A stretch of 49,395 bases of DNA from a virus. Made by a program: the position numbers and the translations under genes. The stretch is taken from positions 1-49,395 of IMG/VR virus record IMGVR_UViG_3300017613_002011; one strand, given 5' to 3'. Numbering within the stretch: position 1 is the stretch's first letter; each line of letters opens with the position of its first letter. Of the stretch, positions 1-49,395 are shown piece after piece. The notes under the pieces are model-generated. The model did no database searches, was not told where the DNA came from, and saw nothing but the letters and a program-made list of their open reading frames with translations.

Positions 1-2490
1 ACTGATATTCCATCGGCAACGGTTGAAGTATTGACCAAAGTTGATGCCGCTTGGGTTTCTCAGGGATCCTTCTTTGTTGAAAAGCCAGTGATGATAGCAA
101 ATGAGGATGGAACCACAAGCCCTGGTGTTTGGGGTAGATCAGAGTCAGCCAAAGCAGGTCCTCCCTTTGCTCAAAAGGTTTCAAGATACTGGGAAACAGA
201 TACAACTTTTACCAATATTTTGACTCAAATGGGAGTGATTGCTGATATAACTATTACCTCAGAGGTAAACAATTACAACATCATTGCCAACACTTATGTG
301 GTAGATAATCTATATCCTATTGATGTAATAAATGAACTGGCTGACTTCATTGGAGCTTATGTTGCCTGTACGAATGATGGTAACCTTGTAATAAAGCAAG
401 ATACCTATCATCCTTTAGTTGCCGTTCACACTCTTACCGATGATGATATTGCCGATGTTTCAGAGAATCAAGAACTTCCTGATTTTGGAAACAGGATAAG
501 AATCAGCGCATTGGGTGGAGTAGGATCAGGTTACAGTATCACCATTGAGGCTGTTGATGATTCTGATTGTCTTCCTGCTGATGGAGCTTCCACAGGAACT
601 TTGCTTGCATTCGTCAATGATGCTGAGAATAATCCCGCACCAAATAATACAATGGTGTCTTGGGAAACAGAAACAGGAGTCACTCTTGAGCAGGCAGTAA
701 CAGCTACCCAGAATTACTTGCTCGTAGGAAAGAAACATACCGCCGATAACTTCTATGAGGTTACAGTTGATTATCCTATTGAGAGTGTTGTGGGCATTTG
801 GGCTTACTCTGATTCAGGAAACTTAGAGAACTTCTGGGATGAAGAATTTGGATCAGTTAGCGGAAACACAATTACAGTCCACAGCCCGTTTGCCTTTTGT
901 GATCAGTCTCTTAGGATTACATATGTCACATCTGGTTGTGCTGTCAACAGAGTAACAGCTGGAACAGTTGCCCTTGATGTTACAATATCTGCCGATGTTG
1001 AAGGGGCCAGGGATGAGATTGAAATAAAACTTGGTAATACTTGTGCCTGTGGATCTTCATTGAATATAAAAGCAAACCCTCCTGATGATGTCTGTCTTGG
1101 TAACTTAGGACATCTTCTTGTATGGGCAACAGTAAGTAAGATTCCAGCAACTGGTCAGGATGTGAAAATCCGTATCACAAAAGGATGTGGTGTTCTTTCC
1201 AGTGAGAATAAGAAACTCAAGAATGTGGAAATAAGGAATGAAGCAACCTACGCTGAGAATGTTATTTCAGGAACCACTCAATGTGAATCCGAGATAGATA
1301 TTTCCTCAGCACAAGTTCCCAGAGTATATGCGGAATCAGATACATCCAAATCAAATGATCTTTATGCCTCACATGATGGCAGAACAATTGATCTTGATAC
1401 TTCTTTAGAGACAGGAACAAAACTCCTTATCAACTATCATGCAGAGGGAGCAACCTTAGTTTCCTGGAGAACATTAGGAGAAGAAAAGGACTGCGATGCT
1501 GAAATTACCGTAAGCATGTCAGATGGAACAGAGGCAGGATTGTTAAGTGAAATCACTTTACATGCCAGAGATTGTAGCCTTGCTGAAATTCCTGATTATA
1601 ATGAGGACTATGACGAATACGATCCTGAATATTCTGATTATGGCGATGATGATAGTGGTGGATTTGAAGACAGTGGAAATGATTGGACAATAGGCGATCC
1701 TTCAGCACCTGGTGGTGGCGGAGCAGATCCTTGCCTTGCACCTGTAATGAACAGGATATTGAATGCTGACAATGCCACAAACGATGCAGAAAGGGATGGG
1801 TATAGATTTGGAACACAATCACCGGAAGATTGTCCTGAGAGTGGATTTTCTTGCCCTTGTTCCGAGCTTTGTGATTCCGAGGTAAGAGAAAAAGGAAACA
1901 CATATGACAAAGAAGTTACCATTCATCAGGAAGTTCTTGATGCTGGACATGAAGAAGGAACTCCCGAATATACAGAATCTTTTAACACTATAATGAATGA
2001 GAACATTGCCCAATGCGCTCAGGACTGCGAGGATAACCGGTTGCTGACTTGCGGAGATTGTGATACAGTAGTCGGTCCAGCAACACTCTCACCGGGCTCA
2101 TCCGCTGAATATACGTGCTCCAATGGCGTATCAAAAATTATCACTATGCCAGAAGGTCATTGTGGGTCATTGACTGAAACTGTCGGATGCTGTACAGTAG
2201 ATATTAAGTCAACAGTTGGTCATTGGGAATTAATAGAAGGTGGAGGGTGGTCATATCTTTGCTTCAATTGTTATGACGGAAAATATAAAACAACATGGTG
2301 CCGAGGTAGTGTATGGAATAGAGGGTGGATGCGATGTGGTATTTACGGTCCTGATAATGTTTTGAATTGTGAATACGAAGGATGGAACAAACAATGCTAT
2401 CATCCTTGTCCTGACGATTATACTTTTCCTGATTCATCCTATGAGTGTGTAGGAGAAACTTATATAGCTAAGTACGAATGGCAATGTTAA
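1..2490 (+). CDS. Tail-tip/baseplate-like protein with Ig-like repeats (5'-truncated)
   Basis: The reading frame is open from the first base, so the gene begins outside the window; the TTG at 31 is probably not its start. The first 130 visible residues resemble the hub-like part of phage tail-tip proteins, including a segment reading ADFIGAYVACTNDGNLVIKQ. After that come several beta-rich stretches that look like Ig/invasin-type domains (roughly residues 160-540). An acidic Asp/Glu/Tyr/Gly linker follows near 545-590, and the last 250 residues are unusually rich in cysteine (CPCSELCDSE, CGDCD, CCTVD). Its position just before a giant fibre-like gene fits a structural tail role. The exact function is inferred, not recognised. 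Disulfides in an extracellular virion protein would explain the cysteines. Confidence 0.6.
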   Translation, partial: TDIPSATVEVLTKVDAAWVSQGSFFVEKPVMIANEDGTTSPGVWGRSESAKAGPPFAQKVSRYWETDTTFTNILTQMGVIADITITSEVNNYNIIANTYVVDNLYPIDVINELADFIGAYVACTNDGNLVIKQDTYHPLVAVHTLTDDDIADVSENQELPDFGNRIRISALGGVGSGYSITIEAVDDSDCLPADGASTGTLLAFVNDAENNPAPNNTMVSWETETGVTLEQAVTATQNYLLVGKKHTADNFYEVTVDYPIESVVGIWAYSDSGNLENFWDEEFGSVSGNTITVHSPFAFCDQSLRITYVTSGCAVNRVTAGTVALDVTISADVEGARDEIEIKLGNTCACGSSLNIKANPPDDVCLGNLGHLLVWATVSKIPATGQDVKIRITKGCGVLSSENKKLKNVEIRNEATYAENVISGTTQCESEIDISSAQVPRVYAESDTSKSNDLYASHDGRTIDLDTSLETGTKLLINYHAEGATLVSWRTLGEEKDCDAEITVSMSDGTEAGLLSEITLHARDCSLAEIPDYNEDYDEYDPEYSDYGDDDSGGFEDSGNDWTIGDPSAPGGGGADPCLAPVMNRILNADNATNDAERDGYRFGTQSPEDCPESGFSCPCSELCDSEVREKGNTYDKEVTIHQEVLDAGHEEGTPEYTESFNTIMNENIAQCAQDCEDNRLLTCGDCDTVVGPATLSPGSSAEYTCSNGVSKIITMPEGHCGSLTETVGCCTVDIKSTVGHWELIEGGGWSYLCFNCYDGKYKTTWCRGSVWNRGWMRCGIYGPDNVLNCEYEGWNKQCYHPCPDDYTFPDSSYECVGETYIAKYEWQC

Positions 2491-2517
2491 TTAATAGAAT
2501 AAAAGAAGGATAGACAA

Positions 2518-2997
2518 ATGAAAAAACCGGATAAACAGATTCTTGAAATGTTGCAAGTATTTCCAGCAGATGCAGTATTAAAGGCTTTTGATATTTACAA
2601 AAGAGCCTTAGACAATCCCAAAGATGTCATGGTTGAGGCATTAGCACAGGATGGATGGTATCCTACTGACACAAAACCCGAGAACAGAGAATTTTATGAA
2701 ATTGATGGAGAGTTCTGGATTCAGACTGATGATGCCAGGGATGCCGATATAAAGGAAAAACTCGGATTCGTTCCTGAACGGATTGATGGTGATCAAACAA
2801 AACCACAGAGAGTCCGAAAGACAAAAGGAAAATACACAGGACAGAAGATGGAACTTGATTATACAGACTTTCCTTGTCCTACTTGTGGAGCAAAGATGTA
2901 TAAACAACCTGTCTGTCAGGGATGTTCAGAAGGTAAAAAAGGATTCAAAATTAGACTGATATGTGAGGAAGATCCCGACCACGAAGTTTTATTATAA
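2518..2997 (+). CDS. Hypothetical protein with C-terminal zinc ribbon
   Basis: 159 residues, preceded by a purine-rich ribosome binding site (AAGAAGGA) at about 10 nt. The N-terminal half is helical. The C-terminal part carries two CxxC knuckles, FPCPTCGAKM and VCQGCSE, followed by basic residues, which looks like a zinc ribbon. I do not recognise a family. It sits between two large tail genes in the same direction and may be a small assembly factor or virion component; that is inference from position only. Confidence 0.55.
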   Translation: MKKPDKQILEMLQVFPADAVLKAFDIYKRALDNPKDVMVEALAQDGWYPTDTKPENREFYEIDGEFWIQTDDARDADIKEKLGFVPERIDGDQTKPQRVRKTKGKYTGQKMELDYTDFPCPTCGAKMYKQPVCQGCSEGKKGFKIRLICEEDPDHEVLL

Positions 2998-3009
2998 TAG
3001 GAGCACAAC

Positions 3010-6000
3010 ATGTCTAACTGGTTAGGTACATGGAAACATAGAAAGAAGATCAATATTGATAAGTCCGATATTGGGAAAAAGTTACGGCATTTTCCTCTTG
3101 CTATTCCTTTGGGAGAAATGGTAGGCAAGAATAAGATCACCGATCTTGATTATGATTTTAGTGGAGAGGATTATAGTGATATCAATTCTCCTTTATGGAC
3201 ACTTTCCAATCCATATGATAAATCCTACATTAAAGATTCTAAGTGGAGATTTGATTCTCTTGCTGAATCCTATGATACAGAGTCCAGAGTAACATCTGCC
3301 TATTTCTTATTGGGTGATTTTGATATTCAGTTGGATTTCGATGTCACCACAATTGATGCTCCTACTACAAGTGCCCAATACGCCGCGGTATTAACCTTAA
3401 TGCTTCCTTCTGGTGATTTTTATGTTGGGAGAGGAAGAACATCAGGAACAAATGGATATGCTTTATCAGGACCAAGTGATACATGGGATTTACATACTTC
3501 TGCCACTCTTGATTCTGGTAAGTTAAGACTCGTCAGGAAAGGTGCAGTACTGACTGGTTATTATTGGACAGGCGCACAATGGGAATGGGAAGGAAGTACA
3601 GCAGGTCATGTATTTTCAGATGATGTACAGGGTCCTGCCCAAGTTCAATTATGGTTCAAACAAGAGGCAAATGAAAACCTCGTTTCTGATATATCCAACT
3701 TTGTTGTAAATGAAGGGATTCCTCAGTGGCCAGAAGGAGCAGGCAATAGAGATAATACCAATGATGTATTTGATGAGCTTGACACATGGAACAACCAGAG
3801 AACAAATGTTGATGATGCCTTTGGTGGATTTGATGGAAAGACTCTTGATACTGAACTCTGGACTATCTCAACAGGAACTCCAACAGTATTAAACAATAGA
3901 TTGGATATGAGCATTGCACCTGGATCGGGATCTACAGTTCCTAATTTTAAATCAGCATTCGACATTAAAGGTGATTTTGACATACAGGCAGATTTTGATG
4001 TACCTGGGTTGACTCATCTTTGGGGTTGTTTTACACATTTTAGAGTTTATGGAGATTCTTGGAATGTCAATGTCACAAGAGGAACCAATTACACAGATGA
4101 ACATATCTCAGCAGGATACAATGGAAGCACAACATGGTCACAGCAAACCGACATTGATTCAGGAACTTTTAGAATAGTTAGGGTTGGATCAAACATTTCA
4201 TTTTATTTTGATATTGGTAATGGAATGCAGAGGATGGCAACTCAAGCTGTAAATACCTCTAATGTTTATATCCTATTTTACAGTTCCCATTATCATGCCT
4301 ATCCTGGGATTGATGCCTATATCAGTAATTTTGTTGTAAATTCAGGCGAGATAGTTTGGCCTAATACATTCCTTGATACTTTTACTGGAGATGATGCAAG
4401 TCAACCTGATGAAGATGCTTGGTACCTTTCTCATGATACTTCTGCCTCAGGAACTTTTCTGATAAATTCCAATAAGTTAAGATCAACAATTCCCGATACC
4501 GCGAATGATGAGTATATGAGGATACAATCTATTTTTGCTGTTGAGGGTGATTTTGACATTCAGGTAGATTTTGACGAGATATCAGCGGACACTCCTTCTG
4601 CCGATAGGAGTTATCCTGAATATTTTGGTGTCAGAATTGACGGTGATTATATTAGGGTAGGAATGAGAATTGATAGTGCAGGTGGAGTAAGACTTCCATT
4701 TCTTAACTCTTTGAATATATCCTTAACAACAGGAACCGCTCCTTACGCCTATACATCAGGAAAGTTCAGACTCACAAGAGTAGGAACAGTCATTAAAGCT
4801 TACTCCTGGTCAGGATCTCAATGGGATTGGGAAGGTGATACAGCAGGATATACATTTGCTGATACAGCCACAGGACATGCCTTTATTGAAATGACTTCAC
4901 AAGCTGAGGTGAATTCTGGTGCCACTGTTGATTGGGATAACTTTACTGTTGTGGAAGGACGAGTCATTTGGCCTTATGGAACTCATCCTAATGCAAAGAA
5001 AATTGCTATCACAATGGATGATGGAGTCACTCAACTTTTCGGAATGATTGAAAATTTTGATGTCTGGAATAAGAGAGGCCTTGTCTGGGCATCAAGAAAT
5101 GATTGGGAATTAGATCCTGATAAGGATAATTTTATTTACCTGTACTTTGATGATGAACAGGAAAAGAATAAATACTATATAGGTAAGACAAATGAAGAAA
5201 TAGATGCCACAACAGAAATTACTGGTGATGCTTTCTCTGGTGAGGATAACGATCCTGTTGACGGATTCTTGTGGAGTAGAGGACACAATCTATGGCAAAC
5301 AAATACTGATGAAAGGTATATGAGGGAAGCCTACTTATTTGATGGTAAGTGTAGACTTAATTGTCCTGAAAGTACTACCACACGATCTTATTCGGTACTG
5401 TTATCCAATTTCTGGCTTGATGGTGATTTTGATATTGAATTCTCTGGAGATGTCAGCAATTGGGGAGCCTCCACAGGAGTAAACAAAGAACTCTCCTTAT
5501 ATCTGTGGCAGACTGAGGCAAATAGAGCCTATGTTAGATTTGATAGTGAGGATGGGTATGTTTCTCAAACGAGTCTAAATGATGTCTGGACTACCTCATC
5601 TAAAGTTGCCGCCTCAGAGACTTATGGAGCCATAAGACTTGTCCGTACAGGAGCAAATGTCAGGACTTATTATAAAGATGGTGCAGGATCCTTTGTTGAA
5701 ATGGATTACACACTGTTTAATGATGAACCCGTATTCCTTCAAATTTTTCAAGCATTTGATAATGAACCTTTCTTTGTAGAGGTTTCTGATTTTAAGATAA
5801 ACTCCGCTGATAAGGTTTCCATCTATCCTGGTGATAATGTCTGGGATTGGTCCTACAGAGGAATTTGGAATCATGCACAAAGTGGTACCAAGAATTCAGT
5901 TGCTCCTGATTGTTGCCGAAGACATTCACATGGGACATATGAGGGAGATATGGATGATGCTGATGTAGTGCAAGGACCCATGGGAGGTCTTGCTCACCAA

Positions 6001-9000
6001 TTAGACGGTACAAATGATTGTGTATCTATTCCGATGCATGATTACCCTGAGGTCGGAGTTGTTGATAAATACTCCATTGCATCTTTTTTCTATCTGCCTG
6101 ATTGGACAACCACTCCTGGAGATTCAAAACCTATGTCTTGTACTCAATCAGGAGGATTTTCTATTGATTTTGATCCTTCTCCTGATGATCTGGATTCAAG
6201 TCATTATATAGCAAGCAGTTATAGGACTCCAACAAGCATAGCACATACCTATTTCTCTCCTGGATATCATTTTGTATACGCCACTTATGATGAAGCAAAG
6301 GTAAAATTCTATGTTGATGGTAAGTTTTTCAGTCATATCAATGTAACAGGAGACTTATCTTACACATTGACCACTCCATTGTTATTGGGAGCAGAACCGG
6401 GAACAACAGGACCGACTGGAGGGTATTTTCCAGGACGATTATTTTATTCAGAGTTATCATGGCAGGCAAGATCATCTGAATGGATAAAGACATTCTATAA
6501 CAACTTGACAGATAACCTTTTATCCTTTGAGCCTAAAGAAGTTCCTTTTCTTACAGGTTTCAATTACAGAAGAAAGGTGATAGTTGATCATACTAAATTA
6601 GGACAGGATCTTACACAATTCCCTCTTGCAATCGTAATGAATGATTCCGCAGGAAAAGATTCACAGGATGTTGCTGATATTTTTAGTGTAATGGCGCCTG
6701 GTGATATCACGGGTGATGATTTCTCTACCTTTAATTCTGATTACTGGACAACTCCTGTAACAGATGCCGCTGATGGATTTTCTTGGGATGCAATAAATGA
6801 GAGAATCAGTTATAAGAGGAATGAAGTCAATCTTGGTGATACAGTTACCTTTTATTCTAAATTCGCTATAGAAGGTGATTTTGACATCCAGATTGACTTT
6901 GGTGGCGCCGATACTATAGCAGTTGACGGTAGAGCCGCCTATCTGAGTATCGCAGGTAATACAATAATGCGATACAGATCAGGTGCCCAGAATGGATACT
7001 GGTATTCCGTTGATGGTGATTCAGGATGGGGCACCTGGCCAGATGATACAGGCAAATTAAGAATTAGACGATATGGAAATTGGGTAAAAGTATACAGATG
7101 GGATGGTGCCGCCTGGGATGAAAGGCGCTCACTGGTCACCACTAATTTTGCTCCATCAAGAATTACATTCCAATGGAGAGCAACTTCAAATGAGGATGCG
7201 GATTACTGGTTAGATAATTTTGAAATCAACCAGGGAACTATTGTTTGGCCTGATGCTTATCATCCTAATATGAAAAAGATCGCCATAACAAAGGATGATG
7301 GGTTAACAAAACTGTACGGAGAGATTGAGAGATTTGATGAGGTCCATCAAGAGATTGTCATTTGGGTAGCTAAAGATGATCTGACTTTATCCTCCAAGAA
7401 GGATACTGAGTTATACATTTACTTTGATCCTGCCGCTGATAAGGATGTGAACTATATAGGATTTCAAGGAAACCCACAGACAGTAACAAATATTACAGGA
7501 GATGCTTTTGCTCTTGAGGATGATGCAGAACCGGACAAAGCATTGTGGTACCCTACATGGGGACAAACTCATATAGAAAGTGAGAAACTGGTAGTTGCTA
7601 CAGATGGTGGCCACAATGGTATTCGTTCTTTGTTTACTCTTAGTGGTGATTTTGATATCAGAATTGATTGGGAAATGGATGCGATTCCCGCAACTACTTC
7701 CTGGGCAATGACTTTAAGGACTGCCGCTGTTGATTCTGCTCTTGATAATTTCTTTACCGTATCAAGAAGATATGATGGCACTCAAATATATAAATCCTAT
7801 AAGACTGATGATGGAGTGGATGGAACCAATACTGATGAAAGCTCAAGCGACACCTCAGGAGTTCTTAGAATTACCAGAGTGAACAATGTCTTTACAGGTT
7901 ATTTCTGGAATGGATCAGGATGGACAACATTAGGAGTTGATACAATTTCAGGAATGGATGGGTATGAGGTTGCTATCCAATTATACTTGACTTGCTGGAC
8001 TTCTAATCCTTCTGTTTCAGGAAAGTTTGATTCACTGGTCATTTTCTCAGGAACAGTAAAATACAATCCTGGCTTTCAAGTATGGGATAATGATTTTGTC
8101 CTTGTTAATCACATGGCACAGGTTCCTGGTACTTCTATTCTTGATTCCTCTAAGATGAGAAACCATGGAACCACATCAGGAATATCATCAAGTGAGAGAG
8201 TTAAAGGAAGCATTGGATGGGGATTTGATTTTGATGCTGATAATGCCCAATTGATAGTTCCTGCGGCTGACTCTATAAATGATCTGCCAAGTGGAGCAAT
8301 GACTCTTGAGGTTTGTGCAAATCCTAATACAGTAGGAGAAGGAGGCTACGGAAGATTTGCCGAAAAAAGAAATGCTCCTAATGCGAACGGCGGATGGAGA
8401 TTCTACACAAGAACCACAGAGGCTATCTATTTTGATACAAGAGATTCAGGTGGTACGCAGGATGCGGCGATCACTTCCGAGAACTATAGTGTTGCCATAG
8501 GAGAACACAATGTGGTTGGATTGACATTCTCTGAGAATGGAGACAACACTCCTGTACTACACAGGGAAGGCAACGAAATCCAAAATCAGTCTCCAACAAT
8601 AGGAGCAGGGGCATCTGGAACTGATGCCGCAGGTGATTTATACATTGGTTCAAGAGAAGCGGATGATAGAACCTTTGATGGAATCATAACTGAGTTCCGT
8701 ATTTCTACCATTCTTAGATCAAAGAATTGGATGAAAGCCACTGGTCATACATTAAAAGACACACTTGTATCCTTTGGAGAACTTGAGACTGATACAGATT
8801 GGTTAGGTACATGGAAATACAGAAGGAAAATTTCAATTGATTTTTCCAACATAGATGAGACTCTTAAACATTTCCCTGTTCCTTTAGTTCTGGGTGATGA
8901 TGTAGGGATGGCTCCTCTTGAAGTAAATTACCTGGGCGATACTTTTGAAGGAACTGATGGTGATCTTCCTAACTCCAATATGTGGACACTCTCATTGAAT

Positions 9001-12000
9001 GATATTGATACTATCACTATACTTAATAACCGATTATATTTTGATTGTAGTACAGTTGCCGGCGATACTGTTGCCTGGGCAAAGTACAAACTTTCTGGAG
9101 ATTTTGATGTTCAAGTAGATTTTGAGGATTTGATTATTGGTGTGGATACTGTTATTGGCATAAGAATAGACATTGCAGGAGACACCTGGTATGGACTTCA
9201 CAATTGCTGGAGATCAGCATCCCCTCATGAATATAGATTAAGAAACGGGGGCGGAGGAAATAGCACAAAAGTAACCACAACAGATAAATGGGGTAGATTA
9301 CGATTAGTCCGAGAGGGAGCAAATCTTAAAGGATACTATTGGGGTGATGCTCAATGGGAATTGATTGATACTTTCACATCCGTAGGAACAGGACTTACAA
9401 CCATAGGACTTCTTTGTTATTCAAATAACAAATTAGCAGAGGCGTACTTTAAAGACTGGAAAGTGAATTCAGGAACTCCTGTTTGGGATGATGGAGAAGG
9501 AAAATGGAGTGTTTCTGATGTTTTTGATGCTATCTCCTACAGACATTATGGATATCTTGATTCTCCTAATGCTTCTTTCTCCGGGACAAATGGTGATCCT
9601 CTTGATTCTAAATTATGGAGATCATCCACAAATGCCGCGGGTGGAACAGCATTGATCCATACCAACAAAGCAAGGATGACTGTTCCTGATGGTGCCGATG
9701 ATGAGTACGTCATTATGTACTGCAATGTTCATCTTTCAGGTGACTTTGAATTTGAGGTAGAATATGAACGAATCTCCAGTGATGCTCCAAGTTCCTCACA
9801 GAGTTATGTTCCCTTATTGACTATGAGAACAGAGGACGGCTATGCTGTTTATCTCGGTCAGTATCACCATACCACAAATGGTCTTAGAATGTACAGGGAC
9901 ACAAACGATACAGGATCTACCTCATATAATGAGCCTTTTGATGTTGGGAAATTAAAAATCAGACGAATAGGAACCACTTACAATCTGGCTTATTGGGATG
10001 GTGATTCTTGGGTTTGGGGAACTCATGTTGGTGGGTTCGATTACGTTAAAGCGGATACATCCAATGTTAGGTTTGAACTAAAAGTCCAGGCTGATTTTGA
10101 TTCAGGAGCAGTTTGTGATATTGTCAGCACCCGGGTCAATTTTGGAACACCTGTTTGGCCTATTGTTTATGAGGATGATTTCACAGGAACAGATACAGAT
10201 CCTCCTAATACAGGATTGTGGGAACTTGTGAATGCTGATGGAACTGATGGACTTATTGAAGTGAATACCGATAATATACGACACACAATAACCTCAGCCG
10301 TGAAATTAATGTACCAACAAAGTTCTTATTACCTTTCAGGTGATTTTGATATCAGAGTAGATTGGGAAAGGGTATCAGACATTGAGCAAAACATATGGTT
10401 AGGTGGTATTAAACTTCAAAGTGATACAAATTTTGGGTTCATAGTTGACATACGATATTCCAGTTTTGTCAAATATAACTCAACCGCTTATATCCCTGCC
10501 GCTCAGACTGCCTCAGCGGTTGCCACTTCTGATACCACTGGCGCTTTTAGAATAGTGAGAGCAGGAACAACTATAACCTCTTATTATTGGGATTCAGTAG
10601 GAGAAGCATATGTCCAATTGTACACCTATACTGGAGCAACCGTAGCTGAACCTGTTAGGGTCTGGCTCAGGACATACACAACTACCTCGATGTCTTTCAC
10701 ATTTGATTTTACCAAGTACAGAGTCATTAACGGACTTGGTGATATGGAGATGGCACATAATCAGCATCCAAACCAGAAAAAGATTGCCATAACAAAAGAG
10801 GATGGTGTTTCTCAGTTATACGGAGAGGTTGATACCTTTGATGATTTCAATAAGAAAATAGTATTGTGGGTCTCCAAAGCTAATTGGGACTTGAAAGCAG
10901 GAAATTTAACTGATCTTTACCTTTACTATGATAGGGATCAGGATGATAATGATACCTATATTGGTACTGCATCTGAAAGTGCCGCACCACAGACAGTATG
11001 GAATAAAGGATTTTATTCTGTCTGGAACTTATCACAGCAATTATATGGGAATGATTTGACTGGTGAAATTCCTAATTCTACTGACCTTGCAGTTAAATTG
11101 ACTCCAAGAGGAGGACAGGGTCCAGGTGCTATCGAATTAGCTCCAATTGGTAAAGCTCAAATACTTGACGGAACCGATGATGGATTTATTCAATCAGGAT
11201 CAATTAGTATGCTTACCTGGTTAACTGCAACAGTCATGTTCAAATCAGGAGACAATACGCAGAAAGGAGCCATATTAGGACACCTCGGGGATGCAAGATG
11301 GACCAACTATGGTAAAGGTATCCAATATGATAGTGGAGGGAAGATCACAATTATAGGTGAATATGGTAATAACAATCCCCCTATTGTAGCCACCGCAGGA
11401 GCACCAAATGAGGATGAATGGTATGTTGTCGATGCTGTATTTGGCAATAATGGAGAATTGTTCATTGATACAGTTTCAAAGGGAACTGGAAAAATTGATG
11501 ATGGTACAGCGTATACTTTTGCTCTTGGTTCCTCTACAAGAAGTAGTGAGAATGCGGCAAACCTTGAAGGATCAATCGCTCTTGTTCAGCTATCCCGTGT
11601 TGTTCGTTCCGATGCATGGCTCAAAGCTAACTTTCATGGAATTAAGGATAACCTGATCACTTTTAAGACCACATCCTTAGAGGAATACGTTGCTCCTCCT
11701 GTGATGGACGAAACAGCTTTAGAGGACATGAGATTAGATATTCAGACTTATCAGGATGTTGTTGAAAATTTAGGTGCTGATATGCTTGTAGGTGGAAATA
11801 TAGTATCTGATATAAAGATGGATCTTTCAGCCTTCTACGAATCAATAGCTGACCTAAAAACTGACTTTAGTTTATTAGGTAATATTTTTGATGATATGTC
11901 TTGGGATGCTCATGTAGGTAAGGATGCATATGATCATCTGAAAATGGAATTATCTGCATACTTTCAGAGCCTTACAGAAACAAAGCTTGATTTAAAAACT

Positions 12001-12333
12001 TTTCAGAGTATAATAGAGACACTTCCATTTGATTTCCACTTAGCGGTAGAGATTAGGGAAGATGGCAAGCTTGATTTTTCTGCCGGTCTTGAATCCTTTG
12101 ATGATTTGAAAGCGGCATTTATTCTGACCCAGAGTATCATTGATAGTGATTGTCCTTTTGACATAGCAATCGGAGACGGGATAATCTACAAGGACAATAA
12201 AATGCACCTTGATGTATCAGACGGTAACAAGAAAGAAAACCTGGGCTTGCATCTGACTATAGTTGCACCTACTCCGGTTTTCAAAGCAATATATGGAATT
12301 CATTTAGAAAGTGCAATTAAGGATGTAACCTAA
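3010..12333 (+). CDS. Giant modular virion adhesin with DUF2341/LamG-like repeats
   Basis: 3107 residues, starting at ATG 3010 behind AGGAG. Three large units begin with a DUF2341-like segment (near residues 3, 1180 and 1930; pattern W..T..YRRK..ID). Each unit also carries a conserved block HPN.KKIAIT.DDG...L.GE (near 657, 1417 and 2583) and ends in a LamG/concanavalin-like domain. Inside the units, a beta module marked by GDFDIQxDF occurs nine times (near 102, 321, 514, 805, 1289, 1545, 2030, 2244 and 2444), split 4+2+3. The last 200 residues change character to amphipathic repeats rich in Asp and Leu (DLKTDFSLL-like), perhaps an attachment or trimerisation region. LamG folds commonly bind glycans, so I infer a receptor-binding or surface-adhesion fibre. 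It is far longer than usual tail fibres. Confidence 0.75.
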   Translation: MSNWLGTWKHRKKINIDKSDIGKKLRHFPLAIPLGEMVGKNKITDLDYDFSGEDYSDINSPLWTLSNPYDKSYIKDSKWRFDSLAESYDTESRVTSAYFLLGDFDIQLDFDVTTIDAPTTSAQYAAVLTLMLPSGDFYVGRGRTSGTNGYALSGPSDTWDLHTSATLDSGKLRLVRKGAVLTGYYWTGAQWEWEGSTAGHVFSDDVQGPAQVQLWFKQEANENLVSDISNFVVNEGIPQWPEGAGNRDNTNDVFDELDTWNNQRTNVDDAFGGFDGKTLDTELWTISTGTPTVLNNRLDMSIAPGSGSTVPNFKSAFDIKGDFDIQADFDVPGLTHLWGCFTHFRVYGDSWNVNVTRGTNYTDEHISAGYNGSTTWSQQTDIDSGTFRIVRVGSNISFYFDIGNGMQRMATQAVNTSNVYILFYSSHYHAYPGIDAYISNFVVNSGEIVWPNTFLDTFTGDDASQPDEDAWYLSHDTSASGTFLINSNKLRSTIPDTANDEYMRIQSIFAVEGDFDIQVDFDEISADTPSADRSYPEYFGVRIDGDYIRVGMRIDSAGGVRLPFLNSLNISLTTGTAPYAYTSGKFRLTRVGTVIKAYSWSGSQWDWEGDTAGYTFADTATGHAFIEMTSQAEVNSGATVDWDNFTVVEGRVIWPYGTHPNAKKIAITMDDGVTQLFGMIENFDVWNKRGLVWASRNDWELDPDKDNFIYLYFDDEQEKNKYYIGKTNEEIDATTEITGDAFSGEDNDPVDGFLWSRGHNLWQTNTDERYMREAYLFDGKCRLNCPESTTTRSYSVLLSNFWLDGDFDIEFSGDVSNWGASTGVNKELSLYLWQTEANRAYVRFDSEDGYVSQTSLNDVWTTSSKVAASETYGAIRLVRTGANVRTYYKDGAGSFVEMDYTLFNDEPVFLQIFQAFDNEPFFVEVSDFKINSADKVSIYPGDNVWDWSYRGIWNHAQSGTKNSVAPDCCRRHSHGTYEGDMDDADVVQGPMGGLAHQLDGTNDCVSIPMHDYPEVGVVDKYSIASFFYLPDWTTTPGDSKPMSCTQSGGFSIDFDPSPDDLDSSHYIASSYRTPTSIAHTYFSPGYHFVYATYDEAKVKFYVDGKFFSHINVTGDLSYTLTTPLLLGAEPGTTGPTGGYFPGRLFYSELSWQARSSEWIKTFYNNLTDNLLSFEPKEVPFLTGFNYRRKVIVDHTKLGQDLTQFPLAIVMNDSAGKDSQDVADIFSVMAPGDITGDDFSTFNSDYWTTPVTDAADGFSWDAINERISYKRNEVNLGDTVTFYSKFAIEGDFDIQIDFGGADTIAVDGRAAYLSIAGNTIMRYRSGAQNGYWYSVDGDSGWGTWPDDTGKLRIRRYGNWVKVYRWDGAAWDERRSLVTTNFAPSRITFQWRATSNEDADYWLDNFEINQGTIVWPDAYHPNMKKIAITKDDGLTKLYGEIERFDEVHQEIVIWVAKDDLTLSSKKDTELYIYFDPAADKDVNYIGFQGNPQTVTNITGDAFALEDDAEPDKALWYPTWGQTHIESEKLVVATDGGHNGIRSLFTLSGDFDIRIDWEMDAIPATTSWAMTLRTAAVDSALDNFFTVSRRYDGTQIYKSYKTDDGVDGTNTDESSSDTSGVLRITRVNNVFTGYFWNGSGWTTLGVDTISGMDGYEVAIQLYLTCWTSNPSVSGKFDSLVIFSGTVKYNPGFQVWDNDFVLVNHMAQVPGTSILDSSKMRNHGTTSGISSSERVKGSIGWGFDFDADNAQLIVPAADSINDLPSGAMTLEVCANPNTVGEGGYGRFAEKRNAPNANGGWRFYTRTTEAIYFDTRDSGGTQDAAITSENYSVAIGEHNVVGLTFSENGDNTPVLHREGNEIQNQSPTIGAGASGTDAAGDLYIGSREADDRTFDGIITEFRISTILRSKNWMKATGHTLKDTLVSFGELETDTDWLGTWKYRRKISIDFSNIDETLKHFPVPLVLGDDVGMAPLEVNYLGDTFEGTDGDLPNSNMWTLSLNDIDTITILNNRLYFDCSTVAGDTVAWAKYKLSGDFDVQVDFEDLIIGVDTVIGIRIDIAGDTWYGLHNCWRSASPHEYRLRNGGGGNSTKVTTTDKWGRLRLVREGANLKGYYWGDAQWELIDTFTSVGTGLTTIGLLCYSNNKLAEAYFKDWKVNSGTPVWDDGEGKWSVSDVFDAISYRHYGYLDSPNASFSGTNGDPLDSKLWRSSTNAAGGTALIHTNKARMTVPDGADDEYVIMYCNVHLSGDFEFEVEYERISSDAPSSSQSYVPLLTMRTEDGYAVYLGQYHHTTNGLRMYRDTNDTGSTSYNEPFDVGKLKIRRIGTTYNLAYWDGDSWVWGTHVGGFDYVKADTSNVRFELKVQADFDSGAVCDIVSTRVNFGTPVWPIVYEDDFTGTDTDPPNTGLWELVNADGTDGLIEVNTDNIRHTITSAVKLMYQQSSYYLSGDFDIRVDWERVSDIEQNIWLGGIKLQSDTNFGFIVDIRYSSFVKYNSTAYIPAAQTASAVATSDTTGAFRIVRAGTTITSYYWDSVGEAYVQLYTYTGATVAEPVRVWLRTYTTTSMSFTFDFTKYRVINGLGDMEMAHNQHPNQKKIAITKEDGVSQLYGEVDTFDDFNKKIVLWVSKANWDLKAGNLTDLYLYYDRDQDDNDTYIGTASESAAPQTVWNKGFYSVWNLSQQLYGNDLTGEIPNSTDLAVKLTPRGGQGPGAIELAPIGKAQILDGTDDGFIQSGSISMLTWLTATVMFKSGDNTQKGAILGHLGDARWTNYGKGIQYDSGGKITIIGEYGNNNPPIVATAGAPNEDEWYVVDAVFGNNGELFIDTVSKGTGKIDDGTAYTFALGSSTRSSENAANLEGSIALVQLSRVVRSDAWLKANFHGIKDNLITFKTTSLEEYVAPPVMDETALEDMRLDIQTYQDVVENLGADMLVGGNIVSDIKMDLSAFYESIADLKTDFSLLGNIFDDMSWDAHVGKDAYDHLKMELSAYFQSLTETKLDLKTFQSIIETLPFDFHLAVEIREDGKLDFSAGLESFDDLKAAFILTQSIIDSDCPFDIAIGDGIIYKDNKMHLDVSDGNKKENLGLHLTIVAPTPVFKAIYGIHLESAIKDVT

Positions 12334-12350
12334 ACAAAGGAGAAGGAAAA

Positions 12351-13010
12351 ATGGCACAACCTAACACTTACTGGTTATTTAATGATTCCGTCAATGACGG
12401 GACAAACACTGGAAACGCTACCGGTGGAGCAGGAGGATCATCTTCAAATTGGGTCGTTGTTGACCTGACTCTTGATGCTTTGGCATTTTGCTCAGAACAA
12501 CAGACGGATGGAGATGCTATTGCAGGTACTCGTTATCCCGTTGTAATACCTGATTCAGGAAGTAATGAGGCAGAGAAAACATTTATCAAAGATGCTTCCA
12601 CTACTTTCTATGCTCAAGTACCTCTTGCAGGAACTACAGCAGGTGGACAGTCAGGTGGAGACACAAGATACGTCTTTGCCATTTACTTTGATGGAGCAAC
12701 AGCTGGCACTCCTTATTTGGAAGCCTGGGATGATAATACTCATGCAACCTCAGCCCACGATTTCTTGGGTGGGGGAACTCCTGCTGATTCAAGTATCAGA
12801 GGAATCACAACCACGAATGCTCTACCCGGGTCTGGAACATGGGCAGGAACTCCTCTTGCAGGATTGACCTCAAGATTGTCTCTTGATACTGGTCCTCTTG
12901 GAGCCGCTAAGAATTTGTATTTTAACCTTAAACAGTATGTGACCCAGGGAACTCATTCTCCAGGTTCCACTACTGACTTGGTATTAACCCTGAGATACCT
13001 GTACTCATAA
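12351..13010 (+). CDS. Hypothetical virion-associated protein
   Basis: 219 residues, 17 nt after the giant fibre gene, with a strong AAGGAGAAGG ribosome binding site. It is rich in Gly, Thr, Ala and Ser with few charges and no TM segment, typical of beta-rich phage structural proteins. No family recognised. Tight spacing to the fibre gene and the next small genes suggests a shared late operon; it could be a fibre-associated or decoration protein. Confidence 0.55.
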   Translation: MAQPNTYWLFNDSVNDGTNTGNATGGAGGSSSNWVVVDLTLDALAFCSEQQTDGDAIAGTRYPVVIPDSGSNEAEKTFIKDASTTFYAQVPLAGTTAGGQSGGDTRYVFAIYFDGATAGTPYLEAWDDNTHATSAHDFLGGGTPADSSIRGITTTNALPGSGTWAGTPLAGLTSRLSLDTGPLGAAKNLYFNLKQYVTQGTHSPGSTTDLVLTLRYLYS

Positions 13011-13034
13011 TAATACAGAAAGAAGGAAAGAAAA

Positions 13035-13445
13035 ATGAAATACACTTTAAAATACGCCGATGGAATCACTTACATTTCGCCTGACATCCGAGAAAAAGAT
13101 CCAGGCTGGGCTTCCGAGGCAGAAGGAAAGAAAGTTGGTATTGAACAAATGTCCATTGCATTGCCGAATGACCAAACCTTGATTTTAAAAGGATATGAGA
13201 AGTACAACTTTTTTGTGGAAGCCTCTCAGTCTTTGAATAAACAAGGTGCCGCAAAAATAGAAGCCTTTTATTTCTGTGGAGCTTACAGAGGTCATGTTAT
13301 TGTTTGGAAGATTGATTACCGAACAAAGCAGATCATAAAAGACATGAAGAAAGAAGGTCATGAATATGGTGATGGTGCCACAAGAGGATGGCGAATGGGT
13401 TTAATCGGTGAAAAAGCGGAGTGTGGATTATGTCCTTCTCAATAA
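13035..13445 (+). CDS. Hypothetical tail-region protein
   Basis: 136 residues with an AGAAGGAAAG ribosome binding site. Mixed alpha/beta composition; the C-terminus ends with two cysteines four residues apart (AECGLCPSQ). Its last 16 nt overlap the next gene in another frame. No recognisable domain; location between virion genes is the only clue to its role. Confidence 0.55.
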   Translation: MKYTLKYADGITYISPDIREKDPGWASEAEGKKVGIEQMSIALPNDQTLILKGYEKYNFFVEASQSLNKQGAAKIEAFYFCGAYRGHVIVWKIDYRTKQIIKDMKKEGHEYGDGATRGWRMGLIGEKAECGLCPSQ

Positions 13446-14008
13446 CTGATTGGAACTTAAATCCGAACAGACAGTGGTATCTCCGAATGGAAGATATGGG
13501 TTCAGATTTTTGTGTGCATTTATTTGAAAACCTCGCTGATGCCCAGGCAGATACAAACATCTACGCCCAGGAAGCTGAGGTCCCTTTTGGAACTGACCGG
13601 GAGATCAACTTGACTTCTGGTGATGAGACTGTTTTGTCCTACTTCAATGAACAGTTGACCTATCATATGAAAGTTTCAGGACAAGATGGAGATCCTGTAA
13701 GGATATTTAGTGTTGCTCCATTTGTTGATCTTCCTGATATTAACAACAGCATTTACAGGTCCGAAAGCCTCATACAGCAAAAGGCTATCAGCGAGATAAA
13801 TGCCCATACACATATTAAGATAAACAGGGATATAGGAATCGGAAATCATATCCCTGCATTGAAAGTGGGAGATCCTTGCAGAATTAATTCCACTCGATTG
13901 TCTCTTGATGTTATGACCACTGTGGAAGAGGTAGTCATTGTGGGAACTGTTAACTCGTTAATAAACCACATAGGAACGGTAGAACATACCGATTTGAATT
14001 ATGGCTAA
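13430..14008 (+). CDS. Hypothetical baseplate-like protein
   Basis: I place the start at ATG 13430, which has a CGGAG site 8 nt upstream inside the end of the previous gene. The in-frame GTG at 13421 lies too close to that site. 192 residues, beta-rich, no TM. The segment GDPCRINSTRLSLD in the last third and the compact size resemble small baseplate or tail-connector proteins, but no family is certain. It overlaps the next gene by 8 nt, so the three small genes at 13035-14279 are probably co-translated. Confidence 0.55.
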   Translation: MSFSITDWNLNPNRQWYLRMEDMGSDFCVHLFENLADAQADTNIYAQEAEVPFGTDREINLTSGDETVLSYFNEQLTYHMKVSGQDGDPVRIFSVAPFVDLPDINNSIYRSESLIQQKAISEINAHTHIKINRDIGIGNHIPALKVGDPCRINSTRLSLDVMTTVEEVVIVGTVNSLINHIGTVEHTDLNYG

Positions 14009-14279
14009 TCAGATACTAAAACAATTTGGTACCCTTGTTAACGATGAGAACTATAAGTTTGGTGTTGTTTCTGCGGTAAATACAAATAACATCTATGTTA
14101 TAGACACATCAGGAGGATTAAAGCTGACTATACAGGATTTCAATTTATCTCTTTCCGTTGGTGATCCTGTATTGCTTGCTTTATCGGAGGGACAAACCAA
14201 TAATGCATTTATAATCAAAAAAGGAAGTAAGAAGTCTCCTATAGCTAAGAACTACATTGTAGGAAACAACCTTAATTAA
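14001..14279 (+). CDS. Small beta-barrel-like baseplate protein
   Basis: 92 residues, starting within the last codons of the preceding gene. The sequence alternates beta strands with Gly turns and contains VGDPVLLALSEG, a pattern common in OB-fold or barrel-like phage baseplate proteins. The fold is an inference from strand pattern only. The C-terminus is basic then polar. Confidence 0.5.
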   Translation: MANQILKQFGTLVNDENYKFGVVSAVNTNNIYVIDTSGGLKLTIQDFNLSLSVGDPVLLALSEGQTNNAFIIKKGSKKSPIAKNYIVGNNLN

Positions 14280-14289
14280 GGATTGAATA

Positions 14290-14727
14290 ATGAAAATTCA
14301 AAGAAACACGGATGCCTTGCATCCTATAATGAAAGTATGTGTAAGAAAGATCCAAACCGAGATTATTGATACCCATAACATTCCTATCCGTTTATTTGAA
14401 ACGGGCCGAGAGCATGGAAGGCATGAAATGCTTATCAGCAAAGGCAAGACAAAGGATATAATCTCACACCATCTTTATAACTTGGAAAACAAACCACCTC
14501 TTTATGCGACCGCTATTGACTACGTTTATTTTGATTCTAAATGGTCCTGGAACTTGAGAGATTCAACCACTAACTCATGGTATATACTATTTGGCAATCT
14601 TGTGCTTGATGCTTGTCCTGAACTTCAATGGTCAGGGATGAACAGAAAGTCCGTTAACTATTGCCACTTTGAACTAAAACGTGAGGCTATCCTTGAAGCA
14701 ATGAAAGATGTTCCTTGCGTAATTTAA
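14290..14727 (+). CDS. M15-like (LAS) peptidase, VanY/L-Ala-D-Glu type
   Basis: 145 residues. The order of likely zinc ligands fits the M15_4 type found in phage endolysins: H60/H61 in ISHHLY, D77 in ATAIDYVYF and H126 in NYCHFEL. A LQWSGMN segment lies where these enzymes have a Trp-Gly-rich strand, and R34 and R40 precede it. The spacing between first His and Asp is longer than usual, with an insertion reading NLENKPPLY. Such enzymes cut stem peptides of peptidoglycan. No signal peptide is visible, so release would need a holin, or the protein could ride in the virion, given that it sits among tail genes. A second M15-type gene lies at 19400. Confidence 0.65.
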   Translation: MKIQRNTDALHPIMKVCVRKIQTEIIDTHNIPIRLFETGREHGRHEMLISKGKTKDIISHHLYNLENKPPLYATAIDYVYFDSKWSWNLRDSTTNSWYILFGNLVLDACPELQWSGMNRKSVNYCHFELKREAILEAMKDVPCVI

Positions 14728-14745
14728 AAAGGAGGGATATGAAAA

Positions 14746-16611
14746 ATGACTACTCCATTTCAACACAGACACACTCAAATTGATAGAGGCAGACTTCTTG
14801 TTGATAATGATTTAGAATCCAGAACTCTTGAAATAACTGCCGAAGGTTATTTAGTTACTAAATCAGCAGGATCAGTAGGTGGAGTTGAATCCACAGGAAA
14901 CACAACTTCGGATGTACTTCTTGCAGGAGCGACTTTTACTGGAGAATGGGAAGCAATTGACCAGTACGCTATAATCAAGGTATTTATTTCCTCTGATGTA
15001 TCCGGAGCAGCAGGAGGACTTCGTTTTCAACAAAGTCCTGATATGGTTGATATTGACGATGAGGTTTATGAATACACCAACTCCTCTCCAAAGATGTTTA
15101 CTCCAAATCCTATTGCTAAGTATTTTAGGATTGTGTACACCAATGGAGCATCAGATCAAACAAGATTTAATCTTGCTGTCATTTATTCCTATGTGTACAC
15201 CAAACCAACTTCTCATAGACTTGGTGATGATGTATCAGGAAATGACGATGCTGAACTTACCAAATCCATAGTTGCTTTCAGGGATGAGAATGATGATACC
15301 TATCATAACGTAGGTACTCAACATGGGATGCCTACAGATTCATTTTCTGTATTTTCTCATAATATATGGGAAGATCAATCAGATGCTACTGATTGGGTTG
15401 ACATTGATGAGGGAGTTTTGCCTGGTCACTCTTTGATAACTATTCCTTTTACCAACCTGCTTACCCGAATAAGAAACTCAACAACTGATAATCCTAAGGT
15501 TCTTGTTATTCATTTTAATAGGACTGTGAATGCCCAACAGATTGGGATGGGTTGTTCTGGTGGAGGAGATTTCAGTAATGTGAAATTTGTCCTCTTGGGT
15601 TCAGGTGGAGTTACCAGAACCTTATTGGATAATTCTGCCAATAACACCAAATACACCTCAAAAAACTACGAATTTCATCCTCAGTTGTTTAACGCTATTC
15701 GGTTAGAATTTCATACTACTGATACTGTAACGGTCTCTAACATCACCATTCAAAAGGCAATCATAACTGAATCTCAGATCAAGGCACAGCAACCTGATGG
15801 GGTTCTTGTTTCTATTGGAGCTACTGAATCAGGTAACTTAAAAATATCTGATGCTGAAAACGGCCTTGCAATTGCTAAAGGGTATGTTGAGGGAAGTACA
15901 TTTATTCATAAATTTGGAAATGCTCCTGATTTTGATCCTGCTGACGGGTTTGTTTCTGTATGGGATCCAGCAGAAGATGGCACTACTCATGAATTAATGA
16001 ATGTTGTATATAGCACCTCAGCTATCATTGATTCTATATCTTCCAGTCATGTAAGTGATACAAACTTAATGGAAATTCAAGGACTTGATACTGATTATGC
16101 TTTAACTGTGCAGACGGCTACTTTAAATGGACAAAACAGAGTAGCTTTAACAACTTCCTTAATTAGAGTTTTTAGGGTAAAGAATATAAGTGCAGTGGAT
16201 CTAATGGGAAATGTAATTGTGTACGAGGACACTCCACTTACATTAGGTGTTCCAACTCTTAAATCAAAAATAAGGGCTGTTGTTCATGCAATTAATAACC
16301 AAACTGAAATGGCTGTATACACTATACCTGCAGGAAAGACTGGATACATGAGGGACTGGTATGCTTCTACTTCTGGAGCTAAGAAAGGATCTTCTCATGT
16401 ACTCAAAGTCCTTGCACGTCCTTTTGGTCAAGTATTTCAGTTAAAGCATAAAGCCAGTATAATAGAGGATGGAACTTCATATATTAAACATGAATATGTT
16501 GAACCAGAGGTATTCGTTGAAAAGACAGATATAGAAATGAAGGTTAATACCGATCAAGGAGGATCAAGCATTGCTGGCGGGTTCGATATCGTATTAGTGG
16601 ACAATGAATAA
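14746..16611 (+). CDS. Tail appendage/receptor-binding-like structural protein
   Basis: 621 residues behind an AAAAGGAGGGATATG-type site; ATG 14746 is used although another ATG-like start lies nearby. Almost entirely beta-strand and turn, rich in Thr, Ser, Asn and Gly, no TM. The middle segment with HKFGNAPDF...GFVSVWDPAE resembles C-terminal parts of appendage or capsid-fibre proteins of marine phages, which often carry a similar GFxxVWD phrase. Function as an appendage is inferred from this and from position. Its stop overlaps the next start by one base. Confidence 0.6.
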   Translation: MTTPFQHRHTQIDRGRLLVDNDLESRTLEITAEGYLVTKSAGSVGGVESTGNTTSDVLLAGATFTGEWEAIDQYAIIKVFISSDVSGAAGGLRFQQSPDMVDIDDEVYEYTNSSPKMFTPNPIAKYFRIVYTNGASDQTRFNLAVIYSYVYTKPTSHRLGDDVSGNDDAELTKSIVAFRDENDDTYHNVGTQHGMPTDSFSVFSHNIWEDQSDATDWVDIDEGVLPGHSLITIPFTNLLTRIRNSTTDNPKVLVIHFNRTVNAQQIGMGCSGGGDFSNVKFVLLGSGGVTRTLLDNSANNTKYTSKNYEFHPQLFNAIRLEFHTTDTVTVSNITIQKAIITESQIKAQQPDGVLVSIGATESGNLKISDAENGLAIAKGYVEGSTFIHKFGNAPDFDPADGFVSVWDPAEDGTTHELMNVVYSTSAIIDSISSSHVSDTNLMEIQGLDTDYALTVQTATLNGQNRVALTTSLIRVFRVKNISAVDLMGNVIVYEDTPLTLGVPTLKSKIRAVVHAINNQTEMAVYTIPAGKTGYMRDWYASTSGAKKGSSHVLKVLARPFGQVFQLKHKASIIEDGTSYIKHEYVEPEVFVEKTDIEMKVNTDQGGSSIAGGFDIVLVDNE

Positions 16612-16862
16612 TGGAATGCAAACGATGCGGTAAATGTTGTACCACACTGGAACTTGAAATCATGGAAATTGATTTGATTAGGGAGCCAAGGTTACGTGCA
16701 ATTGCAAGGCCTTTAAATGCCAAATCAGAAAATCCCTTTGAAAGGACATACTTATTACCTTCTCCCTGTCCTTTTTTTCATCAAGGTGCTTGTATGATTT
16801 ATGATACAAGACCTAATTTGTGTGTTGCATATATGGACGAATGTTTAAACAAGGAGGAATAA
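16611..16862 (+). CDS. YkgJ-like cysteine-cluster protein
   Basis: 83 residues. Eight cysteines are arranged as in the YkgJ (CxxCxxCC) family: C3, C6, C9 and C10 at the N-terminus, then C53 in SPCPFF, C61 in ACMIYDTRPNLC, C71 and C78. The IYxxRPxxC phrase is typical of the family, thought to bind zinc or an Fe-S cluster. Function is unknown even in cellular members. Start and stop overlap neighbours by one base each (TAATG), so it is translated with the appendage gene and the following membrane protein. Confidence 0.75.
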   Translation: MECKRCGKCCTTLELEIMEIDLIREPRLRAIARPLNAKSENPFERTYLLPSPCPFFHQGACMIYDTRPNLCVAYMDECLNKEE

Positions 16863-17125
16863 TGACAGCAATTGTGAATTTCATTACTGTTTTAGCTGTA
16901 TGGACAATATTGAAGGTATTGTTCAATCATCTTAAAGTCGTGGTAAGGGAAAGAAAAAGTGGAATGAAAATGATTTGGGCTCATCTTAGAAATTCCAACG
17001 TATCAAAAGACTTGTTATATTTCCGATTGTCTTTGCTATGGTTGATAGTTTTCTTTTTTTCTTACATTTTGACTTATTTCACTATGTTTTGTGTATACAT
17101 AGGATTCGATTCCCTTACGTTTTAA
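16862..17125 (+). CDS. Small two-TM membrane protein
   Basis: The start at ATG 16862 is chosen because it has AAGGAGGAAT directly upstream; a longer in-frame start at 16820 would lie inside the previous gene without a site. 87 residues, with hydrophobic segments near residues 3-20 and 55-80 separated by a basic loop (KVVVRERKSGMK). It could be a holin-like or lysis-accessory protein, since peptidase genes lie on both sides, but no family is recognised. Confidence 0.55.
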   Translation: MTAIVNFITVLAVWTILKVLFNHLKVVVRERKSGMKMIWAHLRNSNVSKDLLYFRLSLLWLIVFFFSYILTYFTMFCVYIGFDSLTF

Positions 17126-17143
17126 CAGAGTTTTAATAAATTC

Positions 17144-17323
17144 ATGACACATGATACACATATAATCGAATACAGCAGCCGATTGAAAGATTTTCATCAA
17201 TATCCTGTGCCGGTAGGGAGAAAGTCTTTCGATAATCCAGACACAGGAAAGGAATCCTTCCGCCAAGGGATCAGGCCTACTCACCCTGCTTGCTTTTCCT
17301 GCTGTTCTGGTGGCGGTAATTAA
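17144..17323 (+). CDS. Possible 59-aa small protein with Cys-rich end
   Basis: An open frame from ATG 17144 to TAA 17323 fills most of an otherwise empty 272-nt gap. The predicted peptide is hydrophilic and ends in CFSCCSGGGN. There is no clear ribosome binding site; a weak AGAG lies about 15 nt upstream. The frame may be real or chance. The rest of the gap (17324-17397) holds a promoter candidate and the site for the next gene. Confidence 0.35.
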   Translation: MTHDTHIIEYSSRLKDFHQYPVPVGRKSFDNPDTGKESFRQGIRPTHPACFSCCSGGGN

Positions 17324-17327
17324 AAGA

Positions 17328-17356
17328 TTGACTTTGTTAGTAGTATTTGTTAACTA
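17328..17356 (+). promoter_or_regulatory. Candidate sigma70-like promoter
   Basis: TTGACT at 17328-17333, a 17-nt spacer and TAACTA at 17351-17356 precede the gene at 17398. The -35 and the following TT match the two promoters proposed on the - strand (all begin TTGACTTT). An AT-rich stretch follows and the ribosome binding site CGGAGG is at about 17386. The -10 match is only 4 of 6. Confidence 0.4.
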
Positions 17357-17397
17357 CTCAAAATAACCATAATATATATTAAAAACGGAGGCATACC

Positions 17398-18459
17398 ATG
17401 ACTTTAGCGGAACGAAATTGGAAATATCATCTTCAATCAGGGAATTTAGGAGTATTTGGTAACTTCTTTCAAGACTTCACAAAAATCACCGCCGATCATG
17501 TTTACAGCGTAGGTGATGGATTACTTGTAGTTGATTCCACAGCGGGTGAGGTCATTATCACCCTTCCTGCTATTAACTCATGGCCCGAATCTGATCACAG
17601 AATTATCATTCCAATCATGCACATTGCAGGAACAAACAATGTCAAAGTCAGAATGGTAAATGAATATAATGCTGTATATTATAATACAGGCGCTCCTGTT
17701 GGTAAATTTGACCTATTCAAAGCGGGTTGTACTTATTTTAATCTCGGAAGTGATTTTGGTAATATGGAATTTTACCTGATCAATTCAGAAACTTTTGAAG
17801 CCTGCGGGATTCTTGGTGGGATTAAAATTGAAGGTGGACTCGTTCATTCTTCAAATTGGGCAAGTGGTGGATTTGTGAATAAGACTTCTATTCCGTTCAC
17901 AACTAAAGGATTGAATACCCAGAATGAACTCCTGCATGTTCAGACCAGAAGTAACGGAGCTATTGGAGAAGTTCTTTCCAATGATGATGGTGATCTTGTA
18001 ATTGGTGATGTTGCTCATGGTCTTGCTGTTGGTGACTACATTGATATTGCTGGCACCACAAGTTACAATGGCAGTGCCTTTGTAAAAGAAGTTCCAGGAG
18101 CGGATACATTTGTTGTTTCAGGAACATATGTAGCTGATGAAACAGGTACCTGGATAAGACCTGCTATGATCCAATGTAACTTTGCTGGCACTATAACTGT
18201 TTCCGCAGTTGTTCAGCTTGATTCTTCCGGCGGGGGTGCTTGGAGTTGTGTAGCTGGTCTTGAAACAACTGGTGCCGCATCTGCTCCTGAAACCTTTGTT
18301 GAAATGCAGGGTGCCGCAGGAGAGAATAAAACTCTCGTAATTCCTAAAACTGATATTGAGGTCTCTTTCGGTGATTACATTGATGTCTATCTTGACCACA
18401 ATAACTTAACAGGAAATATGACTAACGCAACTTTACAGGTTGAACGTATCGTTTACTAA
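17398..18459 (+). CDS. Virion structural/appendage protein
   Basis: 353 residues behind CGGAGGCATACC. The N-terminal 150 residues are beta-rich with the phrase GEVIITLPAINSWPESDHRI, similar in style to phage tail-fibre and neck-appendage ends. A second domain near 200-245 contains GDYIDIAGTTSYNG, a repeat-like phrase seen in phage fibres. A final jelly-roll-like domain runs to the end. No catalytic motif. It starts a new transcription unit if the upstream promoter is real. Confidence 0.55.
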   Translation: MTLAERNWKYHLQSGNLGVFGNFFQDFTKITADHVYSVGDGLLVVDSTAGEVIITLPAINSWPESDHRIIIPIMHIAGTNNVKVRMVNEYNAVYYNTGAPVGKFDLFKAGCTYFNLGSDFGNMEFYLINSETFEACGILGGIKIEGGLVHSSNWASGGFVNKTSIPFTTKGLNTQNELLHVQTRSNGAIGEVLSNDDGDLVIGDVAHGLAVGDYIDIAGTTSYNGSAFVKEVPGADTFVVSGTYVADETGTWIRPAMIQCNFAGTITVSAVVQLDSSGGGAWSCVAGLETTGAASAPETFVEMQGAAGENKTLVIPKTDIEVSFGDYIDVYLDHNNLTGNMTNATLQVERIVY

Positions 18460-18490
18460 TTAACGGCCTTTCACTTTACGGAATCTTATT

Positions 18491-18703
18491 ATGGAAGAAA
18501 AAGTAATAGACCGCATATTTTCTGAACTTGACACACATTCCAAGCGTTTAGTGGATTTATCGGAAGTGGTACATTCTAATGCGGCTGTTTTGGGAATCGT
18601 AACTAAGCTGGTGGTTTCTATAATTATTTTTATAGTGATCACCAGGTATACTTTGTATAAACAATTATCTCCGGAAAGATCCCTCATAGCGAGGATATCT
18701 TAA
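18491..18703 (+). CDS. Small single-TM protein, XhlA/holin-accessory-like
   Basis: 70 residues: an amphipathic N-terminal helix (about 1-32) followed by a TM segment near residues 34-52 and a short basic tail. Haemolysin XhlA and related holin-helper proteins share this layout, but the sequence match is only by architecture. It is the first of three consecutive small membrane genes upstream of the second M15 peptidase, a typical lysis-cassette setting. Confidence 0.5.
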   Translation: MEEKVIDRIFSELDTHSKRLVDLSEVVHSNAAVLGIVTKLVVSIIIFIVITRYTLYKQLSPERSLIARIS

Positions 18704-18739
18704 AATACACTTTTTGACACAGAGATAAAGGACAATTGT

Positions 18740-18964
18740 ATGACAACAGTACAAATACAGTGGGGAGTGATAACTTTAATGTTTGCAGTTATTCTATTCT
18801 TCATAAAAAATTTAGTTTCTACCACAAATAAAGAGATGGACAAGATTAGCACTGAGGTAGATAAAAAAGTTGCTGAGAATGCTTGTAAAGAGCGACATGC
18901 TGACACTAAGGCTTTATTTAAGCACAAACACGCTGAACCAGGCGGAGAGGTGATTATTAAATGA
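18740..18964 (+). CDS. Small membrane protein with coiled-coil tail
   Basis: 74 residues with an AAGGACA ribosome binding site. One TM segment at about residues 7-25, then a charged helical tail (NKEMDKISTEVDKKVAEN). Layout resembles i-spanin or holin-accessory proteins, but family membership cannot be shown. Its stop overlaps the next ATG by 4 nt. Confidence 0.5.
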   Translation: MTTVQIQWGVITLMFAVILFFIKNLVSTTNKEMDKISTEVDKKVAENACKERHADTKALFKHKHAEPGGEVIIK

Positions 18965-19389
18965 ATTCCCCATTAATTAAATCCACTAATATTACATTGG
19001 CAGTGATGGCATTGATAGCATGGGCAGTTGTAACTTACTGGGCATTTTGGCCTTATATTCCATTGGAGTTATACAGTGTTAAAGTTGTTAATGAAGAGCC
19101 TATCATCCCAGGAGAGATGTTAATTTATGAGTTAGATTTTGAAAAAAAAATGAAACTGCCCACTGTTATTAATCGGCAATTAGTTAACGGTTTTGTTATA
19201 ACCTATTCACCCCTTTATGCTAATTTAGCCGTAGGTAAAAAAATAGTAAAATCAAAAATTAAAATTCCTAATTCAGCAGAACCTGGAAAATATAGATTAA
19301 AATGGCAAGCCCATTATAAAGTAAATCCAATCAGAGAAATCGTAATGGGAGACTTTAGCAATGAATTTATAATTGCAAGTAGTGAATAG
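18961..19389 (+). CDS. Membrane-anchored protein with beta-rich ectodomain
   Basis: 142 residues. A TM segment spans about residues 11-33, followed by a soluble beta-rich domain of about 100 residues that looks Ig-like (a VVNEEPIIPGEMLIYELDF segment, later AEPGKYRLKWQAHY). The N-terminus is short and polar, so the domain probably faces the periplasm. Role unknown; it is coupled to the preceding membrane gene by an ATGA overlap. Confidence 0.55.
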   Translation: MNSPLIKSTNITLAVMALIAWAVVTYWAFWPYIPLELYSVKVVNEEPIIPGEMLIYELDFEKKMKLPTVINRQLVNGFVITYSPLYANLAVGKKIVKSKIKIPNSAEPGKYRLKWQAHYKVNPIREIVMGDFSNEFIIASSE

Positions 19390-19399
19390 GGGGATAAAA

Positions 19400-19936
19400 A
19401 TGATAAAATGGGAAACAGTTTATAAACTTGGGCCACATGAATTTTCAGAGGATCCTGATAAGTATGCGGATCCTCAACTAATTTATGGATTAAGTGATGT
19501 TCGCCAATTTACACAAGAGAAGATGTATCCTTCTCCGATTAGTGGTACTCTTGCAAGATTCACAGGGAGTCAGACTTCCCAACATCATGTAGGACCTAAA
19601 GAAAAACCATTCAGAAAATCGACCGCATCGGATATATTTTGTGAAGGAGTTCCATTTTCAAATTATTCAAGTATTCTTGCATCCAGACTATTTAAAGGTA
19701 TAGGAATTTATCTTGACACAAAGGGTCCTGACGGAAAGCCCTGGGTCATGTTTCATGTTGATATACGACCATCAGGATTTAATTCTAATTCTCCTTTAAT
19801 CTGGATTGTAGAAAAAGTATACGATCCTTTAAAGGATGAGACAGTTGACAAATACAGATTCCCCCAAGCAGACCCTAAATATTGGAAGTTATTTAATGAT
19901 GAAAGACTCTATAGGGACAAAAAGTTCGGCAATTGA
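19400..19936 (+). CDS. M15A-like peptidase, probable endolysin
   Basis: The start ATG 19400 has a GGGGGA site 4-8 nt upstream; an in-frame start at 19373 would overlap the previous gene. 178 residues. Predicted zinc ligands are H62/H63 in TSQHHVG, D78 in STASDIFCEG and H119 in VMFHVDIRP, with KGIGIYLD before the last. This is the M15A/LAS arrangement (H...D...GIGxY...HxD). The enzyme would cut peptidoglycan cross-links. No signal sequence is visible. It follows three small membrane proteins, so this is my preferred endolysin candidate, with the 14290 gene as a second peptidase. Confidence 0.7.
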   Translation: MIKWETVYKLGPHEFSEDPDKYADPQLIYGLSDVRQFTQEKMYPSPISGTLARFTGSQTSQHHVGPKEKPFRKSTASDIFCEGVPFSNYSSILASRLFKGIGIYLDTKGPDGKPWVMFHVDIRPSGFNSNSPLIWIVEKVYDPLKDETVDKYRFPQADPKYWKLFNDERLYRDKKFGN

Positions 19937-20114
19937 GGTTCATACAAGGTTAGTAAAATTAATATCAGAGGAATCAGAGATTTTGGAAAAGACCACATGC
20001 AATAAGAAAAAGAAAAGGCATGAGGAAATTTTAGAATTTCTGGTAGAATTGCAATGTATATCAGCAAGGAGCTTATACCATGAAAGTCTTGAATCTCAGT
20101 CTTTGTACAGGTGA
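19896..20114 (+). CDS. Possible small helical protein
   Basis: 72 residues from ATG 19896, with GGAAG 7 nt upstream. It overlaps the previous gene by 41 nt and the next by 35 nt, and otherwise fills a 143-nt gap. The product is basic and helical with a KKKKRHEEILEFLVEL stretch and no TM. Long overlaps at both ends lower confidence. Confidence 0.4.
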   Translation: MMKDSIGTKSSAIEVHTRLVKLISEESEILEKTTCNKKKKRHEEILEFLVELQCISARSLYHESLESQSLYR

Positions 20115-20616
20115 TTTACACTTTCCAATAGTGCAGGCGTTGCCTACGGAAATTGAAAAGAACCCAATTAAGAGATTATTTAAGTTCATGACCTACAGGC
20201 GAAAGTGGAAGATCCAAGAGGATTATTGTTTATGGGTACCGTCTCTGGCTGTTTGGATTTTTATCCCTCAGTTCTTCGTATTTGATGGAGCAAGTGTTCC
20301 TAAAATTTTGAACAATCTTTACAGTCCTACAGGAATGCTTTTACTCGGCGCCGCTCCTCACGATTTCGGATACAGATATGAAGGATTGATGCAAGTTGAT
20401 TACAGAGGATGCATTAATTTTGTACCTTACACAAAGAAGGAATTGGATGATATTTTTGACAGCCTTTGTGCATATGAAAGTGGAATGCCCAAGGCATCTA
20501 AAGTTGCCACAGTTACCTTGAGTGCTGTTGGTTTCTTAGGATGGAATGAGAATAGAAAGGCGAATCATGTATTGATGAGCGATTTTCCTGAGCTATTCGT
20601 CCCAGAAGAAATTTAA
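20080..20616 (+). CDS. DUF1353-family protein
   Basis: 178 residues with an AAGGAG site. It shows the features of DUF1353: FVFDGASVP near residue 68, an AAPHDFGYR stretch near 91-99, a central D-containing helix (KKELDDIFDSLC) and a final GFLGW. This family is common in phages next to lysis and tail genes; its molecular function is not established. The conserved HD and D residues suggest a metal site, which is inference. Confidence 0.65.
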   Translation: MKVLNLSLCTGDLHFPIVQALPTEIEKNPIKRLFKFMTYRRKWKIQEDYCLWVPSLAVWIFIPQFFVFDGASVPKILNNLYSPTGMLLLGAAPHDFGYRYEGLMQVDYRGCINFVPYTKKELDDIFDSLCAYESGMPKASKVATVTLSAVGFLGWNENRKANHVLMSDFPELFVPEEI

Positions 20617-20642
20617 TTTATTAATTTTAAGGAGAAAGAATT

Positions 20643-21017
20643 ATGAAAAAGGTAATCATTTTAATGATTTTAGGTTTGGTTTTGATTGGCGTTTCGGTTC
20701 AGGCGGCAACCTTACGATGGGAAGCGTCAACTGGTGATGTGGTTGGTTATAATGTCCATTTTACTGACGGAGATGAAACATACGAGGCCAATGTCGGTAA
20801 TGTCACGGAAGTTGTTAATATTGATGATGTTTTCCAACTGCACCTTGAAACCACTTATATATTTACAGTAAGGGCATATAACGATGTGGGAGAAAGCGGA
20901 GATAGTAATTCAGCATCATATACAACACCTGACGCATATGATCCTTCAAGAGAATGGAATATCCCCGTTAAAAAGGAAAAACCGTCTGTAATTATTAATT
21001 TAATTTTAGAAGATTAA
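20643..21017 (+). CDS. Secreted protein with fibronectin type III domain
   Basis: 124 residues with AAGGAGAAAG upstream. A signal peptide (MKK, hydrophobic core, cleavage after A21 of SVQA) is followed by a single FnIII-like domain (LRWEASTGDVVGYNVHF, ending in YIFTVRAYNDVGES.SNSASYTTP). It would be exported to the periplasm or beyond. Unusual for a phage late gene; it could modify the host surface or be a lysis helper, but nothing in the sequence decides this. Confidence 0.65.
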   Translation: MKKVIILMILGLVLIGVSVQAATLRWEASTGDVVGYNVHFTDGDETYEANVGNVTEVVNIDDVFQLHLETTYIFTVRAYNDVGESGDSNSASYTTPDAYDPSREWNIPVKKEKPSVIINLILED

Positions 21018-21029
21018 CTAAGCACCCCC

Positions 21030-21051
21030 GGCACCCCTGCAACGGGATGCC
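21030..21051 (+). other. GC-rich hairpin between late genes
   Basis: GGCA-CCC at 21030-21036 pairs with GGG-TGCC at 21044-21051 (one bulged A, 7-nt loop). It stands out in an AT-rich gap of 101 nt. No T-run follows directly, so it is a weak terminator or an mRNA-stability element. Confidence 0.4.
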
Positions 21052-21118
21052 GATGGTAAAATTTTCAATCAACGATATATTGTAAATAGTTTAATAAGAT
21101 AATTAAGGAGATAAATAG

Positions 21119-21388
21119 ATGGAACCCATAGTAGAAGTAATAAAAGCAATTCCGGGAACAGATATTTGGTCCTTAATCGCAAGCGGTTATTATACGGACC
21201 TGTTTTTTGATAAATGGACTCCGTTTATTGGACAGGCGATTAAGAATAACATTTCCTTGTTGCTCTTGTTCGCCATAACGTGGCAGAAAGTTTCTAAGAT
21301 GACCAAGAATACATGGGATGACCGTGCTTCTAACTGGTTGTTTAATAAGCTTTCTGGCAAGAACTCTATAGAAGGAGAGAAAAAATGA
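21119..21388 (+). CDS. Small membrane protein, holin-like
   Basis: 89 residues behind AAGGAG. One clear hydrophobic segment near residues 42-55 (NNISLLLLFAITW), with a weaker one near 15-30, and a charged C-terminal tail. Placement just before a lipoprotein gene and after lysis genes fits a holin or holin-accessory role, but no family match can be shown. Confidence 0.5.
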   Translation: MEPIVEVIKAIPGTDIWSLIASGYYTDLFFDKWTPFIGQAIKNNISLLLLFAITWQKVSKMTKNTWDDRASNWLFNKLSGKNSIEGEKK

Positions 21389-21771
21389 AAAAGCTTTACG
21401 GTTTGATGTTCCTTGTTATCATGTTTATGTTGGTGTCCTGTGGAGGGATGCCTAAAATCAACTTTGCTGATTTGACACCCAAGCAGAAATTGACCGCAAT
21501 GTATGGGACCTACAATTCTCAATATGCCGGATATATGGTATCCACGGGATATGCTCTTGATGAGGGAGGGAATTGGACAAAAATAACCACACCTGAAATG
21601 TCAGACGATCAGAAAAATGTCCTCGTACAAAAGAGGAAGGTACTCACGGAGGTGTACCCTCTCATCAAATTGTATGATACGGCCGTGAATTCTGGTGCCC
21701 TTATTGATCCCAATAATGAGGCTCAGATTTTTGCCCTTCTGGATCGTCTTGCAACACTTGTCCCTGACTAA
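21385..21771 (+). CDS. Phage lipoprotein
   Basis: 128 residues. A type II signal sequence ends in the lipobox LVSC with the lipidated cysteine at residue 19 and Gly-Gly after it. The mature part is helical and polar, without a recognised domain. In Gram-negative hosts such a protein would be anchored in a membrane, probably the outer one. Known roles for phage lipoproteins include blocking receptors against superinfection and acting as o-spanins; its length of about 110 mature residues fits either. Start overlaps the preceding gene by 4 nt and has GGAGAG upstream. Confidence 0.7.
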   Translation: MKKLYGLMFLVIMFMLVSCGGMPKINFADLTPKQKLTAMYGTYNSQYAGYMVSTGYALDEGGNWTKITTPEMSDDQKNVLVQKRKVLTEVYPLIKLYDTAVNSGALIDPNNEAQIFALLDRLATLVPD

Positions 21772-21826
21772 TAGTGTTAAGGTAATTGGCAATCACTTTA
21801 ACTAACTTTTAACAGGAGATACAATT

Positions 21827-21991
21827 ATGACTACCGCAATTGTTGAAGTCCTTAAACTCATGATAGGCGCATACTTCTCATTGGCACGGGTAAGTGGCGG
21901 AACTGAGGAAGAAATTCAGGCAATCTATGATGAAGAAAAGGCGAAGTTTGACAAGAATACTCCAGACAAACTGGAAGATTTGGAAGACTAA
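21827..21991 (+). CDS. Small acidic protein (54 aa)
   Basis: ATG 21827 has a strong AACAGGAGATACAATT site. The product has a short hydrophobic N-terminal helix (about residues 4-20) and an acidic helical tail (EEEIQAIYDEEKAK ... LEDLED). It is the last gene on the + strand before the convergent terminator. No family recognised. Confidence 0.6.
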   Translation: MTTAIVEVLKLMIGAYFSLARVSGGTEEEIQAIYDEEKAKFDKNTPDKLEDLED

Positions 21992-22020
21992 TTTTTCTTT
22001 GATTTAAGCTATGTTCTTGA

Positions 22021-22037
22021 GTCATTGATACAATGAC
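22021..22037. repeat. Perfect 7-bp hairpin
   Basis: GTCATTG-ATA-CAATGAC is a perfect inverted repeat with a 3-nt loop, just upstream of the larger terminator stem. No T-run follows on the + strand. It may be an RNA-processing or protein site, or support the terminator. Confidence 0.5.
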
Positions 22038-22039
22038 AT

Positions 22040-22088
22040 AAAGCACGATTGAAACTAAGCAAAAACGCTAAGGATTCAATCGTGCTTT
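22040..22088. terminator. Bidirectional intrinsic terminator
   Basis: AAAGCACGATTGAA at 22040-22053 and TTCAATCGTGCTTT at 22075-22088 form a perfect 14-bp stem with a 21-nt loop. The stem arms end in A's and T's on both sides, giving a short U-tract in either direction (TTTTGATTTTTG on +). It lies exactly where the two gene blocks meet. Confidence 0.85.
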
Positions 22089-22099
22089 TGATTTTTGAT

Positions 22100-22618
22100 C
22101 TACTTTTTAGAGAAGAACCGTTTAACTTTTTCGATCCAACGATTTTCCTTCTCCTCTTCTAACTGTTTTACCCTGCTAACATGCCATTTAAGATCATGAG
22201 TTGCCAAAGAGAGGCGCTTATCAAGGCTTTCATTCTGTCTTTTCAAATCCCTAATTACTTCTTCTTCCATATCCAGGAATTGTCTTGCCTCAACAGTCAT
22301 AGCCATTTTGTGTTCAAAGACCTTTTCAAATGTATTGTCCTCTTGGCTGATCTTGTAGCCTTTTGCCACAAGTTCGTCAATACTCAGTCCTCTCATTTCA
22401 CGATCTTGCACAGGTATTCTATCAACCCGTCTAAAGGTATTAATAGGAACTTGCTCCCGAACTTCACATAAATCTTCCGTTGGTCCCATGCCAGGGATTG
22501 GAACATCGTGTATTGATGGCAATGGTGGAGCGACTTCAACCGTCATTTGGTCAGGGTATACAGGAATTTCTTTGATCGTGATTAACTTAACCTTTTGCAT
22601 ATGATCTCTATGTTGCAT
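22100..22618 (-). CDS. Hypothetical coiled-coil protein
   Basis: I use ATG 22618, which has AAGGAAAGAG upstream and lies 17 nt after the previous stop; a longer frame up to 22675 would run into the J-domain gene. 172 residues: a Pro-rich N-terminal half, then a long helix (about residues 105-165) that looks like a coiled coil ending in a basic tail (VKRFFSKK). No family recognised. It is the last gene of the - strand block. Confidence 0.55.
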   Translation of the reverse strand: MQHRDHMQKVKLITIKEIPVYPDQMTVEVAPPLPSIHDVPIPGMGPTEDLCEVREQVPINTFRRVDRIPVQDREMRGLSIDELVAKGYKISQEDNTFEKVFEHKMAMTVEARQFLDMEEEVIRDLKRQNESLDKRLSLATHDLKWHVSRVKQLEEEKENRWIEKVKRFFSKK

Positions 22619-22634
22619 AATCTCTTTCCTTCTT

Positions 22635-23018
22635 TTATCTATAGGTGTAAAATCTAAAACCGCCGAATGATCCACTTGAGGAAGTAGAATCAGATGAGGA
22701 TCCTCCGAACGGATTGGAAGAAAAGTGAAATCGAATATTTTGAGGTTGAGGTCTTCTTTGTACTCTTGTTATCTCCAGTTTCATAACAACGTCAACCATA
22801 TTATTGATTTGCTTTATCCTTGTATCATCACCGCCAGTCTTGTCAGGATGGTACTTCTTAGCAAGGACTTTCCTTTGTTTCTTCACCATTGCTTTGAATT
22901 CTTCCACGAATTGTTGAGCCTGCTCTATACTCATTTTAGGGTTGAGCTTCCACGAACTAACAGGAAGCTCAAGAACCCTACAGACTTCTTCAATCGGAAC
23001 TTTTTTCTGAGGAGGCAT
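22635..23018 (-). CDS. J-domain (DnaJ-like) protein
   Basis: 127 residues. Helix II/HPD/helix III of a J domain is visible: KKQRKVLAKKYHPDKTGG with HPD at 57-59, then IKQINNMVDVVMKL. The tail is Gly/Ser/Phe-rich (FGGSSSDSTSSSGSFGG), as in class B-like J proteins. It would recruit and stimulate host DnaK. Its start overlaps the thymidylate synthase stop by one base, so the two are co-translated. No zinc-finger or substrate-binding domain is present, so it is a minimal J protein. Confidence 0.8.
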   Translation of the reverse strand: MPPQKKVPIEEVCRVLELPVSSWKLNPKMSIEQAQQFVEEFKAMVKKQRKVLAKKYHPDKTGGDDTRIKQINNMVDVVMKLEITRVQRRPQPQNIRFHFSSNPFGGSSSDSTSSSGSFGGFRFYTYR

Positions 23019-23908
23019 TACATGCTCTCGTAAGGTGCTTCTTGTACATTTCGGTACTGTTTATCAGCAGGAGTATTTCTGGTCATTTCTGCTTTAAACT
23101 CCTCAGCCGATCTACCACGAACACATTCAGCAATTTCCCAGACATAATTGTACAGATGCAGACCTTTAGAGGATGCAATCATTTCACCATTATCAACACC
23201 AATGGCTTCCGCACAATATTGTTTCATGAGTTCAATTGCCGCCAGGTTAGCAGGAAGACCACCCCACAAATCCCACGATCTGAAATAAGGCATGAAATGC
23301 AATGCACCATCCTGAATCCTTGTGTCAATGTGCCTGAGACAAGGTGGATCCTGCAACATCATATCAGTTGGTTGTCCTACTTGCATGATCATCTGGTTGT
23401 TTCTGGGTCCATGATGTTTGTAGGTCCAGATCATGAGTTCCATCTGATTCAGGTAATAATCAGCTTCCGTGCTGTCCTGTGTACCTTCTTCCCTGACAAT
23501 GATGCCAGGAACATCCCAAATCTCAGGATCTTTGATCAGGATTTCTTCTGTATGGGGATTAATGTATCGCAGGAATGATCCGTCAAGTTCAGCTTTACAT
23601 ATTCTTTGGCCATATGTGTAGGATTCGTTCTCTGCTTCTTCTCCCGTCATTAAATAAGGCATATACTTATCAAGATAATCAGGAGCGCAAGGATCATCCA
23701 ATTGTAATGCAGGATTCAGTTTCGGCAGAAGTTCACCAGTTCCAGGACAACTTGCATGAATGGTGATGAAATCAAATTCTTTTCTCCACTGTTCAGCATT
23801 GGATCCACGATCAATCTTGAAATCTCTCCCAATCTCTATTGCCTTATATAGAGTTTGGTGAAAAATATCAGGAAGATTTGTTCCTCTTATTGTTACGGGG
23901 TTTAGCAT
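23018..23908 (-). CDS. thyA: Thymidylate synthase (ThyA-type)
   Basis: 296 residues. It methylates dUMP to dTMP using methylene-tetrahydrofolate. Catalytic and binding residues are in the spacing of the E. coli enzyme: C190 in DPPC (C146), R210-S211-D213 in FRSWD (R166, S167, D169), N221 in LPANL (N177), and H251/Y253 in GLHLY (H207, Y209). The Asn at 221 argues for dUMP rather than dCMP as substrate. The N-terminal part is divergent and the usual C-terminal end is not recognisable. It starts behind AAGGAGAAAACTA and overlaps the upstream small gene by 41 nt. Works with the dCMP deaminase and dNMP kinase in this block. Confidence 0.85.
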   Translation of the reverse strand: MLNPVTIRGTNLPDIFHQTLYKAIEIGRDFKIDRGSNAEQWRKEFDFITIHASCPGTGELLPKLNPALQLDDPCAPDYLDKYMPYLMTGEEAENESYTYGQRICKAELDGSFLRYINPHTEEILIKDPEIWDVPGIIVREEGTQDSTEADYYLNQMELMIWTYKHHGPRNNQMIMQVGQPTDMMLQDPPCLRHIDTRIQDGALHFMPYFRSWDLWGGLPANLAAIELMKQYCAEAIGVDNGEMIASSKGLHLYNYVWEIAECVRGRSAEEFKAEMTRNTPADKQYRNVQEAPYESM

Positions 23909-24017
23909 TAGTTTTCTCCTTCTTAGTTACTCCATCACAGTTATAGCAAATATCTTTGCCAGTTTCATGGTTCATGTCAATTAGTTTCCGAGAGCAAATA
24001 TAACACCGATCAGCCAT
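23868..24017 (-). CDS. Small zinc-knuckle protein (49 aa)
   Basis: ATG 24017 follows GGAGATATTAGA. The product has two CxxC pairs (RCYICSRKL and ICYNCDG, C5/C8 and C24/C27) and a very basic tail (KPRNNKRNK). It looks like a small zinc-binding, possibly nucleic-acid-binding, protein. The basic tail lies over the start of the thymidylate synthase gene. Unknown function. Confidence 0.55.
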   Translation of the reverse strand: MADRCYICSRKLIDMNHETGKDICYNCDGVTKKEKTNAKPRNNKRNKSS

Positions 24018-24018
24018 T

Positions 24019-24456
24019 CTAATATCTCCTGTACTTTTGTCCACAATAAGAACATTGATCTGCCATTGTGGCATGATCAGGATAAGTAGAGGATCCTCCA
24101 CAAATAATACAACATCCTTGATAGTGAGAATGATCCATAGGTGGCTGATTCATATGAGAATCTTTACCAACTTCCTGTATGTCAAAATCACGATACATCC
24201 CCCGTTCTTCTATCTTTGGATTTGTTATCTCCCGATCCCTTTCATCCAGCTTCCTGATCTTTTCGTATAACCTTTTTTCCATTTCTCTGTAAGGTTCAAG
24301 TTCTTCCTCCAGAGCCTTGATATAGTCAGAGGCAATTTGCATTTCATCATAAGGAGAACCATCACAATTCTCCTGTGCCGCTAAGTCACTTAGAACAACC
24401 CACAAAGGCATTTCTTCTCCTCTGTGGTGTTCTGACTTTATCATCTTTCTTTCCAT
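24019..24456 (-). CDS. Hypothetical protein with zinc-binding C-terminus
   Basis: 145 residues. Central acidic coiled-coil-like helix (KALEEELEPYREMEKRLYEK), then two Cys pairs at the end (GCCIICGG and QCSYCGQKY). The terminal zinc knuckle resembles that of the next small gene, which may reflect shared origin. Start overlaps the previous stop by one base. Function unknown. Confidence 0.55.
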   Translation of the reverse strand: MERKMIKSEHHRGEEMPLWVVLSDLAAQENCDGSPYDEMQIASDYIKALEEELEPYREMEKRLYEKIRKLDERDREITNPKIEERGMYRDFDIQEVGKDSHMNQPPMDHSHYQGCCIICGGSSTYPDHATMADQCSYCGQKYRRY

Positions 24457-25040
24457 TATCTGTTTCCCTCCAGATATCTCAATGCGTCCTCTGCATGGCC
24501 AGGTGCTTGTTCAACATAGACAGGTGAGAAGATTTTGGCAACTTCCTGTTCAAGCTCAAGCAAAGTTCCATTGTTTCTAAGGTTAATATCATAATCATAT
24601 TCACCATACAGACGATCACCCGTTAAACTGAGACCACTGACCTCTGCTTCATTCTCTGCCTTAGTATTGATTATCCGGCAGGTATGACAAGTCAGTTCAG
24701 CTTGGGTACAGTATTCGACCAGTTTTTCGATTTCATCAGGTTCCCTGATATCGACAATCAGAATATCTATACCGAACATGATTGCTTCCTCAATAACGAC
24801 TATCACCTTTTTAGTAGGCAAATCGTTATAAGCAATCATTGCCTGTTTGATAGCGGCAAGCAAGTTTCTGCCTGCTACATCTTTTTCTCCATCCCACCCA
24901 AACTTCTTGCTGGCAACATCCTTGACATAATCAATGGAAGAATATTCGGTGATTTTAAAATTGAATAATTCTCCCAGACACTTCGCCACAGTTCCCTTCC
25001 CAGATTCAGCAGGACCGTTCATGATTAAGACTTTCATCAA
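24456..25040 (-). CDS. dNMP kinase-like P-loop protein
   Basis: 194 residues. A Walker A loop lies at residues 9-17 (GPAESGKGT), a hydrophobic strand IDILIVDIREP near 112-122, and a LRNNG phrase follows in the C-terminal third. This is the layout of the phage deoxynucleoside monophosphate kinase family (T4 gene 1 type), which makes dNDPs from dNMPs. Neighbours (MazG-like, thymidylate synthase) support a nucleotide role. It overlaps the upstream gene by 4 nt. Confidence 0.7.
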   Translation of the reverse strand: MMKVLIMNGPAESGKGTVAKCLGELFNFKITEYSSIDYVKDVASKKFGWDGEKDVAGRNLLAAIKQAMIAYNDLPTKKVIVVIEEAIMFGIDILIVDIREPDEIEKLVEYCTQAELTCHTCRIINTKAENEAEVSGLSLTGDRLYGEYDYDINLRNNGTLLELEQEVAKIFSPVYVEQAPGHAEDALRYLEGNR

Positions 25041-25369
25041 TAATCTTCTCCTTTAGTTTCAGCGTATTGGTTCCATTTAAACATCTTTTCCCATTTGGCG
25101 GGTTTAGCTTCCTCTATCTTCTCAGGTCGAACAATTCCATTGGCTATCAGAATATCCACGACAGCCTGAAAGTGTCCAATCTCAGTCTCTAACTTTTCCA
25201 CATTCGTTTGGTCAGGATGGTTCTTGGTATTGTTGTATACATCCGTAAGTCCAAAATGAATGATTTTTGATTTGGCACAAATGACCTCAGCCGCTTCCTC
25301 AGCGAGTTTCTCCAAGTTCATTTTGTTGTCAGGAAACATGTTCCTTAATTCATTGTGATTCATCTCCAC
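25037..25369 (-). CDS. MazG-like nucleotide pyrophosphohydrolase
   Basis: 110 residues, all helical. The MazG signature begins with EEAAE at 24-28 and continues with LETEIGHFQAVVDIL near 60-74. In most MazG enzymes the second motif is ExxD; here a His (H66) stands where the Asp would be, while D72 is kept. Enzymes of this type hydrolyse (d)NTPs or alarmones to monophosphates. ATGA overlap with the following kinase gene suggests coupling. Confidence 0.65.
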   Translation of the reverse strand: MEMNHNELRNMFPDNKMNLEKLAEEAAEVICAKSKIIHFGLTDVYNNTKNHPDQTNVEKLETEIGHFQAVVDILIANGIVRPEKIEEAKPAKWEKMFKWNQYAETKGEDY

Positions 25370-25554
25370 ACTCCATTAATAAGTTGCAATCCTGAAAATT
25401 GTTTTATCCTATCTTCAATACGATCTAACCTTTCAATGATATCATTTATTTTGTCCTCATTCAATGATTCGATTTCTGGAACTTTCTGGAATCTTGTCAA
25501 GAAATCGGAGAAAGGTCTGTCCAATGGATTGCTCATTTTATCAGGATTGCTCAT
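25360..25554 (-). CDS. Hypothetical small protein
   Basis: 64 residues from ATG 25554 (GGATAAAATA upstream, 5 nt after the previous stop). Mostly helical with a RLDRIEDRIKQF amphipathic stretch that could form a coiled coil. Overlaps the start of the MazG-like gene by 10 nt. No family recognised. Confidence 0.5.
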   Translation of the reverse strand: MSNPDKMSNPLDRPFSDFLTRFQKVPEIESLNEDKINDIIERLDRIEDRIKQFSGLQLINGVWR

Positions 25555-25558
25555 TATT

Positions 25559-25975
25559 TTATCCTTTCTTTGCGTTGGCGGCCGCTTCCCTGTCAAACTT
25601 TTTGAAGACCTTCATGGGTTCAAGGAGCTTGTCCTGTTGATCTTTAAAGATGTATGTACCATCTGCCAGGTTATCAGAGTCCTTTAAACGTCTTTGGTAT
25701 TTAAGGATGATCTTTTTAGGACTGATACTTTGCATCGTGAATACATGTTTTTTCATTACCATGAATTCATGTTTCTTGTCGAATTTCGGTAAGTTGCTGA
25801 GTTCCAGCTTAACGTCTGGTCTTTTGTCCTCAACTACTTCGTCAGGCATTTCCACCACTTCCTCAGGGTTCTTAGGATTGTAGAATTCACAGACGGTGGT
25901 ACATTTGTCTGCTTCTTCCTCTGAGTAGTGGTTACAGTCTCCGAACATTTTACACTTGGTGTTTCCTTTTGACAT
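25559..25975 (-). CDS. Hypothetical protein with Cys-rich N-terminus
   Basis: 138 residues with a strong AAGGAGAGAAGAA site. Four cysteines near the N-terminus (CKMFGDCNHYSEEEADKC and C29) may bind metal. The rest is charged with a Val/Glu/Asp-rich linker. Its first 142 nt are also covered, in another frame, by the gene at 25834-26217. This frame has the better start signal. Confidence 0.55.
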   Translation of the reverse strand: MSKGNTKCKMFGDCNHYSEEEADKCTTVCEFYNPKNPEEVVEMPDEVVEDKRPDVKLELSNLPKFDKKHEFMVMKKHVFTMQSISPKKIILKYQRRLKDSDNLADGTYIFKDQQDKLLEPMKVFKKFDREAAANAKKG

Positions 25976-26217
25976 TTCTTCTCTCCTTCTTTTGTTGAGT
26001 ATTTACAGCCTTTTATCGCTATTATTCTTGGATGAAATGGACCGTGGTACAGACGTTGATTATATTTCAAGCACCTGTGTGGTATCTTTCCTCCGTGTTT
26101 GTTTTGTTCTTCTTCATTGGGTGCAAGAAATACGCAATCATGATCACAAAGGGAAATAGCCATACGTTCTTTTAGCCTTTCCTCTACTTCATCATTTGTA
26201 CCAAAGTGAAATTCCAT
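25834..26217 (-). CDS. Hypothetical protein with long out-of-frame overlap
   Basis: 127 residues. The first 80 residues look coding, with CDHDCVFLAPNEE, HRCLKYNQR and KGCKYSTKEG cysteine patterns. The last 45 residues run through the start of the gene at 25975 in a different frame and look less protein-like (Thr/Lys/Arg/Trp-rich). Either the tail is genuine dual coding or a frameshift has removed an earlier stop. Confidence 0.5.
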   Translation of the reverse strand: MEFHFGTNDEVEERLKERMAISLCDHDCVFLAPNEEEQNKHGGKIPHRCLKYNQRLYHGPFHPRIIAIKGCKYSTKEGEKKCQKETPSVKCSETVTTTQRKKQTNVPPSVNSTILRTLRKWWKCLTK

Positions 26218-26484
26218 CTATTCCTCCTGTAACTTCTTCCAGAGTTCCTCGATTATCTTCTGGGATACTTCATCAGCATGGGCACCTTCTTTGAGTCCCA
26301 TATCTTTTGCAAGATTGGTATTACCATCCCAGAGAAGAAAGTGGTTTCTGATCTGCATTCCGAACGTATGATGGAGCAATATTAGATTGTCCCATCTTGT
26401 CTTTTTCAGGTTTATACGTTCTGGCAGAGGCAGAGTATCCATGATCTCTTTCAGCACTTCCTCTAAGGTATTGAATTTGTTCAT
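26218..26484 (-). CDS. Hypothetical protein, DUF6794-like
   Basis: 88 residues. The middle reads LLHHTFGMQIRNHFLLWDGN and the end SQKIIEELWKKL. This resembles the HxxxGxxIRNxxxLW phrase of the DUF6794-type domain found in many bacteria and phages; function unknown. Coupled by an ATGA-like 4-nt overlap to the upstream gene. Confidence 0.5.
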   Translation of the reverse strand: MNKFNTLEEVLKEIMDTLPLPERINLKKTRWDNLILLHHTFGMQIRNHFLLWDGNTNLAKDMGLKEGAHADEVSQKIIEELWKKLQEE

Positions 26485-26825
26485 ATCCCTACCTCTCTTT
26501 TGATGGCATGAATAATCTCTTTAGCTTTCTCCACATCATGATCATAAAGAGCAAGCTCCAGATTTGTAAGCTTTTGATAAAACCCATCATATACATTCCT
26601 TGTCAATGCTTGAATGGCGATCCTATGAACTTGATCATATTCTTCCGCAGTACAGCTGGCATTCATTTGCCAGATTGCGCTGAAGGTGAAATTGATAATC
26701 TGTTTAGGGATATTGTACATTTCGACACCTGAGGCTCTCATATCCAATGGCTCAATGCCAATTTTTCCCATAACCGGTTTTACCTTCTTTCTCTCGGAGA
26801 ACATAGCTTGGATAAAATCACTCAT
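26481..26825 (-). CDS. Hypothetical helical protein
   Basis: 114 residues, helical throughout, no TM and no Cys cluster. Contains AIWQMNASCTAEEYDQVHRIA and a C-terminal KEIIHAIKREV helix. It overlaps the genes on both sides by 4 nt. No family recognised. Confidence 0.5.
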   Translation of the reverse strand: MSDFIQAMFSERKKVKPVMGKIGIEPLDMRASGVEMYNIPKQIINFTFSAIWQMNASCTAEEYDQVHRIAIQALTRNVYDGFYQKLTNLELALYDHDVEKAKEIIHAIKREVGI

Positions 26826-27094
26826 CTTTTGTCAATCCTTTCCAAAAGTTTAATTCCTTTCATGCCTGAGATACTTGTAGGCATTCTTCTTATCAGACTC
26901 ACCACATTGATGCAGGAGAATTTTTTCATAACGGACTTGTATAAACCCTTTCTGAGTTCAATGGCAAGTTGCGCCTCAATCTTGTCCATGAAATCATACC
27001 AACAAACACACATAAAAATATCATAACCACACCTTCTACAAGTTCGGTACGCATAATCATTTCCACCATATGTTGCTGTTTCGGATCTATGCAT
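26822..27094 (-). CDS. Small Cys-rich protein
   Basis: 90 residues. Near the N-terminus CRRCGYDIFMCVCWYDFMD gives four cysteines in two CxxC/CxC pairs, probably a zinc site. The rest is basic and helical. Start overlaps the preceding stop by one base (TAATG) with GGAATA just before it. Function unknown. Confidence 0.5.
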   Translation of the reverse strand: MHRSETATYGGNDYAYRTCRRCGYDIFMCVCWYDFMDKIEAQLAIELRKGLYKSVMKKFSCINVVSLIRRMPTSISGMKGIKLLERIDKR

Positions 27095-27411
27095 TATTCC
27101 AATTGTCCTTTCATTCTTTTGATTTGCCTGCGGAATGTATCACAAATTTTATGCAAGTCTTTTGGTTCTTCATTCAGTAGTCCGATTCCTACAAGTCTTC
27201 TGAATGTTGCAATTTCCTCATTCAGCCCAAAATGCTCAATGATAACTTTGTCATATTCCTGCGCCATTTTGGTCAGTTTTTGAAGGACTCTTTTGTGTGG
27301 TCCTCCTTGACCAAATTTAAAGTACTTCCACTCTTTAGTTGGGAATAATGCTACAAGCTCCTCGAATTCTCCTTCTAATAAATTCAAGGTATAATCAAGC
27401 GGTGGTGCCAT
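27094..27411 (-). CDS. Hypothetical helical protein
   Basis: 105 residues, helical, with a basic C-terminus (FRRQIKRMKGQLE). Overlaps the end of the SbcC-like C-terminal half by 17 nt. No recognised family; being coupled to the repair genes it may be part of the same function, but the sequence does not show how. Confidence 0.5.
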   Translation of the reverse strand: MAPPLDYTLNLLEGEFEELVALFPTKEWKYFKFGQGGPHKRVLQKLTKMAQEYDKVIIEHFGLNEEIATFRRLVGIGLLNEEPKDLHKICDTFRRQIKRMKGQLE

Positions 27412-28021
27412 GTTGAATCTCCTTTAAGGTTACGTGACTTACTTCATTTTCTTTTACCACTCCAAACTGCCGATCAGCGGATCTTGCTAATGGCAATTGG
27501 TGTGTAACGATTATAAATTGTAATCCACCCTCCATTCTGCTTAGATTTTTGATCATCATAGCGGCGAGAGGTTGTTTTTCTGCATCCAAATTCCTCATTG
27601 GTTCATCAAGTACTAACACATTTCTTGAATCGCCGTCAAGCTTCCAGTACGCAACCCTTAGAGCCAATGAGGCTATGTCTGCGGCACCGTATCCGCAGGA
27701 TGCAAGAGGTGACTTTCTTTTCCCATTTTTCTCAAACATCAGGTCACATTCAGTTGTATTCCTTCTGGGAACGAAATCAACGACAAAGGTATAAGGATCT
27801 TCAAATACTGCCGCTAATGCACTGGACACAATTCCTGATATCTGTTCGGACAATTGAGACTGAGTTACCTGTGCCGCTTTCTGAAAGATGGCTCTGGCTT
27901 CCTCAAGATCCTCAAGATGATCCAGATATTTATCCAGCTTATCTTTTTGCAGATCAAGGATTTTCTTTGCCGTTCTTCTATCATCGACCTTGTCTTTTAA
28001 TTTATCCAGTAATTTCTTCAT
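27395..28021 (-). CDS. SbcC/Rad50-like ATPase, C-terminal half
   Basis: 208 residues. A coiled-coil stretch (1-60) leads into the C-terminal ATPase lobe: ABC signature-like SCGYGAADIASLALRVA at 108-124, Walker B VLVLDEP at 135-141, D-loop NLDAEK, and switch His in VTHQ at 172-175. There is no Walker A in this gene. Together with the product of 29565-30659, which has the Walker A lobe, it would make one complete SbcC/Rad50 head. Works with the SbcD-like nuclease at 28245 in double-strand-break processing. It overlaps the short coil gene by ATGA. Confidence 0.8.
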   Translation of the reverse strand: MKKLLDKLKDKVDDRRTAKKILDLQKDKLDKYLDHLEDLEEARAIFQKAAQVTQSQLSEQISGIVSSALAAVFEDPYTFVVDFVPRRNTTECDLMFEKNGKRKSPLASCGYGAADIASLALRVAYWKLDGDSRNVLVLDEPMRNLDAEKQPLAAMMIKNLSRMEGGLQFIIVTHQLPLARSADRQFGVVKENEVSHVTLKEIQHGTTA

Positions 28022-28248
28022 TGGAGTAAATGCTCAAATTCTTTTTTGAACTTAACCTCACCATTCTTGTAATGAGTGTTCATTTTTTCCAAAGTGCCTT
28101 TCAGCTTGGTTCTTTGCTTCTTTGCTTCTCCGAGATTTTTAAATCCCAGACCTTTCAAGGACTTCATAAGCATTTCCTTTTGCCCGAGAAGTTTATCCCT
28201 GTTTTTTTCCTTCTGTTTAACAACCTTTGTCATTTGTATTAGGTTCAT
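28018..28248 (-). CDS. Short coiled-coil protein, probable SbcC/Rad50 middle fragment
   Basis: 76 residues, nearly all Lys, Glu and Leu, with heptad-like spacing (KKQRTKLKGTLEKMN, KFKKEFEHLL). It sits between the SbcD-like gene and the SbcC C-terminal half with ATGA overlaps on both sides. I infer that it supplies part of the descending coil missing from the C-terminal half. No other function is visible. Confidence 0.6.
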   Translation of the reverse strand: MNLIQMTKVVKQKEKNRDKLLGQKEMLMKSLKGLGFKNLGEAKKQRTKLKGTLEKMNTHYKNGEVKFKKEFEHLLQ

Positions 28249-29186
28249 GCTGACACTCTCTCCATTGTTGAATTTATTATGCTTCTGACACTATCCTTGG
28301 GTTCTGCATGATCGACAACATTATTCAGGATCTTTTTGAAATTGGGACGTTCCCTGTCATTCTTAGGCAGAGTATCAATGAACTCCGCTATCTTTGCCTC
28401 AGCCTCAGCTTTCGCATCCTCTTTGGCTTCCTCAATGACAATCTTATTGAAGTCAAAAACATCCTCATCCGGAAGACATGGAATCTTTACAGGTTTTGCT
28501 TTCCATGTAGATGAATCAATGATCCAGCATCTTGGCTGAAATCCTATTTGGGATTTAGTTGATCTTACCAGTGATCCACAGTTTACCTGTAATTTGTCTT
28601 TTGTCCTGAGAGCATGTGGCATGTGATTGTCACCAGTGATAATACACTTTGCCCACGGATACTTTCTCAAGATCGAATGTGCTGTGGAATAGTTAGTCTG
28701 ACCAGGCCAGAGTTCACCTTTCTTTGTAACCATTCGATGCATGACAAGAACATCTGCCTCATCCTCTGGTTCTTCATTCCATCCAGCACCTACAAAATTG
28801 ATTCCTTTGCATCTTGTCAATTGAGGAGTTAAGACAGTAACCTGTCCTGATGTTTTCAGAATTCCCAAAGGAGTATTGTCAAGACCTGATACATGATATC
28901 TTAGGTCATGCTGTCCCGGCACTACAAGAATGGTAACATCACTATTCTTGATTATTTCAAGGACTTTATTAGCAACCTTATAAGGAACATTAGGAGCATC
29001 AAAGAAGTCTCCAGCAACCACTAACAACTTAGGTGCTGAGTGTTTCTCCGTTATCTCAAGAAGTTTGGAGAATTTCTTGATAACTTGTCCATAATAATCA
29101 CCCTTTCTATTTTCAGGAACTTTAGAATGGATATGAAGATCAGCACAGGCTATAAAGTTCTCCATTGTTTTTATGACTGTTGCCAT
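28245..29186 (-). CDS. SbcD/Mre11-like nuclease
   Basis: 313 residues. Calcineurin-like phosphoesterase motifs appear in order: ADLHIHS (D16, H18), VVAGDFFDAP, GQHDLR (GNHD with Asn replaced by Gln), VLVMHR and ITGDNHMPH. This is the nuclease partner of SbcC/Rad50, acting on DNA ends and hairpins with manganese. The C-terminal 80 residues are helical and Ala/Glu-rich, a plausible SbcC-binding region. The Asn to Gln change in the third motif is unusual, since that Asn normally contacts metal or phosphate. Confidence 0.85.
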   Translation of the reverse strand: MATVIKTMENFIACADLHIHSKVPENRKGDYYGQVIKKFSKLLEITEKHSAPKLLVVAGDFFDAPNVPYKVANKVLEIIKNSDVTILVVPGQHDLRYHVSGLDNTPLGILKTSGQVTVLTPQLTRCKGINFVGAGWNEEPEDEADVLVMHRMVTKKGELWPGQTNYSTAHSILRKYPWAKCIITGDNHMPHALRTKDKLQVNCGSLVRSTKSQIGFQPRCWIIDSSTWKAKPVKIPCLPDEDVFDFNKIVIEEAKEDAKAEAEAKIAEFIDTLPKNDRERPNFKKILNNVVDHAEPKDSVRSIINSTMERVSA

Positions 29187-29374
29187 TACCAGGACTCCTC
29201 TTTAGAGCAAATGGAACACTTGTAATGGGTTTTGTGAGAATCATGCCCATCCTCTACAAAGTCATGATCACATAAATCCTGTAAAGCTTTGATTGCTTTA
29301 TTCACCTTAGCCAGTTTCTCATGCAATTTCTTCCGTTCCTCATGTAGAGGTTCTACACTTTCCTTCTTGATCAT
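29186..29374 (-). CDS. Small coiled-coil plus zinc-knuckle protein
   Basis: ATG 29374 overlaps the previous stop as ATGA and has a GGGTGGAAAAA site. 62 residues: a heptad-like helix (RKKLHEKLAKVNKAIKAL) then C/H residues (LCDHDF, DSHKTHYKCSICSKEE) that could bind zinc. It resembles a miniature Rad50-hook-like coil with a metal site, but this is speculation; it may be an unrelated regulator. Confidence 0.5.
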   Translation of the reverse strand: MIKKESVEPLHEERKKLHEKLAKVNKAIKALQDLCDHDFVEDGHDSHKTHYKCSICSKEESW

Positions 29375-29595
29375 TTTTTCCACCCATGTTTGCAGGATCT
29401 GCATTTATATTTGGTAACCGTTTTGTATGTGACGGTATGCTCCTCAATTGGCTTTGTCCAGTCAATGTCCTCCTTGACTTTGAATGTTTCACTCCACATA
29501 TCCGCATAAAAATTACCACATTTAGGACATGTTTTGTATACCCGATATACATCAACAGTTTCCACTATTTTCCCGTCCTTCCACAAGTTGGGCAT
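29371..29595 (-). CDS. Zinc-ribbon protein starting inside the Rad50 hook codons
   Basis: 74 residues: CPKCGNFYADMW and YKCRSCKHGWKK form a zinc ribbon. The start ATG 29595 has GGAG 8 nt upstream and lies inside the upstream gene; the bases coding for its CPTCG hook are read here as PNLWKD in another frame. Overlap is 31 nt. Function unknown; may bind nucleic acid or a partner in the SbcCD set. Confidence 0.6.
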   Translation of the reverse strand: MPNLWKDGKIVETVDVYRVYKTCPKCGNFYADMWSETFKVKEDIDWTKPIEEHTVTYKTVTKYKCRSCKHGWKK

Positions 29596-30659
29596 TCGTA
29601 ATTCTCCCTTATGGCTGTATATTCTATTCTTGCCTCAGTTAGTTTCCTTTCAGCAATTTTTAATTCCTTATCATTGTAATCAATCTTACCTAACAAGGAA
29701 TCAATGTTGCCTAATAATTCCTCATCTTCTTCAATGTTCGTCCTGAACGTTTTTAGCTCATTTAAGACGTTTAAAGCTTTTTCTATGTCAGTAGTACTTG
29801 ATAACTCTAAATCAATGCGTGAAGCATCATATATCAAGTCCTCTATGCTATCCAGAGTTGCTTGTGTATCGTTGATCTCTTGAGTTTGCTTTTCAAGAAT
29901 CCCTATGCTGATTTTGGCGGCCTTTAGACCATCGAATTTCTGTAAGGCTTTGTTTACCGTATCAATGTCAAGTATGGTATCCTCAACCACTTCCAATTCA
30001 AGTGCTTTTTCCATCATTTTATTTTGGAAGTCCGCAAGTTTCTTGGCAAGTTTCTCTGCATCAACTACCCACAAAGTATCTTCCAGTTCCTCCTTGCGAT
30101 TGTCAATCTCCTCTTTTGCAACATTTATTTCAGCATTGCAAGTCCTCACTTGAGAATTGATATCCGCTGTTGCTTTATCCATGATAGTCAATCCAGCAAC
30201 TTTATTGAATTGCTTTGCTACCTGACCAGGCTTATCTGCAAGTAAGAAATATTGTTCCGTGGGATGCTGTCCCTGGATATTAACTTCCTTCATTTGAGTT
30301 ACATCCCGTACCTCGTCAGGAACATCTGTTCTCAAGGCACGTAAAGGTTCATCCTGATCAATCACATAATGATTAACACCGCCAGCAAATCCGTCTCTTG
30401 CTCTTGTTACAAGACCAGTTCCCTCATACACAATGCCAACCTCAGTTGCTTTTAACTTGTCCTCTTTTTTCTTAGGATCAAGTACATCATTTCGATAACT
30501 ATCTCCCTGAGGTCTGTTTTGTGCATTCCACTTGATTGATCGAACTATTCCTGACTTTCCTTCATCTGATTCTCCGACAAAGGAATTCACGCCAGGATGA
30601 AGTTCAACCTCAGTATCAAGGTGAGTTTCAAAGTTCTTGATTGTTAAGGAATTAATCAT
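29565..30659 (-). CDS. SbcC/Rad50-like ATPase, N-terminal half with zinc hook
   Basis: 364 residues. Walker A is at 29-36 (GESDEGKS) behind a typical SMC-type opening (SLTIKNFETHLD). A long coiled coil fills about residues 170-355. The chain ends YECPTCGRTGK: a CxxC zinc hook only four residues from the stop. The C-terminal ATPase lobe is absent and is encoded separately at 27395-28021. Full SbcC proteins usually continue through the hook into a descending coil, so this is a split gene rather than a random truncation: the break is exactly at the hook. Partner of the SbcD-like nuclease. Confidence 0.8.
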   Translation of the reverse strand: MINSLTIKNFETHLDTEVELHPGVNSFVGESDEGKSGIVRSIKWNAQNRPQGDSYRNDVLDPKKKEDKLKATEVGIVYEGTGLVTRARDGFAGGVNHYVIDQDEPLRALRTDVPDEVRDVTQMKEVNIQGQHPTEQYFLLADKPGQVAKQFNKVAGLTIMDKATADINSQVRTCNAEINVAKEEIDNRKEELEDTLWVVDAEKLAKKLADFQNKMMEKALELEVVEDTILDIDTVNKALQKFDGLKAAKISIGILEKQTQEINDTQATLDSIEDLIYDASRIDLELSSTTDIEKALNVLNELKTFRTNIEEDEELLGNIDSLLGKIDYNDKELKIAERKLTEARIEYTAIRENYECPTCGRTGK

Positions 30660-30842
30660 TTAAAAGTCCCTTAAACTTCCTGGAAATCCACCAGGGAAAG
30701 AATTAGGATTGCCGATTGTTGCGCCAGTTTCGTCAATGAGACCTGCATCATATTGTTCATGAAAAGGTGCATCCTGTAATGAATCGTGTAAATCACATTC
30801 CTGCTGGGCTCTTTCTAATGCCTGATCTGCGCCGTCTCCCAT
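30660..30842 (-). CDS. Small acidic protein
   Basis: 60 residues from ATG 30842, which has AAGGAGAAGACTT upstream. Acidic N-terminal half (DQALERAQQECDLHDSLQ) and a Gly/Pro/Phe-rich C-terminus. The next gene starts one base after its stop. No family recognised. Confidence 0.5.
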   Translation of the reverse strand: MGDGADQALERAQQECDLHDSLQDAPFHEQYDAGLIDETGATIGNPNSFPGGFPGSLRDF

Positions 30843-30996
30843 AAGTCTTCTCCTTAATTTGTACCAATATATGTTTAGTGTCAACCATGACTCCCAAATC
30901 TCTCATAGGGCAGGTATCAATTGCTCTGTCCATCGCCCGTATGTTTTTATCAAGGCGCTCAATGTCCAGTAATTCAATTTCTACCTTAGTCTTCAT
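30793..30996 (-). CDS. Hypothetical small basic protein
   Basis: 67 residues; the start at 30996 overlaps the previous gene by 11 nt and has only a weak ribosome binding site. The first 50 residues look coding (LLDIERLDKNIRAMDRAID), while the last 17 run across the start of the gene at 30842. It fills an otherwise empty stretch. Confidence 0.4.
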   Translation of the reverse strand: MKTKVEIELLDIERLDKNIRAMDRAIDTCPMRDLGVMVDTKHILVQIKEKTYGRRRRSGIRKSPAGM

Positions 30997-31198
30997 TTTG
31001 GGTAAACATTTTCACAAGATTTCTGGGAGTCTTGTTTGCAGGATTCAATTCCCCTTCTATCTTTACATTCACTCTTTGTGGAGTTGATCCGACTACAACT
31101 CCCGTACCAAGTCCCGTTCTGCTTACCATATCAACAAAGGCAACTCTTGTTCCGTTTGTCAAATCATGTCCGTCTATATCTTTATGTACTATTGCCAT
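30986..31198 (-). CDS. Small beta-rich protein, KOW/SH3-like
   Basis: 70 residues with a TRVAFVDMVSRTGLGTGVVV phrase and beta pattern, resembling a small SH3/KOW-like barrel. Assignment is only by strand pattern. Start overlaps the dCMP deaminase stop by one base. Confidence 0.45.
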   Translation of the reverse strand: MAIVHKDIDGHDLTNGTRVAFVDMVSRTGLGTGVVVGSTPQRVNVKIEGELNPANKTPRNLVKMFTQNED

Positions 31199-31686
31199 TA
31201 CTTAAATTCCCATTTGGTTACTGAGGTTAAAAAATCACTTACCACAATGTCAGTTTCCATAAAGGCTACTTCTGTAAGCAGTTCAATGGATTCTTGATCA
31301 GGGTAAGCATTAAGATAATACAGCCTTCTTGGCCTCAGGCTTATGATTTTCCTGCAACACATGACACAAGGTTGATTTGTGCAATAAAGATCGCATCCTG
31401 TGAGACTTATACCATGAATAGCGGCTTGTACAATTAGGTTTTCTTCTGCATGAATAGCAAGGCATTTCTGTTGCTGTTCTCCTGAGGGAATGTTCAGTTT
31501 TTCCCTTAAACATCCACCACGATCAACACAATGTTTCACACCTGTAGGAGCGCCATTGTAACCAGTAGTCAAGATCCTTTTGTCCTTAACTGCTATGGCT
31601 CCAATTTGTCTCCTCAGGCATGAACTACGTTCAGCAACAACCTTTGTGATATTGAAAAAGTATTCATTCCAATTAGGTCTATGCAT
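31198..31686 (-). CDS. dCMP deaminase
   Basis: The start at ATG 31686 is chosen because AGGAGGAAAG precedes it; a longer frame to 31701 lacks a site. 162 residues. Zinc-dependent deaminase motifs: HAEEN with H79 and catalytic E81, and QPCVMC with C107 and C110. It would turn dCMP into dUMP, the substrate of the thymidylate synthase at 23018. Extra Cys/His residues near the N-terminal third (HCVDRGGC) match a second zinc site known in T4-type enzymes. Confidence 0.85.
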   Translation of the reverse strand: MHRPNWNEYFFNITKVVAERSSCLRRQIGAIAVKDKRILTTGYNGAPTGVKHCVDRGGCLREKLNIPSGEQQQKCLAIHAEENLIVQAAIHGISLTGCDLYCTNQPCVMCCRKIISLRPRRLYYLNAYPDQESIELLTEVAFMETDIVVSDFLTSVTKWEFK

Positions 31687-32059
31687 TCTTTCCTCCTGCA
31701 TTCAATACCTGCAAACCCATATTGTCAGCATTGATAATGATTTTACCTTCAAGTTTTGTGATATACGCTGAGGAGTCACCATCAGGTACAGTAATGACAA
31801 GAATTGAATCGGCGGGAAGATCAAGACCTTTCTCCAATGATGTTTCTATTTCATCTTTGGGAGGGATCATTCCAGGTAATGCTTTTAACATGATCAGTTC
31901 ATCAATATCCTCTGCCTCTAAATCAAGAGGAACCTCATATGATGCGTAATCATCACTTTTTCCTGATGATGAGAGGAACCAATCCATATCATCAATCTCC
32001 TCCTCACTTTCCCAGCTATCATCAGGCCAGACGTAAATTGTTAGAGTTTCATCAGCCAT
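31679..32059 (-). CDS. Hypothetical acidic protein
   Basis: 126 residues, strongly acidic in its N-terminal half (DDSWESEEEIDDMDW), with a beta-rich C-terminal half (DSILVITVPDGDSSAYITKL). No family recognised. It overlaps the deaminase start by 8 nt. An acidic soluble protein could mimic DNA or bind a host factor, but this is conjecture. Confidence 0.5.
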   Translation of the reverse strand: MADETLTIYVWPDDSWESEEEIDDMDWFLSSSGKSDDYASYEVPLDLEAEDIDELIMLKALPGMIPPKDEIETSLEKGLDLPADSILVITVPDGDSSAYITKLEGKIIINADNMGLQVLNAGGKNA

Positions 32060-32536
32060 TTATTTTTCCTTTAAAAATGGAAGAACGATTAATCCAGATA
32101 CATATTTGATCAGAGCCTGACCCCAGATTGCAGGCCAGTACCAACCAAATGCCATAGTAACAAAAATGGCAGAATCAAGTGGGCAAGAGAACAGGTTTGA
32201 AAACATGATCCTCTTTTTTAATGACAGTTTCAAATACTTGAATAACAGCCAGTCCACGAACTCGGAAACGGCGAATGCAGATACAGAGGCAATTGCAACT
32301 TTCTGGTTAAGAAAGAAAGTCAATACTATTGCCAATGCCATCCAGATCCAACACGCCCAATCTCCCCATTTTCGTTGAACAAAATCTCGGAAGGAAAAAG
32401 TTAATCCGATAAAGACAACACCGGCAGGGAAAGTCAATCCCATCACCTTAACGATGCCAAACCAGATCACAAACAAGTTCCCGAGAAGGATACTCAACAT
32501 GTACATTACAGGCCAGAAATACTTGTTTTTAGTCAT
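32060..32536 (-). CDS. VUT-family transporter (queuosine precursor type)
   Basis: 158 residues with about five hydrophobic helices. It carries the family phrases FPAGVVFIGLTFSFRDFVQ, ASVSAFAVSEFVDWLLFKYL and MFSNLFSCPLDSAIFV, which mark the VUT/YhhQ family. Cellular members import 7-deazaguanine precursors of queuosine (preQ0/preQ1) across the inner membrane. Phage copies are known in connection with 7-deazaguanine modification of phage DNA. No biosynthetic or transglycosylase partner was recognised in this window. The protein is shorter than typical YhhQ (about 220 aa). Confidence 0.8.
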   Translation of the reverse strand: MTKNKYFWPVMYMLSILLGNLFVIWFGIVKVMGLTFPAGVVFIGLTFSFRDFVQRKWGDWACWIWMALAIVLTFFLNQKVAIASVSAFAVSEFVDWLLFKYLKLSLKKRIMFSNLFSCPLDSAIFVTMAFGWYWPAIWGQALIKYVSGLIVLPFLKEK

Positions 32537-32558
32537 TTTACATCTCCTTTTATATTAC

Positions 32559-32579
32559 AGCCTTACCCTATGCAAGGCT
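32559..32579. repeat. 6-bp hairpin between genes
   Basis: AGCCTT at 32559-32564 and AAGGCT at 32574-32579 surround a 9-nt loop, at the end of the upstream small gene. Too short and without a T-run for a convincing terminator. Confidence 0.3.
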
Positions 32580-32767
32580 TAGTCCATAAATCCTTTTTTC
32601 TCTGCAAGCCACTCAGGAATTGTAAATCGAATTTCTTCTCCTACTTCGGGTTCGTCAATGTAATCTGCCTCTGAGTCAGGAACCCAGCCAGTCATCCCGT
32701 CAACATTGATCAAGCAGGCATTCTTGCCAACTGCTTTTACTTCCCCTGTAAATTCAAGTTCAGCCAT
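32579..32767 (-). CDS. Small acidic beta-rich protein
   Basis: 62 residues. The pattern ELEFTGEVKAVGKNACLINV ... GWVPDSEA ... EEIRFTIPEWLAEKKG suggests a small OB-like barrel. Similar short proteins occur in phage replication regions, with no known function. Its start overlaps the previous stop by 8 nt. Confidence 0.5.
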   Translation of the reverse strand: MAELEFTGEVKAVGKNACLINVDGMTGWVPDSEADYIDEPEVGEEIRFTIPEWLAEKKGFMD

Positions 32768-33212
32768 TGTTCAATTTATCCCATTCATCATGAAAGTTAA
32801 CGCCGAGAGTGAAGTCCTTAAACTCCATGTTGTCGGCACGTTGATAGTAGTCCAATATATCATTCAGGTATTCATACAATTTGTCAGGATAATTGGACTT
32901 TGTATTTTCCAGAAAGCAAAGGCAGAAGGAAACAACAGAGGCGATATGAATGTCCGTCTTTTTCTTGACATCGCCGAATCCCATAATCCTTCCGAACTTT
33001 TCAAGATAGATTGTCATTTCCTGTAAGTTGTCTGTATACAGGTTTTGATTCTGGGCATACATCTTTTTGAGTTCCCGATCAACGATCATCTCCACTTCCA
33101 TGAATCGTCTTTTCAGTCTGCCTGGTTTCAAAGGAACAGCTAAGAAATCACCAAGACTTCTCATGATTCCCAGTTCCGAGGCCTTCATCAATGTTTCGTG
33201 GTCAGCTTTCAT
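32760..33212 (-). CDS. Hypothetical helical protein
   Basis: 150 residues from ATG 33212 (TGGAGAAAA upstream); a longer frame reaches 33245. Helical throughout with several Lys/Arg clusters (KPGRLKRRFMEVEMIVDREL) and a Cys pair (FCLCFLEN). No family recognised. The preceding frame overlaps its start by 11 nt. Confidence 0.5.
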   Translation of the reverse strand: MKADHETLMKASELGIMRSLGDFLAVPLKPGRLKRRFMEVEMIVDRELKKMYAQNQNLYTDNLQEMTIYLEKFGRIMGFGDVKKKTDIHIASVVSFCLCFLENTKSNYPDKLYEYLNDILDYYQRADNMEFKDFTLGVNFHDEWDKLNNG

Positions 33213-33363
33213 TTTTCTCCATTTCCTTTTCAATCCAAGCCTCACGTTGTTGCTTGTTAAGAGGCTTGCAGGTTACTTTATAAATACCTTCAATAGTACA
33301 GGTTTCACTATTAAGATGGCACGCATCCCTTCCTGATTCCTTGTCATGAGGAATCCCGTGAAA
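33202..33363 (-). pseudogene. Coding-like frame without a start codon
   Basis: The - strand frame ending at TGA 33202 reads 53 residues that look like a real protein, with HDKESGRDACHLNSETC and YKVTCKPLNKQQREAW. No ATG, GTG or TTG occurs before the last few codons. Just upstream, in the same frame, lies a TGA at 33364-33366, and 15 codons further an ATG at 33411. Either a nonsense change disabled the gene, the TGA is read through, or a non-standard start is used. Its stop overlaps the next gene's start, as real genes here do. Confidence 0.4.
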
Positions 33364-33382
33364 TCATTGGTTAAGGCAATGA

Positions 33383-33652
33383 TCAACTTTCTTTGGCCTT
33401 GTGCAAATCATTGTCCTTTTGGCCCTTGCTTCTAACTTCTTCCTTCTGCTTGCCTTTGTTACAATTTTTTTCATCTTTTACAATCCTGAAATTATTAGAT
33501 TTTAGCCAGTGATGGAACTCCTTAGCAGTAAAAGCACAATTGCCTTCTGTATCTGCACAGGTCTTCCCATTCGGGTGTAGCCATGAACAAGAAACGGCTG
33601 TACAGAATTCGCTTTTCCTGTACAGCCGTCTTTTATTTCGATTTGATTTCAT
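33383..33652 (-). CDS. Hypothetical Cys-rich protein
   Basis: 89 residues from ATG 33652, the only start in frame. Cysteines at CTAVSCSWLHPNGKTC and GNC, a FTAKEFHHWLKSNNFRI segment, then a Lys/Glu-rich tail. The 5' end codes through a perfect 12-bp hairpin, and a promoter ends right at the ATG, so the message would be leaderless or nearly so. No family recognised. Confidence 0.5.
   Translation of the reverse strand: MKSNRNKRRLYRKSEFCTAVSCSWLHPNGKTCADTEGNCAFTAKEFHHWLKSNNFRIVKDEKNCNKGKQKEEVRSKGQKDNDLHKAKES
33594..33629. repeat. 12-bp perfect inverted repeat at a 5' end
   Basis: ACGGCTGTACAG at 33594-33605 and CTGTACAGCCGT at 33618-33629, with a 12-nt loop. In the - strand transcript the hairpin lies about 20 nt after the predicted start site. 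On the + strand it is followed by CTTTTATTT, like a terminator. It may be an RNA-stability hairpin, an attenuator, or a block to antisense transcription. Confidence 0.65.
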
Positions 33653-33658
33653 TAATAT

Positions 33659-33687
33659 GTTGTACTACTTTATAAATGAAAAGTCAA
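33659..33687 (-). promoter_or_regulatory. Promoter with TTGACTTTTCATT element
   Basis: On the - strand TTGACT (33687-33682), 17 nt, then TACAAC (33664-33659). The sequence TTGACTTTTCATT is identical to that in the promoter at 45213-45241. The predicted start of transcription falls at or next to ATG 33652. Confidence 0.6.
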
Positions 33688-33706
33688 TGATTTATTAATG
33701 ATTTTT

Positions 33707-33913
33707 TCATCCGTTATAAAAATACTCTCCATACAATGAGATTAAAAGGATTGTCAATATTACCAGAAAACAGAACCAGTCAGGTAAGGACTCTATTCTC
33801 TTGTTCTTTCCCGTGAGGAAGTAATACAAGGCTCCAATTAAAAAGAAGAAAACAATTATTACCCTTAGGATTATCTTTAGGTCTATTAAGAATTCTATTC
33901 CTTGAAGTTCCAT
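33707..33913 (-). CDS. Small two-TM membrane protein
   Basis: 68 residues with hydrophobic helices near 10-32 and 44-63, separated by a short charged loop (LTGKNKRIESLPDW). It begins one base after the ligase stop. No family recognised; it could be an inner-membrane protein acting early in infection. Confidence 0.5.
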   Translation of the reverse strand: MELQGIEFLIDLKIILRVIIVFFFLIGALYYFLTGKNKRIESLPDWFCFLVILTILLISLYGEYFYNG

Positions 33914-33914
33914 G

Positions 33915-35282
33915 TTACCTCGACTTTAAACTCTTGTAGGTATCTGTATCAGAACGGTCAGGACGCATTTCAAGATTTCTGGGAAGATACAGAGAATAGA
34001 TTCCAGGTTTGCTTTTGTCTGATATGATTCCTTCATATTCAATTGTGGCAACCTTTCCGATTCTTGCATCCCAATCCTCAAGCCGTTCATGGTCTTTAAA
34101 ACCGCTGACGGAAACAAAGATGAGGTCATCATCTGACTTTAGCTGAACGGAACCCATACAGTCATGAAACTTTGTATCAGCTTTCCCGTATTTCCATCCA
34201 GTTATTCTAAGCTCCGCGTCGGATACGTTCTTCATCTTGACTTGGTCAGGTGAAGTATGATCCTTAAATTCAGCAAGTTGATTCTTGACAATGGCACCTT
34301 CTTTGCCCTTCTTCCTTAACATCTTGTAAAAGGCTTGTGCTTCCTCAATAGAATACAGCATCTTGGAATCAATCTTGCTTAACAATGTGTTTGGCTGAAT
34401 GTTGCTCATGATCCTGATGAAATGGGCAACACGTCCAAGCCTGAATTTGTAAGCTATATCACATTTTCCAGCCCAGAAGTCTTTTTGAGGAACAGCATCC
34501 CATAGTTTAATGATTGCTTTATCTGCCATCGCCTGATCCGCGGTGTTTTGCAAGCATGAACTAAGGATGCCATTCCCTACCTTACGTGGAAGAATTTTCC
34601 CTTCATCACGGATGAGAAGTTCTCCCATGTATACCGTATCACGGTAATCTCTGGGTGCTTTATGTAGAAACATCTTAAGGTGGTCTAACTGGTGGATTAT
34701 GTTCCCATTTCTTGATCTGAATAACACACCTCCGTCACGGTCAATGATGATGTTATCAAACATCCCATCCGCTTTCTCTTGACCAATGGCTCCTCTTTCA
34801 TAATCTATGTTATGCATTTTTGCCTTTTCGGTACTGCATCGGCAATATGGCATAAGGAACAATAGATCATTTTCATTGTCAAAGGACCAGGCCTTGTTAA
34901 TAGACTTCCCACCGATTCCACACTTGGCATCTTTGTTCACAATCCTGGTAACGACCTCGAAGGTTTCCTCATCGACTGAGGCGAGTCTGCACAATTCTTG
35001 CTTGTCCTGGTTGGACGTACCCTTCTGGGTAGCTAATCGTTCAAGAAATGCAAATAGTTTCAGGTTATGTTCAGATGCCGGAGGATCCAGTAGGCCTCTC
35101 GACACTTTTATTTTCTTTGGCAACTTGTTAACTTTGAAGTGTTTTGAATCATCGTACATTAGTGTAATGACTGAGCGGAATGTATCATTTTGAAGCATTT
35201 CAGCTAAAAGAGCTATCTTAGCATTCGTACTTGATTCGTGCTTAATTTTCATCATATTTTGATGCACAGGTTTTAATGACAT
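33915..35282 (-). CDS. ATP-dependent DNA ligase
   Basis: 455 residues. The adenylated lysine is K170 in QEKADGMF (KxDG), followed by FRSRNG (motif with Arg), MGELLI (Glu motif), GAIVKN and a final OB-fold-like part with ITGWKYGK. An N-terminal helical domain of about 130 residues resembles that of T4-type ligases. It seals nicks on the lagging strand together with the 5'-3' exonuclease encoded at 39713. A purine-rich AAAGGAGAAT site precedes the ATG. Confidence 0.85.
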   Translation of the reverse strand: MSLKPVHQNMMKIKHESSTNAKIALLAEMLQNDTFRSVITLMYDDSKHFKVNKLPKKIKVSRGLLDPPASEHNLKLFAFLERLATQKGTSNQDKQELCRLASVDEETFEVVTRIVNKDAKCGIGGKSINKAWSFDNENDLLFLMPYCRCSTEKAKMHNIDYERGAIGQEKADGMFDNIIIDRDGGVLFRSRNGNIIHQLDHLKMFLHKAPRDYRDTVYMGELLIRDEGKILPRKVGNGILSSCLQNTADQAMADKAIIKLWDAVPQKDFWAGKCDIAYKFRLGRVAHFIRIMSNIQPNTLLSKIDSKMLYSIEEAQAFYKMLRKKGKEGAIVKNQLAEFKDHTSPDQVKMKNVSDAELRITGWKYGKADTKFHDCMGSVQLKSDDDLIFVSVSGFKDHERLEDWDARIGKVATIEYEGIISDKSKPGIYSLYLPRNLEMRPDRSDTDTYKSLKSR

Positions 35283-35330
35283 TGAATATTCTCCTTTACA
35301 TATAGGTAAGCAGGGCTACAAAGGAGTTCT

Positions 35331-35552
35331 TTATGTGTCAGGCTCATTTATGGCTCCTTTTATTGTGTTTAGGACTTCATCTTTTTGTTTGATCTTTTCT
35401 TCCAGTTCAACAATGTGTTTACAATCCTTTAAATCACAAGGAATGACATCACAATGGCAAGGGATTATTTTAATCGTGGCGTTTCCAGCTATGGAGTTAC
35501 ACTCTGCAATCTCTAACAAGTCACCACAGGAATCACAATAGATATCTATCAT
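35331..35552 (-). CDS. Small zinc-binding protein with coiled-coil end
   Basis: 73 residues. Cysteines at YCDSCGD, AEC, PCHCDVIPC and DCKH suggest one or two zinc sites; the C-terminal 25 residues form a short coil (ELEEKIKQKDEVLNTIK). The layout resembles small phage regulators, but no family is certain. It overlaps the upstream gene by 4 nt. Confidence 0.5.
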   Translation of the reverse strand: MIDIYCDSCGDLLEIAECNSIAGNATIKIIPCHCDVIPCDLKDCKHIVELEEKIKQKDEVLNTIKGAINEPDT

Positions 35553-35881
35553 CTTTTGACGTACCTCCTTTTGACTTCAAGTGCCTCTCCGATCTTTCTG
35601 TCAATGCTTTTCAGGATAGTGAGGAGTTTCCTTCTATTCTCTTTTGCATCCGTGAGCATAGAAACTGACCATTTGTGGAAGCATACTGAGCATTCAAAAT
35701 GCCAAGGTCCTTCACTTCTCAGGTCATTGTAACCAGGAGAACAGTATTCACAATTAGGACATTTCTGATCGTGATAGAACTTGAATGCAGTTTTCCCAAC
35801 CCATACATTTTCCTCATTGTATGATAGGTTTTGAAATTCAACATTCTTGAATGGTGCTTCTGGTGGTTTCCAGTTATCCAT
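35549..35881 (-). CDS. Hypothetical zinc-ribbon protein
   Basis: The start at ATG 35881 has CGGAGAAAAGAA upstream; the frame extends to 35938 but without a site. 110 residues. KCPNCEYCSPG and FECSVCFHKW form a zinc ribbon in the middle, and the C-terminal 40 residues are a basic helix. Probably nucleic-acid-binding; role unknown. Confidence 0.55.
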   Translation of the reverse strand: MDNWKPPEAPFKNVEFQNLSYNEENVWVGKTAFKFYHDQKCPNCEYCSPGYNDLRSEGPWHFECSVCFHKWSVSMLTDAKENRRKLLTILKSIDRKIGEALEVKRRYVKR

Positions 35882-36149
35882 TTCTTTTCTCCGATTTGAC
35901 ATTGAACTCTGATTTACTGTCCTGCATCTTTTTGACAAAATTCAAAATACCCATTTCGGAATCATATTGAAGATTGGAGATTTCTTCATGAGTCAGGAAC
36001 ATCCCATCCCAAGGTCCCTTGAATATAACATGCATCCTCTTTTCTGGATCATGTGCATTGATAATAAGGTGTGTATCTTTTCCTTTTAAAATATTGAGGA
36101 GCATGTCCTCTGTAAGTTTAACGGTCTCCGGATATCTTTTCTCGCTCAT
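35874..36149 (-). CDS. Hypothetical protein
   Basis: 91 residues, mixed alpha/beta (MHVIFKGPWDGMFLTHEE), without Cys clusters or TM. Overlaps the P-loop gene by 32 nt and the next gene by 8 nt. No family recognised. Confidence 0.45.
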   Translation of the reverse strand: MSEKRYPETVKLTEDMLLNILKGKDTHLIINAHDPEKRMHVIFKGPWDGMFLTHEEISNLQYDSEMGILNFVKKMQDSKSEFNVKSEKRNG

Positions 36150-36648
36150 CCCAAGTTCCTTTCAAAAAAGGTTTATGTATCTCATCCTGTATTCGGGCAA
36201 CTTTGATCTCCACCGCTTCTCTTGTAGGATTCCTGAATGTCAATCTTATACCTTTCATTCTGCCCACAATGCAAGTGATTCTTTCCAGCATTTCTTGTGT
36301 GGAGTTAATATGATACCCATGGTCATATATTCTTACCCAAGTTCCGTAGTATAGGGAATGCTGAATAAAGGCAAGCGCCATCAAGTGAGTCTTGCCAACT
36401 GCTCTCGGTCCCATAGGATCAAGTAACCAACGAATTGACTCATAGTGGACAGCCTGACTTTCAGTTAAGTCTCCCAGAATAGGAACTAATTCAACAGGAG
36501 TTTCAAGAGTCAAATTCCTGTTGCTCATTCTGACTTGCATCTCCAACAAGAATGCTTCTGCTTCTATTGTCTTTGCCTCTACACCAGGCAATGAGTTCAC
36601 TATCTTTTCTAAGAATCTAAGGAGTCTGTTTTTCAGTTCTTCTTGCAT
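36118..36648 (-). CDS. Small P-loop protein
   Basis: 176 residues. A P-loop GPRAVGKT at 80-87 is followed by HLMALAFIQHSLYYG and RIYDHGYH. No clear Walker B or sensor motif is visible, so it may be a reduced ATPase or a nucleotide-binding accessory protein, such as a helicase loader; the latter is a guess from its place in a replication block. It is too short for a replicative helicase. Confidence 0.6.
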   Translation of the reverse strand: MQEELKNRLLRFLEKIVNSLPGVEAKTIEAEAFLLEMQVRMSNRNLTLETPVELVPILGDLTESQAVHYESIRWLLDPMGPRAVGKTHLMALAFIQHSLYYGTWVRIYDHGYHINSTQEMLERITCIVGRMKGIRLTFRNPTREAVEIKVARIQDEIHKPFLKGTWDEREKISGDR

Positions 36649-36920
36649 ACCATCCCCTTCTCAATGAATTTATGGTACCTTTTCTTGTAGTAAAGATACC
36701 GAGTTTTTTGTGCCTCCATATCATTCTCTAATTTTTTTCTATTCCATTCAAAAGCTTCCTCTGGAGTATCACAAAAGATCGTGTCCCTTGTCTCAATTCT
36801 GGCCAGCCCGCCATTGGGAAAAACTACTGATTTACTGGTTACTCTGCTAACTTCTACTTTTTTAATTTCCCCATTCCACGAATTGGTGTACATGTATTTT
36901 TTAACGGGTATCTTTTTCAT
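36633..36920 (-). CDS. Hypothetical basic protein
   Basis: 95 residues. An N-terminal beta-rich half (KVEVSRVTSKSVVFPNGG) and a helical half rich in Lys, Arg and Tyr (KTRYLYYKKRYHKF). Overlaps the P-loop gene by 16 nt. Possibly DNA-binding by charge; no family recognised. Confidence 0.45.
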   Translation of the reverse strand: MKKIPVKKYMYTNSWNGEIKKVEVSRVTSKSVVFPNGGLARIETRDTIFCDTPEEAFEWNRKKLENDMEAQKTRYLYYKKRYHKFIEKGMVCKKN

Positions 36921-36922
36921 AT

Positions 36923-37183
36923 TTATCCCATATATTGATCTATGATTTGGTGCTTAACAACATCCAGTAAAGCAATTATTTGTGACGCCGACATCCCTGC
37001 CTGGTTGAATGACCATGAGTACTTTCCGTCATTATCATCCAACCCTATGACTATGAGCTTGTTGCCTTCTTTGAAAGCACCTCTATTCCCTAAGTCATTT
37101 TCAAGGCAATCCACCAAGCATTGTCTGGGAGATATTATTGAAGCATCACCTTTTACATGTCCTATGCTTGTTATTTTTCCCAT
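36923..37183 (-). CDS. Hypothetical small protein
   Basis: 86 residues from ATG 37183, one base after the HD-domain gene stop, with GACAGGTAAC upstream; the frame extends to 37225. Contains GNKLIVIGLDDNDGKYSW and a C-terminal helix. No family recognised. Confidence 0.45.
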   Translation of the reverse strand: MGKITSIGHVKGDASIISPRQCLVDCLENDLGNRGAFKEGNKLIVIGLDDNDGKYSWSFNQAGMSASQIIALLDVVKHQIIDQYMG

Positions 37184-37184
37184 G

Positions 37185-37763
37185 TTACCTGTCTTCGTTA
37201 TCAACGTAAGGAAATTGAAGAACATCGGCAGTGGACATCATATCAAGCATATGCAGGAACATAACAATTGGTTCATAATCTTTAAAATCAAACTCATTCA
37301 TATTGGGTACTGATTTGCTCCATCTACCTGAATGATATCGTACACCATCAATCATCCTGACTGTCTGGGCAGGAGTAAAGTGTTTAGTGAATACCTTTAT
37401 ATTCTTTTCAAGCAAATCAGCCATTGAACGATCATGGTAATTGTTTGTATGTGGCATGTTCCCTTTAGGCCCGTACTTCTGAATATCATGGAGAATGATT
37501 GCCATTACATAGACATCATTATCAACCGATACCATTTTCCCACCAAACATACGAATGATCTTTGTTCCTGCAAACAACATTTCATAAGTATGATGAGCAA
37601 TAGTAGGAACTGATCCATCCGCTTTCTTGTGATACTTTCCTGTACTTGATGAAGGCTTGTTCCAGATGTCAGGCATTCTTCCTTCAATATTCATCAACAG
37701 TTTGAATCCCTCAGGAGTCATGTGGTGCTTTGCTAAATCAACTATCGCCTGTGTGTAGTCCAT
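37185..37763 (-). CDS. HD-domain phosphohydrolase
   Basis: 192 residues. The HD metal motif is clear: H57/H58 in IAHHTY, H92-D93 in ILHDIQKYGP, H105/H109 in MPHTNNYHD, and a late Asp (LHMLDMM). HD enzymes remove phosphates from nucleotides or cyclic nucleotides. In a phage it may act on dNTPs or on a signalling nucleotide used in host defence; the substrate cannot be read from the sequence. It overlaps the upstream gene by 26 nt. Confidence 0.7.
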   Translation of the reverse strand: MDYTQAIVDLAKHHMTPEGFKLLMNIEGRMPDIWNKPSSSTGKYHKKADGSVPTIAHHTYEMLFAGTKIIRMFGGKMVSVDNDVYVMAIILHDIQKYGPKGNMPHTNNYHDRSMADLLEKNIKVFTKHFTPAQTVRMIDGVRYHSGRWSKSVPNMNEFDFKDYEPIVMFLHMLDMMSTADVLQFPYVDNEDR

Positions 37764-38106
37764 TTTCTTGTTCCTTTGTGTTATTGGTTATAAGTTTCTT
37801 TAATTCTTTTCTCATTGCAACCTCATCCAGATAGTAAATTATATCCTTTTTTACTATCCTTTTCTTTACTATTGGATCAAGTATTGTTCTGAACTCCTGA
37901 CCATGCTTTCTCCATGCAAACATCCAACGATAGAATGATTTTACTTCCTCTGAACAAAATAGGTTAAAGAAATACCATCTTGTTTCTGTCCGTCTAAGTA
38001 CGGGATTTTCCATGATCATCATTTCAGCCTTGAAATAGTCCACGTCAAATTCCGCACAATATCTATCATTTAAGTCCTTTCCGTAAGAATAAGTACTTGG
38101 GGGCAT
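37738..38106 (-). CDS. Hypothetical helical protein
   Basis: 122 residues, rich in aromatic and basic residues (RTETRWYFFNLFCSEEVKS, YRWMFAWRKHGQEF). No TM stretch long enough for a membrane helix. Its end runs 26 nt into the HD-domain gene. No family recognised. Confidence 0.45.
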   Translation of the reverse strand: MPPSTYSYGKDLNDRYCAEFDVDYFKAEMMIMENPVLRRTETRWYFFNLFCSEEVKSFYRWMFAWRKHGQEFRTILDPIVKKRIVKKDIIYYLDEVAMRKELKKLITNNTKEQENGLHTGDS

Positions 38107-38117
38107 GTGTTATCCTT

Positions 38118-38546
38118 TTATTTTTTTTCAATTAATGCTATGTCAATGTGAAGTTCAGAGGACATTGTTTCCATGTTATATCCTTTTAAAATTCTAAGTG
38201 CTATATTACCATATACGGTCACCCCTGCAATAGAACATTCGGGTAAAGAAAGTGTTATGGATGCGTATTCTTTCCTCTTTAGTTTAATTTCTTTTACTAA
38301 TTCCCCAATCATGGGTTCTATTATGGTACTTGAGAATTTTTCAATACTTAATAAATTGTCTTTTGGTGCTATTCTTTTGGTTACACAAAAATGTTCCATT
38401 CCCCCATACAAGGATTTCATTTCATCAATTTTAAAATCATTAGCATAAATTACACTGGTTATATATTGGTTATTTAACATATGTTCCATAATCTCAACTG
38501 AGTTTTTCCCCATTTCACTCATATGTTGCCAGATATTGTCACTCAT
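38118..38546 (-). CDS. Hypothetical protein
   Basis: 142 residues, mixed alpha/beta, with a beta-rich centre (EYASITLSLPECSIAGVTVY). No motif recognised. It lies 4 nt downstream of the endonuclease VII gene and has an AAAGGATAAATT site. Confidence 0.45.
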   Translation of the reverse strand: MSDNIWQHMSEMGKNSVEIMEHMLNNQYITSVIYANDFKIDEMKSLYGGMEHFCVTKRIAPKDNLLSIEKFSSTIIEPMIGELVKEIKLKRKEYASITLSLPECSIAGVTVYGNIALRILKGYNMETMSSELHIDIALIEKK

Positions 38547-38549
38547 AAT

Positions 38550-39146
38550 TTATCCTTTTTTAAAGTCAGGTTTCAATTTGAATTCCTTGTACAGTCTTTC
38601 AAGACCTGCGGTGAGTTTCTTTTCCCTGTCTTTCATCTTTCCGCGTTTGGTCTTTTTCTGTTTGTAGATTAAGACCTCAGGGATCTTTCTGTTTGGGTAT
38701 TTTTCTCTGAACAGTTTTACCAATTTCTTGATGCTGTTCTTTTTGAGATTTTTACCTTTTGCTTTATTTTCAGATGGATGGAGATAGTTCAAATGTGTCA
38801 TAGGGGGTTCCTCAATGAAGTCAGCCAGTTGTCGTAGGAAGTCAGGTAGAGTTATATCAAATTTGTGTAGTCCACAACGGATAAAGGAGTTTGTTATCTT
38901 GCCTTCCATAGTGTTTGCTTGTCTATGAATCACACCACGAATCAATCCCGCTTCCTTCTGCTTACCGAGATTGTTTGAATTGGCAGTATGAGCATGATCA
39001 ACAACCATTTCAGCCTCAGAGAAGGACATTTTCAGAACAGGACAAACTCCTTTATTCATTTTCTTATGAAAGAACCTTCGGATCTTTTTTAGATCATCTG
39101 CCTTGATCTTTTTTGGTTCTTTCTTTTTTATGGGTATCTTTTTCAA
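38550..39146 (-). CDS. Recombination endonuclease VII-like nuclease
   Basis: 198 residues. The His-Me (HNH) core shows CPVLKMSFSEAEMVVDHAH with catalytic DH, then GLIRGVIHRQANTMEGKI and LPDFLRQLADFI, a phrase typical of phage endonuclease VII relatives. The four zinc cysteines of T4 endonuclease VII are mostly replaced (only one Cys in CPVLK; IHRQAN for LCxxCN), as in many phage homologues. It resolves branched DNA before packaging. The basic C-terminal half is a likely DNA-binding tail. Confidence 0.8.
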   Translation of the reverse strand: MKKIPIKKKEPKKIKADDLKKIRRFFHKKMNKGVCPVLKMSFSEAEMVVDHAHTANSNNLGKQKEAGLIRGVIHRQANTMEGKITNSFIRCGLHKFDITLPDFLRQLADFIEEPPMTHLNYLHPSENKAKGKNLKKNSIKKLVKLFREKYPNRKIPEVLIYKQKKTKRGKMKDREKKLTAGLERLYKEFKLKPDFKKG

Positions 39147-39484
39147 TGTACTGTATCATCCTCTCCAACTATGTGAACATCCACGCCCATTTCAGAGGTT
39201 ATCCCAGACAATGCCATTCCGAGTATCTTCATCTTTGTTTCCTCATCTTTCATCTTGACAGCATTGGAAAACTTGATACGCAAATCTTTGTCCATCTTCC
39301 CTTTAGGATCGCAACAGCTAAAGTCAGGACAACATTCATCACGAACAGGGTTGTGCATAGAGGTTCCTAAAACCCACTGGTCCAGTTGGAAAGCTATGCT
39401 CTCTTGGCTCGACATGTTCTGGAAAAGGGACTTTACTTTGTCTGAAACTATAGTGGGGGTAGTCTGGATTGGTTGAGATTTCAT
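39143..39484 (-). CDS. Hypothetical Cys-containing protein
   Basis: 113 residues with GGAGAAAGCAA upstream. A cluster DECCPDFSCCDPKG gives four cysteines that may bind metal. Its first 146 nt overlap the preceding gene in another frame. ATGA coupling to the endonuclease VII gene. No family recognised. Confidence 0.5.
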   Translation of the reverse strand: MKSQPIQTTPTIVSDKVKSLFQNMSSQESIAFQLDQWVLGTSMHNPVRDECCPDFSCCDPKGKMDKDLRIKFSNAVKMKDEETKMKILGMALSGITSEMGVDVHIVGEDDTVH

Positions 39485-39713
39485 TTGCTTTCTCCTTAAT
39501 GGCTTCCCAAGCTTTGGGATGCAGAATCATTTTATCATGGTATTGCACTATTGCCGGCACTTGAACTTCGTAGGAATATTTCTTCTTATACTTTTTTACC
39601 CATCTTGTATTGGTGAACTTCCTGGTTTGTTTTCGTGTATACCTTAACTCAGTATTGGTACAATGAGGACTGACATGTACCTCCATGCCGAATAAATGTC
39701 CTATCATATTCAT
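39339..39713 (-). CDS. Hypothetical basic protein with long overlap
   Basis: 124 residues. I use ATG 39713 (TAATG junction with the exonuclease stop); a start 9 nt earlier is possible. The first two thirds are basic (RYTRKQTRKFTN, KKYKKKYSYEVQVP) and helical; the last 48 residues lie over the start of the next gene in another frame but still look protein-like (PDYPHYSFRQSKVPFP). Confidence 0.5.
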   Translation of the reverse strand: MNMIGHLFGMEVHVSPHCTNTELRYTRKQTRKFTNTRWVKKYKKKYSYEVQVPAIVQYHDKMILHPKAWEAIKEKANEISTNPDYPHYSFRQSKVPFPEHVEPREHSFPTGPVGFRNLYAQPCS

Positions 39714-40588
39714 TATGACCATCCTTTCAAGATTCTTGTCCAGTTCTCCAAGTCCATCAGTATTGACTTAAAGCCGTATTTCTTAGCCATGCCCTGCACT
39801 TTGATCTTGCTTACCTTATCATGTTGAACATCATAATCCGGAGTTCTTCTTAGCGGAAGTATTACAAGAGACTTGTTTCGATTGATAACCCGCTTTCCTT
39901 CTTTGCTCATGATGGCTTTATATGATTTCCAATGCTCCGGCAGTTCTCCTTTAACAAACTTCAAGGCAGTATTCTCAGCGACACCGGGAACACCTTTAAC
40001 CTCATCAGTTGAACAACCTCCAATAGCTTTGACTCTTTTCCACATCTTGGGTTCAATTCCGAATTCCTTCTCAAACATTGCCTTTGTATAATAGGACATT
40101 GTTTTTGGCTTGAGAATGCAGACTTGAGGAGAAAGACATTGGTACATATCTTGATCAGAGGTAACTATGATGATCTCACAATTTTTATAGGACTTGCAAA
40201 TTCTGCCAATGATATCATCTGCCTCTAATCCTTTTGTCATGAAGATATTGGAGTATCCCATTGAAGGCAATACTTCTTGTTCCACAGCATGAAATTGAGG
40301 CCATGCAATAGCATCCAATGCCAGTTCTTTTTCCGTCTTTTCACGGGTATTTCTTTTGACTTTGTATGGAGGGTATATCTTCTTCCTGATAGAATCTTCC
40401 GGAAGACTGTCAGTGGCAAAAGCACAAACATGGGCCTTTGTTTTTTGCATGAGTAATTGGAGTTTTAAAAGAAAACCCCATATGATATAAGTAGGTTTGT
40501 CTTTTTCTTTTAGGCGATTAGCCCCTGAGTGTTTTACGTGGTGAAGTATACTTGATGTATCTACTAATAAAATCCTTTTGCGTGCCAT
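39713..40588 (-). CDS. 5'-3' exonuclease (FEN/RNase H type)
   Basis: 291 residues. Metal-binding acidic residues appear in order: D10 (LLVDTS), D60 (AFATDS), E122/D124/D125 (LEADDIIG), D145/D147 (TSDQDMYQ) and D195 before the helix-hairpin-helix GVPGVAENTA. This matches T4 RNase H/T5 exonuclease-type flap nucleases, which remove RNA primers and 5' flaps. It complements the polymerase, which has no 5'-3' exonuclease domain of its own. Strong AAGGAGATCAA-type site upstream. Confidence 0.85.
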   Translation of the reverse strand: MARKRILLVDTSSILHHVKHSGANRLKEKDKPTYIIWGFLLKLQLLMQKTKAHVCAFATDSLPEDSIRKKIYPPYKVKRNTREKTEKELALDAIAWPQFHAVEQEVLPSMGYSNIFMTKGLEADDIIGRICKSYKNCEIIIVTSDQDMYQCLSPQVCILKPKTMSYYTKAMFEKEFGIEPKMWKRVKAIGGCSTDEVKGVPGVAENTALKFVKGELPEHWKSYKAIMSKEGKRVINRNKSLVILPLRRTPDYDVQHDKVSKIKVQGMAKKYGFKSILMDLENWTRILKGWS

Positions 40589-40603
40589 TTGATCTCCTTA
40601 AGT

Positions 40604-40639
40604 GAAGGAGACTCCCTAAGCAGAACTCAGGGAGCCTTC
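40604..40639. repeat. Hairpin upstream of exonuclease gene
   Basis: GAAGG + CTCCCTAAG (40604-40608 and 40612-40620) pairs with CTCAGGGAG + CCTTC (40626-40639), with a 3-nt bulge and one mismatch that is a G-U pair in the - strand RNA. A T-rich run follows on the + strand. It may end or process the transcript between the acidic-protein gene and the exonuclease gene. Confidence 0.5.
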
Positions 40640-40670
40640 TTTATTTATGATGGAATTAAAAGATCAGGTA

Positions 40671-41222
40671 TTAATCATCTTCCCAATCATCATCCTGCCA
40701 TTCACCATCATCATCTGTTCCTGCATCATCGCCGGCATCGTCTGTTCCTGCATCATCGCCAGCATCGTCACCGCCTTCGGTGCCTTCTTCTTCTTCAAAA
40801 AGGGCATCAATAACGAGCATACGAACCAGGGCAACTTTTTTACTGGTATCAATTTCTTCAAGGCCTTCTGTGGTTTCACAGAGTTCCTTCAGTTCTTTGA
40901 TATCCATTTCATTGATCAGATCCTCAGAGAGTTCAATTTCTTCCTCTTCGGGTTCTGGTTCGGGTTCCGGTTCAGTTTCGTCCGGAGCATCTGCGCCAGG
41001 TTCGGGTTCATCAGCATTTTCATCCGATTCATATTCGGCAAGCTGTCCCTCTACCTGCTCGTTGCAGGATTCCCAGAGTTCTTCAAAGATAACATCTACC
41101 TCAGCATCTTCTTTGATGTCGGTTGAGATTGATGCGGAAATCTGAACTGACTCATAATTTCCAATGTTGATGGTCTTTCTTACACTTGCCTCAATTCTTC
41201 TGTTCAGCGGTTTTTTCGCCAT
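40671..41222 (-). CDS. Acidic protein with Asp-rich repeat tail
   Basis: 183 residues from ATG 41222 (GGAGGAAAAC upstream). The N-terminal 55 residues form a beta-rich domain (RRIEASVRKTINIGNYESVQ), then an increasingly acidic region with EPEPEPEPEEEE, and the tail repeats DDAGTDDAGDDAGTDD before WQDDDWEDD. Such tails on phage replication proteins (SSB type) recruit partners by charge. It lies directly after the RecA-like gene, so a role in recombination is inferred. Confidence 0.55.
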   Translation of the reverse strand: MAKKPLNRRIEASVRKTINIGNYESVQISASISTDIKEDAEVDVIFEELWESCNEQVEGQLAEYESDENADEPEPGADAPDETEPEPEPEPEEEEIELSEDLINEMDIKELKELCETTEGLEEIDTSKKVALVRMLVIDALFEEEEGTEGGDDAGDDAGTDDAGDDAGTDDDGEWQDDDWEDD

Positions 41223-41236
41223 GTTTTCCTCCAAGG

Positions 41237-42400
41237 TTAGTATTTACGTTTCCGTTTGGGCCTAAGACTCTCCATAATCGCATCGAAGGTATCCTGACAG
41301 AGTTTGAACAATTCATCCTCTCGGTCATTTTTTTCAATATCCTCAATGATCATTTTGATTGATGGATGCTTTTTCTTTTTGGTCGTTGTTAAGTAAGGAG
41401 CCAGAAATCCCTTTGTGTTGATCGAACCATCTGTCCCTGTCCAGTTACCTTCATCTTGAAGAAAGTGGATGCAGGATTTCAAGTTGTCAACGCCATAATC
41501 ACGTAGTACAGGGAAGTAAACTTCACCGTGGTTTCCTGTAAGCTTGTTCTTGGTAAGTTTCGCTTGAACATTCGTTACCACAGTACGCTTCCCTTCTTTT
41601 TCCTTCTTCTGGCAAGCTAACCAGATTTCATGAAAGGCATAGAATTTTAAAGCCTTTCCGCCGGATCTGGTCTTGGGAGTGAACATAGCACCAAAGCCGA
41701 TGTTATCCCGGGTTTGTGAGATAATAATTAATGCGGATCCATTGTCGCTTAGATCCTGTATTCGTTGAGAGCAAAATCTGGAGAATATCTTGGGCTTTCC
41801 GTCACCGTAATCGCCGGTTGTTTTGTTTCCCTTCTCTCTCTTTTTCCTGTTCTCTGAATCTTTTTCCATCGCCGCCTCAGATGTCAAAGCATCAAAGGAA
41901 TCTAACACATGAATGAAAGGACGACCATCATCCAAGTATCTGGCAACATTATCATTGTATTCCTCTATAGTCCTGGAACGGACTAATTCTATCCGATCGG
42001 CACATTTTTTACCGAACAGATAAGCGAGGTTGAACTCATTGGCGGCCTCAACATCATCATAGATAAATCTATAGTTATCAAATCGTTCCAGCAAGGAGCA
42101 TTCAGCAAATACTGTAAAGGCAAATAAGGTCTTGCCCGCATGTGAGTCTCCTATCAGATTGACCATTTTTCCAATCCTGAATGCTCCTTCAATACGTCCA
42201 GAACATTCAAGATTGAAAGTTGTTGAGCCCGTCGGAATGAGTGTAAGAGGATCAACGAATGACTCCTTTTCTTCTGCATAGAAGTCATCCTCAATCTCCT
42301 CCATAGAATCATCAAATTGTTCAGCCACGCTTTTGGTCTGTAATGGCTTGATCTTTTTGATAAGCTTAGGAGTCTTTTTTATCATAATCTTCTTTCCCAT
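41237..42400 (-). CDS. RecA/UvsX-like recombinase
   Basis: 387 residues. Walker A GDSHAGKT at 84-91, a strand RFIYDDVEAANEFN with acidic residues near 111-124, Walker B FIHVLDS at 162-168 and SALIIISQTRDN further on, as in RecA-type cores. The N-terminal 50 residues are a Lys-rich then acidic extension. It would form filaments on single-stranded DNA for strand exchange, with the SSB and the putative mediator encoded upstream. A GGGAG site lies 10 nt before ATG 42400. Confidence 0.85.
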   Translation of the reverse strand: MGKKIMIKKTPKLIKKIKPLQTKSVAEQFDDSMEEIEDDFYAEEKESFVDPLTLIPTGSTTFNLECSGRIEGAFRIGKMVNLIGDSHAGKTLFAFTVFAECSLLERFDNYRFIYDDVEAANEFNLAYLFGKKCADRIELVRSRTIEEYNDNVARYLDDGRPFIHVLDSFDALTSEAAMEKDSENRKKREKGNKTTGDYGDGKPKIFSRFCSQRIQDLSDNGSALIIISQTRDNIGFGAMFTPKTRSGGKALKFYAFHEIWLACQKKEKEGKRTVVTNVQAKLTKNKLTGNHGEVYFPVLRDYGVDNLKSCIHFLQDEGNWTGTDGSINTKGFLAPYLTTTKKKKHPSIKMIIEDIEKNDREDELFKLCQDTFDAIMESLRPKRKRKY

Positions 42401-42413
42401 CCGTCATGCTCCC

Positions 42414-43331
42414 TTATTTCTTTTTCAGTTTCCTGACCACACGTTTTTTCTTTCCTGTGGGCTTCGGAGAAGATGCACCTTTTCCAGCTGTTCGTTCATG
42501 CTTGGGAGTTCTGACATTATCATCAGGAATATCGTCCTCAAAAGGGACATCATCATCCTGACCTGAGGGACCATCCCACGTATAAGTAGGATCTTCCTTG
42601 ATCTCTTTGTCAATCTGCTCATAGGTTGGGTGCATATTGATAACCTGATCGAGTGCAAAACCTTGATCAAGGATTCTTTCAGGGATTGGAGCTTCCCTGT
42701 CAATGAATCTATGTCCCAGATACTGTGTATTTTCAGCACCGGTTCCCTTACGAGTCCAGCATACACTTTTACCAGTATCGGGATCTGAGAAAACCTCATA
42801 TCCACCGCCTCTGGGAAGTTTTGCAATTTCGAGGATCTTTTCTTCCATGAAGAAGTGAGCGGCATCAAAGATTTGAACACCTTTTTTCTCATCTTCCGGA
42901 GTAGTTCTGTCCCATAGCAGGTATATGGAACGCCGTTTGGCACGTTTCTTGCTCCATTCTTTCTTTGGCAACCTGTTTGCCTTGATGTATTCACAAATGG
43001 GGCAAGGTTCTCCAAAGTTTTCAAAGGGACAAACGTAAGGTTTCTGCATTTTGCCTACGTTCTGATGGACATACAAATCCAGAACATAATCAAAATCTGC
43101 TTCCTCTGTAACAGGATTTCCCTGATCATCAAGAGGCATATCTGGACCGGCTTCCCACGGAAGAATGTCAACAATATGTTGTCCTTCTTTGCACGAAAAG
43201 AAGTTTATCCCATCAGGAATATTCTTCTTATTAAATACTGTTGGATAACGGCCTCCACTTTTCTTGGGTGCTTTGTTATGCCGTTTTTTCAATCCACCTT
43301 TACGTTTTTTCATCCTGTCTCTGAAACTCAT
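42414..43331 (-). CDS. Single-stranded DNA-binding protein, gp32-like
   Basis: ATG 43331 has AGGAGAATGATT upstream; a start 6 nt earlier is in frame. 305 residues. A T4 gp32-like zinc site is seen: H89, C101 (YVCPF), C110 and C113 (EPCPICEY), with spacings almost equal to those of T4 gp32. The N-terminus is basic (KKRKGGLKKRHNK) like the gp32 cooperative domain. The C-terminal part has an acidic stretch (DDDVPFEDDIPDDN) and then a Lys/Arg-rich end, unlike T4 gp32, which ends acidic. It protects ssDNA and feeds the recombinase. Confidence 0.85.
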   Translation of the reverse strand: MSFRDRMKKRKGGLKKRHNKAPKKSGGRYPTVFNKKNIPDGINFFSCKEGQHIVDILPWEAGPDMPLDDQGNPVTEEADFDYVLDLYVHQNVGKMQKPYVCPFENFGEPCPICEYIKANRLPKKEWSKKRAKRRSIYLLWDRTTPEDEKKGVQIFDAAHFFMEEKILEIAKLPRGGGYEVFSDPDTGKSVCWTRKGTGAENTQYLGHRFIDREAPIPERILDQGFALDQVINMHPTYEQIDKEIKEDPTYTWDGPSGQDDDVPFEDDIPDDNVRTPKHERTAGKGASSPKPTGKKKRVVRKLKKK

Positions 43332-43372
43332 AATCATTCTCCTAAATAATAAATGTTATACGGGACTAAGCC

Positions 43373-43897
43373 CTATTCCTTTGTTCCACGTAATTTTTTA
43401 CGTGCTTTCATCCTTGCAGTCAGACTCTCCTTATGTTTATGGTGATTGCCAATGTCCATCGCCTTTTTTAAATCCCGAACCTTATTACGCGGCTCAGAAT
43501 GAAATCCTGATATTTGCAAGGAAACAAGATTTCCCAAGGCGTGTTTCTTATGTTCAAAGGCAGTCTTGACGCCGGTAAGCGAGTTGACCACCTTTACACA
43601 CTTATTGAATTTGCGGTAAGCTTTCAGGTATTTTCTATTGGTCAAGATTGTATTCTTGATAGCACCTTCAGCTGGCTTGGATGCGAAATCATATTTGGAT
43701 TGCCAATGCTTTCTGACATCAAGGTCTATGTTAGCGGCAATCCATTCCATCTTGAGTTTAGCATCATCCCGCCTTGCTATGGCATCAGCAAGTAATTTGG
43801 TATAGTGCATAAAAACTGAAGGATGTGTTATCCATTCTCCCTCAAGATCATTTTCATCTACCTCTATATCGAGGTTATAATTTCGCATTTCAGGCAT
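43373..43897 (-). CDS. Helical protein, possible UvsY-like recombination mediator
   Basis: 174 residues, helical and basic. The order VFMHYTKLLADAIARRDDAK, then a conserved-looking KPAEGAIKNTILTNRKYL, then AFEHKKHALGNLVSL is typical of small phage proteins found beside SSB and recombinase genes. I infer a UvsY-like mediator from position and helix pattern; a clamp-loader small subunit is an alternative, since it overlaps the clamp-loader gene by one base. Confidence 0.5.
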   Translation of the reverse strand: MPEMRNYNLDIEVDENDLEGEWITHPSVFMHYTKLLADAIARRDDAKLKMEWIAANIDLDVRKHWQSKYDFASKPAEGAIKNTILTNRKYLKAYRKFNKCVKVVNSLTGVKTAFEHKKHALGNLVSLQISGFHSEPRNKVRDLKKAMDIGNHHKHKESLTARMKARKKLRGTKE

Positions 43898-44853
43898 TAT
43901 TCTTCATCCTCTCCGACCTGGCAAGCGGCATAGCAGGCAAGTCTTAATTGGTCCTTACCCGAATCATAGAAATTATGTTTGAATTCTTCCATGATCAATG
44001 CTATAAGGTCGTTATTATTGTCCATCTTATTACTGATCAAAACCTTAGATAGATAACCCATGATAGGTCGTCTTGCTGATTCGCCATCGGTTTTGAGAAC
44101 ACTCAGGAGTTTTTTAGTTCTGGTCCATCTTGCCGAATCCGACATGTTGAAATTAATCAAGGCACGACAAATATCCTTGACTTCTGCCTCAGCAGTTCCT
44201 GACGATTTCAAGGTCTTGATTGCACCTTTAATATCATCCTTCATATCAATGACTTGATCAAGGTTTTTCAGAGCAATTCCTGGCGATCCTCCTGACAATT
44301 CAATGATTCTATCAAGTATCTCATCCGGAAAGTCTTTCACTTTCTCATTATTCAAGATCCGCCGCATCATTTTCATCAATTCAGAACTTGTTAATAGCTC
44401 GACTTCATAAATATGACAACGCCGTTTAAATGTGTCTTTAAGTGCTTCTGGGTTTGTCGTACAGATAATGAAATGAACATGAGAAGGTGGTTCTTCTAAT
44501 GCTTTCAATAACGCTTCCTGAGAAGCATGGGTAATTTGGTGTGCCTCATCAAACAATACAACTTTCTTATTCCCTTTTAAAGGAAGATAGTGTAACTTAT
44601 CAAGGACTTTTCGTATCGCAGGAAGACCTCTGTCATTTGCGGTATTCATTTCCTGAAAAGATGATTTGGCACACCCGAGACCGCGGGCAATGATTCTGCC
44701 CATAGTAGTTTTTCCGCATCCGGATGGTCCCACGATTAAAAATGCCGCTGGTGGCTTTTCCCTCTTTAATAGAACCTCGAGGTTACTTTTGATATCTGGG
44801 TTACCAGCTAACATTTTCAACGTTGAAGGTCTATATTGTGTCTGTAGGCTCAT
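43897..44853 (-). CDS. Clamp loader ATPase (gp44/DnaX-like)
   Basis: 318 residues. AAA+ motifs: Walker A GPSGCGKTT at 42-50, Walker B VVLFDEAH at 98-105, sensor 1 in CTTN at 131-134, and KRRC at 143-146 in the place of the SRC arginine finger. It loads the sliding clamp (48587) for the polymerase (45845). Only the large subunit is recognised. It follows the ribbon-helix-helix gene by one base. Confidence 0.85.
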   Translation of the reverse strand: MSLQTQYRPSTLKMLAGNPDIKSNLEVLLKREKPPAAFLIVGPSGCGKTTMGRIIARGLGCAKSSFQEMNTANDRGLPAIRKVLDKLHYLPLKGNKKVVLFDEAHQITHASQEALLKALEEPPSHVHFIICTTNPEALKDTFKRRCHIYEVELLTSSELMKMMRRILNNEKVKDFPDEILDRIIELSGGSPGIALKNLDQVIDMKDDIKGAIKTLKSSGTAEAEVKDICRALINFNMSDSARWTRTKKLLSVLKTDGESARRPIMGYLSKVLISNKMDNNNDLIALIMEEFKHNFYDSGKDQLRLACYAACQVGEDEE

Positions 44854-45174
44854 TTATTTTCCTCTGTTTTCGTCTTTAGGGTAACCTACACACGTATTTG
44901 CTTGACTTTGAGGAGCATTACAAATAAGGTCGAATACATTGCAAAATCCATCTGAATCCCTGTTTGGGCAATCGTTAGGAACTGCATTCAAATCCATGCC
45001 TATATGAATTTCTTTAGGATCCCGATGCGGTCTTACTGGCTGTTTCATCTTTTCATCCCATTTAAGAAGGATATTACAGATGAACCTTGATCGGGACATC
45101 CCTGATTCTTTTGCCTTTTTACTTAGCTCCTGTTCTAAAGGATTCGGTATTGTTACGCTTATCGTGATGCCCAT
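44854..45174 (-). CDS. Ribbon-helix-helix protein with Cys-rich tail
   Basis: 106 residues. The N-terminus ITISVTIPNPLEQELSKKAK followed by GMSRSRFICNILL is a ribbon-helix-helix DNA-binding pattern (strand, then two helices). The C-terminal part has DCPNRDSDGFCNVFDLICN and TC, four cysteines that may hold zinc. RHH proteins are typically dimeric repressors. It is the first gene after a promoter with repeated 13-bp elements, so autoregulation is likely. Confidence 0.65.
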   Translation of the reverse strand: MGITISVTIPNPLEQELSKKAKESGMSRSRFICNILLKWDEKMKQPVRPHRDPKEIHIGMDLNAVPNDCPNRDSDGFCNVFDLICNAPQSQANTCVGYPKDENRGK

Positions 45175-45212
45175 GTTATCTCCTGTTGTTTTCTTAATTT
45201 TTCATTTTCAGT

Positions 45213-45241
45213 ATGATAAAACTATTTCAATGAAAAGTCAA
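45213..45241 (-). promoter_or_regulatory. Strong sigma70-like promoter
   Basis: On the - strand TTGACT (45241-45236), a 17-nt spacer and TATCAT (45218-45213). A transcript would start near 45206, about 30 nt before ATG 45174, leaving room for its AGGAGATAAC ribosome binding site. It drives the RHH, clamp-loader and following genes. Confidence 0.75.
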
Positions 45242-45263
45242 GCACAAATTAATGAAAAGTTAA
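45229..45263. repeat. Direct repeat AATGAAAAGTYAA, candidate operator
   Basis: AATGAAAAGTCAA at 45229-45241 and AATGAAAAGTTAA at 45251-45263 are 22 bp apart, two turns of the helix, with the first over the -35 box. The first copy is identical to 33675-33687 at the second promoter. The arrangement suits binding by the RHH protein made from this promoter. Confidence 0.5.
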
Positions 45264-45472
45264 TGACTTTTGCCGAATGTAATTATATCCTTTTCCTTGT
45301 GCAGGTATGTGATTTTCCACTTACCGAAAAGCCTCAGATATTTTGTATATCCGTGTCGTTCGGAGAAGTTCAAAGGTCTGTTATCAAGACACAAACCTCT
45401 GTCTCTGTATCGGAACCAACACATATCTTTAGAGGTAGACACATATAAATTCTTTGTCAGGTATTTATTCAC
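45260..45472 (-). CDS. Hypothetical small basic protein (GTG start)
   Basis: 70 residues using GTG 45472, which overlaps the previous stop by 8 nt; a longer in-frame ATG at 45538 lies inside the upstream gene. The sequence is rich in aromatic and basic residues (CWFRYRDRGLCLDNRP, YTKYLRLFGKWKITYLH). The stop codon lies inside the upstream copy of the 13-bp repeat. No family recognised. Confidence 0.5.
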   Translation of the reverse strand: MNKYLTKNLYVSTSKDMCWFRYRDRGLCLDNRPLNFSERHGYTKYLRLFGKWKITYLHKEKDIITFGKSH

Positions 45473-45713
45473 CTTGATCACCTGCGGCAAATACAGCATT
45501 GCATTTGGTACACATGTATCCACTGACCACCACTTCATTTCTGCAATCCACTATTACATGTTGGCATTGCTGTAATTGTGGTGACTGAATATGTCTATCT
45601 GCGGCCACTGCCCAATCCTGCAATACTTCTGCCCATTCAGCAAGTTTTCCATTCTTTATTGCTTGCTCTTTTAGATCCAATATTGAATCAAGAGTCATGG
45701 CTATTTTATTCAT
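45465..45713 (-). CDS. Small protein with zinc-knuckle end
   Basis: 82 residues. Helical N-terminal half (LDSILDLKEQAIKNGKLAEW), then cysteines at QQCQHVIVDC and YMCTKCNAVF. It overlaps the upstream short frame by ATGA. Probably metal-binding; no family recognised. Confidence 0.55.
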   Translation of the reverse strand: MNKIAMTLDSILDLKEQAIKNGKLAEWAEVLQDWAVAADRHIQSPQLQQCQHVIVDCRNEVVVSGYMCTKCNAVFAAGDQGE

Positions 45714-45829
45714 ACCAGTTCAATATACCTTTCGTTGATAGAGCAAAGATAAGGATCTTTATGATACCCGTACCAACATAAGATTAAATTTCCGTGATTG
45801 GTTTCTCGCTTCCACACCTTGCCAATCAA
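45710..45829 (-). CDS. Short coding-like frame between polymerase and next gene
   Basis: 39 residues if TTG 45829 is the start: IGKVWKRETNHG, LILCWYGYHKDPYLCS, INERYIELV. The composition looks coding and its TGA overlaps the next ATG (ATGA), as for real genes here. The best start signal in the gap, ATG 45848 with AAGGAGG, belongs to another frame that gives only 29 residues. A single-base frameshift near 45830 would join them. Confidence 0.4.
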   Translation of the reverse strand: MIGKVWKRETNHGNLILCWYGYHKDPYLCSINERYIELV

Positions 45830-45844
45830 TTGGATTTGATTTAC

Positions 45845-48583
45845 TCATGCGGCCTCCTTCCAAATTTCTAAGCTTGCATTATCAGGATCAACCTCTCTAA
45901 GATCAGAAAAGTTTCCTCCATCTTCTCTTAACTGTGATATTTCAGCCTCGACTTCCATCGGAATAATCAACCAAGGAAATTCTCCCTGTAACCCTTTAAC
46001 AATTTTATTCACTCCTGCGTGGTAGAATTTGATCTCATCCTCAGGAACGTTACTGATAATACTATCATGAATCTGTCCGACTATCTTGGTTTTCAGGTTG
46101 TTCTTATCAATGAATTTCTGTACCTCAATCAGAGTGTATACCAACATGTGGAAACTTGCTGACTGGATTGGAAAGTTAGTACATTGATTGTCTGACATAT
46201 ATCCTGAAAATCTGAAACCAAAGTGATTGGGAATAAACCCATGATCCCTGTATTCGTTGACAATATCTTCTTTCCACTTAGTATATACAGGAAATCTTTC
46301 ATTCCACATCTTCTCTTGAACATGGGCACAATGTTCCATGAAACTGCCTTCAGTTGGACCATCTTTCTCAATTTCACCCAGTTCATAGATGCCTTTTTCT
46401 TCAAGCCATTCCCTGCATGTCATTCCGTTAGGAAGTTCTAAGTCAGCCTCAATGACATTCTCCCAGAACATTGGAGCGCAAGAACCAAACCAATCACCGT
46501 AGAACTGAGCAAAGGTCCAATTGTTCTTGGCAAAGAATCGAATCATCTTGACCTTCTTCTTTTGTTCCAGAGTATAGTCAGGATTCTCAAGCATGTCAGG
46601 TGGAAGCATCAAAAGGTCAGTTGCATTATCACGATGCATATCCGTTGCAGGATCAATCAGATAATTGATGAAAGTTGGATCTTTGTGATAAGTGGCAGAA
46701 GTGATAACCTCTGCACCTGAAAAGTCAATTTCAGATAGAACACAACCACGTTTAGGAACAATCCCTTTTCTGATTATTGCCTTGATCTCTGCATCACGTT
46801 TAGGAATATTCTGAAAGTTCGGTTTTGATGATGAACTCCTGTAACTGACAGGAATATTCAAATCCCAGAACGGATACATCTTTGTCCTGAATATCTCTCT
46901 TGCAAACTGACCAAGATACGTTCCCTTGGCTTTCTCGTACTTTTTCATTTGCAGGAGTTTTTTGACATAGGGTAAGTTCAAACCCTCAAGAGTCATTTTA
47001 TCCGTCTTGTATCCGCCTTTAGCAGTATAGACAGGATCTTTTCCCAGAACTTCATAGAACAGCTTTCCTAAGTCCTGATTGGAAGTAATCTTGATTGGTC
47101 TGTGAAACATCTTGTGAAACATACTTGCCTCACGACCACTCTCCAGTTCCGCTTTCAGCTTGTCTATCTTCTTGCCTAAGTCAATTTCCGCTTTCTGATA
47201 GTACTTAGAATCCATGTTGATACCATTCAACTGGATCTTAGCCATCTGATTGTTGCCTTCCATGAAGAAATTGTAGGCACTCAACATGCTCTTGGAATGA
47301 ACATCAACCTCACCCAAGACTGATCTCAAGGCATCACTTAGATTTCTCCTCTTTGTGATCTGAGGCATTTGTTGCTCATAGACCATCCACCCATAAATGC
47401 AGTCAAGTCCATTGTATGTGAGGAGTTCTTTAAAAGGAGCTTTCTCAACCGTATTGAATTCACCATTCTTTGATTTCAGGAATGGAGCAATCTCTTTATC
47501 ATATGGACGAACACCGAACCTTACGAATGTCTGAAATTTCAAACCTGTCGATGCTGATCTATTATCCAGGACATGTTCACACATCATGGTATCAAAATGA
47601 ATCCTGGGAAGAACATTAAAGAAGACCATTGACCAGACTTGCTCAAACTTGGCATTATGAGCCATCTTGAGGATTTCATCATCTGCAAGAATCTTCTTCC
47701 AGAGTTTCTTAATGACCTTTAGTTCTTTTTCTGTCCAGAAACTTTTCCACTGATAAGGAAAAGCGAATGCTTTTGTTGGAGATACTGCAACTCCGATGGT
47801 GACAATCTTGTGTCCTTTTCTAAAAGGCTTTAAGCCTGTCGCCTCATAATCGAAGTATATTTTTGACTTACGTTGTAGGATGCGTTTTAACAGCTTTTTA
47901 ACACGCCCGAAGTCAGTCAGTAGGGTTACATTGTCTTCATAGTTCTTTTGCTGAATAACCGGGCGTTCCAACTGTCTGATAGCAAATTTTAAGTCCCGAT
48001 TGAATACACTCTCAAGGTTTTTGTCTTTCTTCTTCTTTTTTGTCCTGAAAATATGATAAGGATGATAAAGAGGAATGATATTACAACCATACACTTGATC
48101 AGGTATAACATATTTTCTCCATCTGTGGATACTTCTGTTTGAGTAGTCTTTTCCGAACAAGGATGATACAGCAAGATCACCCATAAGTAAGATTAATTTA
48201 GGTTTGAGTTGTGTGATTACCTTTTTTAGATAAGGGAAACAACTCTGTACTTGAGCAGGACTTGGAAGAGTGTGTCCATCAGGGCAACATCTGATCGCAT
48301 TTACTTTCCAGCAATCACGATTCATATCAACATTATTGAACCTTAATTGTTGCCTTAGAGGATCGCCACGTTCTCCATAGAAATGCTGATTATAGACATC
48401 ATCCTCGTCACTTGAGAATTCACCTATAATCAGTATTCCTTTCTTTCCCTGCCCTGAGTACTCCATTCTCGGGTGGTCACACTTTTTGTATAACCCACAG
48501 GATAAGCAATCTGATTCAAGATCATTGATATCAACCTTTACCTCAGATCGCTTTTGCAGTTGGGTTTTGGTAAAGAAACCCAT
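45845..48583 (-). CDS. Family A DNA polymerase with N-terminal UDG-like domain
   Basis: 912 residues. N-terminal domain (1-210): cysteines C26, C29, C99 and C115 match the spacing of the 4Fe-4S cluster in family 4 uracil-DNA glycosylases, with GEFSSDEDD and YHPYHIFR in the places of their active-site motifs. Next is a DnaQ-like 3'-5' exonuclease (FDYEATG with D245 and E247). Polymerase motifs: A DFSGAE near 618, B RFFAKNNWTFAQFYG near 675-690, C QIHDS near 837. Motif B has one extra residue between Lys and Phe, as I recall for SPO1-type polymerases. No 5'-3' exonuclease domain is present. This is the replicative polymerase; the clamp gene precedes it by 3 nt. Confidence 0.9.
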   Translation of the reverse strand: MGFFTKTQLQKRSEVKVDINDLESDCLSCGLYKKCDHPRMEYSGQGKKGILIIGEFSSDEDDVYNQHFYGERGDPLRQQLRFNNVDMNRDCWKVNAIRCCPDGHTLPSPAQVQSCFPYLKKVITQLKPKLILLMGDLAVSSLFGKDYSNRSIHRWRKYVIPDQVYGCNIIPLYHPYHIFRTKKKKKDKNLESVFNRDLKFAIRQLERPVIQQKNYEDNVTLLTDFGRVKKLLKRILQRKSKIYFDYEATGLKPFRKGHKIVTIGVAVSPTKAFAFPYQWKSFWTEKELKVIKKLWKKILADDEILKMAHNAKFEQVWSMVFFNVLPRIHFDTMMCEHVLDNRSASTGLKFQTFVRFGVRPYDKEIAPFLKSKNGEFNTVEKAPFKELLTYNGLDCIYGWMVYEQQMPQITKRRNLSDALRSVLGEVDVHSKSMLSAYNFFMEGNNQMAKIQLNGINMDSKYYQKAEIDLGKKIDKLKAELESGREASMFHKMFHRPIKITSNQDLGKLFYEVLGKDPVYTAKGGYKTDKMTLEGLNLPYVKKLLQMKKYEKAKGTYLGQFAREIFRTKMYPFWDLNIPVSYRSSSSKPNFQNIPKRDAEIKAIIRKGIVPKRGCVLSEIDFSGAEVITSATYHKDPTFINYLIDPATDMHRDNATDLLMLPPDMLENPDYTLEQKKKVKMIRFFAKNNWTFAQFYGDWFGSCAPMFWENVIEADLELPNGMTCREWLEEKGIYELGEIEKDGPTEGSFMEHCAHVQEKMWNERFPVYTKWKEDIVNEYRDHGFIPNHFGFRFSGYMSDNQCTNFPIQSASFHMLVYTLIEVQKFIDKNNLKTKIVGQIHDSIISNVPEDEIKFYHAGVNKIVKGLQGEFPWLIIPMEVEAEISQLREDGGNFSDLREVDPDNASLEIWKEAA

Positions 48584-48586
48584 GTA

Positions 48587-49395
48587 TTATTCCTCCAATG
48601 ATTTCAAACTGGTCATCATTGTGAAGTTTTCTGTGGACAGTTTCGCCTTTGTGGAATTCTCGTCAAGGGTTATAGTTGTTGAGTGAGCCAGCATTTCCTT
48701 GAGAAAATCAGGATTGAGATTGAACTCAATATCAGGTCCTTCATATGTTATCTTGGACCGATGCTGTGAACCCCCACCTTCGGATTTCACAGACACAATG
48801 CATTTTCCTTTTGAAATCTTAATGGTCACAACAGGCTCAAGAGAATCGGTAAAGATTGATGCAATGTCAGCACCCTCAAGAATGTCCGTTGATAAATCGA
48901 CCGATTGACCTTCAAAGTCAAGGACATCAAGAAGATCAGGAAAGTCACCGTCAATACGTCTTATGGAGAAGATACAGCCATCTTCATTCTTAAAGTGAAT
49001 CCAGGCTTTCGTCAGGATGTAGTAAATTGGCTCAATGGATGATAGGTTTGATATCTGGGATGCTTTGAAAAAGAATTCTTTAACTGTTCCTTTAAGTTCA
49101 GCGGAAGCAAACTGATCATTGTTAAAGGCCATACAGTCTTTGCCATTCACATAGATGCTGGAAAGAGTTGATTCCGCCTCAGTCTTTGACGCCGCAAAGG
49201 AACAGAGTTTAGCGCACTCCATGAAGTTCTCAGGCAGTTTGATCCATTTCTTTTTATCAAGTGATTTCCTGATAAGACCAATTCGATCAACAATTTCCTC
49301 GTCAATGATGGTAGTCAGGTTCACGTTCATGTTCTTGGATCGGATGTTCAGTTTGTTTTCCTTTTCCGTCAGATTAAACTCCTCAGCTTTTGACA
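48587..49395 (-). CDS. Sliding clamp, beta-clamp-like (5'-truncated)
   Basis: The frame stays open to the window edge, so the gene begins outside; ATG 49330 is in frame but need not be the start. The visible part has beta-clamp features: NGKDCMAFNNDQFASAELKG in the place of a TDxxRL-like strand, FSIRRIDGDFPDLLDVL, and a last domain with FNLNPDFLKEMLAHSTTITL. It would tether the polymerase encoded next and be loaded by the AAA+ protein at 43897. Confidence 0.75.
   Translation of the reverse strand, partial: SKAEEFNLTEKENKLNIRSKNMNVNLTTIIDEEIVDRIGLIRKSLDKKKWIKLPENFMECAKLCSFAASKTEAESTLSSIYVNGKDCMAFNNDQFASAELKGTVKEFFFKASQISNLSSIEPIYYILTKAWIHFKNEDGCIFSIRRIDGDFPDLLDVLDFEGQSVDLSTDILEGADIASIFTDSLEPVVTIKISKGKCIVSVKSEGGGSQHRSKITYEGPDIEFNLNPDFLKEMLAHSTTITLDENSTKAKLSTENFTMMTSLKSLEE

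Follow-up and report, generated by a model that had tools for sequence, protein, structure and literature searches.

The closest described relatives of the genes analyzed here are the SbcC/Rad50 and SbcD/Mre11 complexes, among them E. coli SbcCD, Pyrococcus MR and T4 gp46/gp47, which likewise are set among recombination genes and combine ABC head halves with a calcineurin-like nuclease partner and a long arm bearing a CxxC hook motif. In the Pyrococcus Rad50 structures 1f2u, 1ii8 and 3qkr the N and C lobes are likewise two polypeptides, which we take to be laboratory constructs forming a working head. Their arms are truncated, whereas the phage split reported below is natural and comes with arm and hook. 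Fusions of Mre11 and Rad50 were known by 2011 from Mimivirus R555, a Clostridium kluyveri plasmid and Bacillus phage 0305phi8-36 (Yoshida et al., PMC3175470). As regards the hook itself, CxxC peptides dimerize on zinc even when they are only four residues long, and the glycine and arginine that follow the second hook cysteine contribute to the turn (PMC5093744).

Organization of the locus

The DNA analyzed comprises positions 1 to 49,395 of IMG/VR record IMGVR_UViG_3300017613_002011 (hereafter the window, a stretch of 49,395 nt to which all coordinates refer). Its minus strand encodes, in order of transcription, the N-half of a Rad50/SbcC protein (N, 364 aa, 29565..30659), two small CxxC-bearing open reading frames (74 and 72 aa), an SbcD/Mre11-like nuclease (D, 313 aa, 28245..29186), a 76-aa protein that is helical as judged from its sequence (K, 28018..28248) and the C-half of Rad50/SbcC (C, 208 aa, 27395..28021). 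The initial annotation of this locus had described a Rad50 split at the hook beside a nuclease; this main observation is confirmed, and the coordinates, lengths and motifs given there were all reproduced from the sequence. It had further reported that all junctions were ATGA or short overlaps, and ATGA overlaps of 4 nt are indeed present at both D/K and K/C, together with a 17-nt overlap between C and the next gene; N and D, however, are separated by 378 nt holding the two small open reading frames, which had gone unmentioned. The first of these (CxxC-rich, 29371..29595, minus strand) starts inside the hook codons of N, and the second (29186..29404, minus strand) combines a helix with a CxxC motif. 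Both probably lie outside the core module; in contig L001 the gap between N and D is 2 nt, and the 74-aa frame is not found there.

The genes stand in a T4-like replication and recombination set that includes Pol A with a UDG domain, clamp, clamp loader, SSB, UvsX, 5'-3' exonuclease, endonuclease VII, ligase and dCMP deaminase. This neighborhood suggests a role like that of T4 gp46/gp47, in which the phage would use the proteins for DNA-end processing in recombination and replication. N and C might instead belong to a defence-type ATPase of the mad3, AriA or LmuB kind, as PADLOC mad3 matches both C (6.6e-15) and N (6.2e-8) and AriA matches N (2.1e-12). The likeness is nevertheless one of profiles, the genes being split where mad3 and AriA are single-chain ABC ATPases in defence operons; moreover, a partner that is SbcD-like, or a degenerate version of it, accompanies nearly all systems examined, the hook is conserved, and the window genes lie among replication and recombination genes, so that we regard a defence ATPase as very unlikely.

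N and C are two halves of Rad50

Searches of the PDB with single sequences already ranked Rad50 first for N and C alike (3.5e-4 and 1.3e-5). Family profiles aligned N with the Rad50-type Walker A lobe at the N-terminus of Rad50 (E 8.9e-16) and C with the Rad50 C lobe, including Walker B, D-loop and H-loop (E 2.8e-16). The AF2 model of N (mean pLDDT 79.9, pTM 0.36) gave 1ii8_A, the N chain of Pyrococcus Rad50, as its best Foldseek match, and that of C (mean pLDDT 86.9) gave 1ii8_B, the C chain of the same protein; 1f2u, 1ii8 and 3qkr were among the top matches.

N begins with a lobe bearing the Walker A motif GESDEGKS (aa 29-36, 30552..30575, minus strand; conserved in alignment A12), continues into the arm and closes with the hook motif CPTC (aa 356-359, 29583..29594, minus strand), which is followed by a stop five residues later, the C-terminus reading CPTCGRTGK-stop. 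This putative zinc site is invariant in alignment A10, and both of its cysteines are retained in 17 N sequences even though identity to the window N drops to about 20%. The GR that follows the hook is kept in the window and in most N tails of its clade. A terminal CxxC was found in 33/33 intact N chains, with a median of 10 residues (range 3-58) from the last CxxC to the stop; the nominal chance figure of 10^-54.6 for this pattern is unusable as a probability, since the sequences are related. The N protein of phage Magritte is without CxxC.

C opens with a long helix (aa 2-72) and proceeds to the Walker B lobe. That this gene carries the signature, Walker B and D-loop lobe had been proposed from the outset, and the Walker B motif VLVLDEP (aa 135-141, 27599..27619, minus strand; D139 and E140 invariant) and the H-loop TH of a VTH motif (aa 173-174, 27500..27505, minus strand; invariant in alignment A9) bear this out. 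Walker B positions assigned by regular expression were wrong in Geobacillus and Acidiphilium and were left out of account. The signature proved to be divergent: the segment that aligns to Rad50 LSGGER is SCGYGAAD (aa 108-115, 27677..27700, minus strand), with GYGA in place of the canonical SGGE/Q-type sequence. Across the split and fused C lobes compared, the signature takes the form G-[GYH]-[GSA]-x or similar glycine-rich variants. The title of PDB entry 1us8 describes this motif as essential to ATP binding by canonical Rad50. A GxG-type signature is shared by the 670-aa SbcC-like protein of Achromobacter phage JWF, as are a CPAC hook motif and an SbcD-like neighbor; unlike the window proteins, it is a continuous chain with the hook in mid-chain.

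The canonical SbcC family PF13558 (SbcC_Walker_B) had no match in the window, in a search whose control matched 12/14 genomes, nor in nine further records of split-system relatives; in records of this type, SbcC PHROG matches land mostly on the N and C halves. C also matches PHROG 15167 (ATPase, 7e-23) and N matches PHROG 16465 (exonuclease, 1.6e-20), which PHROGs lists as separate families, unrecognized as halves of one Rad50. Because chain continuity, a hook in mid-chain between ascending and descending coil, the SGGE signature and PF13558 are all absent, we do not file the system as canonical SbcC; it is a divergent variant, one that probably acts as SbcCD does. It differs from SbcCD, MR and gp46/gp47 in that the hook is C-terminal and Rad50, cut there, comes as two or three chains, in its GxG-type signature, and in two metal-motif positions of the nuclease.

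The Mre11-like protein D

D is a calcineurin-like phosphoesterase (Metallophos, PF00149, 1e-8, above the Pfam cut-off) and also matches Mre11 in the PDB (2e-7). Alignment A8 shows conserved DLH (16-18), GDFFD (59-63), GQHD (91-94) and GDNH (185-188) motifs. Relative to the metal-binding set of DxH, GDxxD, GNHD, H and GHxH, D of the window clade has GQHD for GNHD and GDNH for GHxH, so that glutamine and aspartate replace the metal-binding asparagine and histidine of Mre11, whereas D of Bacillus phage vB_BboS-125 keeps canonical GNHD and GHDH. The same histidine-to-aspartate change is reported at the corresponding position of Mimivirus R555 (PMC3175470). A C-terminal stretch of D is conserved in alignment A8 and may correspond to the helix-loop-helix by which SbcD/Mre11 binds Rad50.

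Conservation of the split in phages and plasmids

Scans of IMG/VR recovered the order N-D-K-C, with intact N, in the window and in 12 further nonredundant contigs (L001, L008, L009, L011, L012, L013, L020, L021, L022, L023, L024 and L029), of which L009, identical to L037, was binned with a Cloacimonadota MAG. The same order is found in L025, where the N frame is partial, and in phage Mvi-JY20. All four genes also occur in Bacillus, cyanobacterial and Acidobacteria phages, in a 485-kb phage and in Firmicutes plasmids. Contig L038 from Ignavibacteriales carries N, K and C, and the available stretch yielded no D. In vB_BboS-125 the order is N, an AP2/HNH gene, K, C and then an unannotated D. The relatives sampled are viral contigs, phages and plasmids, and most of the deep relationships among them rest on profile matches; the very diverse alignment A1 is without a conserved block, and profile searches used single proteins and closer alignments.

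Had the window alone been broken among relatives with one continuous SbcC gene, a damaged gene would have been the natural reading, as the initial annotation had recognized; instead, all close relatives whose N is intact show the split at one and the same position. Decay or sequencing error, by which indels would have broken a continuous SbcC gene, finds some support in L032, a single frame-shifted copy whose hook codons, close to where N ends, have left its frame, and in Cetobacterium, where N is spread over two open reading frames. As an account of the split it is extremely improbable, given an identical breakpoint in all 33 intact N chains, whose source elements diverge widely, the presence of other genes (D, the AP2/HNH gene, small open reading frames) between the parts, halves on opposite strands and invariant motifs. 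The recurrence of this cut in elements so far apart makes the split a stable design, not a broken gene.

Distant, fused and permuted halves

The halves of phage Tunturi_5 lie >100 kb apart on opposite strands: N (at 127 kb), K and D are minus-strand genes at 124-128 kb, and C is a plus-strand gene at 19 kb. N of this phage ends in LCGKCGDPISKSAA. In Magritte, C is at 0.3 kb and N at 94 kb. The true N there is gene 155, identified by profile; genes 244 and 247, considered as D and N, were discarded when alignment showed them to be unrelated proteins. In LR745208, the 485-kb phage, all four genes (N, D, K, C) fit inside 9 kb with others interspersed.

These arrangements bear on the idea that the cell restores an ordinary SbcC from the halves, whether by frameshifting, readthrough or protein splicing. 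The short K/C and D/K overlaps would permit translational coupling, but D and other genes separate N from C, dozens of in-frame stops intervene in L008, the halves lie on opposite strands in Tunturi_5, and visual inspection of the sequences revealed no intein; we consider rejoining to have next to no likelihood. An apparent 1281-codon frame in L008 was dismissed, being full of stops.

Plasmids carry further orders, N-K-C-x-D in Bacillus velezensis p3 and D-N-K-C in an Alkaliphilus plasmid. Six Firmicutes plasmids encode a fused D-N chain followed by K, with a separate C that is nearby in Geobacillus, Aneurinibacillus, two Paenibacillus and Brevibacillus and about 74 kb off in Jeotgalibacillus. 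Nuclease and Rad50 sequences on one chain were thus found in Firmicutes plasmid relatives, as nuclease-N fusions, whereas the window has separate genes. The nuclease also precedes the Rad50 N lobe in the fusions of Yoshida et al., whose authors noted that one P-loop segment is missing in the Bacillus phage and Anaerostipes proteins (PMC3175470); these two are perhaps of the D-N type, with C elsewhere, and members of the present class. The passages of that paper considered here mention no hook split, no separate K and C genes and no permuted C-N chain. In the published open-access literature covered, we found no earlier account of a Rad50 that is split at the hook, carries the hook at its terminus or is permuted.

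Proteobacterial megaplasmids encode a single chain with the C lobe first, the N lobe second and the hook near the end, flanked by a K-like open reading frame before and a D-like gene after (21 records matched, seven of them read). By its order of lobes, this chain is a circular permutant in which the original termini are joined and the new ends lie at the hook. Degenerate-looking D-like proteins adjoin the permuted C-N chains of Pseudomonas, Vibrio, Alteromonas and Aeromonas. In a tree of C lobes, D-N systems form one supported clade (97/96) and C-N systems another (100/99), in a topology whose deeper forks are weak and several of whose branches are long. The initial annotation had argued that a break exactly at the hook was not decay, and the opposite-strand halves of one phage, together with fused D-N and permuted C-N chains that still end at the hook, sustain that view.

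The small protein K and the arm

K is its own gene in every system that has it, and it produced no significant match to a known family and no convincing structural relative. It could be an unrelated small gene, such as a regulator, travelling with the operon outside the Rad50 complex, being short, weakly conserved and hardly responsive to arm length. We judge this unlikely, because K is present in every system in which N and C occur together and directly precedes C in many of them, lies next to N even in Tunturi_5, where C is distant, and has phage and Firmicutes (Gram-positive) plasmid profiles that align with each other (E 2.3e-6, probability 89%). The K-like open reading frames of the permuted proteobacterial systems gave no significant alignment to K (hhalign probability 4.6%).

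K had been proposed to make up, by its length, for the missing descending arm. This arithmetic is not established: in unpermuted systems the distance from Walker A to hook runs from 279 to 486 (a spread of 207 residues) and K length from 75 to 97 (a spread of 22), with a correlation of 0.56 between arm length and K length over 26 related systems. N arms also bear tandem repeats, with a period of 47 residues in the window's clade, and L022 and L029 have one extra repeat with K nearly unchanged at 77-81 aa. Since the arm varies far more than K and contains tandem repeats, K partners the arm only partially, if at all; from its place just before C in many systems, it may form the outer part of the descending arm. 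The distal arm, for its part, is probably self-supporting or paired with the second N arm, since K hardly follows arm length and repeats are added without change in K.

The geometry of the distal arm may even differ from that of Rad50, with parallel N arms or an arm folded on itself through its tandem repeats, and with no descending strand supplied by K or C. The repeat additions at constant K length are in keeping with such an arm, as is the AF2 model, which breaks the N arm into helices 158-240, 245-288 and 292-353, in a prediction whose low pTM makes helix packing uncertain. We place this geometry somewhat below an even chance; it is a variant of the four-subunit reading developed below, not a full alternative to it.

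A proposed four-subunit machine

N, C and D are homologous to Rad50 and Mre11, the position of the split does not vary, the catalytic motifs and the hook are conserved, the genes are linked, and fused relatives exist. On these grounds we think it probable that N, D, K and C form one Mre11-Rad50 (SbcCD)-like machine, its head joined in trans and its arms clasped by C-terminal hooks. N and C would be the two halves of each ABC-ATPase head, as their homology indicates, and the long first helix of C (aa 2-72) would pair with the first N arm helix (aa 158-240) to make the arm base, where D may dock through its conserved C-terminal helices. The two N arms would be clasped by C-terminal CPxCGR motifs sharing one zinc ion, and K would act as a separate helical subunit bracing or capping the arm. 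Such a zinc joint of N tails is plausible, though presumably weaker than a full hook, because short hook peptides dimerize on zinc (PMC5093744) and the window tail keeps GR. Any ATPase and nuclease activity would then be exerted by the assembled subunits. Counted against this machine were the GxG signature, the Gln/Asp substitutions in D, the length of K, the Magritte N without CxxC, the degenerate D-like proteins and the pTM of 0.36 for N.

We also put forward, as a tentative and rather unlikely extension, a terminal-hook class of Mre11-Rad50, whose arm would never be a closed loop of one chain, whose apex would be a subunit joint that may open, whose arm length would change by whole repeats and whose permutant would have arisen by joining the termini of a hook-split Rad50.

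Implications for Rad50 and SMC proteins

How head, coil and hook communicate in Rad50 and SMC proteins is an open question, and current models mostly take for granted a single chain passing out to the hook and returning. The natural cuts at the hook in many lineages, and the fusion of the halves in other orders with most catalytic motifs and the hook retained, make long-range signalling along the arm testable piecewise in small proteins. They also account for phage and plasmid genes whose present annotation reads exonuclease, ATPase, ParA or hypothetical protein, and indicate that half-genes can conceal a repair complex from annotation. If the terminal-hook class holds true, the Rad50 cycle would need no covalent continuity through the hook, and the hook could serve as a DNA entry gate.

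Two small CxxC-bearing ORFs (window 29371-29595 and 29186-29404, both on the minus strand) lie between the Rad50/SbcC N-half and SbcD/Mre11-like nuclease genes, the start codon of the first overlapping the hook codons of the N-half. Elsewhere in the window, a family A DNA polymerase (45845-48583, minus strand) carries a uracil-DNA glycosylase domain at its N-terminus, and a 3107-aa ORF (3010-12333, plus strand) has no PHROG match.

In Bacillus phage vB_BboS-125 (L003), an AP2/HNH-type gene (L003 4584-5156) between the N-half and the small helical protein K is possibly connected with the way the gene became split. The SbcD-like ORF of this phage (L003 6424-7404; NC_048735.1 22423-23403) is unannotated in its record. 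An annotated IscB gene (L058 6639-7892) separates the C-half from the nuclease in the Cetobacterium plasmid, where two overlapping ORFs make up the N-half. The Magritte N-half (gene 155, L047 3339-4391) is missing the CxxC hook.

Among SbcD-like proteins adjoining the permuted C-N chains of proteobacterial megaplasmids, metal-binding motifs look degenerate in four records (L059 7823-8731, L066 4944-5816, L069 5135-5911 and L070 5357-6130) and appear intact in Variovorax, Bosea and Acidiphilium.

The PADLOC mad3 model matches both window halves (C-half, 27395-28021, 6.6e-15; N-half, 29565-30659, 6.2e-8), a profile similarity that hints at a common ancestry with a defence ATPase.
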